A DNA stretch of 64,000 bases from Alcaligenes sp. SDU_A2 (lineage in GTDB: Bacteria; Pseudomonadota; Gammaproteobacteria; Burkholderiales; Burkholderiaceae_B): the NCBI RefSeq assembly GCF_038237375.1, contig NZ_CP151273.1:62001-126000 (forward strand). The letters run 5' to 3'. Positions 1 to 64,000 of this stretch are shown in pieces; position 1 is the stretch's first letter, and each line of letters opens with the position of its first letter. The notes beneath the pieces were generated by a model, which saw nothing but the letters and a program-made list of their open reading frames with translations, was not told the origin of the DNA and made no database searches. A program made the position numbers and the translations under genes.

Positions 1-206
1 GCCAATTTAATCGCTGCATGACTAATACGGGTACCTGGCTCCAGCATGATGCACACTACCGAGCCAACCGGTATATGCATACGCTCGCCATTGACTTCGT
101 CAATGACCACGAATGCCCCGTCCCTAACATCAATACGCCCCATACCCACAAAGATCATGGAGTTGCGCTCTTTAATCGGGATAGGGCGTAAAGGAAGGTA
201 CGCCAT
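1..206 (-). CDS. cas1: CRISPR-associated endonuclease Cas1, type I-E (5' part only)
   Basis: The first 68 codons of Cas1, the integrase that with Cas2 inserts new spacers, run off the left edge. The translation begins MAYLPLRPIPIKERNSM and continues FVGMGRIDVRDGAFVVID and PVGSVVCIMLEPGTRISHAA, which is the characteristic N-terminal domain of the I-E Cas1 subfamily. The start ATG shares one base with the cas6e stop (TAATG at 208-204), so the two genes are translationally coupled. The catalytic Glu/His/Asp residues lie outside the window, so activity cannot be judged. Cas2 and the array are expected further left. Confidence 0.93.
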   Translation of the reverse strand, partial: MAYLPLRPIPIKERNSMIFVGMGRIDVRDGAFVVIDEVNGERMHIPVGSVVCIMLEPGTRISHAAIKL

Positions 207-853
207 TACACGGGCCGAAGAAGCATCAGGCCGCAGCCCAGGGCCTTGGCTCGCCCATACCCAAGACAATACTGCTGCCAAAAAAGATCAGGATTCTGGA
301 TCGTCAACACCCCTTGATAATCGACACTGGAAAAACGAATCGTGCCTTTCTTTTTCCGGCTTTGATGCTGCATATACCCATCCACCGCAGCAGGCATATC
401 CAAAGAGAACCCCCATTCCCGGGCTCGCCTGTCCTGCCCCAGCCAGTCCTGGGCGGCCTGTTCCATCGCAGCTTGGCACTGCTCTGGATTCAAGCCTTGC
501 TGCCTGGACCGCTGTTTGGCATGCATCAGGACATCGTGGCGCTTGTGATCAGAACACACCGTAGGATTGGCCCGCAGACTGAATGCCAACTTCTGACCAA
601 CTGCCAGACGTGGCCGAAACGCTTTGCTGCGCACCACAAACGCGGGATGAGCCGCAGGTGCCTGCTCGGACAAGACATAAAACTGCATACCACCGGGGCT
701 CATTTCCTGACGGAAAATAAACGTGCGTGCAGCCTGGTCGGTAAACAACTGCCACAACACCTGATGCTCGGCGTAAGCACCATTTCGGCTCAAAGTCTGT
801 GCGATCAACTGCCCTGCCCCACCCGGGGCCAAGCTGATCTTGGACAAATACAT
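206..853 (-). CDS. cas6e: Cas6e (CasE/Cse3) crRNA-processing endoribonuclease
   Basis: This 215-residue protein cuts the CRISPR transcript at the 3' base of each repeat hairpin, leaving an 8-nt 5' handle, and stays on the crRNA in Cascade. It starts MYLSKISL (the first ferredoxin-like strand). It carries the conserved EHQVLWQLF segment, whose His30 matches the catalytic histidine of the family, then RSKAFRP and FSLRANPT, and ends with the glycine-rich GRAKALGCGLMLL loop near the C-terminus. Its start codon directly abuts the cas5e stop. The protein would also process the CRISPR-like RNA at 5048-5128. Length and motifs look intact. Confidence 0.95.
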   Translation of the reverse strand: MYLSKISLAPGGAGQLIAQTLSRNGAYAEHQVLWQLFTDQAARTFIFRQEMSPGGMQFYVLSEQAPAAHPAFVVRSKAFRPRLAVGQKLAFSLRANPTVCSDHKRHDVLMHAKQRSRQQGLNPEQCQAAMEQAAQDWLGQDRRAREWGFSLDMPAAVDGYMQHQSRKKKGTIRFSSVDYQGVLTIQNPDLFWQQYCLGYGRAKALGCGLMLLRPV

Positions 854-1591
854 TTATGCCTCCTGCTCATCGAGCTGATAGCACACACGCTGGGAAAATT
901 GCCAGCGTGCCCGATTCAACGGCTCATCCCAAGGTGTCGTACGAACGGCATGCGACACATCGCCGCCCAACCGATCCTGATCACCCTCCCAGCTATACCG
1001 GGCCCAGCTATCCTGTTGCAGCCACCAGCCATCCTCTTTAAGAGAACGCGTCAAGGGCGCAAAAGGCTGATTCAACGCGTCTTTCAAATTGACGGCACTG
1101 CATAAGGCAGGTGCCAGCGGCAAGGCGGGCGGGCACGATTTCCGACCCAGATACAACTGAAAGACAGGCTGCCGCAATGCCTGCTGCAATTGCTCCAAGG
1201 TATAAACAGCGCCTTGGCTCAACCAGACCGCCACGACCCACAAACCGTCACAGCGATAATCCCGCTTGGATAGGATGGTCTCTGGGCTTGGGTCCGACAG
1301 TTCCGACTGGCGAGTCAGGTGCACAACCTTGCTGCGCTGCGGCGGTACCTGGGCGGTGTGATAGTCACGCAGCAAGGTGCCCGGTGCGCATTGCTTAATG
1401 CCAAAACAAACACTGCTCTGTAACGCGCTCAAGGCCGTTTCATCGTCGCGCCGGATGCCCAGAGCCGCTCCCAGCAAGCCCAGCAAGGCTGAGCGCGACG
1501 GCATACTTGCCGTCGGACGCTCCTCGCCCACAGCCGTGGTTCCCCAACTGGCGAGCGGACCATATAGACGAAAAACCAGGTATTGCTGCAT
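854..1591 (-). CDS. cas5e: Cas5e (CasD) Cascade subunit
   Basis: Cas5e caps the 5' handle of the crRNA in type I-E Cascade. The 245-residue protein opens MQQYLVFRLYGPLASWG, followed by GEERPTASMPSRSALLGLL, the family's N-terminal signature. A longer reading frame begins eight codons upstream. The ATG at 1591 is preferred because a full Shine-Dalgarno (AAGGAGGT) sits 4 bases before it and overlaps the cas7e stop codon, which implies coupling. The gene lies between cas7e and cas6e in the usual I-E order. Nothing suggests decay. Confidence 0.95.
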   Translation of the reverse strand: MQQYLVFRLYGPLASWGTTAVGEERPTASMPSRSALLGLLGAALGIRRDDETALSALQSSVCFGIKQCAPGTLLRDYHTAQVPPQRSKVVHLTRQSELSDPSPETILSKRDYRCDGLWVVAVWLSQGAVYTLEQLQQALRQPVFQLYLGRKSCPPALPLAPALCSAVNLKDALNQPFAPLTRSLKEDGWWLQQDSWARYSWEGDQDRLGGDVSHAVRTTPWDEPLNRARWQFSQRVCYQLDEQEA

Positions 1592-1601
1592 GGCCACCTC
1601 C

Positions 1602-2636
1602 TTACGCGCTTGCAAAGTCCAGCACTTCGTTCAGCGAACCTTGTCCCGCTGCGACGTTCAAGGTGCAACGCTGATCGGCGCACGCTCCATAGGCGTGATC
1701 AAAACGTTCGACCTGTTGTTCCAGGGCAGCGACCGCATCAAACAGATAGTCCTCACCATGCACAGGTTTAAGAAAAGCGACCGACAAGGATCGTGGCTGC
1801 TGAGCGCCTTTTTCAACCAGCACATAGCTGGCATAGGCGCGACTGGCAAAACTGTTTTGCTTGCCGGACGGAGCCACTTTTGTAGCCGCTTCAACCAAGG
1901 CCCGGATGGTCTGACGAGTCAGGTCTTGCTTGCCGCCCAGGCTTTCCAACAACTGGCTTTTATTGATGCAGATGTAGCTGTAAAACAAAGCCGCCGCAAA
2001 ACCCGATTCGCCGATATGGGCCGAACCGGCATCGTCCTTGCCATCGTTCAAATCGTCCACAGCGGTGAAATAATCATCTTCGACCACCACGGAATGCACA
2101 CTGATGGCATGCGCGACCTGGCAAGCCGCTTCGACGGAATATTCCGGGCTGGACGCCAGCATACGACCGAACAAAGCAATATCGACGGCGCTGTGATCAT
2201 GTTTAAGCAAGGCCAGTTCTTCTTTGCTGGGTGCGCGCTTTTCTTCTGCCAGCCGTTTGACCAGATCGCGGGCCGCTTTCTGCTCTGCAGGGCTGATATG
2301 AGCCAACTGCTCAATTTCCAAAGAGTCTTTTTTTCCTTTGCCAAACACGGCTGCAATTGAAGCGGCCCATTCGCGCGCCTGCTTATCCGCTATGCCCGCA
2401 TCAACTAACTGTTGATGAATTTCCAGGCCAAAACGCTTGGTACGCGTACCCAAATGGCCTGCCAATGCTTGCTGGAACAGCTCCGAGACACGCCAGTGAC
2501 GTTTCAAGCTTTGCGAGCTAATACGCAAACGTTCCGTACCGCCCATCAAGGCTGTCTTGGGACGCCCGAGATCATCTCGGTTCAAATTGGCAGGAGGGTA
2601 AGAGGTCAACAGATGCAGCTGAATAAATTCACTCAC
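1602..2636 (-). CDS. cas7e: Cas7e (CasC/Cse4) Cascade backbone subunit
   Basis: Six copies of Cas7e normally form the Cascade backbone along the spacer; the backbone flips out every sixth guide base, which matters for the guide at 5078. Early conserved blocks are QLHLLTSYPPANLNRDD and RISSQSLKR. A thumb-region block FTAVDDL..GSAHIGESGF lies near residue 205. A longer frame exists upstream, but family alignment places the start at the GTG at 2636 (VSEFIQLHLL), preceded by AAGG. That gives 344 residues, close to E. coli CasC (363). The gap to the cse2 stop is 38 bases. Confidence 0.94.
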   Translation of the reverse strand: MSEFIQLHLLTSYPPANLNRDDLGRPKTALMGGTERLRISSQSLKRHWRVSELFQQALAGHLGTRTKRFGLEIHQQLVDAGIADKQAREWAASIAAVFGKGKKDSLEIEQLAHISPAEQKAARDLVKRLAEEKRAPSKEELALLKHDHSAVDIALFGRMLASSPEYSVEAACQVAHAISVHSVVVEDDYFTAVDDLNDGKDDAGSAHIGESGFAAALFYSYICINKSQLLESLGGKQDLTRQTIRALVEAATKVAPSGKQNSFASRAYASYVLVEKGAQQPRSLSVAFLKPVHGEDYLFDAVAALEQQVERFDHAYGACADQRCTLNVAAGQGSLNEVLDFASA

Positions 2637-2674
2637 GTCATTACCTTTTTCAAAAAAATCATCTTCCGATTTGC

Positions 2675-3247
2675 TTATTTCTTGGCGGCTGCAGCAGCCC
2701 GGAAATAATCCGTAGCCCACCGCACCACGACCCGCTGGTCTGTTCGGCCTGGACGCAGACGGCGCTTTTCATCAAACCATTTCACAATGTCTGCGGCGAC
2801 CGCTTCCACAGGCAGGGTATGCCCAAGCTGCTGTGCCAGCCGACGCAGCTGACGCAATAAATCGTTAGGGCTGCGAACGTGCAGCAACTTATAAAAACGC
2901 TGTTCGCTAACCAGTGGTTTGCCCGAGGATTTATCCTTGTCGACCTTTCCGGCCGCCCCCCCGACCGAGGAGCCGCCATTAACGGCCACATAGGCCAAAA
3001 CACCCGCAATGACAGCCAGGCACTCCACATCCAGATCCGCATCCGGTTCCTGAGCATCCGCCACACTGAACCACAAGGCCCTGAACCCTTCGGTCAGCAC
3101 AATGTCGTCCACCGCGGCGCAACGCTTCAGTTCGGCCCGATATCGTGTCGGCGCTGGTCTGATGCCCTGCTTTTCCAGCTCATCTCGGCTTTGCACCATG
3201 CTGCACCACCAGCGCAGCGCCTTTTCCTGTACCGTTTTGCTATTCAT
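2675..3247 (-). CDS. casB: Cse2 (CasB) small Cascade subunit
   Basis: Cse2 is the dimeric small subunit that holds the displaced non-target strand in the I-E R-loop. The 190-residue, mostly helical protein has the family features: a conserved WW near the start (ALRWWCSMV), an Arg/Lys-rich stretch ending in APTRYRAELKRCA, and a C-terminal GRTDQRVVVRWATDYFRA segment. The start overlaps the cse1 stop by 8 bases. The rest of the sequence is poorly conserved, as is normal for Cse2, so the call rests on position plus these short motifs. Confidence 0.9.
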   Translation of the reverse strand: MNSKTVQEKALRWWCSMVQSRDELEKQGIRPAPTRYRAELKRCAAVDDIVLTEGFRALWFSVADAQEPDADLDVECLAVIAGVLAYVAVNGGSSVGGAAGKVDKDKSSGKPLVSEQRFYKLLHVRSPNDLLRQLRRLAQQLGHTLPVEAVAADIVKWFDEKRRLRPGRTDQRVVVRWATDYFRAAAAAKK

Positions 3248-4844
3248 GCGCCACGCTCTCCTGCTGTGCCGTTTGTTGAATCTGATACGCTGATTTAAAG
3301 GCTTTCACCTCCTTGCCAACCTGTAGCCAGCCCTGCAGATGACGCCGGGCCTGCATACGCTTGCTCATGGAGCGCACATCGCCCAGCTCTGTAAATGCGT
3401 ACTGATCGAAAATTCTCAAAGCCGTCTCCCGCAAGATGCGCAACCACTGTTCTGCTGGCGCGCTGTTCAGCACCTGTCCGTCGCTATGAACGATGCTCCT
3501 GACCACATCAAAAAAATCGGATTCCGTGCTCTGCCAAAAGCTGACATCCACAAAGGACATATCGCCCTTAGCCTCGCCAGGACTTTCGAACCAGGCTGCC
3601 TTGATCTTGCTGCGGCAGTGCCATAGCGCCAGGTTGGCCAACTCCTGCAGTTCCTTGATGACGATAAGAATGGATGTTTGCTGCTCGGAGGACACCGCAA
3701 ACACCGGCATGGAAGCCGCATGCCAGCCACGCGCCTTCATATTGTCCATGTCGTACCCCGACACCCATAGCTGAGGCACAATGCGCCCGCGTTGCTCCAG
3801 GCCCCTACGCGCAGAGTCGTACTGCACGACATTTCTGGGACAACGCTGCCCATGCTGATGGCTGCTGATGGTCAGCACATCCCAGATCTTGTAGTTCAGA
3901 CCGCCGGGCTGCCCCTTTAAAGACAACTCAGGTGAATCCGGCTTTTTAGGGTCCCACCGATAAGGCGTCAAAGGATGATCCCAGTTACCGGCATAATTGA
4001 TTCCGTAGTTTTGTGTTTTGTAACTACGTACGGACTGGTCGGTGTCGACACCACTGATGGCACATACGGCAGCACGATCCTCCACAATCAGACGAATGCG
4101 ACGCGGCATGGACCAGTACATCTGCAAGGGATGTACATCGTGCGCATACACTTCAGTACCCGGCTGCTCACTTTGCCGAGTCGGGGCCAGCCACGGAAAA
4201 ACCATCCCGCTGCGCAGATCCGGCTCGTCGTAGGGCCAAAGATCCTTGTGTATCACGTTGAACCACAACTTTTGCCAGAGTGATGCCTGCGGGTCCTCGG
4301 GCAAGACCAGCACCGTCAGCGGCCCGCCCCCGCGCAAACCGACACGATGACCCGCGCCGCCTGCCGGCGCATTCACCTGCAACGTCCACAGCGCCAAGGC
4401 AGCCATGCCTGGCGACATGACCGCACCGACACCCCGCTTGATGAAGTGGTCGGTATTTTTCTTGATGGTGTTTTCGCCGGGCGCATCGATTAAAAGACCT
4501 GAGACCGGCACAGGCTTATTTGCTTCCAACAAATCAAAATCCTGCATGAAACACGGCCCGGAACCACTTATTTGAAAAGCATGTCCGATTCGTGCCAAAC
4601 GTTGGGCCAAAGCAGCCTCGGAAGGGACGTCATAAAACCAATCAATCCATTCTTCTTCGTCGTCCGGCTGCATGGCTGTCTGCAAAATGGCAATCAGCAG
4701 GACATAGGCGGCACTGGCGAAATCCTCGCGCGGCAAGGCCAGATCCACAATATCGTCACGAACCATCGCCGTCACCGGCAGGACTTGAGTAGAGCCGTCC
4801 CGGAGCCGGAACGGCAGCCAGGGGTCGGTCAGTAAATTTTGCAT
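3240..4844 (-). CDS. casA: Cse1 (CasA/Cas8e) large Cascade subunit
   Basis: Cse1 recognises the PAM and recruits Cas3. The 534-residue protein begins MQNLLTDPWLPFRLRDGST, the family N-terminus. It includes FMQDFDLLEANKPVPVSGLLIDAPGENTIKK-type segments near residue 100, which form the loop region contacting the PAM. GGAG lies 8-11 bases before the ATG. It is the first gene of the Cascade operon. Its promoter (-10 at 4875-4880, -35 at 4899-4904, minus strand) overlaps a probable Cascade target site (4903-4937), so the operon is probably self-repressed through the RNA at 5048-5128. Confidence 0.95.
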   Translation of the reverse strand: MQNLLTDPWLPFRLRDGSTQVLPVTAMVRDDIVDLALPREDFASAAYVLLIAILQTAMQPDDEEEWIDWFYDVPSEAALAQRLARIGHAFQISGSGPCFMQDFDLLEANKPVPVSGLLIDAPGENTIKKNTDHFIKRGVGAVMSPGMAALALWTLQVNAPAGGAGHRVGLRGGGPLTVLVLPEDPQASLWQKLWFNVIHKDLWPYDEPDLRSGMVFPWLAPTRQSEQPGTEVYAHDVHPLQMYWSMPRRIRLIVEDRAAVCAISGVDTDQSVRSYKTQNYGINYAGNWDHPLTPYRWDPKKPDSPELSLKGQPGGLNYKIWDVLTISSHQHGQRCPRNVVQYDSARRGLEQRGRIVPQLWVSGYDMDNMKARGWHAASMPVFAVSSEQQTSILIVIKELQELANLALWHCRSKIKAAWFESPGEAKGDMSFVDVSFWQSTESDFFDVVRSIVHSDGQVLNSAPAEQWLRILRETALRIFDQYAFTELGDVRSMSKRMQARRHLQGWLQVGKEVKAFKSAYQIQQTAQQESVAHE

Positions 4845-4874
4845 TTCAGGACTCCACGGAATGGATACGTGCTC

Positions 4875-4904
4875 ATCATATTCGATTCAAAAAAAAATTA
4901 ACAA
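4875..4904 (-). promoter_or_regulatory. Predicted promoter of the cse1-cas1 (Cascade) operon
   Basis: Read on the minus strand, TTGTTA (4904-4899) and TATGAT (4880-4875) are separated by 18 bases. The expected transcription start is near 4868, about 24 bases before the cse1 ATG. The spacer contains a run of nine Ts. The AAG motif at 4903-4905 (plus strand) overlaps the -35 box. Predicted by eye only. Confidence 0.6.
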
Positions 4905-4937
4905 GCTGAAAGCTAGTCCATTAAACCACAAAAAGAA
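4903..4937 (+). promoter_or_regulatory. Predicted Cascade/CreR target: AAG PAM plus partial protospacer over the cas promoter
   Basis: AAG at 4903-4905 is a classic type I-E PAM. The bases after it (4906 on) read CTGAAAGCTAGTCC, against CTGAAGGCTAGCCC at the start of the guide at 5078. That is 12 of 14 identical, with mismatches at positions 6 and 12, the guide positions that Cascade flips out. Similarity fades after position 14, so binding without efficient Cas3 cleavage is expected. The site covers the -35 box of the cse1 promoter and the DNA just upstream. The right end assumes a full 32-base footprint. Confidence 0.8.
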
Positions 4938-5037
4938 CATGACCATCTCAGACTATCGATGTCCGCACACCAATACCAACAAGCGGCCTTACTCGCCCCC
5001 ATTGCCAAGCGTTACAAGCGAACCATTTTTGAGTCTG

Positions 5038-5043
5038 TACAAT
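5038..5043 (+). promoter_or_regulatory. Candidate -10 element for the CRISPR-like RNA
   Basis: TACAAT at 5038-5043 would start transcription near 5050, almost exactly at the first repeat. The best -35 is TTACAA (5012-5017) at a poor 20-base spacing, so the promoter is probably weak or activator-assisted. This is inference from sequence only. Confidence 0.45.
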
Positions 5044-5047
5044 GCCG

Positions 5048-5128
5048 CTGTTCTCCCGCTTTTCTGGAGATCTACCGCTGAAGGCTAGCCCTTCACCTCC
5101 CGTTCCCCGCTTCGGCGGGGATTTTTTC
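5048..5128 (+). ncRNA. creR: CreR-like Cas-regulating RNA: degenerate two-repeat mini-CRISPR
   Basis: Two CRISPR-repeat-like units flank a 22-base spacer. Unit 1 (5048-5077) reads TGTTC-TCCCGC, TTTT, CTGGAGAT, CTACCG; it keeps a short CTCC/GGAG stem and an 8-base handle ATCTACCG (canonical E. coli handle ATAAACCG). Unit 2 (5100-5128) reads GTTCCCCGC-TTCG-GCGGGGAT, identical to the E. coli I-E repeat core outside the 4-base loop. The spacer (5078-5099) starts CTGAAGGCTAGCCC and nearly matches a PAM-flanked site over the cse1 promoter (4903-4937). Cas6e processing would give a crRNA-like guide directing Cascade to its own promoter. Families of such RNAs (CreR) are known for types I-B, I-E and V-A. 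The RNA is antisense to the last codons of cas3. Symbol given by analogy. Confidence 0.82.
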
Positions 5129-7861
5129 GTACACACCCAATTCCGCGTCGTAAGCAATGGTGCCATCCTGATCGACGACCCAAGGATGCAGAAACTGCAA
5201 CTTGCGATGTTGCTGCGTCAAGGCATCCCAATGCGACTGCTCGGCATCTGATAGTGGCGGCAGACGGCTGGCGTACCGTTTCTGGGGCAGCCGCACGGTA
5301 CTTAGCTCCCAGGCAAAACGATCGTCCTGGACCCACGGCACCAAGCCGTACTCCGAATGGCGCAGCAACACGACATTGGCGACGTCCACATCGCTGTAGC
5401 GCGTGCTGATATCCAGCTCGTCCTCGTACCAGTTTTGACGCCCTTGCATGGAATAGCCTTGCTCCCACTTTAGGGCGTTAGAGCGGGCCGACGCGGCCAT
5501 GCTGCGGTCTTTCCCTTCCACACGCTGCTCTTCCTGGCGCAAGGACTCGGGGATCGCGTCATCCGCCTGCTCCCCATAGACAGCTTCGATCAACTCCCGC
5601 GCCTGTTCAGGCAGGCTCCAGCCACCCAGCTCACGCAGCTTGCGCATACCTAGCCACAAGCGCCCCGGCGAACGGTACACGGCCTGCGTGCCGCCAAAGT
5701 CCGCTTTTTTCAACCAGTCATGAAGGGGTTCATCCTGCCAGGGCGGCGCATGCACCCACAAAATAGGGGTGCCCCGCGCATCCGCTTGCCCCGGAGCCTG
5801 TCGGTTGCCCTGTGTATCGCGCGCATGACGATGTAGACGCCCCGCCCGCTGGATTAAGTCGTCGATCAGGCAAAGATCGCTGATCATGACATCGGCATCC
5901 GCATCCAGACTTTCCTGAAAGACCTGGGTGGTAATCAGCACACGCCCGGCGCGTTGCGACGCCCCCGCACTCTTGCCGAAATGCTGCAGCACCTCGGTCT
6001 CGATTCGTTGCCGATCCGCCATGACAAAACGACTATGGAATAACTGACACCTGGCCGGATGCCGCACCTGGCCGCGCACAGCCCGATACGCCTCGATCGC
6101 TTCGGCTACGGTATTGCGCACCCACACCACGCAGCGCCCCTGCTCCACAGCATCCACCACTACATCAAGGCAAGTGTCCACACTCTGCAAGAATTGAACG
6201 TCGACCCGACGCTCAGACCCCGCCCGGGATGCCAAAGTGTGCTCCTGCACACGTTCGCCTCTGAACATATTGACGGAAGTCGCCAAAGGAAATGCCTGGT
6301 TGCGCAGTGAATAAGGCTCCGTCTGCATGGCGTTCAGCCAGATATTCACCAAGCGCTGGCGCTGTGCCAGCGGCAAGGTGGCCGTCAACAAAACCGCCGA
6401 CCCGCCTTGATGCACATGCATGGTCAACAAGCTCTCCAGCAACTCGAACATATAGGCGTCGGCGGCATGGATTTCGTCAAACACCAGCACTTTGCGGCTC
6501 AAGCCTAGCAGGCGCAACGATTGATGTTTGCGCGGCAAAGCCGCTAACAAGGCCTGATCAATCGTGCCTACCCCTACCGGAGCCAATAAGGCTTTTTTGC
6601 GGGAATCGCCCAGCCACTGATTGCATCGTATGGTGGCCGTGTCATCTGCGCTGGCGTAAGCGCCATCTTCACGCTCCTGCTCATGCACAGCCTGCCGAAA
6701 AGCCGGATGCATGTCCCTGGCTCCGTGTGCCAACACGATACTGGGTACCGAACCATCAGGCTGACGCAACATCTGCAAGTAGTAGTCCGCCACGCGGTTA
6801 AACATGGCATTGGACGTGGCCATCGTCGGCAAGCCGAAATAAAACCCATCGGCGGCACCCGCCTGTAGCAAACGGTGCGTCAACGCCAGAGCGGCCTCGG
6901 TCTTGCCTGCACCCGTTACGTCCTCCAGGATAAATAGCTGCGGTCCGCCATCGACATCAACCGTCTGTGCCCAATCCTGCAACGGAGAGGGCGCAAAACG
7001 AAAATGATGCTCTATGGATCGAAAGGCGGACACGGCAGGCACAGCGTCCAATTCTGCCTGTTGCAGCGCCTTTTCCGCCTTGCCCAGGGCCTGCTCCCAG
7101 TATTGCGGCAAGGAAAGCGCACTGGATTGATACGGGAAAAATTCGCGATTAGACCCCAGCCAATCGGCCAGCACCACGATTCCGGCTAAGGGCCAGCTTA
7201 GTTGCCGGGCGCGATCCTTCAGGCTCTTGTCGGTTAATACAGACGCTGACAAGGTAGTCGGCAAGATATGGTCGATCTGCGCGATATCGTTCAGAAACGC
7301 TCGGGCAGCAGAAATGTCGTGCGCGTGCGTGTATTTTTTTTCCAGTATTTCAATGTTCATGGTGTCCACGGGACGGCCGTGATGACCCAAGGAACATTCC
7401 ATTAAAATACTTAAGAAATTTGTCGCCTTATTTTTTTCACGCGGCGTTAACTCGTCCCAATCCCAACACCAACTCAGAAAATCCTCTTTCAGATAATTCC
7501 AGAAACATAAACCGAGTCTGTCATGATGCGCGGTTTGTGCATCGTATGGATATGGGGACTGGCCGGACCACAAGCGCGGATCCGCACGGCTATTAAGACC
7601 TTGAAATGCCGAGGCAAACTTGCCCAGATCATGCAGCATGACAAGGATGACAATCAGGCGAAGAAAATCCTCCTGATCCAGCCCCAGGAAATCGGCCATG
7701 TCCCGCGTCATGGTCCGCCGGTTCCGCAGGAAACAATAGGCAACGGCGGCGACATCCAAACAGTGATACGCAAGCGGATGAAACTCCACTTCCCTGGAAT
7801 CGCCCGTTTTTCGGTCCAGCTTTCCCCAATAAAGGTGATAGAGTTTTTTTTCTTCCGACAC
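5093..7861 (-). CDS. cas3: Cas3 HD nuclease-helicase, type I-E
   Basis: Cas3 is recruited by Cascade R-loops to nick and degrade target DNA. The 922-residue protein has an N-terminal HD domain (H33, H77-D78 in VMLHDLGKFA, HH at 160-161). An SF2 helicase core follows: Walker A DVTGAGKT at 314-321, DEIH at 462-465, TATLP at 493-497, and motif VI QRAGRLHRH at 671-679. All key residues are present. The start is GTG with AAGG upstream. It is a separate transcription unit from cse1, 248 bases away; the CRISPR-like RNA at 5048-5128 runs antisense into its 3' end. The last ten codons are shaped by that RNA's terminator hairpin. Confidence 0.96.
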   Translation of the reverse strand: MSEEKKLYHLYWGKLDRKTGDSREVEFHPLAYHCLDVAAVAYCFLRNRRTMTRDMADFLGLDQEDFLRLIVILVMLHDLGKFASAFQGLNSRADPRLWSGQSPYPYDAQTAHHDRLGLCFWNYLKEDFLSWCWDWDELTPREKNKATNFLSILMECSLGHHGRPVDTMNIEILEKKYTHAHDISAARAFLNDIAQIDHILPTTLSASVLTDKSLKDRARQLSWPLAGIVVLADWLGSNREFFPYQSSALSLPQYWEQALGKAEKALQQAELDAVPAVSAFRSIEHHFRFAPSPLQDWAQTVDVDGGPQLFILEDVTGAGKTEAALALTHRLLQAGAADGFYFGLPTMATSNAMFNRVADYYLQMLRQPDGSVPSIVLAHGARDMHPAFRQAVHEQEREDGAYASADDTATIRCNQWLGDSRKKALLAPVGVGTIDQALLAALPRKHQSLRLLGLSRKVLVFDEIHAADAYMFELLESLLTMHVHQGGSAVLLTATLPLAQRQRLVNIWLNAMQTEPYSLRNQAFPLATSVNMFRGERVQEHTLASRAGSERRVDVQFLQSVDTCLDVVVDAVEQGRCVVWVRNTVAEAIEAYRAVRGQVRHPARCQLFHSRFVMADRQRIETEVLQHFGKSAGASQRAGRVLITTQVFQESLDADADVMISDLCLIDDLIQRAGRLHRHARDTQGNRQAPGQADARGTPILWVHAPPWQDEPLHDWLKKADFGGTQAVYRSPGRLWLGMRKLRELGGWSLPEQARELIEAVYGEQADDAIPESLRQEEQRVEGKDRSMAASARSNALKWEQGYSMQGRQNWYEDELDISTRYSDVDVANVVLLRHSEYGLVPWVQDDRFAWELSTVRLPQKRYASRLPPLSDAEQSHWDALTQQHRKLQFLHPWVVDQDGTIAYDAELGVYEKIPAEAGNGR
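5104..5127 (+). terminator. Intrinsic terminator formed by the second CRISPR-like repeat
   Basis: A 7-bp stem (TCCCCGC/GCGGGGA) closed by a TTCG tetraloop is followed at once by six Ts (5122-5127). It is both the repeat hairpin of the CRISPR-like RNA and a textbook plus-strand terminator. On the minus strand the same bases encode the Cas3 C-terminus (KIPAEAGNGR). Confidence 0.75.
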
Positions 7862-7906
7862 GCCACGCCTTGAGAGAAAACTTTACAAGGCACATCATAT
7901 CGAAAA

Positions 7907-7937
7907 AATAATTCCGAATTAACAATCTGGAATTATT
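7907..7937. repeat. Inverted repeat upstream of cas3 (possible operator)
   Basis: Nine-base arms AATAATTCC (7907-7915) and GGAATTATT (7929-7937) are separated by 13 bases, 46-76 bases upstream of the cas3 start. The surrounding DNA is AT-rich. The position suits an operator or a promoter-proximal element for cas3. It shows no similarity to the guide at 5078. Confidence 0.45.
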
Positions 7938-8038
7938 CGGCCATATCCCGCTAAATCAAGCGTCCTATTCTGTCGCCTAATGCACCGCAACCTATTCAGG
8001 CGAATTAATCCCCACCCAGCATTAGGCTCGGACAACAC

Positions 8039-9409
8039 CTATCCTGCACCTTGCTCTTTGCCCTGATCACTGGCCGGTTCGGCGGGCAAGACCCAATCCA
8101 GGCGTTCGTGCTCGATGTCTGCATGCCAAGCCTCGATGGAGGGCTGGCTGCGGTTGGCGCGCGCGGACAGTTCGGCAAAACGGCTGACCTTGCCGTATAG
8201 CCCTTGCTGGCCCGCCAACGCAGTGACCGTGCTGTTGTAGTGCTTGCCCGCCTGACCCAGGGTTTCGCCCAGCTTCTTCAGACGCTCGGCCAGCAAGGAC
8301 ACCTGGTTGTAGATCTCGCCGGCGCGCTGGCTCAGTTCGTGGGCCTGCTCGTTGCTGCGCACCATCATCCAGACATTGGCCACCGTGCGCAAAATGGGCA
8401 GCAAGGTCGTGTGCGACACCATCAATACATTCTTGGACAAGCCGTAGTCGAACAGCCCGTGTTGCTGCTGCAAGGCTTGCATGTAGGCCGCCTCCACCGG
8501 CACATACATAAATACGAAACCCGGACTGCCCAGGCCCGGCAAGGCGCTATAGTCTTTGCCGGACAGATCGTCGATATGTTTGCGCAAAGCCTGAACGTGG
8601 GCGTTCAGGCTTTGCTGGCGCTCGGTTTCGGATTCGGCCCGCACGGCCCGATCGTAATCCACCAACGACACCTTGCAATCGAGCACCAGATGTTTGTTCT
8701 GGGGCAGGTGAATCACAAAATCCGGATAGCGCAGGCGGCCCTGCTCGTCGCGCGCCTGCCACTGCGTGTCGAAATGCACGCCACGCACCAGGCCAGCCGC
8801 TTCCAGCGTTCTTTCCAACTGGGTTTCGCCCCAGTTACCCGTGGTTTTCTTGTCGCCCTTCAGGGCGACGGCCAAAGAGTGCGCCTCGGCGCTCATGCGC
8901 AGACCCATTTCCTGCATGCGCTGCAATTGTGCGTCCAATGCGGCCTGACCCTTAATGGACTCGTCATGCACCTGATTGACCCGCAACTGAAAACCCGCCA
9001 GTTGCTCCCGGAACGGGCGCAGCATTTCATCCAGAGTACGCTGGCTGTCCTGGCGCAAGGTCTGCCCTTTGGCTTCCAGCACTTGCTGCGCCAGCGACTC
9101 GAACTGCAAACGCATCTGCTCGCGACTGCTCTCCAGATCCGCCTGAATGGCCTGATTACGTGTTTGCTGCGCCTGCAGGTCTGCATCGCGCCGGATCAGT
9201 TCTTTTTCCAGATCCTGCCAGCGATCACGCGCGTGGTCGAGCTGTTCGCGGGCCAATGCCAGTTCCTGCTCCAGCCGTCCTCGCTCCTGGTCCAGGATGC
9301 TCAACGCCGGTGCCACCGAACGCCCCCTCATCCAGGCACCGATAACAACGCCCACCACCAAGGCCAGCACAATGCCGGCCAGCCATAATCCACTGGTTTC
9401 AATACCCAT
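8039..9409 (-). CDS. rmuC: DNA recombination protein RmuC
   Basis: RmuC is a membrane-tethered, nuclease-fold protein that limits sequence inversions and rearrangements. The protein opens with one N-terminal membrane helix (SGLWLAGIVLALVVGVVIGAW). A long coiled coil rich in Glu, Gln and Arg spans residues 40-170, followed by the conserved PD-(D/E)XK domain (TTGNWGETQLERTLEAAGL, YPDFVIHLPQNKHLVLDCKVSLVDYDRA). The ATG at 9409 (456 residues) is chosen because GGAG sits 8 bases before it; upstream in-frame ATG/TTG codons would add up to 14 residues. It lies beside cas3 with no shared transcription evident. Confidence 0.92.
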   Translation of the reverse strand: MGIETSGLWLAGIVLALVVGVVIGAWMRGRSVAPALSILDQERGRLEQELALAREQLDHARDRWQDLEKELIRRDADLQAQQTRNQAIQADLESSREQMRLQFESLAQQVLEAKGQTLRQDSQRTLDEMLRPFREQLAGFQLRVNQVHDESIKGQAALDAQLQRMQEMGLRMSAEAHSLAVALKGDKKTTGNWGETQLERTLEAAGLVRGVHFDTQWQARDEQGRLRYPDFVIHLPQNKHLVLDCKVSLVDYDRAVRAESETERQQSLNAHVQALRKHIDDLSGKDYSALPGLGSPGFVFMYVPVEAAYMQALQQQHGLFDYGLSKNVLMVSHTTLLPILRTVANVWMMVRSNEQAHELSQRAGEIYNQVSLLAERLKKLGETLGQAGKHYNSTVTALAGQQGLYGKVSRFAELSARANRSQPSIEAWHADIEHERLDWVLPAEPASDQGKEQGAG

Positions 9410-9591
9410 CCACCCTGCTCCCGCCATAGCGCCTGATTCCATCATACGCAACCCTGCCCGATTGCTCGGTTTATAAACATATTATTTAAACGTATAAGAT
9501 CATATGGTTATATGACACTGCATCATGATAAATTAATTACGTAAAACGTCGCCGCGCCCTGCAGGCGGCACGCTTTTTCTGCGGACTTACC

Positions 9592-10572
9592 ATGCCATTT
9601 TCCTTGCGCGCCCTGCTGGGCTCTTTGGCCCTGGGCCTCTCCATGAATGCTGTCGCCGCCACTGACTGGCCCCCGGCAGGCAAAGCCGTACAGATCGTTG
9701 TGCCCGCTCCCGCAGGCGGGGGCACGGGCGATTCGATTGCCCGCATGATCGCCGAAGGGCTGTCCAAGGAACTGGGCGGCAATTTCGTCATCGACAATCA
9801 TGGTGGTGCCAACGGTAATATCGGTGCCGGCATTGCGGCAGCCGCCAAGCCCGACGGCAGCAAACTGCTGTTTTCCTGGGCCGGCACGCTGGCCGTCAGC
9901 CCCGCTCTGTATACCAAACTGCAATTCGATCCCCAAAAAAGTTTCGACATGATAGGTCTGGTGGCCGAAGTCCCCAATATCCTGGTGGTTAGCCCCACGC
10001 TGCCCGTGGACTCGGTCAAGTCCTTTGCCGAATACGTCAAAAAGCACCCCGGCCAAGTAAATTTTGGCTCTACCGGCAATGGCAGCTCCATGCACCTGGC
10101 CGGCGAACTGTTCATGGCCCAGACCGGCACCAATATGCTGCACATTCCGTACAGCGCGCCCGGCCAGGCCACCACCAACCTGATCACCGGCGAGATCCAG
10201 GCCATGTTCCAGCTGATTCCAGGCATCGTCGGCCAGGTCAAAGCCGGTCAAGTCAAAGCCTTGGCGGTCACCTCCGCCAAGCGCGCCGCCACCTTGCCAG
10301 ACGTACCGACCACGGCAGAACAAGGCTACCCGGAACTGCTGTCGTCCACCTGGTTTGCCCTGTTGGCACCTAAAGGTACCGCACCCGAAATCATTGAACG
10401 TGCCAATCAGGCCCTGAACAAGGTGCTGGCCCAGCCGGAGATCAAGGAAAAACTGGCCAATCTGGGGGCCACCACGCTGGGCGGCACACCAGCCCAAGCC
10501 GATGCCCTGCTGAACAGCGAACTGAAAAAATGGTCGAAAATCGTTAAAGATGCCGGCATATCGGTGCAATAA
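9592..10572 (+). CDS. Bug-family (tripartite tricarboxylate transporter) periplasmic substrate-binding protein
   Basis: The 326-residue secreted protein has a signal peptide (LRALLGSLALGLSMNAVAA) and the Bug fold signatures. These are WPPAGKAVQIVVPAPAGGGTGDSIARMIAEGLSKELG near the N-terminus (a P-rich loop then a helix), GNGSSMHLAGELFMAQTGTNMLHIPY at about 160-185, and LPDVPTTAEQGYPELLSSTWFALLAPKGT near 235-265. Such proteins capture carboxylates or other small organic ligands. No TctA/TctB membrane genes are beside it, which is usual for Bug orphans in Alcaligenaceae. The ligand cannot be predicted. The gene ends in a strong terminator. Confidence 0.9.
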   Translation: MPFSLRALLGSLALGLSMNAVAATDWPPAGKAVQIVVPAPAGGGTGDSIARMIAEGLSKELGGNFVIDNHGGANGNIGAGIAAAAKPDGSKLLFSWAGTLAVSPALYTKLQFDPQKSFDMIGLVAEVPNILVVSPTLPVDSVKSFAEYVKKHPGQVNFGSTGNGSSMHLAGELFMAQTGTNMLHIPYSAPGQATTNLITGEIQAMFQLIPGIVGQVKAGQVKALAVTSAKRAATLPDVPTTAEQGYPELLSSTWFALLAPKGTAPEIIERANQALNKVLAQPEIKEKLANLGATTLGGTPAQADALLNSELKKWSKIVKDAGISVQ

Positions 10573-10591
10573 ACCGTGCCTGCATCCAGCA

Positions 10592-10619
10592 ACCGGCCTT
10601 CGCGAAGGCCGGTTTTTTT
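10592..10619 (+). terminator. Intrinsic terminator after the Bug-family gene
   Basis: An 11-bp perfect stem (ACCGGCCTTCG/CGAAGGCCGGT, 10592-10613) is followed by a run of Ts. It starts 20 bases past the stop at 10572. Confidence 0.85.
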
Positions 10620-10860
10620 ATGCCTGGCAACACGTGCGCCGCCACAGATGCCACGGCCCATGCCGCCTGACGGCGCTACCCTGGCAAAAGGGCCAACGGC
10701 ACGAGCCAAGCACCGAATACAACAAGCTATACGGCACTCTTGCCCTCGACGTCAGGACACATCCCGTTAAACCTGAATGCCAATTCGCACGATTGCGGGA
10801 CAAACGTGTAACGCTAGGTCGTTACGATGATCTGATCCTGATACACGCAGGCACAGGCCC

Positions 10861-11871
10861 ATGAACTGGATCAACAATACCCGTATCGTTGCTATTTTTG
10901 CCGTCGTCTGGCTGCACATCGCCGCCTATGCCGTACTGAATGCCGAACTGGGCAGCGCCGACTGGTGGAGCGGCAATGTATACGATGCCGCAACCCGCTG
11001 GTGCGTGCCGGTCTTTGTCATGGTCAGCGGCGCTCTGTTGCTGGAGCCGCGCCCCGCTGAAAGCATGAGCCGCTTTTACCGCAAACGCGCCGCCCGCATT
11101 TTGCTGCCGCTGCTGTTCTGGACAGCCTTCTATCTGCTGTGGACCGCCTACAAGCAGCACTGGTGGACTCCACAAGCCGAACCCTACCCATACCTGGAAC
11201 GCCTGCTGCAAGGCAGACCGTATTTCCACCTGTGGTTTCTGTACATGATTGTGTTCCTGTACCTGTTCACGCCTTTTCTGCGGCGTCTGGTACAGGCTTG
11301 TCGACTGCGGCATCTGGCGGCCCTGACAGCAGCGGCCTTTGCGCTGGCCGCGCTCAGCACCCTGAGCAGCACCGAGCTGAAAACCAATTCCACGCCGTTT
11401 TTTACCTGGTTCCTGTCGTATCTACCCTACTTTTTGCTGGGCTATCTGGTGCGCAAGGCCCCGCTGACCGTACCGCGCCGGATCAGCTTGGCCGTTCTGG
11501 CCGCTTCGATTGCCGCCACCGCCTGGGGCTGCTATGCGCTGGCCACACGGCACGACCTGCAGACCGGCGCTTATTTCTACGACTACCTGAGCATTACCGT
11601 CATCCCCATGTCCGTAGCACTGATTCTGCTGCTGCGTGATTGGCACCAAGCCCTGATCAGCCCACTGGTCAGCCGTCATCTGTCCGAACTGACGCTGGGG
11701 GTCTATCTGATACACCCGTGGCTGATAGACCTGATGTACCGTCATCTGTTCACCGCCTTGGATTTCGATGCACTCTGGTCCATCCCTGCGCTGGCAAGCG
11801 GAATCTACCTCGCATCACTGGCCATCGCAGCGTTGTTCCGGGCTACGCCAGGACTGCGGGCCGCCGTCTAG
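10861..11871 (+). CDS. Acyltransferase 3 family membrane protein (OafA/WecH-like)
   Basis: The 336-residue integral membrane protein has about ten hydrophobic segments. It starts MNWINNTRIVAIFAVVWLHI, the acyltransferase-3 signature (conserved H in the first helix); RKRAARILLPLLFWTAFY follows near residue 75. The family O-acetylates surface sugars or similar acceptors using cytoplasmic acyl-CoA. The acceptor is unknown: there are no glycan genes nearby. No clear Shine-Dalgarno precedes the ATG. The 288-base gap before it shows no recognisable gene or strong promoter. Confidence 0.85.
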   Translation: MNWINNTRIVAIFAVVWLHIAAYAVLNAELGSADWWSGNVYDAATRWCVPVFVMVSGALLLEPRPAESMSRFYRKRAARILLPLLFWTAFYLLWTAYKQHWWTPQAEPYPYLERLLQGRPYFHLWFLYMIVFLYLFTPFLRRLVQACRLRHLAALTAAAFALAALSTLSSTELKTNSTPFFTWFLSYLPYFLLGYLVRKAPLTVPRRISLAVLAASIAATAWGCYALATRHDLQTGAYFYDYLSITVIPMSVALILLLRDWHQALISPLVSRHLSELTLGVYLIHPWLIDLMYRHLFTALDFDALWSIPALASGIYLASLAIAALFRATPGLRAAV

Positions 11872-11928
11872 CGGCGGCTGTCGTTGCCCCAGACGCAGCG
11901 GACCAAGACTCCGGTCAGACTAGACGGA

Positions 11929-13176
11929 CTATGGCCGAAAAGGCGCGTCATCAATAGGCACGGGCTCACCCAGCATTCGGGCAGCCAGCACAGCGGCGCT
12001 GCCGCACGCCAAGGTAAAGCCCAAGGCACCATGCCCGGCATTGACCCACAAGCGCCCCGCCAATTGACTCGCGCCCACCACGGGCTTGCCCGAGGGCGTG
12101 GCCGGCCGCAGTCCGGCCCAGGTCTGGGCCTGCTCCAGCGGCAAGCCGGGAAACAGCTCGTTGACCTGCTGCTTGAATCCCGCCATCCGGGCAGGCGGTA
12201 TATCCAGACCGCCAAACCCGATATCCACCATCGCTGCCATGCGCAGCACCTGACCCAATCGCGCATACACGATGCGCCGCTCGTAATCGGTCACGCTGAT
12301 CGCCGGCACGGACTGCGACAAGCCGTCTAAAGGCAGGCTCAAGCTATAGCCTTTCAAAGGATAGATCAAAGGCTGTCCACCCAATTGGCGCAGCAAGCCA
12401 ACCGAGCCCATGCCACCGGCCACCACGAACTGATCGGCTGCAATTTCCCCGTGTGACGTGCGCACAGCCCGTATATCGCGCCCTTCGCGCACAAAGCTGT
12501 GCACGGCATGATCCAGCAGCAACTGGTAGTCGGCATCTCCCTGCATGCACGTGTGCAAGGACTCGCAAAATAAGCGCGTGTCGCCGGCTTCTTCGCTGGG
12601 TGTGTAAATGGCTCCTTTCAGCCGCGTCCCCAAAGCCTGCAAGGACGGCTCCAATTCCAGCACCTGCCCGGCCTCCAGAACTTGCTGGGTGGAACCCAGG
12701 TCTGCCTGAAGCTGGGCCTGTTCGCGCGCATGCTCGAACGGGCCTGTGCTGCGAAACACAATCAATTTGCCATTGGACTGATGAGCAAACTCCAAGCCGA
12801 AACGGGCCTGCCAGTCGCGCAACACATCGCGGCTCAAGTACGACAAAGTCAACATCTGGGCCGTTGTCCGGCGCACCACATCGCTGCGGCACAACTGCAA
12901 AAACCGCATCAGCCAACGCCATTGCTGCGGGTCCAGCGCGGGCCGGAAACGCAGCGGAGAGTCCTTTTTCAACAGCCAACGGGGCAAATCCTTGAACACG
13001 CCGGGATCGGCCAGCGGTGCCACATAGCTATAACTAAGCTGCCCGCCATTGGCAAAGCTCGTGCCGCCGGCAATCTCCTTGCCCGCTTCCAGCACCGTCA
13101 CCCGCACACCTTTTTGCCGCAGCATAAAAGCAGTGCTCATGCCGATGACACCGGCGCCAATAATACAAACGTGCAT
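11929..13176 (-). CDS. dadA: D-amino acid dehydrogenase (DadA-like FAD oxidoreductase)
   Basis: DadA oxidises D-amino acids to 2-oxo acids at the inner membrane, passing electrons to quinone. The dinucleotide-binding motif IIGAGVIGMSTAFML is at the very N-terminus. DAO-family blocks follow: GGTSFANGGQLSYSYVAPLADP near residue 40, and the C-terminal GLRPATPSGKPVVGASQ with NAGHGALGFTLACGSA. The ATG at 13176 puts the FAD motif at residue 5 as usual, so an upstream in-frame extension is discarded. 415 residues. It is convergent with the acyltransferase gene. The LysR gene behind it may be its regulator. Confidence 0.88.
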   Translation of the reverse strand: MHVCIIGAGVIGMSTAFMLRQKGVRVTVLEAGKEIAGGTSFANGGQLSYSYVAPLADPGVFKDLPRWLLKKDSPLRFRPALDPQQWRWLMRFLQLCRSDVVRRTTAQMLTLSYLSRDVLRDWQARFGLEFAHQSNGKLIVFRSTGPFEHAREQAQLQADLGSTQQVLEAGQVLELEPSLQALGTRLKGAIYTPSEEAGDTRLFCESLHTCMQGDADYQLLLDHAVHSFVREGRDIRAVRTSHGEIAADQFVVAGGMGSVGLLRQLGGQPLIYPLKGYSLSLPLDGLSQSVPAISVTDYERRIVYARLGQVLRMAAMVDIGFGGLDIPPARMAGFKQQVNELFPGLPLEQAQTWAGLRPATPSGKPVVGASQLAGRLWVNAGHGALGFTLACGSAAVLAARMLGEPVPIDDAPFRP

Positions 13177-13250
13177 GCTGAATACCCCCGATAACAGGTT
13201 TGTATTCTGCGTGCCAGGCACGGGTCCGGCTAATGAAAAAAACAAGCAAA

Positions 13251-13269
13251 CCATAACCTCTGGTTATGG
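13251..13269 (-). terminator. Hairpin after the LysR gene (terminator or dadA operator)
   Basis: An 8-bp perfect stem (CCATAACC/GGTTATGG, loop of 3) is followed on the minus strand by a T-rich stretch (TTTGCTTGTTTTTTT). It lies 28 bases past the LysR stop and 75 bases before the dadA start, so it most likely ends the LysR transcript. An operator role is possible. Confidence 0.55.
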
Positions 13270-13296
13270 ACTAGCTAACACTGACGCTCGTCGCCG

Positions 13297-14196
13297 TCAC
13301 GGCCCGGTCCAATCACCCGGAAAGCAGCACTGCTGCAAGGCCACGCGGATATGATCCAGAACGGCTTGCCGCGCGCCCGAACCTGCGTCGTCCTGCACAG
13401 TCAGAACACTGACGGGTACATCCAGCGTCTGCGGCAAGCGGTGCAGACACAAGCCGGGACGGAGCATGGCGCGTGCCGTCACCAGATCGACCAGGGCTTC
13501 GCCTGCCCCTTGCAGCACCAGTGCGCACGCGACATAGTGCGTCTGCACCCGCATGACGGGCGCAAAATCGAGAATATGCGCGTCCAGGAGACGTTCGACC
13601 ATCGCCCCCACGGGGTCCTGCGCATCCAACGCTATAAACGTGCGCTGTGCCATGTCGTCCCACGACCGCAAGGGAGCCGTGCCTTGCGGTACTACATGCA
13701 CCAGTTGCGTGGCCGCCAGCACCTGGCGTTGCAATCCAGGATGTTCACGCTGATCAAAGGTCAGCACCATATCCAGATCACGGGTTTCCAAGGCCTGCAA
13801 CAGCTCGCCGCTATGGTGGGTGCGCAGCTCAAAGCTCATGGCCGGATGCGCTTGACGGCAACGGCTGAGCGCCATCGGCAGCAGCTCCAGCCCAAACGCC
13901 GGGCTGCTGCCGATGCGCCATAAACCCTGATGGTGAAAACGCAGATTGCGCGCCAGTCGCCCGACATCGCCCAGCTCCTGGTGCAGACGCGCCACATGCG
14001 GAGCCAGAATGCCGGCCTCGCGGGTCGGTACCAGGCGTCCACGCACCCGCTCGAACAGCCGGAACCCCAACTGCATTTCGGCGGTAGCCAGCAGCTTGCT
14101 GGCAGCCGGTTGAGAAATATGCAGCAAGCGCGCCGCTTCGGTCAGACTGCCGCCCCGACAGATGGCGTCGAAAATTTCCACATGCCGCCACCGCAC
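13297..14196 (-). CDS. LysR-family transcriptional regulator
   Basis: The 299-residue protein has an N-terminal winged helix-turn-helix (VEIFDAICRGGSLTEAARLLHISQPAASKLLATAE, about residues 6-40) and a C-terminal periplasmic-binding-like effector domain. The start is GTG with AGGAGGG 8 bases upstream. It is transcribed in the same direction as dadA and divergently from the GntR gene at 14361. Target and ligand are unknown; dadA is the obvious candidate by position. Confidence 0.9.
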   Translation of the reverse strand: MRWRHVEIFDAICRGGSLTEAARLLHISQPAASKLLATAEMQLGFRLFERVRGRLVPTREAGILAPHVARLHQELGDVGRLARNLRFHHQGLWRIGSSPAFGLELLPMALSRCRQAHPAMSFELRTHHSGELLQALETRDLDMVLTFDQREHPGLQRQVLAATQLVHVVPQGTAPLRSWDDMAQRTFIALDAQDPVGAMVERLLDAHILDFAPVMRVQTHYVACALVLQGAGEALVDLVTARAMLRPGLCLHRLPQTLDVPVSVLTVQDDAGSGARQAVLDHIRVALQQCCFPGDWTGP

Positions 14197-14360
14197 CGGA
14201 CGACCCTCCTGTTCTGATGATTCAAAGCAGCGTCAAACGTATTGCGCCGCGACGCCACCGCCCCAACTAGCATAAAACGAATCGTGCCACCGCGCTTCCT
14301 TGTTATCCTATAGCCCGTCGTCATCTTCTTTTTTTTCGCGCGTTTGCGCGGCGTGCATTC

Positions 14361-15029
14361 ATGGCTGCTTCTCCCTACAAAAAACGCGAGCCCAATATTC
14401 GCGAACAGGTCTACGGCATGCTGCGCCAGGACATCGCCCTGGGCAAGATCGGCTTTGACGTCCGGCTGGTGGACAACGAAATCGCAGCCAGCCTGAATGT
14501 CTCACGCATGCCGGTACGCGAAGCCTTGTTGCAGCTCAAAAACGAAGGCATGTTGGACAGCACATCTCGCGGCTTCGTGCTCAAGGTCTACACGCCACAA
14601 GACATCGAAGACATTTTCTCGGTACGCCTGCTGCTGGAACCCTCGGCCGCCCGCTCTGCCTGCCAGAACCAAAGCGCCTTGGGGCTGCAGGCCATGGAAC
14701 ATGCCGTGACACGCATCGAAGCCACCCACCGCCAAGGCGATCCCCTGGACAATATCCAGGCCAATTGGTCCTTTCGCAGCGCCTGGATCAATATGGTGCC
14801 CAACAAGCAACTGGTCGATACCATGGAACGCCTGCACGACCGCGCCGATCAGGCGCGCATCGCCTGCTTGCAGGATGAGGACTTTCGCCTGGGCACCTTG
14901 CAACGTGCCCAAGGTATCTGCCAGGCTTTTCAACAACGCCAGCCCGACCAGGCCGCTGCCCTGATCCAGGACAATCTGCTGATCTGCAGCGCCGCTTATT
15001 GCATCAAGCAAGCGCAGTTGCTGGCCTGA
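14361..15029 (+). CDS. GntR-family regulator, FCD type
   Basis: The 222-residue regulator has an N-terminal winged HTH (REQVYGMLRQDIALGKI through NEIAASLNVSRMPVREALLQLKNEGML, residues 13-60). A helical FCD ligand domain follows (DIEDIFSVRLLLEPSAARSA onward). FCD regulators usually respond to small carboxylates and control transport or catabolic genes. The nearby Bug and TRAP transporter genes are plausible targets, as is the palindrome at 16752-16761. The histidine/aspartate metal-ligand pattern of many FCD domains is weak here. Confidence 0.88.
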   Translation: MAASPYKKREPNIREQVYGMLRQDIALGKIGFDVRLVDNEIAASLNVSRMPVREALLQLKNEGMLDSTSRGFVLKVYTPQDIEDIFSVRLLLEPSAARSACQNQSALGLQAMEHAVTRIEATHRQGDPLDNIQANWSFRSAWINMVPNKQLVDTMERLHDRADQARIACLQDEDFRLGTLQRAQGICQAFQQRQPDQAAALIQDNLLICSAAYCIKQAQLLA

Positions 15030-15131
15030 CGTTATGACCCGACCAAGGATCAAAAAATGCCTGCGCATGCGGCACAGGCATCACGGATTCTTATAATGCA
15101 CGGCGCAATTGCATTTACTCTGGAGTCATCA

Positions 15132-15479
15132 ATGAAGTTTTTCCCCGCCGCCCTGATCGCCTTGTGTCTGGCCGCTCCTGCCCGGGCCGACACCGCCACA
15201 CTGGAAGATCTGATCTGGACAGGCAAAACCGACCAGGTGGTTCAGGCCATGCGCCAAGACCCTACTCTGGTCAACGCCAAGCAAGGCGGCTTCACTCCCC
15301 TGCATCTGGTCAGCATGAACGGCAATCAGGCGCTGGCCCAGTTCCTGCTGGAAAACGGTGCCGAAGTGAATGCATTGGACTTTGAAGGGTATTCGCCACT
15401 GGTGCGAGCCAAGGCCAACGGCAACGAAGCCATTGCCAAGCTGCTGATCGAGCATGGCGGCAAAGAACTGGAGCCCTGA
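15132..15479 (+). CDS. Small secreted ankyrin-repeat protein
   Basis: The 115-residue protein has a clear signal peptide (MKFFPAALIALCLAAPARA) followed by about two and a half ankyrin repeats (GGFTPLHLVSMNGNQALAQFLLENGAEVNALDFEGYSPL..). It probably acts in the periplasm in protein-protein contacts. The ATG at 15132 has TGGAG upstream and begins the signal peptide; an upstream frame extension is rejected. It stands alone between a regulator and a convergent gene, with terminators downstream. No partner is suggested by context. Confidence 0.85.
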   Translation: MKFFPAALIALCLAAPARADTATLEDLIWTGKTDQVVQAMRQDPTLVNAKQGGFTPLHLVSMNGNQALAQFLLENGAEVNALDFEGYSPLVRAKANGNEAIAKLLIEHGGKELEP

Positions 15480-15490
15480 CCGCAACGCAG

Positions 15491-15520
15491 CGGGAGGCAT
15501 GCCACTAGGGCCTGCCTCCC
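15491..15520 (+). terminator. Stem-loop after the ankyrin gene
   Basis: GGGAGGCA pairs with TGCCTCCC around a GC-containing loop, starting 12 bases past the stop. There is no T-tract. It may act with the stronger hairpin at 15534. Confidence 0.5.
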
Positions 15521-15533
15521 GCCGCAACACCCT

Positions 15534-15564
15534 GAAAAAAAGCCGGCAATGCTGGCTTTTTTTC
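15534..15564. terminator. Bidirectional intrinsic terminator
   Basis: AAAAAAAGCCGGC - aat - GCTGGCTTTTTTT gives a GC stem with one G-T pair, flanked by A and T runs. It can end the ankyrin gene on the plus strand and the Bug-family gene at 15575 on the minus strand. Confidence 0.85.
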
Positions 15565-15574
15565 GTTCGACGCA

Positions 15575-16531
15575 TCAGTCCAGCGTGATATCCAAAGACT
15601 TGATCATGGGCTCTATCGCCTGAGCGTCGTTTTCGATCAGCTCGGCAAATTCCTTGGGACTGGACGGCTGGATTTCAATACCAAAATCCACAAACTTCTT
15701 GACCACGGCAGGCTCTTTCAGCACGGTAGTCAACTGTTCGGTCAAACGCGAGACTTCGTCGGCCGGGGTGCCGGCCTTGGCGGAAAAACCCCACCAGATG
15801 GTAAAGGCTACGTTGGGAATACCGCTTTCGGCAATCGTTGGGACATCGGGACGCAGTGGGCTGCGCTGCGTGGTGGCTGCCGCTATCGCGCGCAAACGAC
15901 CATCTTCCAGAAAACCACGGCTACCGGTCAGCACATCAAAAATAAAATCGATCTGACCGCTGACGGCATCAATCAATGCAGGGCCGGCACCTTTGTAAGG
16001 CACGTGTACCAGGCGCGTGCCAGTTTCCTTGCGCAACATCTCGCCCAACAAGTGGGTGCCCGTGCCCATGCCGGGCGAACCATAGGTCAGCTCCTGCTGC
16101 TTGCCGGCTGCCACCAGATCCTGCACATTCTTATAGGGGCTGTCCTTGTTCACCAGCAAGAACACCGGGGCCTTGGCCGCCAGGGTCATCGGGATCAGAT
16201 CGGTCGCCACGTTGTAATTCAGGCGTTTGTACAAATGGCGGTTCAGCGAATACGCACCGCTGTCGGCCAGAAACAGCACCGTACCCATCGCCGCCGGATT
16301 GGCATTCTTGACCACATTCATCGCCACCTGGGCACCCGCACCCGGACGGTTCTCCACGATGACCTTCTGGCCAAAGCGCGTGCCCATTTCCTGGGAAATG
16401 ACACGCGCCAGTTGATCGGCGGCACCACCGGGTGGATACGGTACCACCAGAGTGACGTTCTTTTCCTGCGCATGGGCCTGAGCGCCCAGCATGACGGCGC
16501 AGCAGGTTGCAAATTTAAGCCATACCTTCAT
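15575..16531 (-). CDS. Bug-family (tripartite tricarboxylate transporter) substrate-binding protein
   Basis: The 318-residue periplasmic binding protein has a signal peptide (LKFATCCAVMLGAQAHA). The Bug signatures are NVTLVVPYPPGGAADQLARVISQEM and VENRPGAGAQVAMNVV at the N-terminus, a central YGSPGMGTGTHLLGEML..LVHVPYKGAGPALIDAVSGQIDFIFD block, and RPDVPTIAESGIPNV. GGGGATGA precedes the ATG. It is divergent from the CoA-ligase gene at 16839 and may feed the substrate used by that operon. That link is inference from position only. Confidence 0.9.
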   Translation of the reverse strand: MKVWLKFATCCAVMLGAQAHAQEKNVTLVVPYPPGGAADQLARVISQEMGTRFGQKVIVENRPGAGAQVAMNVVKNANPAAMGTVLFLADSGAYSLNRHLYKRLNYNVATDLIPMTLAAKAPVFLLVNKDSPYKNVQDLVAAGKQQELTYGSPGMGTGTHLLGEMLRKETGTRLVHVPYKGAGPALIDAVSGQIDFIFDVLTGSRGFLEDGRLRAIAAATTQRSPLRPDVPTIAESGIPNVAFTIWWGFSAKAGTPADEVSRLTEQLTTVLKEPAVVKKFVDFGIEIQPSSPKEFAELIENDAQAIEPMIKSLDITLD

Positions 16532-16838
16532 TGTTCATCCCCGGAACCCGTCTGGGTTCGTTCAATACCATGGACACATCCGCCCGCGCGGACCCATTCA
16601 CAGAGCAGCCCTGCCCGCACGGCATGCCGTCCTGCCTCCTCCACCCCAAGGCCACTCTTCCCGAATAATGCAGCGGCAATGTCCCCTGCCTTAACGCATT
16701 TCCGCTTCGGGTTTATACGGCTGAGGAAATGAATTTAAAAATAATATATTGCAGTATACTGTTTGCACGGTATTAGTGATTCCACCCATATAAATCGGTT
16801 TGCCGCCATCTGTGCCGCGCGGCTACCGGGAGACAGAC
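16532..16838. promoter_or_regulatory. Divergent intergenic region with a palindrome (16752-16761)
   Basis: This 307-base stretch separates the Bug gene (minus) from the CoA-ligase gene (plus). It contains an AT-rich tract (16733-16800) with a perfect 10-bp palindrome CAGTATACTG (16752-16761). The palindrome is of the size and TATAC core seen in GntR/FCD operators. No gene is recognised in it. Confidence 0.45.
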
Positions 16839-18455
16839 ATGCACGCCCATTCCATTCCCGCTTCCCAACTACCGCTGTATGACCTGCCTGCCACCGAGCG
16901 CACATTGCCTGCCCTGCTGCAACTGCGCGCCCGGCGCATGGGCGATGCGCCACTGTTCTCGGATCGACACAGCAGCTACACCGGCCAGCAGACCCTGCAA
17001 GCGGCGGCGGCCAGCGCCAGCCGCCTGGCGACAGCCGGCATCGTTCGCGGCGACCGGGTAGCCCTACTGTGCACCAACCGGCGCGAATTCCTGGATATCG
17101 TGCTGGGCTGCGGCTGGCTGGGCGCGGTCGTCGTCCCCATCAATACCGCTTCGCGCGGCGCGCAGCTACAACATATTCTGAGCAATAGCGGGGCCACCTT
17201 GCTGGTCGTTGAAACTGACCTGACGCCCCTGCTGGAACACGTGGATCTGGCCACCACCCAACTGAAACAAGCCTGGCTGGTCCCCGGCGAACTTGCCGCC
17301 CAAGCGCTGGACATACCCACGTGCGAATTGCCGCCCCTGGGCGAGTACTGCGAACCAGCCGACATCGGACCGGGCGACACGCTGGCCATTCTGTATACCT
17401 CCGGCACCTCGGGCCCATCCAAAGGCGTGCAGTGTCCGCACGCCCAGTTCTACTGGTGGGGCATCTACACGGCCAGCAAGTTGGGGATGCGTCCCGACGA
17501 TGTGCTCTATACCTGTCTGCCCATGTTCCACACCAATGCCCTGAACACCTTTTTCCAGGCCCTGGTCAGCGACGCCTGCATGATTGCGGACCGCAAGTTC
17601 TCGGCCAGCCGCTTCTTTGCCAATCTGCACGAGACCGGTGCCACCATCACCTACCTGCTCGGTGCCATGGTCCCTATCCTGCTGTCCAAACCGGTCACTG
17701 CGGCCGAAAAACTGCACAAAACACGTATTGCCCTTGGCCCCGGCGTGCCCGAGCAATTTCACGCCCAATTCCTGGAGCGTTGCGGCATGCTCCTGCTGGA
17801 CGGTTTCGGATCGACCGAAACCAATTACGTCATGGGGCGCGGCATCGAAGAACAACGCAATGGCTATATGGGCCGCCTGTCCGACGGCTTCGAGGCCCGG
17901 GTCGTGGATGAACACGACAATGAGTTGCCCGACGGCCAGGTGGGCGAGCTGCTGCTGCGCGCCAACGAGCCCTATGCCTTCGCATTGGGCTACTACGGCA
18001 TGCCCGAGAAAACCGTGGAAACCTGGAAGAATCTGTGGTTTCACACCGGCGACCGCGTGGTGCGCGATGCCCAAGGCTACTACCGCTTCGTGGATCGCCT
18101 GAAAGACATGATCCGCCGACGCGGCGAAAACATTTCTTCCTTTGAAGTCGAAGAAGCCCTGTCCAGCCACCCGGCCGTGCAGACCGTGGCCGTCTATGCG
18201 GCCCAGTCGGAACTGGCCGAGGACGAGGTGATGGCCATGATCGTGCTGCGCCCCGATGCGCAAGTCAGCTGCGAAGAGCTGCTGGGCCATTGCGAGCGCA
18301 CCTTGCCCTACTTTGCCGTGCCCCGATTCGTCGAATTTGCAGACAGCCTGCCGACCACCGAAAACGGCAAAATCCAGAAATTCGCCTTGCGCGACCGCGG
18401 CGTGGGCCCGGCCACGTGGGATCGGGAAAAAGCCGGCTACCAAGTCCGCCGCTGA
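16839..18455 (+). CDS. Acyl-CoA synthetase, AMP-forming (CaiC-like)
   Basis: This 538-residue ligase activates a carboxylic acid to its CoA thioester through an acyl-AMP. The P-loop-like motif LYTSGTSGPSKGV (about residues 185-197) is intact. So are LLDGFGSTETNYVMG near 325, WFHTGDRVVRDAQGYYRFVDRLKDMIRRRGENISSFEVE near 400-430, and the C-terminal catalytic Lys region LPTTENGKIQKFALR. Overall it resembles carnitine/crotonobetaine-CoA ligases, but the substrate is not fixed. GGGAGA precedes the ATG at 16839. It heads a three-gene unit with the thiolase-fold and DUF35 genes. Confidence 0.9.
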   Translation: MHAHSIPASQLPLYDLPATERTLPALLQLRARRMGDAPLFSDRHSSYTGQQTLQAAAASASRLATAGIVRGDRVALLCTNRREFLDIVLGCGWLGAVVVPINTASRGAQLQHILSNSGATLLVVETDLTPLLEHVDLATTQLKQAWLVPGELAAQALDIPTCELPPLGEYCEPADIGPGDTLAILYTSGTSGPSKGVQCPHAQFYWWGIYTASKLGMRPDDVLYTCLPMFHTNALNTFFQALVSDACMIADRKFSASRFFANLHETGATITYLLGAMVPILLSKPVTAAEKLHKTRIALGPGVPEQFHAQFLERCGMLLLDGFGSTETNYVMGRGIEEQRNGYMGRLSDGFEARVVDEHDNELPDGQVGELLLRANEPYAFALGYYGMPEKTVETWKNLWFHTGDRVVRDAQGYYRFVDRLKDMIRRRGENISSFEVEEALSSHPAVQTVAVYAAQSELAEDEVMAMIVLRPDAQVSCEELLGHCERTLPYFAVPRFVEFADSLPTTENGKIQKFALRDRGVGPATWDREKAGYQVRR

Positions 18456-18468
18456 CACGGGAGCCCCC

Positions 18469-19632
18469 ATGAGCCCTGACTTTACCTGGAGCACGGTACG
18501 CCTGCTGGGCGCGACCGAAGTCACCTACACGCGCCGCGGCCAGCGCAGCACCTCCGAACTGCTGGCCCTGGCTTTTCGCCAGGCGGTGGACCAAGCCGGC
18601 TTGCACGCCAAGGATATCGACGGCCTGGGCGTGGCATCGTTCACCCACACCCCTGACCGCGCTATTGATCTGGCCTGGAAACTGGGACTACAACCACGCT
18701 GGATCATGGACGACAGCAATGGCGGGGCCAGCGGTCTGAATATCCTGCAACACGCCATCCGCGCCGTGCAGGCAGGCGATGCGCACGCCATCGCCATCGT
18801 GGCCGGCGACCACTTCGAGGCCGAGGACTTTCGCCGCCTGGTGGAAAACTACAACCAGACCACGCGCGACCACCTACGCCCACTGGGCGCGGGCAGCCCG
18901 AATCAGGTCTTTGCCATGCTGACCGCCGCCCAGACCCGCACGCTGGGTCTGGAGCGCGCCGACTATGGCGCATTGGTGATGCGCCAGCGTCAGTGGGCCG
19001 CCTTGAATCCGCAAGCCGTCTACCGGGCACCCATGAGCCTGGACGACTATCTGAACGCCCCGGATGTGGCCTGGCCATTGGGCAGATTGGACTGCGTGCC
19101 GGTGGTGGACGGAGCCAATGCCATCATCGTCACACGTCAGGACCATGCGGCAGCGCAAGGTAAGCCTGGCATTACCGTGCGCGCCCTGCGCAGCCTGCAC
19201 AATATCGATGACCAGCAAGGCGATGGACTAAGCACCGGCCTGGCCCGTCTGGGCCCCCAGTTATGGCCGGAAAGCGGCCTGAGTCCCGCCGACATGGATG
19301 TCGTCAGCATCTACGACGACTATCCGGTCATGGTGTTGGCACAGTTGCAAGACCTGGGTTTTTTCCAACCACAGGATGCAAAACGCTTCATTCACGACCA
19401 GATCGCCACTGGCCGTCTGGCGCTCAACACCTCCGGCGGGCAATTATCAGCCGGTCAGGCCGGCGCGGCCTGCAGCCTGCACGGTCTGGTGGAAGTCGTG
19501 CGCCAACTCAGTGGTCAGGCGGGCGAGCGCCAAGTGGCGCAGGCACGCTATGGCCTGGTGACCGGTTATGGCATGGTCGAGTACCGTTACGGCATGTGTT
19601 CCACCGCCTTGATCCTGGAGGCCCTGTCATGA
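18469..19632 (+). CDS. Thiolase-fold (lipid-transfer-protein-like) protein lacking the thiolase catalytic residues; probable acyl-CoA aldolase
   Basis: The 387-residue protein belongs to the thiolase superfamily branch annotated as nonspecific lipid-transfer proteins. At the place of the nucleophilic Cys (N-x-x-C-x-S-G-L) it reads SNGGASGL, so Cys is replaced by Gly. At the place of the GHP histidine it has LSAGQAGA, and the second Cys motif is VTGYGMVEY. A Claisen thiolase is therefore unlikely. Proteins of this type paired with DUF35 partners (Ltp2-ChsH2 in steroid degraders) are retro-aldolases acting on beta-hydroxyacyl-CoA. The gene starts 13 bases after the ligase stop, and its stop overlaps the DUF35 start (ATGA). 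Confidence 0.85.
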   Translation: MSPDFTWSTVRLLGATEVTYTRRGQRSTSELLALAFRQAVDQAGLHAKDIDGLGVASFTHTPDRAIDLAWKLGLQPRWIMDDSNGGASGLNILQHAIRAVQAGDAHAIAIVAGDHFEAEDFRRLVENYNQTTRDHLRPLGAGSPNQVFAMLTAAQTRTLGLERADYGALVMRQRQWAALNPQAVYRAPMSLDDYLNAPDVAWPLGRLDCVPVVDGANAIIVTRQDHAAAQGKPGITVRALRSLHNIDDQQGDGLSTGLARLGPQLWPESGLSPADMDVVSIYDDYPVMVLAQLQDLGFFQPQDAKRFIHDQIATGRLALNTSGGQLSAGQAGAACSLHGLVEVVRQLSGQAGERQVAQARYGLVTGYGMVEYRYGMCSTALILEALS

Positions 19633-19937
19633 GTCCTGCTGTTTTCCGCTGCCTGAACTGCGATCATCGCGTCTTTCCCGCCCGCCACCTGTGCCCGCGC
19701 TGCCACGGTGCCGAATTCCAGACCGAGCCGTGCCATTTAGGCACGGTGCAAGAACTAACCCACAGTCTGCAAGGCAACGCCGACGGTCAGCCCGATGTGC
19801 TGCAACTGGCTACCATTGCCAGCGCCGCCGGTCCCGTGCTGATCGCCCGATTGCATGGCGACGACGTTCAGCGTGGCGATAGCGTACGGCTGGTGATGCG
19901 CGATGGCGGGATTCATGCGGAGCCAGCAAAAGCATAA
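19629..19937 (+). CDS. DUF35 OB-fold/zinc-ribbon protein, partner of the thiolase-fold protein
   Basis: The 102-residue protein has a rubredoxin-like zinc ribbon (CLNCDHRVFPARHLCPRC, four cysteines at about 8, 11, 22 and 25). An OB-fold follows, with the typical GPVLIARLHGDDVQRGDSVRLVM segment. DUF35 proteins bind acyl-CoA and complete the active complex of a thiolase-fold partner. Its ATG overlaps the partner's TGA, which implies coupled translation and a fixed stoichiometry. It is the last gene of the ligase-thiolase-DUF35 unit. Confidence 0.9.
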   Translation: MSPAVFRCLNCDHRVFPARHLCPRCHGAEFQTEPCHLGTVQELTHSLQGNADGQPDVLQLATIASAAGPVLIARLHGDDVQRGDSVRLVMRDGGIHAEPAKA

Positions 19938-20015
19938 ATCCACCTATTCCCGAATAGATGGAACATTGCTTGGCGCAAAACCCCGGACGCCCGAGAATCG
20001 AGCGTCCGGGTAGGA

Positions 20016-21338
20016 TCACCCGATCAGGCCGGGCAGACCGATGGCGATCCAGGGGATGAACAACACCAACGCCAGCACGGCAACCTCGATAGCCAGGAAG
20101 GGTACTGCGGCGCGGTAAATGTGCGGCAAGCGAATCGAAGGCGGAGCCACGCTTTGCATCACGATCAGCAGCAAGCCGAACGGTGGGGTCAGCAGGCCGA
20201 TTTCCAGGGCGATCAGAATCATCACGCCGAGCCATACCGTATCCACGCCGGCCGCCAGGGCCAGAGGCATGAAGAACGGCAGCGCAATCATCATCATGGA
20301 GATCTGATCCAGCACCATGCCCATGATCAGCAGCACCAGCAACATGCAGATGACCAGCACAAAGGGCGACAGGTTGTAGTCTTTGATCATGCCCAGAAAG
20401 CCGGCGCTGGCACCCGAGAAACTGAGCAATTGCGCAAAGGTCGTGGACGCAGCCAGGATGAACAAGATGACCACGGATACCTTGGCTGTTTCGATCAGAC
20501 TTTTCCACAAAGCCTGCAAGGTCAGCGCCCGGTAGGCGATGGTCGCCAGCACCGAAGCCAGCACGCCGATGGCGGCCGATTCCGAGGGCGAGGCCCAACC
20601 GACCAACATAGAGCCGACCACGGCAATGAAGATGCCCAGCAAAGGAACCACATTGAACACAAAGGGCTTCCACAGCGCCCACCCCTTCAGGCGGGTTGCC
20701 GGATCGTCGTCGCTCATCGGTGCATCCTGCGGACGCAAGCGGCTGCGCACCACCACGTAGGCCAGAAAGCCGATGGCCATCACCAGACCGGGCAAAATGC
20801 CGCCGATCAACAAGCGCTCAATCGAAATGCCGGCCAGACTGCCCAGCATGACCGCCAGGGCAGAAGGCGGAATCAACATGGCAATGCCGCCCACTGCCAT
20901 GATGGGGCCCATTGCCATTGTGGGGTGGTAGCCGCGACGCAGCATCTCGGGCAACATGACCCCGCCCATCATGGCGGTATTGGCAATGGACGAACCCGAC
21001 AGCGTGGCAAAGGTCGTGCCGCCCAGAATGCTGACGATAGACAACTTGCCGGGCACGCGCGAGATCATGCGTTCGATGGAGTCAATCGCCTTGAACGCCA
21101 GCCCGGTATGGAACAGTACCTCGCCCATCAATACGAACAAAGGAATGGGCGTCAGCGAAAAGCTGCCGATCGATGCAGTCGTATTGCGCGCCCACTGCGC
21201 CAACCCGGCCCCTTCGCCCAGAAACAGCCAAGCCCCCAGCAGATTGACCGACAGAAAGGCAAACACCACCGGCGTGCCGATGGCCATCAACAGAAAAAGC
21301 GATCCCAGCATCAGGATCAACGCCGTTTGCCATTCCAT
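20016..21338 (-). CDS. TRAP transporter large permease (DctM type)
   Basis: This 440-residue protein is the ion-coupled membrane subunit of a TRAP transporter, with about twelve hydrophobic segments. DctM signatures include SLTPIPLFVLMGEVLFHTGLA near residue 55, the LGGTTFATLSGSSIANTAMMG segment near 95, and MAVGGIAMLIPPSALAVMLGSLAGISIERLLIGGI near 145. AAGGAGCG precedes the ATG at 21338. It directly follows the DctQ gene (1-base gap) and is last in a dctP-dctQ-dctM operon that converges on the CoA-ligase unit. Confidence 0.93.
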   Translation of the reverse strand: MEWQTALILMLGSLFLLMAIGTPVVFAFLSVNLLGAWLFLGEGAGLAQWARNTTASIGSFSLTPIPLFVLMGEVLFHTGLAFKAIDSIERMISRVPGKLSIVSILGGTTFATLSGSSIANTAMMGGVMLPEMLRRGYHPTMAMGPIMAVGGIAMLIPPSALAVMLGSLAGISIERLLIGGILPGLVMAIGFLAYVVVRSRLRPQDAPMSDDDPATRLKGWALWKPFVFNVVPLLGIFIAVVGSMLVGWASPSESAAIGVLASVLATIAYRALTLQALWKSLIETAKVSVVILFILAASTTFAQLLSFSGASAGFLGMIKDYNLSPFVLVICMLLVLLIMGMVLDQISMMMIALPFFMPLALAAGVDTVWLGVMILIALEIGLLTPPFGLLLIVMQSVAPPSIRLPHIYRAAVPFLAIEVAVLALVLFIPWIAIGLPGLIG

Positions 21339-21339
21339 A

Positions 21340-21864
21340 TCACGCTCCTTGCTGGATAGCAGGCGAGACCAGACGACGCAGGAACTCCAGCGCCAGCATG
21401 GCCGAGCCAAACAGCAATGGCAGATTCAGCCACCACTCCGGAAACACCAGGGCCTTGAACACCATAGAGCCTTGCTCGTGCGCATCCAGGGCCACGGCCA
21501 CGCACTGCCAGGCCAACACGCCGCTGACGGTCAGGCCCAACAGATTGGACAGCAGGTCCAGCGCACGCTGCGCACTGCGCGGCAAGGTATTGAACAAGAC
21601 ATCAATGCGGATATGGCCGCCCAGATACAAGACCCAGGGGGCCGCCACAAAGGTGGCGATAATCAGCATGTATTCTGTGATTTCCACGCTGGTGGAAAGA
21701 ATGTCGTAGCCCAGATTGCGCAGTACCACATCGGCGCATACCAACAGGCTCATCAGCCCGAAGGTCAGTGCGGCCACGGCACCGCAGGCATGCATCAGCA
21801 GCGCGTAGGGACGACCCCACGCAGGATTGGAAGGAAGGCCTTCCGACGAACTTGCAGCAGACAT
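21340..21864 (-). CDS. TRAP transporter small permease (DctQ type)
   Basis: The 174-residue, four-helix membrane protein pairs with the large permease at 20016. The conserved ADVVLRNLGYDILSTSVEITEYMLIIATFVAAPWVLYLGGHIRIDVLFNTLP block (residues 50-100) is typical of DctQ. The ATG at 21864 follows GGAGAAG; an upstream in-frame extension lacks a ribosome site and is not conserved. It lies between the binding-protein gene and the large permease. Confidence 0.9.
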   Translation of the reverse strand: MSAASSSEGLPSNPAWGRPYALLMHACGAVAALTFGLMSLLVCADVVLRNLGYDILSTSVEITEYMLIIATFVAAPWVLYLGGHIRIDVLFNTLPRSAQRALDLLSNLLGLTVSGVLAWQCVAVALDAHEQGSMVFKALVFPEWWLNLPLLFGSAMLALEFLRRLVSPAIQQGA

Positions 21865-21990
21865 CGCGTCTTCTCCGCAGATCAATTTGAAAACAGGGCC
21901 GGGAAAGCACCCGGCAGAAAATGCGCCATCAAAAAGTGGACATTGCACTCCAGGCGCAATGTCCACGTTCAAGCCAGGCCCAGGGCCCGG

Positions 21991-22965
21991 TCAGGGTTGG
22001 TAGCCGCCGAACAGTTCGCGCAGCTGCGCGGCGTACTTAGGACTGGATTTGTCGATACCCGCCCAGCCCGCTTCGTAGGCCTTGGTGCGCAGCGCGCGCG
22101 CGGCCTCGGGGTCCAGAACCAGGGGCTGCACGCCGGCTTTTTCAGTGGCGGCTTTTTCCTGGACGGCCAACTCGTGCTCGGTCACGTTCTGGGACTCCAT
22201 CCATTCGATCTGCTTGCGCATGAAGGCTTTCTGCTCTTCGTCCAGCTTCTCCCAGCTTTTCTGGTTCATAAAAAAGCCCACTTCGACGTTGTAAAAGCCC
22301 GGCTCGACGCGATACTTGGTCTTTTCATGCCAGCCCATTTCCATCACACCCACCGAAGGCCAGCCATAGCCGTCCACCACGCCGCGCTCCAGGGCGGTAT
22401 AGACTTCGCCCGGCGGGATCTGCAAGGGGGTGGCACCGATTTCGCGAAAGAAGGCCAGATAGACCGGCACGCCGCGCAGTTTGAAACCGGACAGATCGGC
22501 CGATGTCACCGGCTTGTTGGTGTAGATGTGGTACTGCAGGCCATCGGTGGTGCGGGCCAGCCAGGTGATATTGGCTTTTTCCCTATGGATCTTGTCCATC
22601 AGCTCGTAGCCGCCGTTCTTGCGCAGCTCGCTCATGGGCTTTTCCGTCAGCGTCATGGCCAGGGCCTCGGGCACCAGATTGGCGTGGAACACGGCCGTCG
22701 TATTGGCAAAATCGACTACGCCGGCACGCAGGGCATTGCCCACCTCGAACGGGGGGATGGCTTCCGGTCCGCCGATCACGTTGATCTGCACCAGGCCCTT
22801 GCCCTCGGCATTGACCTTGTCCACAAACTGCTTGAAGCGTTTGGTGAAGAAGGTGTCCATGGTAAAGACCGACACCGCCTTGAGCGTGACCTCGGCCGCC
22901 TGGGCACCGGCCATTCCCATTGCCAGCAGCAGGGCTGCCGCCACTCGAGTCGTTTTCGTAATCAT
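21991..22965 (-). CDS. TRAP transporter periplasmic binding protein (DctP type)
   Basis: The 324-residue secreted protein has a signal peptide (KTTRVAAALLLAMGMAGAQA). DctP signatures follow: a central GLKYH-equivalent TDGLQYHIYTNKPVTSADLSGFKLRG, then VYTALERGVVDGYGWPSVGVMEMGWHEKTKY, which contains the ligand-contacting region. In DctP proteins a conserved Arg (here in the LSGFKLRG segment) salt-bridges a substrate carboxylate. The transporter could import the acid activated by the ligase at 16839. That pairing is positional inference. The start is set at the signal peptide Met (22965). Confidence 0.92.
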   Translation of the reverse strand: MITKTTRVAAALLLAMGMAGAQAAEVTLKAVSVFTMDTFFTKRFKQFVDKVNAEGKGLVQINVIGGPEAIPPFEVGNALRAGVVDFANTTAVFHANLVPEALAMTLTEKPMSELRKNGGYELMDKIHREKANITWLARTTDGLQYHIYTNKPVTSADLSGFKLRGVPVYLAFFREIGATPLQIPPGEVYTALERGVVDGYGWPSVGVMEMGWHEKTKYRVEPGFYNVEVGFFMNQKSWEKLDEEQKAFMRKQIEWMESQNVTEHELAVQEKAATEKAGVQPLVLDPEAARALRTKAYEAGWAGIDKSSPKYAAQLRELFGGYQP

Positions 22966-22995
22966 GACGGATATCCCCGACAAAATGTTTTTTAT

Positions 22996-23030
22996 GAGTA
23001 TTTATTTTAGAAATGAATATATGAATACTC
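22996..23030. repeat. Inverted repeat upstream of the TRAP operon
   Basis: Arms GAGTATT and AATACTC are separated by 21 AT-rich bases, just upstream of the DctP gene. It is a possible regulator site or promoter region. Weak evidence. Confidence 0.35.
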
Positions 23031-23173
23031 AATTATTTACGTGTTGGGGTTTTCACTTAGCTTGACGGCGCGGCCCGCATCCAACCGTGGTGCCGCCCTG
23101 CAACACCGGTGCCGCACACGCTGCGGTATCATCTAAGGCCTACTCTGGTTTTTTGCGAGCAAAGGTTGTACCC

Positions 23174-23869
23174 ATGACGTTCTCCGCTGTGCTTTTCGAT
23201 TGCGACGGCGTGCTGGTGGACAGCGAACCCATCACGGTGCGCGTACTGCGCGACATGCTGGAGGAAGAAGGCTGGGTCATGAGCTACGACCAGTGCTACG
23301 ACTGGTTCATCGGCAAGTCCCTGCCCGACGAGCTGCACGTGGTGCGCCAAATGACCGGCAAGGATCTGGACATGGAATGGGTCATGGCCTTTCGGATGCG
23401 CCGCAACCATGCCCTGTCCGGCGAAGTCATGCCCATTCCCGGCATCAAGGCAGCCATCGAAATCATTCTGACCCATAAACCCGGCATGATCGCCTGCGCC
23501 TCGGGCGCGGATCGCTCCAAGCTCATGCTGCAATTGGGACAGACACAATTGCTGGACTATTTCGGGGACCATGTTTACAGCGGCGCGGAAACACCGCGCA
23601 ATAAACCGTATCCCGACGTCTATTTGGCCGCCGCGCAGGGTCTTGGCGTGGACGCACGCGCTTGCGTGGTGGTGGAAGACAGCGTGACCGGGGCAACGGC
23701 AGGTTTGGCCGCTGGTGCCCTTGTGCTGGGCTACTGCCCGGTAGCCGGACGCGAGCACGAACTGCTACAGGCGGGCGTGCGCCAGACCTTTCGGCGCATG
23801 GACGAACTGCCCGCCCTGATCGCCCGCCTTGAAAAGGAACATGCCGCTCACTACCACGGCGGCCTCTGA
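23174..23869 (+). CDS. HAD-superfamily hydrolase (phosphoglycolate phosphatase / beta-phosphoglucomutase type)
   Basis: The 231-residue enzyme has the HAD nucleophile motif DCDGVLVDSE at residues 9-18. A helical cap domain follows, then motif II (ACASGADRSK, about 115) and the motif III/IV region (KPYPDVYLAAAQGLGVDARACVVVEDSVTGATAGLAAG, 145-185). It dephosphorylates a small sugar-phosphate-like substrate that cannot be named. The ATG at 23174 begins the domain; the 29-codon upstream extension is not conserved-looking. It is a single gene, divergent from the TRAP operon. Confidence 0.88.
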   Translation: MTFSAVLFDCDGVLVDSEPITVRVLRDMLEEEGWVMSYDQCYDWFIGKSLPDELHVVRQMTGKDLDMEWVMAFRMRRNHALSGEVMPIPGIKAAIEIILTHKPGMIACASGADRSKLMLQLGQTQLLDYFGDHVYSGAETPRNKPYPDVYLAAAQGLGVDARACVVVEDSVTGATAGLAAGALVLGYCPVAGREHELLQAGVRQTFRRMDELPALIARLEKEHAAHYHGGL

Positions 23870-23885
23870 GCCCAGGGCCTGACAG

Positions 23886-24227
23886 TCAGTCTTCCAGATG
23901 AAAGGCGTGCAGCACCCGATGCAGGACTGGCACAATGACCAGCCCAAAGGTGGCCACCAGCACCAGACTGACATAGGCACCATAGAAGGCAAAGAACAGC
24001 TTGCCGCCCACGGTCTCGGGCAGCACCAAAGGCCCCAGTCCGCCGGCGATCATGGCGGCATTTAAGGCGGCATCGTGCCAATGCACATTGTCTTCGAGCC
24101 AGATATGGCCCAATGCCCCGATCAGCAAAGACACGCCTACAAAGACCACGCCCAGAACAGCATGCGCGAGGACACGCAGAATAAAACGCCGCCTGCTGAT
24201 CAGGGGCTGCTTGCGCGACTCGTACAT
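23886..24227 (-). CDS. Small uncharacterised membrane protein at the end of the Mla/Pqi operon
   Basis: The 113-residue protein has a basic N-terminus (RKQPLISRRRF) and three predicted membrane helices (FILRVLAHAVLGVVFVGVSLL; ALNAAMIAGGLGPLVL; LFFAFYGAYVSLVLVATFGLVI). It starts 4 bases after the stop of the lipoprotein gene, so it belongs to that operon. I do not recognise the family. It resembles small ion-channel-like or DUF inner-membrane proteins only in hydrophobic pattern. No ribosome site is obvious, so coupling to the upstream gene is likely. Confidence 0.75.
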   Translation of the reverse strand: MYESRKQPLISRRRFILRVLAHAVLGVVFVGVSLLIGALGHIWLEDNVHWHDAALNAAMIAGGLGPLVLPETVGGKLFFAFYGAYVSLVLVATFGLVIVPVLHRVLHAFHLED

Positions 24228-24231
24228 GGCA

Positions 24232-24867
24232 TCAAGGCGTTCTGGCCGATACCGGCACCGAACCGAGCCATTGGCTGATTTGCAGCGCCAGCGCATCGGC
24301 CGCGCTGCCAAAAGCCTGCACCACCTGCGGCACCGCCGTGCCCTGCACCGGTTCTTCCTGCGTAAAACGGCGCGTCTGCACCAGCGCGCCATTGCGCTGA
24401 TCGCGCAACGCAGCATCGAACTGAATGCGCACGCGCGGCGCTCCCTGTACGTACACCACCTGGAAGGCATTCAAGTTGCCGCTCAGTTCCCAATCCGCCA
24501 CCAACGCATCGCTATCGAGGGTGACGGCGCGAAACTGGCCCGTATCACGCAAGGCGCTGGCCAGACGATTGCGCAACAAGGCGGGCGCATCATCGCTCCA
24601 ACGCACGCCCTGGTAGGCGCTCAGTTGATTGCCATCGGGCAAGACAATGATGCGCGAACTGGCCAAGGCACGCTCGGCATAAGGCCTGTCCACCTGCACG
24701 ATCAAAGCCTGTCGGGCCGGATCGGACGCCTGGGCGGCCAAAGTGGCGGCCGGCAACTGATAATACGTCAGAGACTCCGGCGCAGGCAGCACAGAGCAGG
24801 CGGTCAGCACAACCGTGCTCATTGCAGCGGCACCCATCGCCAGACGGCGTACAAAAGCAGACATCAT
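24232..24867 (-). CDS. PqiC-like ABC-transport auxiliary lipoprotein
   Basis: The 211-residue lipoprotein has a lipobox (LTAC, Cys at about 24) after a signal peptide. The ABC-type transport auxiliary domain follows (PESLTYYQLPA near the start, WSDDAPALLRNRLASALRDTGQFRAV near 90-115). Such proteins sit at the outer membrane and dock MCE-protein lipid bridges. The ATG overlaps the stop of the MlaD-like gene (ATGA). It completes a Mla-type system with a Pqi-type lipoprotein instead of MlaC/MlaA. Confidence 0.88.
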   Translation of the reverse strand: MMSAFVRRLAMGAAAMSTVVLTACSVLPAPESLTYYQLPAATLAAQASDPARQALIVQVDRPYAERALASSRIIVLPDGNQLSAYQGVRWSDDAPALLRNRLASALRDTGQFRAVTLDSDALVADWELSGNLNAFQVVYVQGAPRVRIQFDAALRDQRNGALVQTRRFTQEEPVQGTAVPQVVQAFGSAADALALQISQWLGSVPVSARTP

Positions 24868-25781
24868 GGCGTGAACTCCTGAAGTTGTTCGCGGCCCAGC
24901 AGATAGCCGGCCGGGTTGTCATTGAGCCGGGTCGTGACCGCCCGCAGACCGGCCAGCGCCTGACGCAACTCACGCAAGGTCGGCTCGATTTCGGTCAGGC
25001 CCTGGGCACCACGGCCTATCGCCGCCGCATTGTCCCGCAGCAGCTTGTCCAGGTTTTGCGTCGCTTTGCTGAAGTCCTGCATTGAGCTCTGGATGGCATT
25101 CATGGCCTGCGCACCCTGTTTGTCGATCAGGCCCTGCGTAGACTGGAGCAGCGCAGTGGCCTGCTGACTGGCCGCGGACAATTCGCGGATCAGTCCGGGC
25201 ACATCTTCGCTGGCCGTGGACAACTGCCCCATCAACTTCTCCAGCTGTCCCAGGCTGGCGGAAATGGATTTGGAATTTTCGGCGGACAGAAAATGATTGG
25301 CATTCTCCAGCAGGTCGGATATGCGGCTCATCAACTCCTCGCCGCCCGCCATTAACTGGGCCAGCGGCGAAGGCGAGGCCACAATGACCGGCAGACCGTC
25401 ATCCGAGGCCTGCAGCAGGGGACTGCTGGGCGTGCCGCCGCCTAGCTCGATAACGGACTGCCCAGTAATACCGGCCAGAGCCAGCCGCGCATGCGTATCC
25501 TGATGAATCGGAATCGCCGCCTGAATGGTGATCAAGGCGCGCACACGCTGCAAATCCTTGGGGTCCAGCCGCAAAGAGCGCACTTCCCCCACGCGCAGGC
25601 CGTTGTACTGCACGGCACTGCCGCGCGACAGGCCGCGCACGCCTTCCAGAAAAACGACCTCGTAGTCGCGGGTTTCGGCGTCCCGGCCTGCCTTGGACAG
25701 CCAAAGCGAAAACAACACAGCCGCCGTGGCGACCAGCAAGGTAAAGACCCCGATCAATACATGATGGGCGCGAGGTTCCAT
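24864..25781 (-). CDS. MCE-domain protein (MlaD/PqiB type)
   Basis: The 305-residue protein is anchored by an N-terminal helix (HVLIGVFTLLVATAAVLFSLWLS). One MCE domain lies at about residues 40-120 (VRGLSRGSAVQYNGLRVGEVRSL ... LAGITGQSVIELGGG). A long helical C-terminus follows, rich in Gln and Leu, that may build a periplasmic needle. It probably carries phospholipid between membranes with the ATPase and permease encoded upstream. Its start shares one base with the ATPase stop (TAATG). Confidence 0.9.
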   Translation of the reverse strand: MEPRAHHVLIGVFTLLVATAAVLFSLWLSKAGRDAETRDYEVVFLEGVRGLSRGSAVQYNGLRVGEVRSLRLDPKDLQRVRALITIQAAIPIHQDTHARLALAGITGQSVIELGGGTPSSPLLQASDDGLPVIVASPSPLAQLMAGGEELMSRISDLLENANHFLSAENSKSISASLGQLEKLMGQLSTASEDVPGLIRELSAASQQATALLQSTQGLIDKQGAQAMNAIQSSMQDFSKATQNLDKLLRDNAAAIGRGAQGLTEIEPTLRELRQALAGLRAVTTRLNDNPAGYLLGREQLQEFTP

Positions 25782-26578
25782 TAAGCGTGCTCCTGACGTC
25801 GGTCTTGGGCCTGCTGAGCAGCCCTTCCCCGCGGACCCTGGAAATATTCCCGAATCCAGACGTTATCGAATTGTTCGACACGGCTGAGCGTGTCATTGAC
25901 CAGCACACGCTTTTCCGCCAATACCGCGACCCTGTCGCAGATGGTGTAGAGCGTATCCAGGTCGTGTGTCACCAAAAAAACCGTCAGACCCAGCGCATCA
26001 CGCAAGGTCAGGATCAGTTGATCGAATTCCCCGGCACCGATAGGGTCCAGACCGGCCGTCGGCTCGTCCAGAAACAATATTTCCGGGTCCAGGGCCAGAG
26101 CGCGGGCCAGCGCGGCGCGCTTGATCATGCCCCCCGACAATTCGGACGGGAACTTGCTGCCCGCATTGGCAGGCAGGCCGGCCAGCGCCATTTTCATGGC
26201 GGCAATATGCTCCGCTTTGGGGCGCGATAAGCCGATATGCTCGATCAAGGGCATGGCAATGTTTTCGACGACAGTCAGCGATGAAAACAAGGCCCCCTGC
26301 TGAAACAGCACGCCCAGACGACGCTCCAGACGCGAGCGCTCATCGGCGCTCAGCGCGCCGATCTCCTGGTCGAAAATACGGACGGTTCCACCCGAAGGGG
26401 GCCGCAGGCCCAGTATGGAGCGCAGCAATACGGACTTGCCGGTGCCCGATCCGCCCACCACGCCCACGATTTCGCCCGGATACACATCCATGTCCAGGTG
26501 TTCATGCACTACGTGGTCGCCAAAGCGATTACTCAGATCACGTACCTGGATAATGGGCTTGCGCTGTGCCTCTACCAT
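25781..26578 (-). CDS. MlaF-like ABC transporter ATPase
   Basis: The 265-residue ATPase energises the MCE lipid transporter. Walker A is GGSGTGKS near residue 43, the signature is LSGGMIKRAALARALALDPEILFLDEPTAGLD near 145-175, and the switch His is in VFLVTHDLDTL. The start at 26578 (MVEAQRKPI) overlaps the permease stop by 7 bases. A far longer in-frame reading upstream lies inside the permease gene and is a shadow. The operon order is permease, ATPase, MCE protein, lipoprotein. Confidence 0.93.
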   Translation of the reverse strand: MVEAQRKPIIQVRDLSNRFGDHVVHEHLDMDVYPGEIVGVVGGSGTGKSVLLRSILGLRPPSGGTVRIFDQEIGALSADERSRLERRLGVLFQQGALFSSLTVVENIAMPLIEHIGLSRPKAEHIAAMKMALAGLPANAGSKFPSELSGGMIKRAALARALALDPEILFLDEPTAGLDPIGAGEFDQLILTLRDALGLTVFLVTHDLDTLYTICDRVAVLAEKRVLVNDTLSRVEQFDNVWIREYFQGPRGRAAQQAQDRRQEHA

Positions 26579-27702
26579 CCCATCTCCATAAAAAACAACG
26601 CCGCCAGGGCATCGATCAGGATCACGATAAAAATAGAGTGCACAACTGCCGAGGTCGTGTGTTCGCCCACGGACTGGGCGCTGCCGCTGACCTTGAACCC
26701 TTCCTGACAGCCTATGACGGCAATCAGGAACGCAAAGACCGGTGCCTTGGCCATGCCCAGGATGAAATGCCGCAGATCGATGTCCTGACTGAAAATATTC
26801 AAGAACATGGTGGGCGAGATGTCCAGCGTCAGCGCGCACACCAGAGCGCCGCCAAAAATACCGGCGACCATGCCGATAAAGGTCAGGATAGGCATGGCCA
26901 GCAACATGGCCAGTACGCGCGGGATCACCAGAATCAACATGGGATTGAGGCCCTGGGCCCGCAAAGCATCAATTTCTTCGTTGGCTTTCATGGAGCCGAT
27001 CTGCGCCGTAAAGGCACTGGCCGTGCGACCGGCCATCAAGATGGCCGTCAGCAAGACGGCGAACTCGCGCAGAAAGGAAAAACCGACCAGATTGACGGTA
27101 TAGATGGTGGCCCCGAAGTCAGCCAATACGGTCGCCCCCAGAAACGCAATGACGGCCCCGACCAGAAAGGTCAGCAAGGCCACGATGGGCACGGCATTAA
27201 ACGCGGTTTCCTCCAGCTGCGCCACAATGGAGGTGACGCGCCACTGGCTGGGGCGTAGCAGGTTAAGAAACAAGGTTTCCAGCGTCAGACCGATAAAGCC
27301 CAGCAGGTCGCGGGCCTGGCGGAAAAACCGCTCGGTGGACATACCCACCCGTTCCAACAAGTCGGTGACCAGCCAATGGCGCGGCGCAGCAGGTGCCGAC
27401 TGGGTGCGGCCCATGGCGCGCGCCACAGTCTGCAGCAACTGCCGACGTTCGTCGGACAAACCGTGCGCTCCATCCAACGCTGCCTGCACACGCTGGGTGC
27501 CCAGCCATTCACACAACAACTGAGCGCCAACGGTGTCGAGCGCGCGCAGTTCGCTGAAATCAAGCTCATGTGCGCTGTCTGGCTCCGCCGCCTGCGCCAG
27601 ACTGGCCTGCAATGCATCGTAATGGCGCAAGGTCCAATCGCCCAGCAGGTGCAATTGGCCGGAGCTGTCGGAACGAAGGTACGCAGGCGAGGAATTCGTC
27701 AT
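26572..27702 (-). CDS. MlaE-type permease with fused N-terminal STAS domain
   Basis: The roughly 376-residue protein joins an MlaB-like STAS domain to the MlaE permease, which are separate genes in E. coli. The STAS part (ALQASLAQAA ... HELDFSELRALDTVGAQLLCEWL) spans about residues 15-75. The permease part has five helices, the VGAVIAFLGATVLADFGA segment, and the conserved coupling loop FTAQIGSMKANEEIDALRAQGLNP. The start is uncertain: the ATG at 27702 is chosen by domain boundary, but neither it nor the ATG at 27738 has a clear ribosome site. Confidence 0.88.
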   Translation of the reverse strand: MTNSSPAYLRSDSSGQLHLLGDWTLRHYDALQASLAQAAEPDSAHELDFSELRALDTVGAQLLCEWLGTQRVQAALDGAHGLSDERRQLLQTVARAMGRTQSAPAAPRHWLVTDLLERVGMSTERFFRQARDLLGFIGLTLETLFLNLLRPSQWRVTSIVAQLEETAFNAVPIVALLTFLVGAVIAFLGATVLADFGATIYTVNLVGFSFLREFAVLLTAILMAGRTASAFTAQIGSMKANEEIDALRAQGLNPMLILVIPRVLAMLLAMPILTFIGMVAGIFGGALVCALTLDISPTMFLNIFSQDIDLRHFILGMAKAPVFAFLIAVIGCQEGFKVSGSAQSVGEHTTSAVVHSIFIVILIDALAALFFMEMGW

Positions 27703-27775
27703 GAGGCGTAGTCTAACGGAATTGATTCCGCCTGACATCGAATGTCATCAACGCGCTACGCCGGCGTCGCTACCT

Positions 27776-29071
27776 TTACATGGCGTTGGGCAGCAGCATC
27801 ACGATTTGCGGAAAAACCGTCACCAGCACCGTCGCCAGCACCAGCACCAGGAAAAAGGGAAAGGCCATGCGCATCAGCTCGAACAGATTGCGCCCTGTAA
27901 TGCCCTGGATAACGAACAGATTAAAGCCGATAGGCGGGGTGATCTGCGCCATTTCCACGGTCAGAATCAGGTAGATGCCGAACCAGATCGGGTCAATGCC
28001 GGCCGCCAGCACGGCGGGCAACAGCACCGACGTCGTCAGCACCACGATGGAGATGCCGTCCAGAAAGGCACCCAGAATAATGAAAAAAACCGTCAGCACG
28101 GCAATCAGCGCATACTGGCTCAGGCCCAACGAACCTATCCAGGCGGCCAGATTCGCGGGCAAGCCGGTAAAGCTCATGGCGCTGGTCAGGTAAGCCGCCC
28201 CGATCAGAATAAAAGAAATCATGCAGGAGGTGCGCGCCGCGCCCAGCAAGCTGGCCGTGAAGGTGGCCCAGCTCAAGGAGCGGCCAAAAGCGGCGATGAT
28301 CAGCGACCCGATCACCCCCAGCACCGCCGCTTCGGTAGCCGTAGCGATGCCGCCATAAATCGACCCTATCACCGCCAGAATCAGCAGCACCACCGGGGCC
28401 AGCAGGCGCAGACGGCGGATTTTCTCGCCCAGGCTGATCTGCTCGGTAGCAGGGGGCACGCGATCAGGGTGACGAATGGACCACAGCGCGATATAGCCCG
28501 AAAACAGGCACATCAGCAGCACGCCGGGCAACACGCCGGCCACGAACAGCCGGATGATGGAGACCTGTGCCGCGACGGCATAGACAATCATGACGATGGA
28601 CGGAGGAATCAGCAAACCCAGCGTTCCTGCACCGGCCAAAGACCCTATGCTGATGCTGTCGTCGTAGCCGCGCGCCTTGAGCTCGGGCAGGGAAATGCGC
28701 CCTATGGTGGCGGCCGTGGCAGCCGACGAGCCGCTGACCGCCGCAAAAATACCGCAACCCAAGGTATTTACATGTACCAGACGGCCCGGCAAACGCTGCA
28801 CCCAGGGGCCCAGGCCACTGAACATGTCTTCGGCCAGACGAGTGCGATACAGGATTTCGCCCATCCAGATAAACAGCGGCAAAGCCGTCAACGCCCAACT
28901 GGCCGACGAATCCCAGGCCTTGGTGGCAAAAATAATGCCTGCCGGCGCATCGGCGAACAGCACAATGGACAGCACACCACACGCCACCAGCACCAGTGCG
29001 ACCCACACGCCCAGCGACAGCAGCGCAATCAGGGCCACGAACAGCACAATTGCTTGTGAAAGATCAGCCAT
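27776..29071 (-). CDS. TRAP transporter large permease (DctM type), second system
   Basis: The 431-residue, twelve-helix DctM protein has the family blocks TALPLFIWMGEILYRTRLAEDMF near residue 65, GCGIFAAVSGSSAATAATIGRISLPELKARGYDDS near 105-140, and LLIPPSIVMIVYAVAAQVSIIRLFVAGVLPG near 155-185. Its start overlaps the DctQ stop by 8 bases. It is the last gene of the operon running from 31248 to 27776. Sequence differs widely from the TRAP permease at 20016, so this is not a recent duplication. Confidence 0.93.
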   Translation of the reverse strand: MADLSQAIVLFVALIALLSLGVWVALVLVACGVLSIVLFADAPAGIIFATKAWDSSASWALTALPLFIWMGEILYRTRLAEDMFSGLGPWVQRLPGRLVHVNTLGCGIFAAVSGSSAATAATIGRISLPELKARGYDDSISIGSLAGAGTLGLLIPPSIVMIVYAVAAQVSIIRLFVAGVLPGVLLMCLFSGYIALWSIRHPDRVPPATEQISLGEKIRRLRLLAPVVLLILAVIGSIYGGIATATEAAVLGVIGSLIIAAFGRSLSWATFTASLLGAARTSCMISFILIGAAYLTSAMSFTGLPANLAAWIGSLGLSQYALIAVLTVFFIILGAFLDGISIVVLTTSVLLPAVLAAGIDPIWFGIYLILTVEMAQITPPIGFNLFVIQGITGRNLFELMRMAFPFFLVLVLATVLVTVFPQIVMLLPNAM

Positions 29072-29555
29072 GCTCTGTGGCCTCCAGTTCCTGCCCCTGC
29101 AGACAGCGCAGCAAACGCCGCAGCAACATCAAGGCCAACAAGCCCAACCCGATAGGCATGCCCGCCTGCGGAATCCACAGCGGCACGGCCAACATGCCTT
29201 GCGAGACCTCGTTATACATATAGGACTCGTAGACAAACAGCCCTGTTTCCCAGGCGCACCAGGCCGCCAACACAAGGCCCAACACGGTCGCCAACACTTC
29301 GTAAGGTCGGTGCAGGCGCGCCGGCATCACCTGCAGCAGCAGCGACACACGAATGTGGTCGCCGTGCAGCATGGCATACGGCAACGCCAAAAAAACAGAC
29401 GCCGACATGCACCAGGCGGCAAAATCATCCGAAGCCGGAATCTGCATGGAAAACAGCCGCGCCACGATCTGAGCCGTGACCACCACGCCGATCAAGCACA
29501 GAAAGAGCGCGGCAAGTGCGCCGCACAGCCTGGCCAAACGCTCCAACCAGATCAT
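29064..29555 (-). CDS. TRAP transporter small permease (DctQ type), second system
   Basis: The 163-residue membrane protein has four hydrophobic segments and the DctQ blocks VVVTAQIVARLFSMQIPASDDFAAWCMSASVFLALPYAMLHGDHIRVSLLLQVMP, with GDHIRV matching the conserved GxHIRxD-like motif. It lies 12 bases after the DctP stop and overlaps the DctM start. It works as the partner of the large permease. Confidence 0.9.
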   Translation of the reverse strand: MIWLERLARLCGALAALFLCLIGVVVTAQIVARLFSMQIPASDDFAAWCMSASVFLALPYAMLHGDHIRVSLLLQVMPARLHRPYEVLATVLGLVLAAWCAWETGLFVYESYMYNEVSQGMLAVPLWIPQAGMPIGLGLLALMLLRRLLRCLQGQELEATEHG

Positions 29556-29567
29556 GGCGGCGCTCCG

Positions 29568-30536
29568 TCAGGGCTGACGGTAGGTGTCGAGCAGCTTCTG
29601 GCCGTCCGCGCCGGACTTGGCCAACCACTCCTGCGTCATGGTGTCGCCGATTTTATGCAGCTCGCCGGCCAGCTTCTCGGGCAGTTTGCCGACCACCATG
29701 CCCTTGTCGGCCATGGTCTGGGTCAACTTGGAAGTCTGTTCGCGGGACATGGCCCAGCCACGCTCTTCGGCACGCTGTCCAGCCTCCAGAACCGCTTTCT
29801 GCACAACCTCGGGCAGACGCTGAAAGGCGCGCTTGTTGATGATGACAAAGCTTTGCGGAATAAAAACCTGTGCATCGTAGTAATACTTCACATAGTCCCA
29901 GGCCTGCGAATCCACGCCGGTCGCCGGAGAGGTCAACATGGCATCAATCACGCCCGTAGAAAAAGCCTGCGGCACTTCCGGAGTCTGTACCGTGGTCGGC
30001 ACCGCGCCCATCAAGGTCGCCAGACGACTGGTGGCCGGGCTGTAAGCCCGGAAGCGCACACCCTGCAGGTCGGAGAGCTGCTCGACAGGCTGCTTGGTAT
30101 AGATGCCCTGCGGTGGCCAGGGCGAGCCATACACCAGCACGATGCCCTGTTTGTCCAGGCGTTCGGCCAGCATAGGCCGGGTCGCCTTCCAGAGTTTTTC
30201 GGATTGATCAAAGGACGAGGCCAGGAACGGCACGCTATCCACTTCAAACAGCGGATCTTCGTTGCCGATGGCCGCCACCAGCATCTCGCCGGCCTGCACC
30301 ACGCCTTGTTGAACACCGCGCTTGACCTCGGGCCGCTTGAGCAGCACCGAATTGGACTGCACATTGATGTTCAATTCGCCATTGGTGGCTTTTTTAATGT
30401 CGGCCGCAAACTCGCGCGCGTTCTGGGTCAGGAAGTTGCCATCGGGCTGCTCGGTGGACATATTCCAATTAGTGGCTGCCTGGGCGGTACCGGCCAACGC
30501 CAGTGCGCAGGCGGCAAAAAGCATTTTTTTGATCAT
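29568..30536 (-). CDS. TRAP transporter periplasmic binding protein (DctP type), second system
   Basis: The 322-residue binding protein has a signal peptide (MLFAACALALAGTAQA). DctP features include ADIKKATNGELNINVQSNSVLLKRPEVKRGVQQGVVQAGEM in the N-terminal lobe, SDLQGVRFRAYSPATSRLATLMGAVPTTVQTPEVPQAFSTGVIDAMLTSPATGVDSQAWDYVKYY centrally, and a C-terminal helix rich in Ala and Lys. The Arg in VRFRAY is the usual carboxylate-binding residue. The Met at 30536 begins the signal peptide and follows GAGAGGC. Confidence 0.92.
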   Translation of the reverse strand: MIKKMLFAACALALAGTAQAATNWNMSTEQPDGNFLTQNAREFAADIKKATNGELNINVQSNSVLLKRPEVKRGVQQGVVQAGEMLVAAIGNEDPLFEVDSVPFLASSFDQSEKLWKATRPMLAERLDKQGIVLVYGSPWPPQGIYTKQPVEQLSDLQGVRFRAYSPATSRLATLMGAVPTTVQTPEVPQAFSTGVIDAMLTSPATGVDSQAWDYVKYYYDAQVFIPQSFVIINKRAFQRLPEVVQKAVLEAGQRAEERGWAMSREQTSKLTQTMADKGMVVGKLPEKLAGELHKIGDTMTQEWLAKSGADGQKLLDTYRQP

Positions 30537-30561
30537 CTGTAAGCCTCTCTCGTGAATTGAC

Positions 30562-31248
30562 TCAATGGCCGCCTTGGGTGCGGCCCGCATTCAGATCCGT
30601 TGAACGCAGATCCCACAACAAGGAAAACTCGTTGACATCAGCCGCTTCCAGACCACAGTCCTGTTGCAGCCGCGTCGTCAAGGCGTGCGCGCCCTGGGCC
30701 GTGGTCAGGTCGGCCAGCAAATACGCATCAAGCGTGCGATGGTTCATATCTTCGGACGGCAAGGGCGTAGACAGTTCCGGGTCCGGCGTCAGCACGCGCA
30801 ACGTCAACAAGCCATCGATCTGCTCAAGCCAGCGCTGTGCATGGGCAAGAAGCGGCTGGCCCGCCTGCCCTGCGGGTAGACGGGCCAGCAGCAAAACACC
30901 ACCCGTACCCTGGCCGCCCAGCACCGACACTGCCATGACGCGCCGCTGGGTATTGCGCATGCGCCCGAAGTTGGCAATGGACCAGTCGGTCTGGTGCTCG
31001 AACGCCTTTCGGTAAGCCGCGCTGGTAAATACATCCAGCGACTGGGTGCGGTACACAGCCAGATATTTGCGACCCTGCCCCCGCTGCACATAGCGGCGCG
31101 ACCAGTCAAAACCGGCAATCGCTGCCCGTTCGGCCATATGTTCGCGGTCATACCATTGGTTGAAATCCGCCTCGAACTCCGGCGCAATATCCGTCCAGAT
31201 GAACAATTCACCCGGCGCGCTACGATCAGTACGCAAAACAGCAGACAC
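30562..31248 (-). CDS. Uncharacterised EthD/DUF4286-like dimeric alpha/beta-barrel protein
   Basis: The 228-residue protein starts at GTG with GGGAGAGG upstream. Its N-terminal half resembles ferredoxin-like dimeric alpha/beta-barrel proteins (LFIWTDIAPEFEADFNQWYDREHMAERAAIAGFDWSRRY, with the conserved WYDxEHMxER pattern). The second half may be a repeat of the same fold (LADLTTAQGAHALTTRLQQDC). It lies 25 bases before the second TRAP binding-protein gene and in the same direction, so it is probably co-transcribed and handles the imported compound. No enzymatic activity can be assigned. Confidence 0.75.
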   Translation of the reverse strand: MSAVLRTDRSAPGELFIWTDIAPEFEADFNQWYDREHMAERAAIAGFDWSRRYVQRGQGRKYLAVYRTQSLDVFTSAAYRKAFEHQTDWSIANFGRMRNTQRRVMAVSVLGGQGTGGVLLLARLPAGQAGQPLLAHAQRWLEQIDGLLTLRVLTPDPELSTPLPSEDMNHRTLDAYLLADLTTAQGAHALTTRLQQDCGLEAADVNEFSLLWDLRSTDLNAGRTQGGH

Positions 31249-31443
31249 AAGCCTCTCCCGACAATCAGCGTTGATACTCTCTTAGTCCGATTCTGTAACG
31301 CCTGACGATCTGGTTCCAACGGTTTTTTTTGGCATGCTTCGATAGGAAAAACCGATCACAAACACAGATCCGCATGGTGTATGGACTGCCGCGCCATCGT
31401 GCCGTCGCACGCTGCCGGCGTTTAAGGGGAAAACCCTCAAGCC

Positions 31444-32382
31444 TCAGATTGCAAAGGTTCGGGTATCGGGCGGCGGTCTGGCCTGGGTGGGATGGTCGGC
31501 CGCAAATTGGCCCATCCTGTCCAAAGCAACGCCGATCACGGCCTCTGACGTTCGCATCAAGGGATCGGGGCGCCAACTGGCCACCAGACGCAGATCCGGC
31601 AGGCAATGTTCGCACTGCACTTCCTGATAATGCCCGCCGGCCAGTTGCGCACCGACCGCCGCCACAGGCAAGGTACCCACACAGGGCTGGGCATCGAGCA
31701 GCTGTGTGCTGGCCGCAATCGATGACACATAATGGATGTGGGCCTGATCCACATGCTGCTGCTCCAGTAACTGAACCAGAGCCAGATGCGGCTGAGAGCC
31801 GCGCGGAAACGTCACCACCGGCCAGCGCCGGATCAGCTCCTGCAGGCTGCAGCTAGGCGGAATGACGCCCCCAGCCATGCTGACCCAGCCCATGCGCATA
31901 GCGCCCATAGGCAAGTTGCGTATGCCGTCCCCCATGATGGGATCGGTCTGCAAAGCCACATCGATAATGCCGCGCTTGAGCAGATCGTGCAGACGCAGCG
32001 TGGACTCGGCCGTCAGCTCGATCTCCAGCTCGGGATACAGGACATGCAGCTCCTGCATCAAGGCCTTGAACCACGTATGCACAATGGACTCCACCACGCC
32101 CAGGCGCACACGTCCGCGCAAGCTGCGCGGACCGGCCAAGGCTTGCCGCAGCTCCTGCTCCACGCTCAGCATCTGCTGGGCGTACTGCAGCAGCGTTCGG
32201 CCAGCCGGGGTCAGGCGTACTTCGCGATTGCCGCGCTCGAACAGGGCTTGCTGCAGCTCGTTCTCCAGGGCAGCAATGCGCCCGGATACGGCAGCCTGCG
32301 TCAGATGCTGTTTATTCGCCGCCGCCCTGAAACTGCCCAGACGGGCAATCCAGGTAAATGTCTCCAAAAACCGGATATTCAT
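31444..32382 (-). CDS. LysR-family transcriptional regulator
   Basis: The 312-residue regulator has an N-terminal HTH (MNIRFLETFTWIARLGSFRAAANKQHLTQAAVSGRIAALENEL) and a standard effector-binding domain. It lies upstream of the second TRAP operon in the same orientation, with a 195-base gap that holds no gene. It is the likely regulator of that operon, though LysR genes are more often divergent from their targets. The inducer is unknown. Confidence 0.9.
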   Translation of the reverse strand: MNIRFLETFTWIARLGSFRAAANKQHLTQAAVSGRIAALENELQQALFERGNREVRLTPAGRTLLQYAQQMLSVEQELRQALAGPRSLRGRVRLGVVESIVHTWFKALMQELHVLYPELEIELTAESTLRLHDLLKRGIIDVALQTDPIMGDGIRNLPMGAMRMGWVSMAGGVIPPSCSLQELIRRWPVVTFPRGSQPHLALVQLLEQQHVDQAHIHYVSSIAASTQLLDAQPCVGTLPVAAVGAQLAGGHYQEVQCEHCLPDLRLVASWRPDPLMRTSEAVIGVALDRMGQFAADHPTQARPPPDTRTFAI

Positions 32383-32448
32383 GTCCAGCCTTGTCTGCGA
32401 CCGGTATGCCGGCCTGTTCTCAGGATCTCCGGCCCTGGCCGGAGCCGT

Positions 32449-33087
32449 TTAAGACTCTGGCACGACACCTGTCGGAGCGGGCAAACACCGCCCGTGTTCC
32501 TTTGCCCCGCCCAGGCATGCCGCCACATGGTATTGGCTACGCCCCGGTCCAGGCACGGACACCACCAGGCCCACTCCCGCCGCCCCAAAAGGCTGACGCG
32601 GCAAGGCGTGTTCTTGTGTATCGGCCTGCGTCAGCCGTGCATGCCGAAGCAAGGACACATGCGGGCGAAAACGCCGTTCGCTGCGCATCCAGCCCAGTTC
32701 CAGCAGGCGGTCCCAAATATCCTCGTGCCAGTGCTGCAAGGCATCCAGCGCCTGCTGCTGCGTCTGATCCGGCCCCGCCCACACCACCTGCGGTTTCACA
32801 AACACGCCCTGAATGTTCAGATCGAACGCAATCTCAGGCTCCACCCAGTCCGGCATCTGCGCGGCCAGATTCCGCAAAGCCGACACGGGGCTGCTGTCCA
32901 GAAAAGCCAGCGTCAAGTGGAAATGCTCGGGCAGCATTTGCCGACCACCATATGTCTGGTTCGCCAACCGTGCTTGCTCCTGCAGGTACGCGCGTGTGCC
33001 CTCATCGGGCCACAGGCCGATGAACGCCCTTAGCGGGGAGGCGGGATCGCAATCGCGCAGATCCAGGACAGGCAGAGGAATAGACAT
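32449..33087 (-). CDS. thpR: RNA 2',3'-cyclic phosphodiesterase (2'-5' RNA ligase family, ThpR)
   Basis: The protein carries the two catalytic HxTx-type motifs of the 2H phosphoesterase superfamily: HFHLTLAFLD near residue 55 and FRPHVSLLRH near 140. It opens with LRAFIGLWPDEGTRAYL. It hydrolyses 2',3'-cyclic phosphate ends of RNA and can ligate tRNA halves in vitro. The ATG at 33087 (212 residues) is preferred over one seven codons upstream. The C-terminal 25 residues (CLGGAKEHGRCLPAPTG) look unconserved. It is a single gene. Confidence 0.88.
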   Translation of the reverse strand: MSIPLPVLDLRDCDPASPLRAFIGLWPDEGTRAYLQEQARLANQTYGGRQMLPEHFHLTLAFLDSSPVSALRNLAAQMPDWVEPEIAFDLNIQGVFVKPQVVWAGPDQTQQQALDALQHWHEDIWDRLLELGWMRSERRFRPHVSLLRHARLTQADTQEHALPRQPFGAAGVGLVVSVPGPGRSQYHVAACLGGAKEHGRCLPAPTGVVPES

Positions 33088-33265
33088 GAAAACACTATAC
33101 GTCAGCACGGGCTGTCGCGTCCCTGCGTGCTTTCCTTAACAAAATCTCACTTTTCAACCGTATTCCAGCCTGCTCGAACACTAGACGCGGTAATACTTCA
33201 TACCTAACATACATGCACCGGCCTGCCACCCCAAGGCCGGCAAACACACAGACAGGAGCAGCGCG

Positions 33266-33514
33266 ATGGGCATCATCTCCATGATCATTGTTGGCTTTAT
33301 TGTGGGCTTGCTGGCACGGGCCATCATGCCCGGCGACCAGAAAATGGGTTGGATACTGACCACCCTTCTGGGCATTGTCGGGGCCTTGGTAGCTGGCTAC
33401 CTGGGCCAGGCCATGGGCTGGTATCAGCCGGGCGAAGCAGCTGGCTGGATAGGTTCGATCGTAGGCTCGATCATTGTGCTGTTTGTTTACGGTCTGATCG
33501 CCAAGCGCTCCTGA
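33266..33514 (+). CDS. GlsB/YeaQ/YmgE-family stress-response membrane protein
   Basis: The 82-residue protein has three glycine-rich membrane helices (IISMIIVGFIVGLLARAIM; ILTTLLGIVGALVAGYLGQAMG; GSIVGSIIVLFVYGLI). The conserved LARAIMPGDQKMGW loop is present. AGGAG precedes the ATG. Members are often induced by envelope or osmotic stress, but their mechanism is not settled. It is monocistronic with a strong terminator 20 bases downstream. Confidence 0.92.
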   Translation: MGIISMIIVGFIVGLLARAIMPGDQKMGWILTTLLGIVGALVAGYLGQAMGWYQPGEAAGWIGSIVGSIIVLFVYGLIAKRS

Positions 33515-33534
33515 CCGCACGATCGAGCAGCCGG

Positions 33535-33563
33535 AACCGCCTGCCTTGTCAGGCGGTTTTTCT
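33535..33563 (+). terminator. Intrinsic terminator of the GlsB-family gene
   Basis: A 9-bp stem AACCGCCTG/CAGGCGGTT with a 6-base loop is followed by TTTCT. Confidence 0.85.
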
Positions 33564-33633
33564 ATGGTTCTTCGAAAAATTCCGAGATCCAATTTACCCA
33601 GTCGATGAGAAACTGGTTTTTTGAAGACGCCAT

Positions 33634-33951
33634 TCAAGACGCAGTACGCTTGGACGGGGCTGATGACTTGCCCCTTCCGATCTTGCTGCGCCTTGAACGG
33701 CTCAAAACACCGACGACATAGCCCCGGCTATACGCCTTCATGCCAAACAAGAAGTTCTGCGGATGACTGATACCTTGTACAACGTACGCCTTGCCGTTTG
33801 GGCCAAGCACTGCGGTGCTGTTCTCGCCAGACCAGCCATAGCGGGCCGGCGGGCGAGTCAGGCCCTTCGCCGCAGGCGGGATGCTGGGGCGGGAGACAAG
33901 GGGCGTGCTGTTCGAGCAGGACGCTTGTGATTCGTCCAATGGGCGAATCAC
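33634..33951 (-). CDS. Doubtful small hypothetical protein overlapping one arm of a long inverted repeat
   Basis: This 105-residue frame has no recognised family. Its middle contains a phrase RYGWSGENSTAVLGPNGKAYVVQG, and its end is basic and Ser/Arg-rich. The RYGWSGEN..LGPN phrase is also encoded, in the opposite direction, by the other inverted-repeat arm (34030-34086). That suggests duplicated or decayed coding material rather than an intact gene. Listed at low confidence because the region otherwise holds no gene. Confidence 0.25.
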   Translation of the reverse strand: MIRPLDESQASCSNSTPLVSRPSIPPAAKGLTRPPARYGWSGENSTAVLGPNGKAYVVQGISHPQNFLFGMKAYSRGYVVGVLSRSRRSKIGRGKSSAPSKRTAS

Positions 33952-34086
33952 CCTGCGAGTTCACGCCCCGCCCGCCCCGGTATCCTGACCAGGGAACCCG
34001 CGCACAGCGCGGGCGAAGGACCCCGCCAAGCCGGCCCGCTATGGCTGGTCTGGCGAGAACCCGAGTTTCTGTCCACTTGGCCCAAA
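33797..34086. repeat. Long inverted repeat with 31-bp perfect arms
   Basis: Arms 33820-33850 and 34030-34060 are perfect reverse complements (31 bases). An outer 11-bp pair (TTTGGGCCAAG at 33797-33807; CTTGGCCCAAA at 34076-34086) extends the structure with unequal bulges (12 and 15 bases). The loop is 179 bases and includes smaller hairpins (TGATTCG/CGAATCA near 33928-33950; CCGCGC/GCGCGG near 33998). It sits in a roughly 570-base gap between convergent genes. No transposase or target duplication is visible. Confidence 0.8.
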
Positions 34087-34135
34087 CAGCCCACCCACTA
34101 CAAAGGAATTCCCGGTATTTAGCGAAGAAGCTTTT

Positions 34136-35548
34136 TTATTGCCCGCCCCCCACAAGGCGCTCGGCCAGTTGGCGCACGCACGCTTCACGCCGGGCATCGG
34201 GGGAATAATCATCCCGCAAGGCGGACCACTGCGGATGGATGCGCGCCAGACGCAACGACTCGGGCAAGGCTTGGGTACGCCATACGTTCAGCTCCCGCTG
34301 CAAGGGCTGGTCCAGAGTGTCGGCATCGATCTCGCCCATGCGCAAGGGCGTCTGAGCGGCATGGCCGCGCCGCTCCAAGGCGGCAATCAAGCTTAGTTGG
34401 CGCACCGCCAACAGGCGCAGCACGGCATCATCCACGCTCAGTTCGGTTTCGCCGCGCAGCTTGCCCATCAACCGTTGCCCCCATTTGTCTGCCCCTTGCC
34501 ACAAGCCGCCGGCCAGCGCGCCCAACATCGTGCCCGCGCCCAGGCTCAAGCCTCCGGTGACCACATCCAGGGTCGCTCCGGCCATGGCACCGGCGGCCAC
34601 GCCCTTGCTCAATTGCACACCAAATTCTTTCAAGGCCTGAGGATCGAACAAGTCCATGCCCCAGCGTTCGCCATCGAAATGCAGCAGGTCACCCACCAGG
34701 TCCTGACGGGTAAAACTGTAGCGACGCAGCAAAGCCTGCACGCTCTTGGCCTCGCGCTCGGCCACCCGGCCCCGCAAATCCTGTCCAGCCTGCTCCAAAG
34801 AGGGCGCATCCGGCGCACTGCTAATTCGCCACGCCGCCACATCCACCAACAATTCGGCCAGCAAGCGCATGGCGTCGCGCCGGCGCAGGACCGCTTGCCG
34901 CGCAAGATCGGCCTTGAGCCTGTGCAAGACATCGGCATGCGTCTCCAGCAGCACGGCCAGTTTGTCGTACAGCAGGGCCTCGCCATCCAAGGCAGGAGCC
35001 ACCGTGTCAAATTCGGCCAGGGCATGCAGGCCCAGACGGGCCAAGGCGCTGCGCCATTCCTGTATCCGCGCCTGCGGACTGCGCACAAAATTGAGCACCG
35101 GCAGTAAAGGCCGGCCGCTGTAAGCCAACAGCGTCAATTCGTCTTTGTGCTTGCTCAGCACCGGGTCGCGGGCATCGATCACATACAAACCGGCGTCACA
35201 AGCCTGTAGTTTGCGCAGCACCCGCGCCTCTTGCTCAAAGCGTCCCTGTGCCGCCGGCGACTCCAGAAAGCGCCGAATGCGCTCAGGCCCGTCGATGCGT
35301 TCGCCCGGCTGACTGAGCTGATCCATGAAGTCCAGCAACGCCATGCTGTCCTCCAGACCGGGGGTATCGAACAATTCCACCAGCGCCTCTTCGTCCACGC
35401 TCAGGCGCGCACCCTCGACATGGCGGGTCGTGCCGGGCCGGTTGCGCACCTGGCCAAAGCCTGTATCGCGCGTCAGCGTGCGCAACAAAGAAGTCTTGCC
35501 CGTATTGGTGTGCCCGACAACTGCCAGACTTAACGCCGCGTGGCTCAT
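34136..35548 (-). CDS. GTP-binding protein with DUF3482 domain
   Basis: The 470-residue protein has an N-terminal Era-like GTPase domain: G1 GHTNTGKTSLL (residues 12-22), Switch/G2 RPGTTRHVEG and G3 DTPGLED (about 62-68). A large helical DUF3482 region follows, with a Gly/Ala-rich hydrophobic hairpin (GVAAGAMAGATLDVVTGGLSLGAGTMLGALAGGLWQG, about 330-370) that may enter the membrane. Its ATG overlaps the DUF2868 stop (ATGA). The two are a conserved pair in betaproteobacteria; their function is unknown. A longer upstream reading is inside the neighbour and rejected. Confidence 0.88.
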   Translation of the reverse strand: MSHAALSLAVVGHTNTGKTSLLRTLTRDTGFGQVRNRPGTTRHVEGARLSVDEEALVELFDTPGLEDSMALLDFMDQLSQPGERIDGPERIRRFLESPAAQGRFEQEARVLRKLQACDAGLYVIDARDPVLSKHKDELTLLAYSGRPLLPVLNFVRSPQARIQEWRSALARLGLHALAEFDTVAPALDGEALLYDKLAVLLETHADVLHRLKADLARQAVLRRRDAMRLLAELLVDVAAWRISSAPDAPSLEQAGQDLRGRVAEREAKSVQALLRRYSFTRQDLVGDLLHFDGERWGMDLFDPQALKEFGVQLSKGVAAGAMAGATLDVVTGGLSLGAGTMLGALAGGLWQGADKWGQRLMGKLRGETELSVDDAVLRLLAVRQLSLIAALERRGHAAQTPLRMGEIDADTLDQPLQRELNVWRTQALPESLRLARIHPQWSALRDDYSPDARREACVRQLAERLVGGGQ

Positions 35549-36966
35549 GGTGTGCTCTCCGTCAGGGCCGGGGGCCAACAATCGTGAACCTGATCCGGCG
35601 CAAAACCAGCCGCGCTCAGACGTTCGTGCCAACTGCGGCGACGCTCCGGGTCTGCCTGCGCGGCAGCGGCATCCAACAGGATGACATCGGCGCGCCGCGC
35701 CATTTGCGCCCATTCGACCAGCGTGGCAACCATGCCGCGATCCGGCGTCTGCCCGGCATCGCACACCATCAATAATTGGCTAGGCGCTGCTTGTTGCAAA
35801 CGCCCCAATACAGCCAGACGTTCGGCGCGTGAATCCACGCGGCCCAGATCCTGCATGTCGGCTTGCATGAAGGATGGCGGCCAGGCGCGTTCAGGTGCCA
35901 GTTCCAAACCCACAACGCATACGGCATCCACAAGCAGCACGGACTCCGGCCCTTCCTGTATATGTGCCACGGTATCGGGCGCAGCCAAGCGATCCACGCC
36001 CGTCGGTTCGCTGGCCGGCATCAAACGCGGCCGCAGCTCCGCCAGCCCCGGCAGGCTGTCGTCCAATTGCAAGCCCGCGCTATGCCGTGCCCAGCGCCAT
36101 ATGCTCCAGGCCAAGGCCAGCACGCGCGGCACCAATCCGTAGACCACCAAGGCACCCAGCAGCCAACCGGACCATTGCGCCTGGGCCTGGGCATCGAGCA
36201 CATGCAAGCCATCGCTGATACGTATGGTCTGCGCATCAGGCATGGAAAAACCCAAATAGGATGGTAATGCGCCGATACGCTCGGTCAGCCAGACAAAGGC
36301 ATCGGGCGAGAGCAGCGTGGTTTCCCAGTTGAATTGATAGCGACGCGACGCCAGCAAAGCCAACAAGGTACACAAAGCGGCCAGCAAGGCCAGAATCCAT
36401 AAGCCGTGACTGATCATGCCCAGCAACCACGGCTGACTGCGTCGGCGCGCCAGCACAGCGACAAAGGCCTGGGGTACCAGGCTGCCTTCACCCTTGACCA
36501 TGCGACGGCTCAGCCACAGCCAGGCATCGCCCGCCCAACTGCCGCCGCCCACCCCCTTGCCGGCCCAGGCCAGGCTGAACAGCCAAAAAAACAATGTCAG
36601 CACATGCAGACCCAGCAAGGCTCCCAACGCCAGCAAGACATTGACCGGCCGCGTGCCATCGCCCAGAGCGCCGGCTGCCGCACCCGCGCCTGCCAGCAGG
36701 GCGAAGATTGCCATCAGAACCAACAGCCAGCGCGCGCCCTGCCACCACTGCATCCAGGCTTGCTGCAACCCATCTCGCCTGGCCAGAGCCGCCGCCCGCA
36801 GCCATATACGCTGCGCGAACGGGCCACCTGCCGCCCGCGCACGACGCGATTCGGCCAAATCCTCGATCGGCCCCCACATCGTTTCACGCAGACGTATGGC
36901 CTCGATCAAGGTCTGCTGCTGCCAGCGACCGGTTTCTTCATTGGCATGCATGACGCGCACTGTCAT
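35545..36966 (-). CDS. DUF2868 membrane protein
   Basis: This 473-residue protein has about four membrane helices (WLLVLMAIFALLAGAGAAAGAL; VLLALGALLGLHVLTLFFWLFSLAW; LWILALLAALCTLLALLA; WLLGALVVYGLVPRVLALAW). A C-terminal soluble domain has a Rossmann-like VLLVDAVCVVGLELAPE segment. It is translationally coupled to the GTPase gene and starts directly after the TPM gene stop. Its role is not known; the conserved pairing suggests a GTPase-controlled membrane complex. Confidence 0.85.
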   Translation of the reverse strand: MTVRVMHANEETGRWQQQTLIEAIRLRETMWGPIEDLAESRRARAAGGPFAQRIWLRAAALARRDGLQQAWMQWWQGARWLLVLMAIFALLAGAGAAAGALGDGTRPVNVLLALGALLGLHVLTLFFWLFSLAWAGKGVGGGSWAGDAWLWLSRRMVKGEGSLVPQAFVAVLARRRSQPWLLGMISHGLWILALLAALCTLLALLASRRYQFNWETTLLSPDAFVWLTERIGALPSYLGFSMPDAQTIRISDGLHVLDAQAQAQWSGWLLGALVVYGLVPRVLALAWSIWRWARHSAGLQLDDSLPGLAELRPRLMPASEPTGVDRLAAPDTVAHIQEGPESVLLVDAVCVVGLELAPERAWPPSFMQADMQDLGRVDSRAERLAVLGRLQQAAPSQLLMVCDAGQTPDRGMVATLVEWAQMARRADVILLDAAAAQADPERRRSWHERLSAAGFAPDQVHDCWPPALTESTP

Positions 36967-37461
36967 TTACAAAAGCACGGGCGCGTCGGGCAAGGCATTG
37001 TCGCCCGCAGCGCCATCGGCGGCAGGCGCGCCTTGCTGCAACACCTGCTCGATAGCACTGACCGCCGTCAACAGGCCTGAAAGATACTCGCGGGCCGCCA
37101 AATCCTGTTCCAGCTGCCGACAGATTGCCTCCCATTGAACCGGCTGAGCCTGAATGCCACGGTCGGCAATAATATGAATGCGCCGCTGATCCAGCGCCAA
37201 ATACAGCAGCACGCCGCTATTAAGAGGCGTATCCCAGACGCGTAAACGGCCAAACACCTCCAGCGCTCGCTGGGCGCTGTCGGCTTCATGCGCGGGTAGC
37301 ACCGCTTCGATGGCCACCACCAGTTCGCCACTGTGATGCTGTTCACTTTTACGGATCTGCTCGGCCAAATGGGCCAGCACTTCGGCATTGAAATGGCGGC
37401 GACGCAGCCACTGACCTTCCAATGAAGCCCAGCCCGTCAGGTTCTTCCAGGTATTGCTCAT
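36967..37461 (-). CDS. TPM-domain protein (second, membrane-free copy)
   Basis: The 164-residue protein consists of a TPM domain (HSGELVVAIEAVLPAHEADSAQRALEVFGRLRVWDTPLNSGVLLYLALDQRRIHIIADRGI). No signal peptide or membrane helix is seen, unlike the TPM protein encoded just upstream. The ATG at 37461 follows AAGGGAGAA. TPM domains are named for a plant thylakoid phosphatase; bacterial members are poorly characterised. It belongs to the lemA operon. Confidence 0.87.
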   Translation of the reverse strand: MSNTWKNLTGWASLEGQWLRRRHFNAEVLAHLAEQIRKSEQHHSGELVVAIEAVLPAHEADSAQRALEVFGRLRVWDTPLNSGVLLYLALDQRRIHIIADRGIQAQPVQWEAICRQLEQDLAAREYLSGLLTAVSAIEQVLQQGAPAADGAAGDNALPDAPVLL

Positions 37462-37478
37462 ACGTTCTCCCTTAGGTG

Positions 37479-38435
37479 CTACCAACTGCCGGAGGCACCG
37501 CCACCGCCGCTACTGCCACCGCCGCCGCCACCGCCACCGAAGCCGCCGAACCCGCCGCTGCTACTGCCGCCGCCAAAGCCACCTCCCGAACCATAGCCAC
37601 CCAGCCCGCCGATGACCCCGCCGCGGCGCGACGCCCGGCCCGAGCTGGACTTGCCGCCCGCACCGAACAAACGCCCTATCAGGCTAAGCACGGCACCGAC
37701 AACTGCCGCGATCAGAGCCAGCCAGATGCTGCCCGACACGACCAGCGTAAAGACCCCGGCCGCCAAAGCGGCGAACACAGGCGAAGCAAAAAACACAATG
37801 GCACCCACGGCCAGCAAGGGTTCCCAAAACACGCCTTCTTCGCCGGAGGAGGTCACGGGTGCCGTTTTGGGTGGCGGCGGCAGATCCTCGCCATTGACCA
37901 GCCCGGCCAGGCTGTCAGTCGCTGCCTGGATGCCGCCATAAAAATCGCCTTCGCGAAAACGCGGCATCATTTGTTCGCGAATGATGCGCCCGGACTGCAA
38001 ATCGGTCACCGCGCCTTCCAGGCCATAGCCGGTCTGAATACGCATGCGCCGGTCATCCTTGGCCACCAGCAGCAAAATGCCGTCGTCCACGTTCTGACGG
38101 CCTATCTTCCAGGTATCGAATACGCGCAGGGCGTACTGTTCTATGGTGTCCTCGCCCGTGGTCGGCACCATCAACACAACCACTTGCGCGCCCTTGTCCT
38201 GCTCCAAGGCCTTTAACTGCGAATCCAGGCGGGCCTTCTGGTCGGCCGACAAGGTGCCGGTGGTGTCCGTGACCCAACCATCGATGGCCGGCACAGGCTC
38301 GGGCTTGGCCAGGGCGGCGCTCCAAGGCAAAAGCAAGGTCAGCAGCAAAGCAGCCAGCGCAAGCCACCAGCCTGCACCCGGCACACGCATGCATACTTCT
38401 GGAGCAATCCGGCCTGCACATTGACGCGGTGTCAT
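37479..38435 (-). CDS. YgcG-like TPM-domain membrane protein with Gly/Ser-rich tail
   Basis: The 318-residue protein has a signal peptide (WWLALAALLLTLLLPWSAALA). A periplasmic TPM domain spans about 45-170 (GTLSADQKARLDSQLKALEQDKGAQVVVLMVPTTG ... RFREGDFYGGIQAATDSLAGLV). Two membrane helices follow near 205-260. The extreme Gly/Ser tail (about 40 residues, GGFGGFGGGGGGGGSSGGGG) is typical of the family. GGAGG precedes the ATG. LemA and YgcG-type genes are regularly paired. Confidence 0.9.
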   Translation of the reverse strand: MTPRQCAGRIAPEVCMRVPGAGWWLALAALLLTLLLPWSAALAKPEPVPAIDGWVTDTTGTLSADQKARLDSQLKALEQDKGAQVVVLMVPTTGEDTIEQYALRVFDTWKIGRQNVDDGILLLVAKDDRRMRIQTGYGLEGAVTDLQSGRIIREQMMPRFREGDFYGGIQAATDSLAGLVNGEDLPPPPKTAPVTSSGEEGVFWEPLLAVGAIVFFASPVFAALAAGVFTLVVSGSIWLALIAAVVGAVLSLIGRLFGAGGKSSSGRASRRGGVIGGLGGYGSGGGFGGGSSSGGFGGFGGGGGGGGSSGGGGASGSW

Positions 38436-38456
38436 GGCGATACCTCCGTAAAGCGA

Positions 38457-39077
38457 TTAGCGGGCGGCCGGCGCAGGCGTGACTGGCAGGTCGAACTTCA
38501 CTTCGGGGTCGCGCGTGATCTCGCTCTGGCGATCCACGCCGTAATTTTCTTTGACCTGGTAACCAAACACCTTGGCGGTGATCACCGTGGGGAACTGGCG
38601 GATGAACAGGTTGTACTCCTGAATGGCCTGCACATAACGTCCCCGTTCGGTGGCAATGCGGTTCTCGGTCCCTTCCAGCTGTGTCATCAAGTCGCGGAAC
38701 AAGCCATCGCTCTTGAGCTGCGGATAATTCTCGGACACGGCGATCAGACGCGACAGGGCCGAGGACAGTTGATTTTGCGCTTCCTGGAAACGCGCCATGG
38801 CCTGTGGATTATCCACATCATCCACCTTCATCTGTATGGTGCCGACCTTGGCGCGCGCTTCGGTGACCTGCGTCAGCACGGCGCGTTCGTTGACCATATA
38901 GGCATTAACGGCGCTGACCAGCTTGGGCACCAGTTCGGCGCGCCGTTCGTATTGGTTCAGGGTTTGCGACCAGGCGGCCTTGACCTGTTCGTCCAGACGC
39001 TGGATTTCGTTGTAGCCACAGCCCGACAAGAGCGCGGCCACACCGGTAATAAATATCCATCGAATCCAAGATGTCAT
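38457..39077 (-). CDS. lemA: LemA family protein
   Basis: The 206-residue protein has an N-terminal lipobox-like segment (FITGVAALLSGCGYNEIQ, Cys at about 19) and an all-helical LemA domain. That domain has the conserved NEIQRLDEQVKAAWSQTLNQYERRAELVPKLVSAVNAYM, LSRLIAVSENYPQLKSDGLFRDLMTQLEGTENRIATERGRY and NLFIRQFPT blocks. AGGAAGA precedes the ATG at 39077; a 99-codon upstream extension is not part of the family. It heads the five-gene operon lemA-ygcG-TPM-DUF2868-DUF3482. Function is unknown. Confidence 0.93.
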   Translation of the reverse strand: MTSWIRWIFITGVAALLSGCGYNEIQRLDEQVKAAWSQTLNQYERRAELVPKLVSAVNAYMVNERAVLTQVTEARAKVGTIQMKVDDVDNPQAMARFQEAQNQLSSALSRLIAVSENYPQLKSDGLFRDLMTQLEGTENRIATERGRYVQAIQEYNLFIRQFPTVITAKVFGYQVKENYGVDRQSEITRDPEVKFDLPVTPAPAAR

Positions 39078-39346
39078 GATTTTCTTCCTGCACAAGTAAG
39101 CGGGCAAACAACAAAGCGCACCGTCCAAACCGACCACACAAACGCAGGGCGACACCGGACGGGCCGACCCGCCAAGCGTAAACCGCCCCCTGCCCCAGGA
39201 CAAGTACGCGAATGCAAGCTCTTTACAATTCATGTCATGTGTCTGTAAACCAGACTCCAGGCGCATCGGATCAGAACTGTGGTTTTTTCGAGCGCACCAA
39301 ACACGCAAGTTCTGGTGGTCAATGAGGATTTTTACTGATTTCACGT

Positions 39347-39352
39347 TATAAT
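39347..39352 (+). promoter_or_regulatory. Candidate -10 box for rhlE with a long leader
   Basis: TATAAT at 39347-39352 has no convincing -35 at 16-18 bases. The inferred start near 39359 gives a leader of about 145 bases before the TTG start codon. A GC-rich stretch (39459-39485) could fold (GGGCCCC..GGGCTTTTGGGC). Predicted only. Confidence 0.45.
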
Positions 39353-39502
39353 GGTTGATTGCGCAGCGCACCAATCACTGCGCCTCTTGCAGCAGGCGGC
39401 GTTCTTGCCCCTGCCGTGGCATCGTCGCCATAAACCTAAAATACGTTAGCCTGGATTGGTAGGGCCCCGAAGAGGGCTTTTGGGCTGGTCACTGGAAAAT
39501 TC

Positions 39503-40945
39503 TTGGACTCTCAAATCACTTTTGCCTCCCTCGGGCTGGCAGAACCCCTGTTGCGTGCTGTAACCGACGCAGGCTACGAACACCCCACCCCCATTCAGGC
39601 ACAGGCCATCCCCAAGGTCATCGGCGGCGGAGACCTGTTGGCCGCCGCGCAGACCGGCACCGGTAAAACCGCAGGCTTTACCCTGCCCATCCTGCATCGC
39701 TTGCTGAACAACCCTCTGCAAAATCGCAAGCCTGGTCGCCCACGCGCCCTGATCCTGGCTCCCACCCGCGAACTGGCTGCCCAGGTCGAGGAATCCGTAC
39801 GCCTGTACAGTCAACATGCGCGCCTGCGTTCGCTGGTCATTTTCGGCGGCGTGAACATCAACCCGCAGTTCAGCGCCCTGCGCAAGCCTGTGGACATTCT
39901 GGTGGCCACGCCCGGTCGTCTGCTCGATCATGTGCGTCAGCGCACCGTAGACCTGACCGGCGTGGAAATCCTGGTGTTGGACGAAGCCGACCGCATGCTG
40001 GACATGGGCTTTATCCGCGACATCCGCAAGATTCTCAGCCTGATGCCCGTGGAACGCCAGACCCTGCTGTTCTCGGCCACCTTCTCGGACGAAATCCGCG
40101 AACTGGCTCGTGGTTCGCTGCGCAACCCCGAAGAAGTGGCCGTTGCCGCCCGCAACACCACCAACGAACTGATCACCCAGCAAGTCATCCTGGCCGACCA
40201 GTCCCACAAGCGCGACCTGCTCAGCCACATCATCCGTGAAAGCGGCTGGAATCAAGTGCTGGTGTTCTGCCGCACCAAGCACGGTGCCAATCGCCTGGCC
40301 GAAAAACTGTCCAAGGACGGCATGGCCGCCGAAGCGCTGCACGGCAACAAGAGCCAGGCAGCCCGCACCCGTGCGCTGGCCGGCTTCAAGAACGGCAAAG
40401 TCGTGGTGCTGGTTGCCACCGATATCGCCGCCCGTGGCCTGGACATCGACCAGTTGCCTTATGTGGTCAACTTCGAGCTGCCCAACGTACCCGAAGATTA
40501 CGTACACCGCATCGGCCGTACCGGCCGCGCCGGCAGCGAAGGCGTGGCCCTGTCGCTGGTGGACCGCACCGAAATGCGTCTGCTCAAGCAGATCGAACGC
40601 ATGACGCGCAATCCTATCGAGCGTATCGTGGTCGAAGGCTGGACGCCCCCTTCGCGCCAAGCGATTGCCGAAGAACAAGCCGACGAGGCAAGCTACGCCG
40701 AACGCCGCTTCAACAATGCACCGGCTCCGCGCGCACATGCCCCACGCCGCTCGTCGGGTCAGGCCCGTCCCGGCGAGAGCCGCGGCAATGCCGACACCCG
40801 CCCACGTCGCCCCGCCAACGACAGCCGTCCTCGCCGCAACGGCGCGCCTGCCCAGGGCCGTCCTGCCCAAGGTCGCCAGGAAGGCCGCGGTCAAGGCCAA
40901 GGCCGTGGCAACGGTGGTCGCGGCGCACAGCACGCCAAGGCCTGA
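39503..40945 (+). CDS. rhlE: DEAD-box RNA helicase RhlE
   Basis: The 480-residue helicase remodels rRNA and mRNA structure. It has the Q motif ([28 protein letters not shown]), motif [10 protein letters not shown] (about 48-56), [20 protein letters not shown] (about 155-165), [18 protein letters not shown] and [10 protein letters not shown] (about 337). A basic C-terminal tail rich in Arg, Gly and Gln follows, typical of RhlE. The start appears to be TTG; no ATG fits the conserved N-terminus. The long leader and rare start codon may limit expression. Confidence 0.93.
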
Positions 40946-41011
40946 TTCCCGTACAAGGCGCATTGCCTGCCAGAGGCGGGCCATGCGCCCGTCTCTGGAT
41001 AGAACGACATC

Positions 41012-41638
41012 ATGGCACTGAGCACCTGGCTCGCCTTTTTCGCCGCCTCCTGGGTCATCTCTTTTTCGCCCGGGCCCGGCGCAATCTCATCCATGTCCTC
41101 CGGACTCAAATACGGTTTCCGACGTGGTTACTGGATGGCCATAGGCTTGAATCTGGGCATCATGATCCAGGTGCTCATCATCAGCCTGGGGCTGGGCCAG
41201 GTTCTGGCCCGTTCCGAACTGGCGTTCGACATCATCAAATGGCTGGGCGCTGCCTACCTGATCTACCTGGGCTGGAAACAACTGCGCACCGATGCCATGC
41301 CGGTCCACGTTACCGGCCAGGAGCCCAGCGACTTTCGCATCCGCGACCTGCTGCTGCGCGGCTGTCTGATCAATATCACCAACCCAAAAGGCACAGTCTT
41401 TCTGCTGGCCATCATGCCGCAATTTCTGGACCTGAGCCGACCCTTGCCCTTGCAGTACCTGCTGATTGCCCTGACTCTGTGCTTTACAGACCTAGTCGCC
41501 ATGGGCTGCTACACCTCGCTGGCCGCTCGCATGCTGCGTGTGCTGCGCCAGGCACGCCACATCCGGCTGATGAACCGCATCTTCGGCTCGCTGTTCATCC
41601 TGGCCGGCACCGTACTGGCAGGTGTCTCGCGCCAGTAG
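41012..41638 (+). CDS. LysE/RhtB family amino-acid exporter
   Basis: The 208-residue inner-membrane exporter has six hydrophobic segments. The family signature FFAASWVISFSPGPGAISSMSSGLKYGFRRGYWMAIG is at residues 8-45 (SPGPG being the RhtB motif). IKWLGAAYLIYLGWKQLR follows near 80, and LINITNPKGTVFLLAIMPQFL near 125. The substrate cannot be predicted; relatives export homoserine, threonine or leucine. It stands alone between rhlE and prfC. Confidence 0.9.
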   Translation: MALSTWLAFFAASWVISFSPGPGAISSMSSGLKYGFRRGYWMAIGLNLGIMIQVLIISLGLGQVLARSELAFDIIKWLGAAYLIYLGWKQLRTDAMPVHVTGQEPSDFRIRDLLLRGCLINITNPKGTVFLLAIMPQFLDLSRPLPLQYLLIALTLCFTDLVAMGCYTSLAARMLRVLRQARHIRLMNRIFGSLFILAGTVLAGVSRQ

Positions 41639-41743
41639 ACCCCGCCCGGCCACATGCTGCGGCTTGCCCCGCAGCCGCCCTTTACGGATAATTCGCTCAC
41701 TGTTTTCCACGCGCCGACAGCGGCGCTGCCACAAGGATTTTCA

Positions 41744-43360
41744 ATGTCGTCCGGTGACATACGCTCTGAAGTCAAGAAACGCCGCACTTTCGCCATCATC
41801 TCCCACCCCGACGCGGGCAAGACCACGCTGACGGAAAAACTGCTCTTGTTCGCGGGCGCGATCCAGATCGCCGGCAGCGTCAAGGCCCGCAAAGCCAGCC
41901 GTCACGCCTCGTCGGACTGGATGGAGATCGAAAAGCAGCGCGGCATCTCGGTGGCCTCGTCCGTGATGCAGATGGAATACCGCGACTGTGTCATCAACCT
42001 GCTCGACACCCCCGGCCACCAGGACTTCTCCGAAGACACCTACCGGGTGCTGACCGCCGTGGACGCCGCCCTAATGGTCATCGACGCGGCCAACGGCGTA
42101 GAGCCGCAAACCATACGCCTGCTGCAAGTCTGCCGCGCGCGCAACACGCCCATCATCACCTTCGTCAACAAGCTGGACCGCGAAGTACAGGAACCGCTGA
42201 ATCTGCTTTCGGAAATCGAATCGCACCTGGGCATGGAAGCGGTGCCTTTCTCCTGGCCTATCGGCATGGCGCGTCGCTTTGGCGGCGTATTCAACCTGCG
42301 CCAGAACCATATGCGCGTCTTCAAGCCAGGCCAGGAACGCCACGGCGATGACGACGAACTGATTCCAGGCCTGGACAACCCGGTCATTGCCCAGCGCTTT
42401 GGCGAAGCCTTTGAAAAGGCTCACGAAGAAATTGAACTGATTTCCGAAGCCGCGCCCGCTTTCGACCACCAGGCGTTCCTGGAAGGTCGCCAGACGCCCG
42501 TATTCTTCGGTTCGGCCATCAACAACTTCGGCGTACAGGAGGTGCTGGACGCCCTGGTGGAATTGGCCCCGGCCCCTGGTCCCCGCACGGCGCTGCAACG
42601 CGAAGTGCAACCCGACGAGCCCAAGTTCAGCGGCGTGGTCTTCAAAGTGCAAGCCAATATGGACCCGGCGCACCGCGACCGCGTAGCATTTGTACGGGTC
42701 AGCTCCGGCCACTTCAAGCGTGGAATGAAGCTCAAAGTGTCCCGAACCGGCAAGGAAATTCGCCCCAACAACGTGGTGTCCTTTCTTTCCCAACGACGCG
42801 AACTGCTGGACGATGCCTTTGCCGGCGACATCATCGGCGTACCCAACCACGGCGTGCTGCAACTGGGCGACGTGCTGACCGAAGGCGAAAACCTGCAATT
42901 TACCGGCCTGCCGTTCTTTGCGCCCGAATTGTTCCAATCCATTGAGGTCAAAGATCCCTTGCGCACCAAGCAGTTGCGCACCGGCCTGACCCAACTGGGC
43001 GAAGAAGGCGCGATCCAGGTTTTCCGTCCGCACATGGCCGGTGGCATGATGCTGCTGGGTGCCGTGGGACAGCTGCAGTTTGAAGTCGTGGCCCACCGGC
43101 TCAAGACAGAATACGGCGTGGACGCGCGTTTATCGTCCAGCCGCTTTAACATGGCGCGTTGGGTCACGGCCAAAGACCCCAAGGACATGAAGAAATTCAT
43201 CGAAACCAACGCTGGCAACATTGCCTACGACGTGGTCGACGCCACCGCCTTTCTGGCCACATCGCCGGCACAGCTGCGCGTAGCCCAGGAGCTGAACCCC
43301 GGCATCGAATTCCACGCCCTGCGCGAGCATGGCGGACACGTTTTCGGGGACGCAGTCTAA
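41744..43360 (+). CDS. prfC: Peptide chain release factor 3
   Basis: RF3 is a GTPase that recycles RF1/RF2 after termination. The 538-residue protein shows G1 SHPDAGKTT (residues 20-28), G3 DTPGHQDF (about 89-96), G4 NKLDRE (about 143) and the RF3-specific RKASRHASSDWMEIEKQRGISVASSVMQM switch region. AAGGA precedes the ATG at 41744; a 30-codon upstream extension is not conserved. Length matches E. coli (529). A hairpin lies after the stop. Confidence 0.96.
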   Translation: MSSGDIRSEVKKRRTFAIISHPDAGKTTLTEKLLLFAGAIQIAGSVKARKASRHASSDWMEIEKQRGISVASSVMQMEYRDCVINLLDTPGHQDFSEDTYRVLTAVDAALMVIDAANGVEPQTIRLLQVCRARNTPIITFVNKLDREVQEPLNLLSEIESHLGMEAVPFSWPIGMARRFGGVFNLRQNHMRVFKPGQERHGDDDELIPGLDNPVIAQRFGEAFEKAHEEIELISEAAPAFDHQAFLEGRQTPVFFGSAINNFGVQEVLDALVELAPAPGPRTALQREVQPDEPKFSGVVFKVQANMDPAHRDRVAFVRVSSGHFKRGMKLKVSRTGKEIRPNNVVSFLSQRRELLDDAFAGDIIGVPNHGVLQLGDVLTEGENLQFTGLPFFAPELFQSIEVKDPLRTKQLRTGLTQLGEEGAIQVFRPHMAGGMMLLGAVGQLQFEVVAHRLKTEYGVDARLSSSRFNMARWVTAKDPKDMKKFIETNAGNIAYDVVDATAFLATSPAQLRVAQELNPGIEFHALREHGGHVFGDAV

Positions 43361-43376
43361 TTCTGTCACAAGAGCA

Positions 43377-43405
43377 GAGCCGACATTTCGCTACAATGTC
43401 GGCTC
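43377..43405 (+). terminator. Stem-loop after prfC
   Basis: An 11-bp perfect stem GAGCCGACATT/AATGTCGGCTC with a 7-base loop lies 16 bases past the prfC stop. The tail (CATTT) is T-poor, so termination efficiency is uncertain. Confidence 0.65.
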
Positions 43406-43467
43406 CATTTAACTACTTTCACGCATCCGGCTGCGGATTGCCCACTGACTAGACCGAGACATTGCCT

Positions 43468-44088
43468 ATGCCCTGGCGTTTTATCATTGCTGTCTTGCTG
43501 CTGGCTGCAGGAGCCTCGGTGTGGGGCGGCCTGGAATTGGGAAACTGGCTGATCGCGCACGGTCCCGAGAAGTCCATGGTCGTAGTGCAGGCCGATCCCA
43601 ACGACTTGCCCACCCTGGACGCCGACGGCAAGCCCTTTACCGCGCAGCCGCCTCAGCCCCTGCCCGATGGCCGCCTGGGGGTGCCACCGGCACCAACTCC
43701 GGTTGCCTGGGAAATCAATACCGAATCCCTGGAAGGCGAACAACCGCCCATTGCCTTGGCCACCACCTCCATTTCACTGGAAGAAGCCATACAAATCGCC
43801 ATGGCCGAGCAGAACCGCGAACTGCAAGGCATTGCCACTGTCGGAAATCTGAACGGACAGCAGCCCATACAGCCCGTGGATATCGCCCCACCTCCTCCGG
43901 CACCGCCACAAGATGTGCAAGTAGCCAGCAGCGGTGCCTGGCAAGCTCAGTTACAACAGGAACTGAACGCGTGCGGAGCCAAGGGCTTTTTCGAGCGCCC
44001 CAGTTGTTCCTGGGAGGCGCGTAATAAGTATTGTGGCCCCAATAACGCCTGGGGTCGGGTACCCGGCTGCCCTAGCAAAGCGTTTTAA
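43468..44088 (+). CDS. Uncharacterised single-pass membrane protein with conserved Cys-rich C-terminus
   Basis: The 206-residue protein has one N-terminal helix (FIIAVLLLAAGASVWGGLELG) and a proline-rich linker. A C-terminal block follows: ELNACGAKGFFERPSCSWEARNKYCGPNNAWGRVPGCP, with four cysteines in a pattern suited to two disulfides. I have no family name for it. The topology (helix, Pro-rich linker, small Cys-stabilised domain) suggests an envelope-anchored periplasmic protein. The ATG at 43468 is used; a TTG six bases upstream is possible. DsbA (53157) would oxidise the cysteines. Confidence 0.75.
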   Translation: MPWRFIIAVLLLAAGASVWGGLELGNWLIAHGPEKSMVVVQADPNDLPTLDADGKPFTAQPPQPLPDGRLGVPPAPTPVAWEINTESLEGEQPPIALATTSISLEEAIQIAMAEQNRELQGIATVGNLNGQQPIQPVDIAPPPPAPPQDVQVASSGAWQAQLQQELNACGAKGFFERPSCSWEARNKYCGPNNAWGRVPGCPSKAF

Positions 44089-44106
44089 GCACGCCGCTGC
44101 CCCATC

Positions 44107-44139
44107 AAAAAAGCCACTCCTACGGAGTGGCTTTTATAT
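44107..44139. terminator. Bidirectional intrinsic terminator
   Basis: AAAAAAGCCACTCC - tac - GGAGTGGCTTTTAT gives a stem flanked by A and T runs. It lies between the convergent Cys-rich-tail gene and bfr. Confidence 0.85.
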
Positions 44140-44161
44140 TTCGAGCAACGACGATGACGCT

Positions 44162-44641
44162 TTATTCGCCGTGTTCGCCCATCTGGGATTGCAGGTAATT
44201 TTGCAACCCGATCTTCTCGATCAAGTCGATCTGCGTATCCAGCCAGTCGATGTGCTCTTCGGTATCGTCCAAGATCTTCAGGAACAGGTCACGAGACACG
44301 TAATCGCGCACGGACTCGCAATATTCGATCGCCTCGACCACGGTCTGGTGAGCGGCCTTTTCCAGCTTCAGATCACAGCCCAGCAGTTCCGGCACGTTTT
44401 CGCCGATCATGATCTTGTGCATGTCCTGCAGATTGGGCAGGCCATCGAGCATGAAAATGCGCTCGATCAGCATATCGGCGTGCTTCATCTCGCCGATGGA
44501 TTCGTCGTATTCGTGCTTGCCCAGCTTGTTGAAACCCCAATGGTTCAACATGCGGGCATGCAGAAAATACTGGTTGATGGCCGTCAGCTCGTTCTTGAGT
44601 TGCTTGTTCAGATGTTGAACCACCACTTTATCGCCAAACAT
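44162..44641 (-). CDS. bfr: Bacterioferritin
   Basis: The 159-residue four-helix protein stores iron in a haem-containing 24-mer. Ferroxidase ligands appear in order: E18 ([20 protein letters not shown]), E51 and H54 ([13 protein letters not shown]), E94, and E127/H130 ([14 protein letters not shown]). The haem-ligand Met52 is present (EMKHAD). AGGAGAAG precedes the ATG at 44641. It is followed upstream by bfd (44912), the usual pairing for iron release. Confidence 0.95.
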
Positions 44642-44911
44642 GTTCTTCTCCTGTGAATCTGGCTGGGCTTGCCACAGCAAAAGCCGGATGCCCTCGCAAG
44701 GGACCGGCTTGGTTTCGGCGCGCACACGAAACCTAGCCCAAGGCTTTGGGGGATAGAAAACCAAAGACTACCATGCACAGAAGGGAGAAAACACAAAACA
44801 CGCCCGTCCGGCTACCCGATCCGTTGCAGATTTGGGTTAATAGCAGGACTAACGAAACTCATTCCCACTCTGGGAGCGGGAGAGTCGATTCAAGTAGCGG
44901 TACCTGCCGCC

Positions 44912-45181
44912 TCAAGCGCGGCAGACAAGACGCTCGAAGGAAGGCTCGGCAATCAGGTTGTCGTTGGCGGCGTCTTCGACACGGGTTGCCCCAGCGGCCG
45001 AAATCATGACCTGATTGGCGTAACGCCCACCAGGCAGGTAATCCTGAGCCGTTTCCGCGCAACACCCACAGCAGGACGCCACCCCCAGCTGACCTTGCAG
45101 GTCCGCCAGGCTGGCAGCGCCGCCTTGCACAGCTTCCTGTACTTGACGCTCGGTGATGGCATTACATATGCAAATATACAT
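44912..45181 (-). CDS. bfd: Bacterioferritin-associated ferredoxin, with extended C-terminus
   Basis: The [2Fe-2S] protein reduces bacterioferritin to release iron. It starts MYICICNAIT (first two cluster Cys) and has SCCGCCAETA (the other Cys pair). At 89 residues it is about 25 longer than E. coli Bfd (64); the extra tail (MISAAGATRVEDAANDNLIAEPSFERLV) is acidic and unmatched. A promoter TTGATC-N17-GATAAT puts the transcript start at or next to the ATG, so the mRNA is probably leaderless. A Fur-like box (45181-45195) overlaps the -10. Confidence 0.92.
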   Translation of the reverse strand: MYICICNAITERQVQEAVQGGAASLADLQGQLGVASCCGCCAETAQDYLPGGRYANQVMISAAGATRVEDAANDNLIAEPSFERLVCRA

Positions 45182-45195
45182 GAGAACAATTATCA
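45181..45195 (-). promoter_or_regulatory. Predicted Fur box over the bfd -10 and start codon
   Basis: Minus-strand TGATAATTGTTCTCA agrees with the 7-1-7 Fur consensus TGATAATNATTATCA at 12 of 14 defined positions. The -10 GATAAT (45194-45189) lies inside it, so Fur-Fe2+ would block the promoter. Expected biology: Bfd is induced by iron starvation. Confidence 0.7.
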
Positions 45196-45351
45196 TCAAG
45201 AATACTGCAAAGATCAAGAGCCATTCTCATTTAATTTACCGGCCTGCTCACGCCGCCCTATGAAGCCCAAGACCACACTGTGGGGCAGGCACAAAAAGCG
45301 CGTCGATTCTGCAACATACCGAATGATCGCGCGGGGGCAGGAGGCCGTGCC

Positions 45352-46734
45352 TTACGCGCCCGCCGCGGCACGCATCCTGCGGCGGGATGCCGTTTCCAGG
45401 CCTTCGGCTTCGCGATACTTGGCCACGGTGCGTCGTGCCACGCTCAAACCCTGCGCCTGCAATTGGTCGGTAATCTGCTGATCGGACAGCGGCCGGGCCG
45501 GCGATTCGCTCCGTATCATCTGGGCAATCAAGGCCCGCACAGCCGAGGCCGACGCATCACTGCGACCATCGGCACTGCTCAACCCCACGCTGAAAAACTG
45601 CTTCAGCTCCATGACGCCCTGTGGGGTCTGCAGGTACTTCTGACGGGTGGCACGCGAAATCGTGGACTCGTGCAGGTCCAGCTCGGCCGCCAGATCGGCC
45701 AATTGCATGGGCCGCAAAGCGGCTGCGCCGCGCGTAAAAAAATCCTGTTGAATCTCGACGATGGCTTGCGCCACGCGCAGGATCGTCACAAAGCGGCTAT
45801 TGACGCTGCGCAGCAGACCCTGCGCCTTTTGGCGTTCGGCCAGCAAGGCCGGATGCGTATCCAACTCATACCCGGACAAAGAGGCCAATCGCAAACGCGG
45901 CATCGCCAATGGATTGAGCACGGCCTGCCAGCGCCCGGCGCTCCGGCGCAACAAAACATCGGGCACCACATAGGCCGATACGCTCTGCGTCCAGGCGCGC
46001 CCCGGCTTGGGGTCCAATTTCAGAATCAAATAATGGGCTCGTTCAACCAGATCCGCCGCAAAACGACCCGCCACACGCTGGCGCAGTTGACTGGGCGAGG
46101 CCAAGCTATGCACATGTTCGGAGACAAGATGGCGGGCACAGCGCAACAGATCGGCGTCCAGGCCAGCCGCCATCTGCATCAATTGCAGCTCCAGGCATTC
46201 GGCCAGATCACGCGCGCCCACGCCGGGCGGCTCCAGGGACTGCACTCTGGCCAACGCGCAGCGCAGCTCTTGCAGGGTCACCTCCAGCTCGACCGGCAGA
46301 TAGGACAAAATATCGTCCAATGAACAAGGCAGATAGCCGTTGTCATCGAGCTCGTCGATCAACAGTTGAGCCAAAGCCAAATCACGTGACGCCAGGCGCA
46401 ACAAACCGAGCTGCCCGCGCAAGTAAGCTCCCAGGTCCTGGGACACCGAGGCCTCCGGCAACCAATCCTCGTCATCATCGCTGCGACGAGAGTTGGAAAA
46501 ATCCAACGTCGCCCACGACGGCTCCGCGCCCTCCGACACCGTGTCGGAAGACTCTGCAGCGACATCCGCCTGCTCGTCCATGCGCTCCAGCAAAGGGTTT
46601 TCCAGCAAGGCCTGGGTCAGTTCCTGCTCCAGTTCCGCTCCCGACAGCTGCAGCACTTTAATAGACTGTTGCAATTGCGGCGTCAAAGCCAGCGTTTGCT
46701 GCTGGCGCAAATCTAGTGACTGACGCGTAAGCAT
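45352..46734 (-). CDS. rpoN: RNA polymerase sigma-54 factor
   Basis: The 460-residue protein has region I (Gln/Leu-rich RQSLDLRQQQTLALTPQLQQSIKVLQLSGAELEQELTQALLENP), an acidic region II (residues 55-100), the core-binding domain, and the RpoN box ARRTVAKYRE near the C-terminus. It is needed for enhancer-dependent promoters such as nitrogen genes. The start is set at the conserved MLTRQSLDLRQQQ (46734); an ATG six codons upstream is possible. Neither has a clear ribosome site. It lies outside the usual lptB-rpoN-hpf context: neighbours are bfd and an unrelated divergent gene. Confidence 0.95.
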   Translation of the reverse strand: MLTRQSLDLRQQQTLALTPQLQQSIKVLQLSGAELEQELTQALLENPLLERMDEQADVAAESSDTVSEGAEPSWATLDFSNSRRSDDDEDWLPEASVSQDLGAYLRGQLGLLRLASRDLALAQLLIDELDDNGYLPCSLDDILSYLPVELEVTLQELRCALARVQSLEPPGVGARDLAECLELQLMQMAAGLDADLLRCARHLVSEHVHSLASPSQLRQRVAGRFAADLVERAHYLILKLDPKPGRAWTQSVSAYVVPDVLLRRSAGRWQAVLNPLAMPRLRLASLSGYELDTHPALLAERQKAQGLLRSVNSRFVTILRVAQAIVEIQQDFFTRGAAALRPMQLADLAAELDLHESTISRATRQKYLQTPQGVMELKQFFSVGLSSADGRSDASASAVRALIAQMIRSESPARPLSDQQITDQLQAQGLSVARRTVAKYREAEGLETASRRRMRAAAGA

Positions 46735-46750
46735 AGGTACAATCGTTTCC

Positions 46751-47305
46751 ATGAAAACCGACAACGCCCAGATCCCTACCCCGGGTGACAGCCAGACGCT
46801 GCGCCACACTCTGTTCAAGCTTGGCGCCACGGCTACCATTTTCTGTACCGTGATCATCGTCGCCGTCGCCATCGTCTGGTGGGACCTGCTCAATCGTCTG
46901 ATCAGCTTCGGGCGCGGCCTGGACTATTCAGGCCTGCAAGCCCTGAGCATCCAGAACCTGGCCCTGATCAAGCAATACAATCCCTTTTTCTGGTGGACGG
47001 TGGTTGGCATCATCTCCCTTATTATTGCCTATCTTTTGCACGGTTTCGTACAAGCGATCATGCGCCGCAACCGACAGCGCGTGGTCGACGAATCCACTAT
47101 CGCGCATCTGGCGCGCAATCTAAGCCGCCCGGCTCGCGAAGTCATTCTGTGGGCCTGGCCGGATCAACGCAACCCGCTGACTGTCGGCGATCTGCAACGC
47201 GCGCATGCCGAAATGCGCTCGGGCCGGTATTCCAAAATGCAACTGGCCCGGCAACAGAATATCTTGCTTCAGACCGATTACGAGCGCAGCGAACCCCAAG
47301 TCTGA
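46751..47305 (+). CDS. Uncharacterised two-helix membrane protein divergent from rpoN
   Basis: The 184-residue protein has two membrane helices (LGATATIFCTVIIVAVAIVWWDLL near residue 25; FFWWTVVGIISLIIAYLLHGFV near 80) and a basic cytoplasmic C-terminal half (NRQRVVDESTIAHLARNLSRPAREVILWAWPDQRNPLTVGDLQRAHAEMRSGRYSKMQLARQQ). No family recognised. Its start codon is 16 bases from the rpoN start, so the two genes' promoters must lie within each other's coding regions or be shared. Confidence 0.72.
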   Translation: MKTDNAQIPTPGDSQTLRHTLFKLGATATIFCTVIIVAVAIVWWDLLNRLISFGRGLDYSGLQALSIQNLALIKQYNPFFWWTVVGIISLIIAYLLHGFVQAIMRRNRQRVVDESTIAHLARNLSRPAREVILWAWPDQRNPLTVGDLQRAHAEMRSGRYSKMQLARQQNILLQTDYERSEPQV

Positions 47306-47344
47306 CGCTTGCTTTACCGGCAGTTTTATGTTTGACTAACGGAC

Positions 47345-47497
47345 ATGGACCACGCACGCACTTTCTCTACTGCTTACCAAGGCTTCAGCCACGCTGCTGA
47401 ACCTGCCTTGTCGCATGCCGTGCGTTCTGGCCGTGCTCCGGCCACCCTGTCCCGTCTGTCTGCTTTGCTACTACTAGCGTCCGGTTGCCGGGCCTAG
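47345..47497 (+). CDS. leuL: Predicted leucine leader peptide of leuA (attenuator)
   Basis: A 50-codon frame begins MDHARTFSTAYQ and ends LSRLSALLLLASGCRA. Codons 41-44 are TTG CTA CTA CTA, four consecutive leucines, three of them CTA, which is very rare in the surrounding genes (CTG dominates). E. coli leuL likewise carries four Leu codons rich in CTA. It lies 130 bases before leuA and shows no similarity to a folded protein. Stalling here when Leu-tRNA is scarce would change folding of the downstream leader. The start lacks a strong ribosome site, so its exact beginning is uncertain. Too short for most gene callers. Confidence 0.75.
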   Translation: MDHARTFSTAYQGFSHAAEPALSHAVRSGRAPATLSRLSALLLLASGCRA

Positions 47498-47626
47498 TGT
47501 CCCGTGGCAGTTCGGCAGCCAATATTCAGCCACATCTACGTCATTTGCGCCGCCACCGGCCTACGTAAACGCTGAATCGCTGGTGACGGCAAGAAGTAAA
47601 AAACTTTTTGTCCGACAGGTATCCTC
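47498..47626 (+). promoter_or_regulatory. leuA leader, candidate attenuator folds
   Basis: ATTCAGC (47524-47530) pairs perfectly with GCTGAAT (47571-47577). A second hairpin, CAAGAAGT (47590-47597) with ACTTTTTG (47603-47610), has an AAAAA loop and ends 16 bases before the ATG, so it may control ribosome access rather than termination. No classic GC-hairpin-plus-T-run terminator is seen. Mechanism is inference. Confidence 0.5.
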
Positions 47627-49327
47627 ATGGCAATGCTGAAAACCCCCTCTCAAAAATACCGCCCGTTCGTCGCGTTCGAGCGCGATTTCTCGGAACGCAC
47701 CTGGCCGTCCAAGCGCATCACCCACGCGCCGATCTGGATGAGCACCGATCTGCGCGACGGCAACCAGTCCCTGATCGAACCGATGAGCGTGGCCCGCAAG
47801 GTGCGTTTCTTCGAGCAACTGGTCAAGATCGGCTTCAAGGAAATCGAGGTCGGTTTTCCATCGGCATCGCAGACCGACTTCGATTTCGTTCGTAAGCTGA
47901 TCGAGGAAAAGCGCATCCCTGACGATGTCACCATCATCGTATTGACCCAGTCCCGCGAAGACCTCATCAAACGCACGGTAGAAGCCGCAGCCGGTGCCAA
48001 GCAGGCCATCATCCACTTGTACAACGCCTGCGCCCCGGCCTTTCGCAAGATTGTCTTTAATCTGAGCAAGGACGAGATCAAGAACATTGCCCTGACCGGC
48101 ACCCGCTTGGTCAAACAGGAAGTGGCCAAGTACCCACAAACGTCCTGGCGCTACGAGTACTCGCCCGAAGTGTTCAGCACCACCGAACCGGAATTCGCGC
48201 TGGACGTATGCAATGCCGTGGTGCAGGCCTGGGAGCCCACCGCCGACAAGCCCGTCATCCTGAATCTGCCCGCGACCATCGAGGCCACCACACCCAATAT
48301 GTACGCAGACCAGATCGAGTGGATGCACACACATCTGCAACAGCGCGACCGCATCGTGCTGAGCGTACACCCGCACAACGACCGCGGCACCGCCGTGGCC
48401 GCCGCCGAACTGGCCGTCATGGCCGGCGCAGACCGTATCGAAGGCTGTTTGTTCGGCAGCGGCGAGCGTACCGGCAACGTCTGCCTGGTCACATTGGCCT
48501 TGAATCTGTATACGCAAGGCGTAGACCCCGAGCTGGACTTCTCCGATATCGACGAAGTGCGCCGCACGGCCGAATACTGCAACCAATTGCCCGTGCACCC
48601 GCGTCACCCCTATGCGGGCGACCTGGTCTTTACGGCATTCTCCGGCTCGCACCAGGACGCCATCAAGAAGGGCTTTGCCCAGCAAAAAGCCGACGAGCTC
48701 TGGGAAGTCCCCTACCTGCCTATCGATCCGGCCGACCTGGGCCGCAGCTACGATGCCGTGATCCGCGTCAACAGCCAGTCCGGCAAGGGCGGCGTGTCCT
48801 ACCTGCTGGAACAGGAACATGGCTTGGTCTTGCCGCGCCGCATGCAGATCGAATTTAGCCGCGCCATCCAGCGCGTAACCGACACGACCGGCAAAGAAGT
48901 CACCCCAGCCGATGTGTACGGCATCTTCGAGTCCGAATACCTGAACTGCAAAAAGCACTGGAAGTTACTCAAGCACCGCATTGTCAGCCAACCCCATGCC
49001 GAAAGCGGGCAACAATTCGCCATTGAAGTGGACATCGAGCAAGACGGTGTCGTGCGCAGCCTGACCGGCTCGGGCGAAGGTGCTATTTCGGCCTTTGTGA
49101 ACGCGCTGGATCTGTCCATCAAGATCATGGACTACAACGAGCACGCCATCGGCTCCGGTGCCGAAACCCGTGCGGCATCCTTTGTGGAAATGCGTATCGG
49201 CGACAACCCATCGGGTTTTGGCGTAGGCATACACCCGGACATCGTGACCGCGTCTTTCCTGGCCATTCTGAGCGCCGTCAATCGTCAGATCATTGCCCAG
49301 ACCGAACAGGAAGCCGCCACGGCATAA
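47627..49327 (+). CDS. leuA: 2-isopropylmalate synthase
   Basis: LeuA condenses acetyl-CoA with 2-oxoisovalerate, the first committed step to leucine, and is inhibited by leucine. The 566-residue protein is of the long form: TIM-barrel catalytic domain ([14 protein letters not shown] near residue 43, the metal-binding [38 protein letters not shown] near 245-285) and a C-terminal LeuA dimer regulatory domain (residues 430-560). The leader peptide upstream indicates leucine-responsive control. It is monocistronic in the window. Confidence 0.95.
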
Positions 49328-49435
49328 ACCTCGTTTACGGCTGCGCCACAGTGATCCCGACGCGCAGCCGGCCCGGCCCACCAATGCCGCGCCCAAGACC
49401 TACATCGGCTGTCTGCGTACCCGCTGACAGCACCA

Positions 49436-49458
49436 GACCCGCCCAAAAGGCGGGTTTC
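49436..49458 (+). terminator. Weak terminator after leuA
   Basis: ACCCGCC/GGCGGGT with a CAAAA-type loop is followed by TTCTC. It lies about 110 bases past the leuA stop. Confidence 0.5.
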
Positions 49459-49536
49459 TCAATGGACAAGCCAGAAAGGCCCCCATCCGTGTTGGAGCGA
49501 ACCGGGCAACATCAGAATGCCTGAAGCTGACAGACA

Positions 49537-49571
49537 TAAAAAAGCCGGCCCCTTGGGGCCGGCAAAAAACA
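49537..49571 (-). terminator. Intrinsic terminator of the 105-residue hypothetical gene
   Basis: On the minus strand a GCCGGCCCC/GGGGCCGGC stem with a short loop is followed by TTTTTT. Plus strand reads ATAAAAAAGCCGGCCCC. Confidence 0.85.
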
Positions 49572-49585
49572 CCCGCATACTCCCG

Positions 49586-49903
49586 CTAAAACGTGACCGC
49601 CAGACCCGGCAGGTCAACCGTGACACGAGACGATTGCAAAGCCTGCAGACAGTGACGGGCAAACTCCTGAGCGCGTTCGTCGTCCTGCGACAGCAAACCA
49701 TAGCCCAACGCATCGGCCACACCCATGATCTTATCCAGTACCAGCACTTTGCCGCTGGGACGCAAAGGTTCGCAGCCCAACCGCTCCCAGGTATGATCCA
49801 GCCAGTTTCGTGATGCTGCGCCGGCCTGCTCGTCCAGTTGCACAGACGTGACCAGCTCCAATTGCTGGCGGGAATTGAAAATCACAAGCACGATCGCGCG
49901 CAT
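49586..49903 (-). CDS. Conserved hypothetical protein, 105 residues
   Basis: The small protein begins MRAIVLVIFNSRQQLELVTSVQLDEQAGAASRNWLDHTWERLGC and ends VTVDLPGLAVTF; the rest is mixed alpha/beta with LVLDKIMGVADALGYGLLSQDDERAQEFARHCLQAL. No signal peptide, no membrane helix and no recognised domain. AAGG precedes the ATG at 49903. It shares orientation with the DUF1840 gene 85 bases upstream and may be in the same transcript, ended by the terminator at 49537. Confidence 0.65.
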   Translation of the reverse strand: MRAIVLVIFNSRQQLELVTSVQLDEQAGAASRNWLDHTWERLGCEPLRPSGKVLVLDKIMGVADALGYGLLSQDDERAQEFARHCLQALQSSRVTVDLPGLAVTF

Positions 49904-49988
49904 ACGGGGCCTTTGCAAAAAATGGGTCGTAATGGCAGCTTAAGCAAAGACGGCCCGCCCAATTGTCGGCGAGCCGACAATCTGCCGA

Positions 49989-50336
49989 CTACCACGAGCG
50001 ATCGGCCGGCTCCCACAACACCGGATCACCGCTTTTATTTGCCTCACGCATCATGTCCAACAACGGAAAAGCACGCTGCTTGAAGCTGACCGCCTGCGAA
50101 ATGGGGTGATCAGGTTCGCGATCCTCGTCCTCGTGCGGCGATTGTTCGTTTTCTCTGTCCTGGCCCACGGCGTGCTCAATCCCCTTGATCGCGGAGGGCA
50201 GTTGCTCCGCCGTAAAGACGCCACGCTCGGGCAGGCCATCGGGGTAAGAGCGCCCCGCCGCCCGGAGAATAGGCATGGCATGTTCGACAAACATCAGGAC
50301 ATTGGCCGCGGCCTTGCTTTTGAATACGACTAGCAT
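49989..50336 (-). CDS. DUF1840 domain protein
   Basis: The 115-residue cytoplasmic protein begins MLVVFKSKAAANVLMFVEHAMPILRAAGR, the DUF1840 signature. GVFTAEQLPSAIKGIEHAV and a highly acidic Glu/Asp linker (ENEQSPHEDEDREPDHP) follow, then a C-terminal helix (FKQRAFPLLDMMREANK). AAGGAGA precedes the ATG at 50336. Function unknown; common in betaproteobacteria. An upstream extension of 41 codons is rejected. Confidence 0.87.
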   Translation of the reverse strand: MLVVFKSKAAANVLMFVEHAMPILRAAGRSYPDGLPERGVFTAEQLPSAIKGIEHAVGQDRENEQSPHEDEDREPDHPISQAVSFKQRAFPLLDMMREANKSGDPVLWEPADRSW

Positions 50337-50659
50337 ACGGTTTCTCCTTATGGATCTTTGTGCCTTCCACGCTGTTTTCGGAAAGCACACATCAGCAAGA
50401 TAGCAGGGATTGCCTTCTTGTGGAGAGTCCCCGATGACTGGCGCAGTCGCCAGACCCACGGCACCGGGTAGGTGGACATGACCGGGGATACGGGCAATGG
50501 CTGAAAGAGCGCCTGAGCTGGGGAGGCTTGCCTATTGAAAGGAATTTGCCGACAAATCACGCTATCATGTAGGCCTGTCCGGCGGGGCATTGTCGCGCCC
50601 GCCATCTGGGCCGTGCCATGTACGCCCCACTTGTTTTCATACCGATCCAGACACTTTCT
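50337..50659. promoter_or_regulatory. Divergent intergenic region between DUF1840 and argS
   Basis: This 323-base stretch holds no recognised gene. It contains a 6-bp hairpin CTGGCG-CAGT-CGCCAG (50438-50453) and a candidate argS -10 TATCAT (50563-50568) without a well-spaced -35. Nothing else is evident. Confidence 0.4.
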
Positions 50660-52345
50660 ATGCTTCCTGAGCAACAGTCCCAGTTAATCGCCCGCCTGCA
50701 GGCGGCTGTCAGCGCCATCTTGCCGCAGGCCCAGCCCACCATCGCGCTCGAGCGCCCCAAAGTGGCCGCCCACGGCGATGTGGCCTGCAACATCGCCATG
50801 CAACTGGCCAAGCCCGCCGGTCGCAATCCACGCGAACTGGCTCAGGAAATCGTCGGCACCCTGTTGGCCGACCCGGCCGCCACCGCGATCATCTCCAGCG
50901 CCGACATCGCCGGGCCAGGCTTTATCAATTTCCGCTTGACCACCGCCACCCAGCAGGCTGTGCTCCATAGCATCGCCCAACAGGGCGAACGCTACGGCCA
51001 CGTGGCTGCGCGCCAAGAAAAGCTGATGGTGGAATTCGTGTCCGCCAATCCCACCGGGCCGCTGCACGTAGGCCATGCCCGTCAAGCGGCGCTGGGTGAC
51101 TCGCTATGCCGCGTATTCAGCTCTCAGGGCTACGATGTAACCCGCGAGTTCTACTACAACGATGCCGGCAATCAGATCGACAACCTGACCATCAGCGTGC
51201 AGGCACGCGCACGCGGCATCGCCCCCGACTCCGAACAGTTTCCCGCCGACGGCTATAAAGGCGACTACATTCTGGACATCGCCCACGACTACATGGCCGG
51301 TGCCACCGTACAGGCGGCCGATGGCCAGTCCGTCACCGCCAGTGGCGACCTGGACAATGCCGACGATATCCGGCGCTTTGCCGTGGCCTACCTGCGCCGC
51401 GAACAAGACCTGGACCTGCAGGCTTTCGGCCTGAAGTTCGACAACTTCTTCCTGGAAAGCTCGCTCTACACCTCGGGTCGCGTCGACAAGACCGTGCAGG
51501 CGCTGGTCGATGCCGGCCACACCTACGAACAAGACGGCGCGCTGTGGCTGCGCACCACGGAACTGGACACCGGAGACGACAAAGACCGCGTCATGCGCAA
51601 GTCCGAAGGCGGCTACACCTACTTCGTACCCGATGTGGCCTACCATGTGTCCAAATGGGAACGGGGATTTCACCACGCCATCAACATCCAGGGCACAGAC
51701 CACCACGGCACCATCGCACGCGTGCGCGCCGGTTTGCAGGGCCTGGGCCTGGGCATTCCCAAAGACTTCCCGGCCTATATTCTTCACAAAATGGTCAAAG
51801 TCGTGCGCAACGGCCAGGAGGTCAAAATCTCCAAGCGGGCCGGCAGCTATGTCACACTGCGCGACCTGATCGAATGGGTAGGCCAGGACGCCGTTCGCTT
51901 TTTCCTGATCCAACGCCGCGCCGACTCTGAATTTGTGTTTGATATCGACCTGGCTCTGTCCAAGAGCGAAGAAAACCCGGTCTACTACATTCAGTACGCC
52001 CATGCCCGTATCTGCTCGGTATTAAACCAGTCGGCAGAACTGCTGCCTCAAGTGCCGCAGGCCGATGTCGCCCCCCTGACCGCGCCCAGCGAAATCGCGC
52101 TGCTGCAGCGTCTGGCCGAATACCCCACGGTACTGGCCCAGGCTGCCCGCGAACTGGCCCCGCATCACATCGCGTTCTGGCTGCGCGACTGCGCCTCGGA
52201 CTTCCACACCTGGTACAACGCCGAACGCGTGCTGGTGGACGATACCGCCCTGCGCTTGGCGCGACTGCGCTTAGCACACGCCTGCGCACACGTCATTCGC
52301 AACGGTCTGGGCCTGCTGGGCGTGTCCGCGCCCGAACGCATGTAA
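50660..52345 (+). CDS. argS: Arginyl-tRNA synthetase
   Basis: ArgS charges tRNA-Arg. The 561-residue class I enzyme has an N-terminal Add-1 domain, the HIGH motif ([21 protein letters not shown], about residues 122-142), and a KMSKS-equivalent motif ([28 protein letters not shown], about 380-400). The anticodon-binding DALR domain is at the C-terminus ([31 protein letters not shown]). The ATG at 50660 fits the family; an upstream reading of 14 codons is not conserved. The SPOR gene follows 14 bases later. Confidence 0.96.
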
Positions 52346-52359
52346 CTCCATAGGCAAAT

Positions 52360-53079
52360 ATGGCACGAGCAAGCAAGAAATCCTCCGGCGGCACCTATAC
52401 CGGCATTCTGATCGGCCTGATTCTGGGCCTGGGAGCCGCCGTCGCCGTGGCCCTGTTCGTCACCAAAGTGCCCATGCCCTTTGTGGACAAGGCCAGTCGC
52501 GACGCCCCTACCGTCGCCTTGCCCGAAGGACGTGACCTGCTGGACCCGAACCGCGATCTGTACGGAACCGGATCGCCTGTCACTCCCCCACCAGAGGGCA
52601 CCATTCCCGGCTTGACGCTGCCGAACCTGCCCCAGGCTCCTGCCGGGCAACCCAAGCCAGCCGCGCCCACTCCACCTGCGCCAGACGCTCTGGGCGATCT
52701 TATCGCCACTTTGCCGGTCCCCGGCGCGGGCCAACCAACCACACCGCCTGCCGGGAGCGCAACTGCGCCGGGCAGCGTCAAGGTGCCCGCCAAGCCCGTC
52801 GCGCCACCACTGCCCCCGCCCGCAGCGCCCAGCAAACCGCCCGGCACCACGACGCCTTATTATCTGCAGGCTGGAGCCTTTCGAAACAGCGCCGACGCCG
52901 AAGCCATGAAAGCCCGCCTGCTGATGCTGGGCTTCAATGCCTCGGTGCAAAGCGCTCAGGTCAATGGCGGCGCTATCAACCGCGTGCGCATGGGCCCATT
53001 CAAAGGCATAGACGAAATGAACCGTGCCCGCAGCCGCCTGGCCGAAGAAAAAATCGATACCTCGGTGGTGCGCCCCTGA
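52360..53079 (+). CDS. SPOR-domain protein
   Basis: The 239-residue bitopic membrane protein has one N-terminal helix (GILIGLILGLGAAVAVALFV), a proline- and alanine-rich periplasmic linker (residues 45-160), and a C-terminal SPOR domain (YYLQAGAFRNSADAEAMKARLLMLGFNASVQ ... RVRMGPFKGIDEMNRARSRLAEEKI). SPOR domains bind denuded peptidoglycan glycans at division sites, as in FtsN. It follows argS closely, the same order seen in related betaproteobacteria. Confidence 0.92.
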   Translation: MARASKKSSGGTYTGILIGLILGLGAAVAVALFVTKVPMPFVDKASRDAPTVALPEGRDLLDPNRDLYGTGSPVTPPPEGTIPGLTLPNLPQAPAGQPKPAAPTPPAPDALGDLIATLPVPGAGQPTTPPAGSATAPGSVKVPAKPVAPPLPPPAAPSKPPGTTTPYYLQAGAFRNSADAEAMKARLLMLGFNASVQSAQVNGGAINRVRMGPFKGIDEMNRARSRLAEEKIDTSVVRP

Positions 53080-53156
53080 ACAACTCGTAGAAGATTGAAC
53101 TTTCGTCCCACCGTACGGGTCAGATCAAACACCTTCCCCATTAAGGAAACCGATAC

Positions 53157-53795
53157 ATGACGTTGAATGCTCTGTTTGTACGTACCCTGGTCGGCGCAAG
53201 CCTGCTTGCCGGTGCCGGTCTGTTGCCCGCCACCAGCGCACTGGCTCAACAAGGCCAGGGATACGTCACGCTGAACGCCGCACAGCCTTCCGACACCACC
53301 GGCAAAACGGAAGTGCTTGAATTTTTCGCATACAGTTGCCCGCACTGCGCCATTCTGGAACCTAAGGTAGAGGCCTGGAGCAAAACACTGCCTGCCGACG
53401 TCGCGCTGCGCCCAGTACCCGTCGCTTTCAATGCCGGCATGGGCGATCTGCAAAAGCTGTACTACACCCTAGAAGCAATGGATCGCCTGGACCTGCACCC
53501 CAAGGTGTTCGAGGCTATCCACCAGCAGCGCGAACGCTTGTTCGATGCCAAGGCCATTACCGAATGGGTTGCCAAACAAGGCGTAGACAAAGCCAAGTTC
53601 GAGCAGACGTTCAACTCTTTTGGTGTACAAACCAAAGCCAATAAAGCCAACGAACTGGCCCGCAACTACCAGATCGACGGCACGCCCAGCCTGGCCGTAG
53701 GTGGCAAATATGTCACTTCGCCTGCGCTGGCCAACGGCTACGACGAAAGCATACGTAAAGCCCAGGAGTTGCTGGATCGGATCAAGAAAGGCTGA
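53157..53795 (+). CDS. dsbA: Thiol:disulfide interchange protein DsbA
   Basis: DsbA introduces disulfide bonds into exported proteins. The 212-residue precursor has a signal peptide (residues 1-30), the thioredoxin-fold active site CPHC at 61-64 ([15 protein letters not shown]), and the cis-proline loop [16 protein letters not shown] precedes the ATG. DsbB is expected elsewhere. Likely clients in this window include the Cys-tailed membrane protein at 43468. Confidence 0.95.
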
Positions 53796-53848
53796 TCCCA
53801 GCCCCCCTGCAGTGCTTAGGCCTACACAAGAACTCGGGCATTACCCCA

Positions 53849-53887
53849 CCATGCAAAAGGAGCGCGATCTGCGCTCCTTTTGCATGG
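53849..53887. terminator. Long perfect hairpin after dsbA
   Basis: A 17-bp perfect stem (53849-53865 with 53871-53887, 5-base loop) lies 54 bases past the dsbA stop. There is no T-run after the stem. It could end dsbA transcription or stabilise its 3' end, and serves the minus strand equally. Confidence 0.65.
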
Positions 53888-53947
53888 TAACGACGATGAC
53901 GCCGACCCACCGCAAGCTAGAGACCGGCAGCAGCGGCGTAAGCCCGT

Positions 53948-54907
53948 CTATGCCGAAGTCCTGGGAGGAGTCTGAAACACCTCGTCAACGGTATCCGCAT
54001 CCAGCACTCTGACACTCCACACCGCCAACTGCTGCGGGCTGCCTTGAGCAACGCAGTGTCGGTACATATCTTGCACCATGCCGAATTTATGCTGGATCAG
54101 GCTGAGCAAAGTGCTTTGCAGCCCTTCCTGTCTACCTTTCTCTATACCCTGGGCTTCCCATTGATGCAGCCAGGAATCGGAATTGTCTTCGAGCATGGCA
54201 CGTATATCCTTTAAATGCAGATGTTGTGGCAAATCCAGATTGGGCAGACAACGCGGCAAAATAGCCTGATTCACCCAGGCGGCCAGGTCCTGCATCAAAG
54301 CCCCATCCGGGCAGGTGTTCAGAACAGTCTGCATCAGCTCGCTTAAATGTGCCAGGCCATGATTGTGTTGAATCCGGCAGATCAAGCCAAACACACTGTG
54401 TGATGGCAAGGATTGGTTCAAAGATTGTTTTTTAAGGTCGATAAGCCAATAAGCTTGCCGAGGGATGTGGTCCACAGGCCACGGAGGAGCCTGTGCGGAA
54501 AACAAGTCCTGGCTATAGATCGATGCCGTCCAGGCCTGCTTGCCGCTGTACAGCACCAACATCAAAGGTACGGGCAGTGTCCGGCTGGATGGATGCTGTT
54601 GGACGAACGCCTCTAACTGCAGATGCCGATACGTACCGATACGCAAGGCCATATATCGTTCGGGACGGGATTGGTGCTCGATGCCGACCAGCAAGACAGG
54701 ATCATCCTGCCGATGCGGCGGTACTTGCCAGGCCAGATCCCCTTGGCGACGTTGCAATGCAGGGCCGACATACACCGGGGACAAAGGCAAAGCCCGGCTC
54801 AAATCAAGCCGTTCCAGCAAAGGAAGCGCGCAGACCGAACCCAGCAGATCCTGCACCAGAACGCGATGGCTGAACAAGCGTCGATACGCCGCGTCGAGCA
54901 AAGACAT
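53948..54907 (-). CDS. Rpn/YhgA-type PD-(D/E)XK nuclease (transposase-related)
   Basis: The 319-residue protein belongs to the Rpn/PDDEXK transposase-like family: MSLLDAAYRRLFSHRVLVQDLL at the start, DLAWQV..VLLVGIEHQSRPERYMALRIGTYRHL (the D-(x)n-E-x-Q nuclease core at about residues 62-85), VPLMLVLYSGKQAW, and a C-terminal EKGRQEGLQSTLLSLIQHKFG tail. E. coli RpnA-E promote recombination and some act in phage defence. No inverted repeats or target duplications are seen at its ends. The start at 54907 is chosen by family fit; the ribosome site is weak. Confidence 0.82.
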   Translation of the reverse strand: MSLLDAAYRRLFSHRVLVQDLLGSVCALPLLERLDLSRALPLSPVYVGPALQRRQGDLAWQVPPHRQDDPVLLVGIEHQSRPERYMALRIGTYRHLQLEAFVQQHPSSRTLPVPLMLVLYSGKQAWTASIYSQDLFSAQAPPWPVDHIPRQAYWLIDLKKQSLNQSLPSHSVFGLICRIQHNHGLAHLSELMQTVLNTCPDGALMQDLAAWVNQAILPRCLPNLDLPQHLHLKDIRAMLEDNSDSWLHQWEAQGIEKGRQEGLQSTLLSLIQHKFGMVQDMYRHCVAQGSPQQLAVWSVRVLDADTVDEVFQTPPRTSA

Positions 54908-55047
54908 GACTGAAAACACACTGAAAAATAAAGACCTCTCCAGTGTGGGGCGTCCGCATGCGGACCGGCAGCCTGCAAGCAACGACTTGTCCTGCGCAAA
55001 ACTACAGATGGACAAACATGCGCTGACGTGCAGCGCATGGAATCCGA

Positions 55048-56244
55048 TCAGACCCGCGCCGCGATATTGAACGCCTGGGCCAGATCCGCGCACAGGTCCT
55101 GCGCGGACTCCAGACCAATGTGCAAACGCACCAACGCATCGTCGGTCTGCGGCCAGTAGCTGTGCGACTTGAGGGCGGACGTATCCACCAACTGCACCAG
55201 ACTTTCAAAGCCCCCCCACGAAAAACCGATGCCGAACAAAGTCAACGCGTCGACAAAAGCGCGCGCCTGGACCGGATTCAAACGCAACTGCACAGACAAC
55301 ATGCCATTCGAGCCGGTGCAATCCCGCTGCCACAGCGCATGACCAGGGTCCTGAGGCCAGGCGGGATGATAAAGGCGACTGACTTCAGGGCGGGCTGCCA
55401 GAAACTCGCACACCTTCAGCGCATTGGCCGCGCTTTCGCGCATGCGGATCGGCAAAGTACGCACGCCACGCAAGGCCAGCCAGGCATCATCCGCACTGAT
55501 AGAAAACCCCAGCGCATAGTGATTCTCGTGCAAGCGCCGGTTTACATGCGGGTCGCGGGACATGACGGCACCCAGCATCAGATCGGAGTGGCCCGCTACA
55601 TACTTGGTGCCGGCCACCACCGACACATCAAAGCCCAGCTCCAGTGGCCGGTAGATATAGCCCGATCCCCAGGTATTGTCGGTCACCAACAACATATCGT
55701 GACGACGACCAAACTCGGCCAAGGCAGGCATATCCAGCATCTGCATCAACAACGAACCGGGCGACTCCAGATACAGCATGCGAGTATTGGGCTTGCGATG
55801 GCGCTCCAGCTCCTGCAGCGTGGGCGCGCAGAATGTGGCCTGTATGCCCAGACGGCGCAATACCGTCTTTTCCAGATAACGTACCGGCCCATAGGCACTG
55901 TCGGCAATCAGGACATGGTCGCCCGTGTCCAGCAGGCCCAGCATGGCCAGGCTAATGGCCGCCATGCCCGAGGGTGCCAGCAAAGCCTGGCTGGCCGATT
56001 CCAGTTCGCAGAACACAGACTCCAGGGCAGCATGGGTGTCCATGCCCGAACGTCCATACGTAATCGAACGCTGGGTGGGGTCGGCTTTGGCGGCCTGGGC
56101 CCGATCCAGCGCATCCAGCGTACGAAAACGCACCGTACTGGTACGCATGATGGGGACGGCAACCGGTGCCGATTCTGTGCGTGGGTCAAAAGGAGCCAGG
56201 CCAGTATGTTGCAGCGTGGTATCCAGAGCGTGATCAGAGGTCAT
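55048..56244 (-). CDS. metC: Cystathionine beta-lyase-like PLP enzyme (MetC family)
   Basis: The roughly 398-residue enzyme is a Cys/Met-metabolism PLP lyase. The PLP-Lys motif is VVAGTKYVAGHSDLMLG (about residue 205). ITYGRSGMDTHAALESVFCELE near 65 and LLVTDNTWGSGYIYRPLELG near 180 are family blocks. It probably cleaves cystathionine or a similar thioether to give homocysteine. The ATG at 56244 or 56256 is possible; neither has a strong ribosome site. The gene is alone between the Rpn-like gene and a metallo-hydrolase. Confidence 0.87.
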   Translation of the reverse strand: MTSDHALDTTLQHTGLAPFDPRTESAPVAVPIMRTSTVRFRTLDALDRAQAAKADPTQRSITYGRSGMDTHAALESVFCELESASQALLAPSGMAAISLAMLGLLDTGDHVLIADSAYGPVRYLEKTVLRRLGIQATFCAPTLQELERHRKPNTRMLYLESPGSLLMQMLDMPALAEFGRRHDMLLVTDNTWGSGYIYRPLELGFDVSVVAGTKYVAGHSDLMLGAVMSRDPHVNRRLHENHYALGFSISADDAWLALRGVRTLPIRMRESAANALKVCEFLAARPEVSRLYHPAWPQDPGHALWQRDCTGSNGMLSVQLRLNPVQARAFVDALTLFGIGFSWGGFESLVQLVDTSALKSHSYWPQTDDALVRLHIGLESAQDLCADLAQAFNIAARV

Positions 56245-56340
56245 GGTCGCAGGCAAAGCCAGTATCGGGAAAGGCTATACGCTACCACAGCGCCACCCTC
56301 CCCATCCGACTGCAGAAGGCATAACCATCATGACCTGCAG

Positions 56341-57414
56341 CTATATGCGCTGGAAACGCAGGACGCCGTCTTCGCCTTCCAGGCGGCGCAGGCGGCCCTC
56401 GAAATACAAAGCGTGCAAATGCGCAATCGCCTCGCCCATAGCGAACGTCATCTGATGCGAGTCCAGCTTGCGATGAAACAGCACGGGCAGAATGTCAGCT
56501 GCACTGCATGGTTCACCACAGGCCTGAAGCACATCGTCCAGACGCTCGGCATGATGCGTTTGCTGCTGCCGGATGCGCTCGTGCATGCCTCGGAACGGCT
56601 TGCCGTGCGAAGGTAAAACCAGCGTATCCGGCGCTAAGCCCTGGTAACGCTCCAAAGACTTCAGATACAAGGGCAAGGGATTAGCCTGGGGCTCGGTGTC
56701 AAACACGCTGACGTTGGTGGAGATGCGCGGCAACAGCATGTCGCCGGAAATCAGCACCTGCAAGTCCGGACTGTACAAGGACATATGCTCGGGCGCATGA
56801 CCGTATCCGACGATCAACTGCCAAGGCCGACCGTCTATTGTCACGGTCTGACCGTCCATCAAACGCACGAAACGCGCCGGTACCGACGGCACCATAGACG
56901 GATAATAGTCGCCACGGCTGCGGATCTGGGCACGCGCCTGTTCGTCCTGCAGACCGTGGCGCACAAAATGCGCTTCGGCCGCGATACCGTTGGGTCCGCC
57001 CACCTGACCAGCAGGCTGGCTGGCCGCGCCCGACCACAGCCTGGCAACGGTGTAATCCGTCATGCTCATCCACAAAGGCACATTCCACAAGCCGCACAGC
57101 CAGTCGGCCAACCCGACATGATCCGGGTGCATATGCGTGACCAGCACCCGCAGCACCGGCAGGCCCTGTAACTCCTGCTCGAACACCTGCTCCCACAGCA
57201 GGCGCACTTCCGCGCGCGCTATGCCCGTATCGACGATGGTCCAGCCCTGGCGGCCATCGATTTCATCGCGCAGCAGCCAAAGATTGATGTGATCCAGTGC
57301 AAAAGGCAAAGGCATGCGCAGCCAGCGCACACCCGGCACCACTTCCAGGCTACGGCCCGGCTCAGGCAGCGTATCCGCCCAGGGATAGACAAGTTTCTGT
57401 TCGTTAGGATTCAT
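56341..57414 (-). CDS. Metallo-beta-lactamase-fold hydrolase
   Basis: The 357-residue hydrolase has the HxHxDH zinc motif VTHMHPDHVGLADWL (about residues 105-120), preceded by WTIVDTGIARAEVRLLWEQ. A later His ligand is in YGHAPEHMSLYSPDLQVLISGDMLLPRIS (about 225-255). A C-terminal winged segment resembles LACTB2-type enzymes. It is divergent from liuR with the palindrome at 57567 between them, so it is probably part of the Liu regulon. The ATG at 57414 is used; an upstream extension is unlikely. Confidence 0.87.
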   Translation of the reverse strand: MNPNEQKLVYPWADTLPEPGRSLEVVPGVRWLRMPLPFALDHINLWLLRDEIDGRQGWTIVDTGIARAEVRLLWEQVFEQELQGLPVLRVLVTHMHPDHVGLADWLCGLWNVPLWMSMTDYTVARLWSGAASQPAGQVGGPNGIAAEAHFVRHGLQDEQARAQIRSRGDYYPSMVPSVPARFVRLMDGQTVTIDGRPWQLIVGYGHAPEHMSLYSPDLQVLISGDMLLPRISTNVSVFDTEPQANPLPLYLKSLERYQGLAPDTLVLPSHGKPFRGMHERIRQQQTHHAERLDDVLQACGEPCSAADILPVLFHRKLDSHQMTFAMGEAIAHLHALYFEGRLRRLEGEDGVLRFQRI

Positions 57415-57566
57415 GTGCGCTCCGAAAATGATCAATGGGGCCAATATCGTGCCCATGACGAGCCGTCCGCCGGTTCGCTCTGCACACAAAGCGCTCACCG
57501 TAAATCATCGGCTCAAGTACGAGACGGATTCGCTATGGTGAACACGCGTGCTCTGTGGCATGATAG

Positions 57567-57582
57567 TTTACGTTAACGTAAA
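57567..57582. promoter_or_regulatory. Predicted LiuR operator 1 (liuR promoter)
   Basis: A perfect 16-bp palindrome TTTACGTTAACGTAAA lies 14 bases before the liuR start. The same core recurs at 58012-58025. Consistent with MerR-type dyads; autoregulation is expected. Confidence 0.8.
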
Positions 57583-57595
57583 TCATATAAGAAAA

Positions 57596-57988
57596 ATGAC
57601 GACAAACACCTGGACCATATCCGATCTGGCACATGAGTTCGGCGTTACCCCCCGAACGCTGCGTTTCTACGAGGACCAGGGCATTCTTAGCCCGCTACGC
57701 CAGGGCACGCAGCGCATCTATCAGCCGCGCGACCGTACACGCCTGAAGCTGGCGCTGCGCGGCAAGCGTCTGGGCCTGCAGCTATCCGAGATTCTGACCC
57801 TGATCAATATGTACGAATCCCCGATGGACACCGCTGCCCAGCTCAAGCATTATGAAGCCGTGCTGGAGGAACACCGCCTGCGCCTGGAACGCCAGCGCCA
57901 GGATATCGACCAGACCCTGCAGGAAATCCAGGCACAGCTACAACTGTGCCGGTCCCAACAGGATCAGCGCGATACGTCCATTTTCTAA
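57596..57988 (+). CDS. liuR: MerR-family regulator, LiuR type
   Basis: The 130-residue regulator has an N-terminal MerR winged helix (TWTISDLAHEFGVTPRTLRFYEDQGILSPLR, residues 5-35) and a coiled-coil dimer helix (AAQLKHYEAVLEEHRLRLERQRQDIDQTLQEIQAQL), with no cysteine metal site. LiuR regulators control branched-chain amino-acid and fatty-acid catabolism in many proteobacteria. It precedes liuA by 80 bases with a matching palindrome on each side, supporting control of itself and the liu operon. The ATG at 57596 is chosen because the HTH starts six residues later. Confidence 0.9.
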   Translation: MTTNTWTISDLAHEFGVTPRTLRFYEDQGILSPLRQGTQRIYQPRDRTRLKLALRGKRLGLQLSEILTLINMYESPMDTAAQLKHYEAVLEEHRLRLERQRQDIDQTLQEIQAQLQLCRSQQDQRDTSIF

Positions 57989-58011
57989 GGGAAAACCCAT
58001 CTATATTACGT

Positions 58012-58025
58012 TTACGTTAACGTAA
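58012..58025. promoter_or_regulatory. Predicted LiuR operator 2 (liu operon promoter)
   Basis: A perfect palindrome TTACGTTAACGTAA lies within a longer symmetric ATATTACG..CGTAATAT context, 44 bases before liuA. It matches operator 1 at every base of its 14-base core. Confidence 0.8.
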
Positions 58026-58068
58026 TATAAATAAGGCTCCGCCTATCTCGCCCACACTGGAGAACTCC

Positions 58069-59247
58069 ATGAGTCTGCCCGGCCTGAATTTCGACCTTGG
58101 TTCCGATCTGGACATGCTGCGCGACACCGTCGCAGACTTTTCGCAGGCCGAAATCGCCCCCTTGGCCGCGCAGTTGGACCGCGACGACCAATTCCCCATG
58201 CATCTGTGGAAAATGTTCGGCGATATGGGTCTGCTGGGCATGACAGTCGGCGAGGAGTATGGCGGCACAAATATGGGCTACTTGGCCCACATGATCGCCA
58301 TGGAAGAAATTTCCCGAGCCAGCGCCTCGGTCGCCTTATCCTATGGGGCGCATTCCAATCTGTGCGTCAACCAGATCAACCGCAACGGTACCGAAGCACA
58401 AAAGCGCAAATACCTGCCCGGCCTGATCAGCGGCGAACACGTAGGTGCCCTGGCCATGAGTGAACCGGGTGCCGGCTCGGATGTGGTCAGCATGAAGCTG
58501 CGCGCCGACAAAAAAGGCGACCGTTACGTATTGAACGGCTCCAAGATGTGGATCACCAACGGCCCGGATGCCGACACACTGGTGGTCTACGCCAAAACCG
58601 ACCCCCAAGCCGGCGCGCGCGGCATTACCGCATTTTTGATCGAAAAAGGGTTTGCCGGCTTTTCTGTCGCCCAAAAGCTGGACAAGCTGGGCATGCGCGG
58701 CAGCCATACGGGCGAACTGGTGTTCCAGGACTGCGAAGTCCCCGAAGAAAACGTGCTGGGCCAACTTCACGGCGGCGTCAAAGTGCTGATGTCGGGGCTG
58801 GACTACGAGCGCGCCGTGTTGGCCGGAGGCCCGTTGGGCATCATGCAGGCCGTGATGGACGTGGTGACGCCCTACATTCACGAACGCAAACAGTTTGGCC
58901 AGGCCATCGGCGAATTTCAGCTGATCCAAGCAAAGATGGCGGACATGTACACCACCTTGCAGGCCAGCCGCGCCCTGTGCTATGCCGTAGGCAAGAATCT
59001 GGACCGCCTGGGCAGCGACCATGTACGTTCGGTGCGCAAGGACTGCGCCGCCGCCATTCTGTACAGCGCCGAGAAAGCGACCTGGATGGCCGGTGAAGGC
59101 ATACAGATCCTGGGCGGCAATGGCTATATCAACGAATTTCCGACAGGCCGGCTCTGGCGCGATGCCAAACTGTATGAAATCGGCGCAGGCACCAGCGAAA
59201 TCCGGCGTATGCTGATCGGCCGGGAACTGTTTGCCGAAACGGCCTGA
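58069..59247 (+). CDS. liuA: Isovaleryl-CoA dehydrogenase
   Basis: This 392-residue acyl-CoA dehydrogenase converts isovaleryl-CoA to 3-methylcrotonyl-CoA in leucine degradation. ACAD blocks are [21 protein letters not shown] (about 125) and the catalytic-Glu segment [53 protein letters not shown]. The Glu in GLDYER is at the position specific for isovaleryl-CoA dehydrogenases. GGAG precedes the ATG. First gene of the liu operon, under the palindrome at 58012. Confidence 0.92.
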
Positions 59248-59254
59248 GCGCATC

Positions 59255-61129
59255 ATGGGCAGCACCGATTTCAACGAAACCACAGTCATCACGCCGGTGG
59301 CCCGGCCCAGCCTGACGCCGCAGGAAGTGGCGCAGACCATGCTCAATGGTTTCAACCGTCACTATGCCCTGTTCCGCTACAGCGCGCAGCGTGCCAAGTC
59401 GCTCTACGAATCAGGCGATTGGCATGGCATCCAGCAACTGTCGCGCGAACGCATCGAATATTACGCTACGCGGGTCCGGGAATGCGCTGCCATGCTGGGC
59501 CATGCGCTGCGCCTTCACCAGGGCGGCCCATCTGGTCAAAGCCAGCTCGATGCCCAGCAACAACAGCTGTGGCTGCAGGCCAAGAGCGAATTTGTACGCC
59601 TGCTCTCGGGCCATCGCCAGCCCGAATGCGCTGAAACCTTCTTCAATTCCGTGTCCTGCCGGGTCCTGCACCGACATTATTTCCGCAACGAATTCATTTT
59701 CGTGCGACCTGCCGTCGCCACCGACTATCTGGACGGCGCGCTGCCGTCCTATCGGGTCTACTATCCGGTCCAGGAAGGCCTGGAAAACAGCCTGACCCGC
59801 ATGCTGGCCGACTTCGGCCTGGCCGCTCCCTTCGAGGACCTGCCCAGCGACGTGCGTACCCTGGCCCGCATGGCACTGCGCCAACTGTGTCGCCGCTTAC
59901 CACGCGGCTTTGGCCCGCGCATCGGCTCGGACTGTCAGATCCAGGTGCTGAACTCCCTGTTCTTTCGCAACAAGGGGGCCTATGTCGTGGGCAGGCTGAT
60001 CAACCACGGCGAAGTGCTGCCTTTTTCGCTGGCGATTCTGCACCGGCCCTCGGGGCATCTGTACATAGACGCTCTGCTGCACACCATGGACGACCTGTCC
60101 ACGCTGTTCAGCTTCACGCGCGCCTACTTTCTGGTGGATATGGAAGCGCCGTCGGCCTATGTGGATTTTCTGTCCAGCCTCTTGCCGCGCAAACCCAAGG
60201 CCGAGCTATACACCGCCATTGGCCTGCAAAAACAAGGAAAAACGCTTTTTTACCGCGATTTCCTGCATCATCTCTCGCACTCGCATGACCGCTTCGACCT
60301 GGCCCCGGGCATACGCGGGATGGTCATGACGGTCTTTACTTTGCCGTCGTATCCGTACGTGTTCAAACTGATCCGCGACCGCATCCAGAAGTCCGGCATG
60401 GATCATGCCACCGTGCGCGCCAAATATCAGTTGGTCAAAAAACACGACCGCGTCGGACGCATGGCCGATACCTGGGACTACGCGCAGGTCGCCTTGCCCA
60501 AAGCGCGCTTTTCCGAGGCCCTGCTGCACGAACTGCGCACCGAAGTGCCCAGCCTGCTCGAAGAATCCGATGACACCATATTGCTGCGCCACGTCTATAT
60601 CGAACGGCGCATGACCCCGCTGAACCTGTTCCTGAACAAAGCCAGCGACGCCGCGCTGAACGCCGCCGTCCGTCAATACGGCAATGCCATCCGCGAATTG
60701 GCCGCCGCCGACATCTTCCCCGGCGACATGTTGTACAAGAACTTCGGCGTCACCCGCCTGGGACGTGTCGTCTTTTACGACTACGACGAAATCCAGCACA
60801 TGCGCGAAATGAATTTCCGCGCCATTCCGCCGGCCCCCAACGAAGAAGCCGAAATGGCCAGTGAACCGTGGTATCCGATCGGACCGAACGATGTCTTCCC
60901 CGAGGAGTTCGCCTATTTCCTGCTGGGCGAACCACGCATCCGCAAGGCGTTCATGCAGCATCATGCCGAGCTGCTGGACCCGCACTGGTGGGCACAATGT
61001 CGCCAGCGCGTCACACAGGGCCGAATTGAAAATATTTTCCCGTACGATAGCGAAAGGCAGTTGCACGACTTTCGTCGGCGCACGCCTGCCATCGTCACCA
61101 CTACACACTCAGGAGTCCCTCATGTCTGA
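59255..61129 (+). CDS. aceK: Isocitrate dehydrogenase kinase/phosphatase
   Basis: AceK phosphorylates and dephosphorylates isocitrate dehydrogenase, sending isocitrate to the TCA cycle or the glyoxylate shunt. The 624-residue protein shows AceK blocks: an N-terminal regulatory region (residues 30-310), RMTPLNLFLNKA near 455, and the kinase-like YGNAIRELAAADIFPGDMLYKNFGVTRLGRVVFYDYDEI near 480-520. It is somewhat longer than E. coli AceK (578). It lies 7 bases after liuA and overlaps the next gene by 8 bases, so it is embedded in the liu operon rather than beside aceA/aceB. Confidence 0.93.
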   Translation: MGSTDFNETTVITPVARPSLTPQEVAQTMLNGFNRHYALFRYSAQRAKSLYESGDWHGIQQLSRERIEYYATRVRECAAMLGHALRLHQGGPSGQSQLDAQQQQLWLQAKSEFVRLLSGHRQPECAETFFNSVSCRVLHRHYFRNEFIFVRPAVATDYLDGALPSYRVYYPVQEGLENSLTRMLADFGLAAPFEDLPSDVRTLARMALRQLCRRLPRGFGPRIGSDCQIQVLNSLFFRNKGAYVVGRLINHGEVLPFSLAILHRPSGHLYIDALLHTMDDLSTLFSFTRAYFLVDMEAPSAYVDFLSSLLPRKPKAELYTAIGLQKQGKTLFYRDFLHHLSHSHDRFDLAPGIRGMVMTVFTLPSYPYVFKLIRDRIQKSGMDHATVRAKYQLVKKHDRVGRMADTWDYAQVALPKARFSEALLHELRTEVPSLLEESDDTILLRHVYIERRMTPLNLFLNKASDAALNAAVRQYGNAIRELAAADIFPGDMLYKNFGVTRLGRVVFYDYDEIQHMREMNFRAIPPAPNEEAEMASEPWYPIGPNDVFPEEFAYFLLGEPRIRKAFMQHHAELLDPHWWAQCRQRVTQGRIENIFPYDSERQLHDFRRRTPAIVTTTHSGVPHV

Positions 61130-62303
61130 TTCAGTCGTCATTGTCTCGATCGCCCGCACCCCGATGGGCGGCATGCTAGGCAGCCTGTCCGACCTCGCCG
61201 CTCACGAACTGGGCGCTACCGCCATCAAGGCCGCCGTGGAACGCTCGGGCATCGCCGGTGAAGCCATCAATGAAGTCATCATGGGCAACGTACTGCAGGC
61301 AGGCCAGGGCCAGGCACCGGCCCGCCAGGCCGCGCTGGGTGCTGGACTGCCCAAGGGCGTCGCATGCACCACCATCCACAAGGTCTGCGGCTCGGGCCTG
61401 AAAGCCGCCATGTTCGCGCACGATCTGCTCAAAGCCGGCAGCGTGGACGTCGTGGTGGCCGGTGGCCAGGAAAGCATGAGCAATGCCCCCTACCTGCTGC
61501 TCAAGGGCCGCCAGGGCTATCGCTACGGCCACTCTACCGTCTACGACCACATGGCCCTGGACGGCCTGGAAGACGCCTACAGCCGCGGCACCGCCATGGG
61601 CGTATTCGCCGAAGATTGCGCCAGCAAGTACAGCTTTAGCCGCGAAGAACAGGACGCCTTTGCCCTGGAGTCGCTGCGTCGCGCCCGCCAGGCCAGCGAC
61701 GACGGCAGCTTCGAGTGGGAAATCGCCCCCGTGACCATTGCCGGTCGCAAGGGCGATGTGGTCATCGCCAAAGACGAAGCGCCCGCCAAGGCCATGCCCG
61801 AAAAAATCCCCACCCTGCGTCCCGCCTTCAAGAAAGACGGCACGATTACCGCCGCCAATGCCTCGTCCATCTCGGACGGTGCCGCTGCCATGGTGCTGAC
61901 CACCGAGTCCAAGGCCAAGGAGCTGGGCGCGACCCCCTTGGCACGCATCGTCGCCCACACTCAGCACTCGCAAGAACCGCAGTGGTTCACCACGGCTCCC
62001 GTAGGTGCCATCCAGAAGCTGTTGGACAAAACCGGCTGGAGCGTGGCGGACGTGGACCTGTTCGAGATCAACGAAGCCTTCGCCGTGGTCACCATGGCCG
62101 CCATGAAAGAGCTGAACCTGCCGCACGACAAGGTCAATATCCACGGCGGCGCGACCGCCCTGGGCCACCCCATCGGCGCATCGGGCGCGCGTCTGTTGGC
62201 CACTCTGGTCGGCGCACTGCGCAAGACCGGCGGCAAGCGCGGCATTGCTTCGCTGTGCATCGGCGGCGGCGAAGCCGTGGCCTTGGCCGTCGAGCTGGTT
62301 TAA
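61122..62303 (+). CDS. Acetyl-CoA acetyltransferase (thiolase II)
   Basis: The 393-residue thiolase has all catalytic residues: nucleophile Cys in HKVCGSGLKAAM (about residue 89), FEINEAFA, GGATALGHPIGASGAR and CIGGGEA near the C-terminus. It interconverts two acetyl-CoA and acetoacetyl-CoA, the end product of leucine degradation. The start overlaps the aceK stop by 8 bases. It contrasts with the Cys-less thiolase-fold protein at 18469. Confidence 0.93.
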   Translation: MSDSVVIVSIARTPMGGMLGSLSDLAAHELGATAIKAAVERSGIAGEAINEVIMGNVLQAGQGQAPARQAALGAGLPKGVACTTIHKVCGSGLKAAMFAHDLLKAGSVDVVVAGGQESMSNAPYLLLKGRQGYRYGHSTVYDHMALDGLEDAYSRGTAMGVFAEDCASKYSFSREEQDAFALESLRRARQASDDGSFEWEIAPVTIAGRKGDVVIAKDEAPAKAMPEKIPTLRPAFKKDGTITAANASSISDGAAAMVLTTESKAKELGATPLARIVAHTQHSQEPQWFTTAPVGAIQKLLDKTGWSVADVDLFEINEAFAVVTMAAMKELNLPHDKVNIHGGATALGHPIGASGARLLATLVGALRKTGGKRGIASLCIGGGEAVALAVELV

Positions 62304-62375
62304 GCAAGTCCTGCGGCCTGCGCTTGCGCCAGGCCGCCCGCCCGGGCTTTTCTCTGTTCTCTTTCCAGGCATGCC

Positions 62376-63983
62376 ATGTCAGTCATCGAAACCCGCATCA
62401 ATCCGCGCTCCCAAGACTTCCAAGACAACGCCTCTGTCATGCAGGCCCTGATTGCCGACCTGCGACGGAAACTGCAACAGACCGCCCTGGGCGGTTCCGA
62501 ACAATCCCGCCAGCGCCACCTGGCGCGGGGCAAACTGCTGCCGCGCGAACGCGTGGAACGGCTGCTGGACCCCGGCACCCCCTTTCTGGAACTGTCGCCA
62601 CTGGCCGCCCAGGACGTCTACGACAACGAATCGCCCGGCGCAGGCATCATTACCGGCATCGGCCGCGTGGCCGGCGTTGAATGCATCATTGTCTGCAATG
62701 ACGCCACCGTCAAAGGCGGGACCTATTACCCGCTGACCGTCAAGAAGCACCTGCGCGCCCAAGAGATCGCCCAGCAGAACCATCTGCCCTGCATCTATCT
62801 GGTGGACTCGGGCGGTGCCAACCTGCCCAATCAGGACGAAGTCTTTCCCGACCGCGACCACTTCGGCCGCATCTTCTACAACCAGGCCAACCTGTCGGCC
62901 CAGGGCATTGCCCAGATTGCCGTGGTCATGGGTTCGTGCACGGCTGGCGGTGCCTATGTGCCGGCCATGAGCGACGAATCCATCATCGTGCGCGACCAGG
63001 GCACGATCTTTCTGGGCGGCCCGCCGCTGGTCAAGGCGGCTACAGGCGAAGAAGTCAGTGCCGAAGACCTGGGCGGCGGCGATGTACACACGCGCCTGTC
63101 AGGGGTAGTAGACCATCTGGCCGAAAACGACCTGCATGCGCTGCAACTGGCGCGCCGCTGCGTGGGCCGCCTGAACCGCAGCAAAACCCTACCCTGGCCG
63201 TTGCAACCTGTGCGCGAACCGCTGTACGACGCGCAGGAACTGAACGGCATCATCCCCAGCGACACGCGCAAGCCCTACGATGTGCGCGAAGTCATCGCCC
63301 GTATTGTCGACGGCTCCGAATTCGACGAATTCAAAGCGCGTTTCGGCACGACGCTGGTCACCGGCTTTGCCCACATCCACGGCATGCCGGTGGGCATCAT
63401 CGCCAACAACGGCATTCTGTTTTCGGAAGCGGCCCAGAAAGGCACGCACTTTATCGAGCTGTGCTGCCAGCGCAAGACCCCGCTGGTCTTTCTGCAGAAC
63501 ATCACCGGCTTCATGGTAGGCCGCAAGTACGAAAACGAAGGCATCGCCCGCCACGGCGCCAAAATGGTCACGGCCGTCTCCACCGCTGCCGTGCCCAAGT
63601 TCACCGTCATTTTGGGCGGCTCTTTCGGGGCAGGCAACTACGGTATGTGCGGCCGCGCCTTCAGCCCGCGCCTGCTGTTTCTGTGGCCCAATGCGCGCAT
63701 CTCGGTCATGGGCGGCGAACAGGCGGCCAGCGTCCTGGCCACAGTGCGCCGCGACGGCCTGGAGGCGCGTGGCCAAAGCTGGAGCGCGCAGGACGAAGAA
63801 GCCTTCAAGGCTCCCATCCGCGATCAATACGAGCACGAAGGCCATCCCTACTACGCCACGGCGCGGCTGTGGGACGACGGCATCATCCAGCCTTCGGATA
63901 CACGGCGCGTCCTGGCCCTGGGCCTGTCCGCCGCCCTGAACGCCCCCATTGAAGACACCCGCTTCGGCGTCTTTCGCATGTAG
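62376..63983 (+). CDS. liuB: 3-methylcrotonyl-CoA carboxylase beta subunit
   Basis: The 535-residue carboxyltransferase adds CO2 from carboxybiotin to 3-methylcrotonyl-CoA. Family blocks: [33 protein letters not shown] near 150, [38 protein letters not shown] near 190-225, and [44 protein letters not shown] near 415-455. The start at 62376 fits the family, 72 bases after the thiolase. The biotin-carrying alpha subunit and hydratase are expected just to the right. The gene is complete, ending 17 bases before the window edge. Confidence 0.94.
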
Positions 63984-64000
63984 GCGCGCATCGGGGCCCT

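Follow-up and report, generated by a model that had tools for sequence, protein, structure and literature searches.

A putative CreR in the cas3-cse1 gap of an Alcaligenes type I-E locus, and a prophage mini-CRISPR that carries the same seed

What is the repeat-like DNA that lies between cas3 and cse1 in the type I-E cas operon of this Alcaligenes strain? The stretch analysed, called the window here, is 64 kb long and spans C1:62001-126000 of a genome of 3,652,774 bases in one contig. The operon reads leftwards. A sequence-only reading of the window had proposed that positions 5048-5128 form a small CRISPR-like element of opposite direction, with a 22-nt guide set between two degenerate type I-E repeats and reading away from cse1, and that its RNA is a CreR, a cas-regulating RNA. 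Its coordinates and letters are correct on re-reading, and the letters confirm both the repeats around the guide and the rightward direction of the two units (Table 1). We consider it very probable that the element is a type I-E CreR, because its repeats, the I-E cas locus in which it lies, a PAM-flanked match to its guide in the predicted cse1 promoter and the retention of such pairing in relatives all match what is expected of one.

Table 1. Features of the cas locus and of the prophage mini-CRISPR. Positions are those of the window unless C1 or L047 is given.
Feature	Position	Strand	Description
Pseudo-repeat 1	5049..5077	+	TGTTCTCCCGCTTTTCTGGAGATCTACCG; ends in 5'-handle-like ATCTACCG (own repeat: ATGAACCG)
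Guide	5078..5099	+	22 nt, CTGAAGGCTAGCCCTTCACCTC
Pseudo-repeat 2	5102..5128	+	5102-5122 is GTTCCCCGCTTCGGCGGGGAT; T run 5122-5127; overlaps cas3 3' end
Possible promoter of the mini-CRISPR RNA	5038..5043	+	-10-like TACAAT, by eye; start near 5050; weak
PAM of target	4903..4905	+	AAG; letters, target search
Target	4906..4919	+	CTGAAAGCTAGTCC; differs from guide only at positions 6 and 12
Predicted cse1 promoter	4875..4904	-	-35 TTGTTA (4904-4899), 18 nt, -10 TATGAT (4880-4875)
cas3	5093..7861	-	TIGR01587, TIGR01596
cse1/cas8e	3240..4844	-	TIGR02547, E 1.4e-123; heads the operon for which repression is proposed
cse2/cas11	2675..3247	-	profile search
cas7 (cse4)	1602..2720	-	profile search
cas5e	854..1615	-	profile search
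cas6e	206..853	-	profile search; expected processing enzyme
cas1, 5' part	3..281	-	profile search
Second mini-CRISPR (prophage)	C1:2833359-2833429 (L047:1360-1430), 2.83 Mb		repeat GTTCCCCGCGGCGGCGGGGATTAACCG, guide CTGAATGCTAGACCAGCCCCCT, then GTTCCCCGCGTAGGCGGGGATT

Repeats and guide of the window element

The strain carries three I-E arrays, at C1:59.9-60.6 kb, 2961.4-2963.9 kb and 3230.1-3230.6 kb, whose repeats are GTGTTCCCCGCGCAAGCGGGGATGAACCG or differ from it in the loop; the nearest array lies 1.4-2.1 kb left of the window. At C1:2962688-2962776 (L013) two adjoining array spacers are identical, a duplicated unit. When the two units of the window element are compared with the strain's own repeat, both resemble it. 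Unit 2 keeps the I-E repeat core, as had been claimed, with 0 mismatches, and it is the only 0-mismatch place for this core within the 64-kb window; when up to 3 mismatches are allowed the window holds 2 matches, which are the two strands of the unit 2 place, and shuffled sequences average 1.5. The shortened stem and handle-like end that had been ascribed to unit 1 are likewise seen in this comparison, and pseudo-repeat 1 agrees with the consensus at 16/25 positions and with the handle at 6/8 in the repeat scan. The predicted fold of unit 2 is strong (-14.7 kcal/mol, z -3.2) and that of unit 1 is weak (-5 kcal/mol, z -1.3, with a fold as good in 21/200 shuffles). Unit 2 is also a terminator-like hairpin that runs into six T, and since it has this form and overlaps the last cas3 codons, it proves little by itself.

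The element does not look like an ordinary array: its spacer is 22 nt long as against 32 or 33 nt for each of the 47 spacers collected from the three arrays, and its repeats are diverged. The 248-bp cas3-cse1 gap contains no ORF of at least 80 aa, and one ORF (5085-5468, - strand) overlaps its edge by 8 bases. The promoter of the putative CreR is weak on paper, in that the consensus promoter scan did not return the TACAAT of Table 1 and there is no good -35 sequence for it.

A PAM-flanked match in the predicted cse1 promoter

The window guide starts CTGAAGGCTAGCCC at the first base after the handle, and 172 bp from it, at 4903-4919, lies the site 5'-AAG-CTGAAaGCTAGtCC. AAG is a typical PAM of type I-E systems. 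The first 14 bases of guide and target agree at 12/14, and complementarity then fades, which would fit binding without cutting. In I-E structures every sixth base of the crRNA in Cascade is flipped out; because the two differences sit at flipped-out positions 6 and 12, no position that Cascade reads is mismatched in the first 14. The AAG of the target shares bases with the -35 box of the promoter predicted for cse1, which was the 1 site found by a consensus promoter scan of 4700-5300 (shuffles average 0.2). Thus the proposal that the element is a CreR is supported by an AAG and 12/12 seed positions in the predicted promoter of cse1.

Chance controls were run at two scales. We compared 325,790 14-mers, from both strands of the window, of the prophage region (below) and of the three array regions, with 8 AAG-flanked intergenic sites. 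Self matches aside, only the window guide, which is counted twice since one of the stretches overlaps the window, and a guide in the prophage reach 12/12; both begin at the first base after a repeat handle, and two other 14-mers reach 11/12. On the chromosome as a whole the seed pattern CTGAANGCTAGNCC has exactly three perfect matches, namely the target, the window guide and the prophage guide. Five further chromosome places match it with one mismatch, one of them after AAG (C1:3069900); we treat these as background, because a reversed-pattern control gives 20 places at one mismatch or fewer. The copy after AAG (L029) reads CTGAAAGCCAGCCC and is perhaps a CreR off-target, perhaps chance. We take the guide-target match, as predicted from the letters, to be the decisive evidence for a CreR in the window.

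Guide-target pairing in relatives

Cse1 is present in 19/268 genomes of the family and in 38/399 genomes of an order sample (both counts include this genome and share one other), and it is absent from all nine other genomes of the genus. We assembled 65 stretches upstream of Cse1 genes, 47 of them from the family and order, 17 from a class sample and 1 from E. coli K-12. L115 and L129, both among the 65, come from a single gene matched in two parts, and where the match is partial a few of the other stretches begin within the gene; left out of the scan of 47 were L069, the second piece of one gene, and L070, a weak partial match. At loose thresholds the 47 loci gave 25 matches upstream and 23 at control ends, so that signal and control did not separate. 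At strict cut-offs (handle at least 7/8, seed at least 9/10), which were chosen after the loose-threshold result had been seen, there were 10 matches upstream and 0 at control ends. All ten follow AAG, though the scan of the 47 loci admitted four PAMs; in the scan that gave the class-sample and E. coli loci, AAG was the sole PAM admitted.

A repeat-like unit with a handle and a guide that has its own AAG target upstream of cse1 was obtained in 16/65 stretches, and no CreR was obtained in 49/65. The 16 loci are the ten strict matches, the window's own (handle 6/8, seed 10/10), L058, which was added through the exact mini-CRISPR pattern described below and then checked, and 4 from the class sample and E. 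coli. The AAG-only scan had 18 rows, from which L084 and L096 (handle 6/8, repeat scores of 13 and 12 of 25) were dropped. Since L121 and L125 have an identical guide, the 16 loci stand for at most 15 independent guides. The sequence-only reading had looked to homologous loci for a conserved hairpin or guide-target match; they keep the repeat, the match and the layout, while the letters of the guide vary from locus to locus (two close relatives share one) and each guide matches its own target. At 15/16 loci guide and target share a strand, the mini-CRISPR runs antisense to the operon, and the distance from the guide to the target, in the direction of cse1, is 55-256 nt; at the remaining locus, L052, the target is on the opposite strand.

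In a cross-locus control, a best seed of 9-10/10 was reached in 13/34 own-locus tests as against 6/2176 other-locus tests; the window's own unit, whose handle score of 6 is below the cut-off of 7, stands outside this control. The agreement of the 16 guide-target pairs also varies along the guide. Position 6 matches in 4/16 pairs and position 12 in 3/16, where chance would give 4. Positions 1-11 except 6 were used for selection, and their agreement at 155/160 proves nothing alone; positions 13-16, which were unused for selection, match at 43/64, and positions 17-22 match at the level of chance (23/96). We read this pattern as the mark left by Cascade pairing guide with target. Overlap between PAM and -35 box as a general feature was considered and rejected: by eye, the complement of the PAM, CTT, is followed by G (making TTG) in 5/15 loci, about the 1/4 expected by chance, and the overlap is therefore claimed for the window alone.

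These loci yield a signature by which a CreR of this kind may be recognised: after a handle comes a guide whose positions 1-5, 7-11 and mostly 13-16 pair with a site that lies upstream of cse1 and is flanked by AAG, while positions 6 and 12 are unconstrained. The cas3-casA gap of E. coli K-12 bears this signature too, and in that gap cas operon silencing has long been studied. In strain MG1655 (L108) the gap has a CreR-like unit, TTCCCTACTTAAGTAGGGATAAACCG, at about 8485-8510 of the locus, with guide TTATTGGTCTTATTATCG and AAG target TTATTcGTtTTATTATt, and the gap is kept at a coverage of at least 80% in 1106/5426 E. coli genomes.

Other accounts of the window element can be weighed against these results. 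One holds that the feature is a rho-independent terminator (5104-5128) with a chance resemblance to a repeat before it. A hairpin with T6 is indeed a good terminator, and chance alone should give the window some matches to the repeat core with up to 3 mismatches, but such an account leaves unexplained the handle, the 12/12 PAM-flanked match at the first post-handle base and the like arrangement with other guides in relatives, and we consider it very unlikely. Terminator and repeat 2 can also be one hairpin, both being true together. The remnant of a decayed array, with a spacer that matches next door by coincidence, is scarcely credible: degenerate repeats and a real array nearby would suit it, but the array spacers are 10 nt or more longer than the guide, and a seed match that recurs in relatives with other guides is unlike decay. 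Just as improbable is the related option raised by the earlier reading, a CreA antitoxin acting against a small toxin RNA; the 248-bp gap could hold a very small RNA of that sort, but the option is left without support by the fact that the sole perfect AAG-flanked seed match in the genome is the cse1 promoter site.

A second mini-CRISPR in a prophage

The putative window CreR has a counterpart elsewhere on the chromosome. The repeat search returned one isolated perfect repeat core, on the opposite chromosome strand from the arrays, and this core is part of a second mini-CRISPR (Table 1) that lies about 1.07 kb inside a prophage. The prophage is complete (52.3 kb), lies between two direct copies (51 bp) of the tRNA-His end, found at C1:2832292 and 2884522, and carries genes for integrase, RecT, CII, terminase, portal, tape measure, tail, tail fibre and lysis, as well as a reverse transcriptase gene (L049:9192-10406, +; RVT_1, phrog_1423). 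One array spacer has a match in it that follows TAA and contains 5 mismatches, of which 4 fall within the first 7 bases, and the host has therefore probably met a relative of this prophage.

The prophage element has a handle (ATTAACCG), a 22-nt guide that begins CTGAATGCTAGACC and a second repeat, and it has a repeat better preserved than those of the window element, with 0 mismatches in the repeat core. Within its first 14 bases the guide matches the cas target at every one of the 12 positions that Cascade reads, and it varies only at 6, 12 and beyond position 14. At position 6 the window guide, the target and the prophage guide have G, A and T respectively, and at position 12 they have C, T and A. 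The two guides differ from each other at 7/22 positions, all of them outside the 12 seed positions; under random placement of the differences the probability of this would be, by arithmetic, C(10,7)/C(22,7) = 0.0007. The two elements align through the end of repeat 1, the guide and repeat 2, which suggests one CreR ancestor for both guides. If that ancestry is common, selection has held the seed, and if it is not, the seeds have converged; in both cases it is the cas promoter that the two guides have in common.

A near-consensus promoter sequence, TTTACA-16-TATAAT (11/12), ends 340 bases before the prophage repeat, at the start of the preceding small ORF; there are 3 such sites in 1.5 kb, and shuffles give 1.3. 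In the predicted fold of the prophage RNA the two repeats pair together and do not form two hairpins, and this pairing could hinder Cas6e. The small ORF just before the mini-CRISPR (L047:1009-1350, +) encodes 113 aa from its first ATG or 93 aa from a later one, and has no PHROGs or Pfam matches; its product is a candidate anti-CRISPR protein. Also around the prophage mini-CRISPR are small proteins that are weakly DUF1456-like and KorA/PapB-like (L047:489-737, L012:4709-4987, L047:2588-2806), and these probably bind DNA. Homologues of the 113-aa and 175-aa neighbours were not confirmed in viral_contigs, where only close relatives were reachable, and no homologue of the 175-aa neighbour was found in phages. 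In phages the prophage cassette had 10 BLAST records, all on one query stretch, the lysozyme gene, and these were set aside; a comparison of the window locus with plasmids similarly gave 8 records of 60-80% identity, all in the cas3 part.

We read the prophage element as most likely a phage-borne mimic of CreR, a putative RNA-guided transcriptional anti-CRISPR. It could instead be a Racr-type decoy that titrates Cas proteins, with a seed merely inherited from a captured host CreR. Racrs against I-E systems exist (PMC10651486, in the part available), and the alignment with the window CreR makes capture plausible. Nevertheless, handle, guide and second repeat are all retained in the prophage element, in contrast to RacrIF1, which has no 5' handle according to the available part of that paper; the 12 seed positions of the prophage guide are intact while 7/10 of the others have changed, and we regard a decoy of this kind as unlikely. 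Titration alone, a functionless captured CreR and a benefit to the lysogen are also possible. Far less probable is that the element targets competing phages, as viral mini-arrays mostly do. That function is the one published for archaeal viral mini-arrays (PMC11656645, in the part available), but a 20-base pattern of the prophage guide that leaves positions 6, 12 and 15 open matches nothing in viral_contigs, the handle with the first 11 bases has 2 matches there, neither of them after a repeat, and the guide matches the host cas promoter with a PAM. In genome_contigs the handle with the guide seed has 13 matches, again none of them after a repeat, and we judged these and the 2 in viral_contigs to be chance.

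Short-spacer mini-CRISPRs elsewhere

The exact short-spacer I-E mini-CRISPR pattern occurs at 6 places in 5/268 family genomes: four are at cas loci, one precedes a canonical repeat and is taken as an array edge, and one is the prophage element described here, no other prophage copy being found by the exact pattern among these 268 genomes. In 52 other Cse1-matching genomes the pattern occurs at 3 places, each on the cse1 contig and 5-7 kb away from cse1, and no further prophage copy was apparent. A slightly longer pattern has four matches in viral_contigs, of which one is the Salmonella Anatum phage-plasmid NZ_CP014707 (L099), two are repeat clusters (L032, L100) and the last (L101) is without a hairpin. 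L032:24-100 is a viral contig stretch with paired I-E-like repeats at 22-nt spacing.

The element of the L099 type is carried by 3/72,556 plasmid records, all from Salmonella (L109, L110 and L111; NZ_CP014707, CP075145 and NZ_KP763470), a fourth record covering 12% of the query only; it was found in 0/50,697 phage records and 0/5,426 E. coli genomes. The three plasmid mini-CRISPRs have the 22-nt guide GCTATATG.CCG.CTCATACGA, which begins GCTATATGGCCG, and lie directly after a DUF1456 gene; their repeat stems are equal and their loops differ. Neither the cas region of E. coli K-12 nor the second I-E variant of E. coli has a PAM-flanked match to the Salmonella guide at 9/10 seed positions or more; one variant of this guide has an 8/10 seed after AAG inside cse1, and the pattern of the guide matches nothing in viral contigs except its own.

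Similar neighbours are found on other viral contigs. Five I-E-like repeats lie directly after a DUF1456-like gene in IMGVR_UViG_2900074995_000003 (L141:2440-2680), with 23-24 nt between a handle and the next repeat and with the first two guides alike, and two I-E-like repeats 33 nt apart lie directly after a DUF1456 relative at L142:3280-3360; a third contig (L140) ends at its DUF1456 relative. The prophage cassette of our strain has a weak DUF1456 relative (Pfam 24.4 bits, cut-off 27) that is 31% identical to the Salmonella protein. As a lead, phage-borne I-E mini-CRISPRs beside DUF1456-type genes, in Salmonella phage-plasmids, L141 and L142, may form a wider class.

Proposed mechanism

In the mechanism that we propose, + strand RNA of 5048-5128 would be cut by Cas6e into a crRNA-like RNA made up of the handle AUCUACCG and the 22-nt guide, its processed end, 5'-AUCUACCG, lying at 5070. 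Cascade would load this RNA, and when bound at the AAG site over the -35 box it would block transcription of cse1-cse2-cas7-cas5-cas6e; the pairing would end too early for Cas3 to cut the chromosome. Abundant array crRNAs would compete for Cascade, and repression would then be relieved. From the published CreR model we infer that the window CreR may tune Cascade to crRNA supply.

The prophage RNA, with a processed start of 5'-AUUAACCG, would be loaded by Cascade as the CreR is, and would add to repression of the cas operon and occupy Cascade, for the benefit of the phage. That it acts on the cas promoter seems probable from its seed. We are fairly confident that the best explanation overall combines the two, a CreR in the window and a second mini-CRISPR with the same seed in the prophage which would add cas repression and occupy Cascade. 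More broadly, we lean towards the idea that temperate phages carry counterfeit CreRs, the seed of which copies that of the host cas repressor for its target, so that Cascade would shut off the synthesis of Cascade.

The window element would add an unannotated CreR to a known kind. The prophage copy, if the reading given here is true, would mean that the regulatory RNA of CRISPR immunity is itself a route by which phages attack it, and that the guides of host and phage are tied to one target. The published literature that was searched, most subscription journals excepted, describes no phage RNA aimed at a type I cas promoter, which is weak evidence that the prophage CreR mimic is new to the literature.

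Comparison with known systems

CreRs were reportedly described as cas-regulating RNAs of type I-B, I-E and V-A systems by Liu et al. in 2023. Like them, the window element is predicted to give a crRNA-like RNA from a mini-CRISPR with a partial match to the promoter of its cognate cas genes, and nothing essential sets it apart from them. The available text of one summary includes type I-E among the systems with CreRs (PMC13131331), and that of another treats CreRs for type I in general (PMC12737573). A second, prophage-borne copy that would act in trans is a difference, being unmentioned in the available portions of both summaries (PMC13131331, PMC12737573).

With Racrs the prophage element shares that it is a phage-borne mimic of an I-E repeat, on a mobile element, in a host with the cognate system. 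RacrIF1, the Racr with an elucidated mechanism, is without a 5' handle and forms an aberrant complex (PMC10651486, available part), and the prophage element is not a solitary handle-less unit of that sort; it has a handle, a guide that matches the cas promoter and a second repeat. According to the same available text, the Racr finder drops solitary repeats with a partial repeat in their 100-bp flanks, and since partial flanking repeats are discarded, elements like the prophage one would probably have been dropped from that survey (PMC10651486). The available text also allows a different function for some of the predicted Racrs, and points in its discussion to Cas-dependent transcriptional repression by other repeat-like sequences (PMC10651486).

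Both mini-CRISPRs of this strain also invite comparison with two further systems. Workman et al. are said to have described in 2021 the autorepression of Cas9 by tracr-L. There too a natural RNA turns the effector on its own cas promoter, as far as the available text goes (PMC11417352); the CRISPR type and the RNA are different, and phage-borne copies are unmentioned in that text. Viral mini-CRISPR arrays, finally, act in inter-viral conflict (PMC6858448, PMC11656645, in the parts available). They are, like the prophage element, virus-borne repeat-spacer-repeat units that use Cas proteins of the host (PMC11656645, available part), but those arrays mostly target related viruses, whereas the prophage guide matches the cas promoter of its host.
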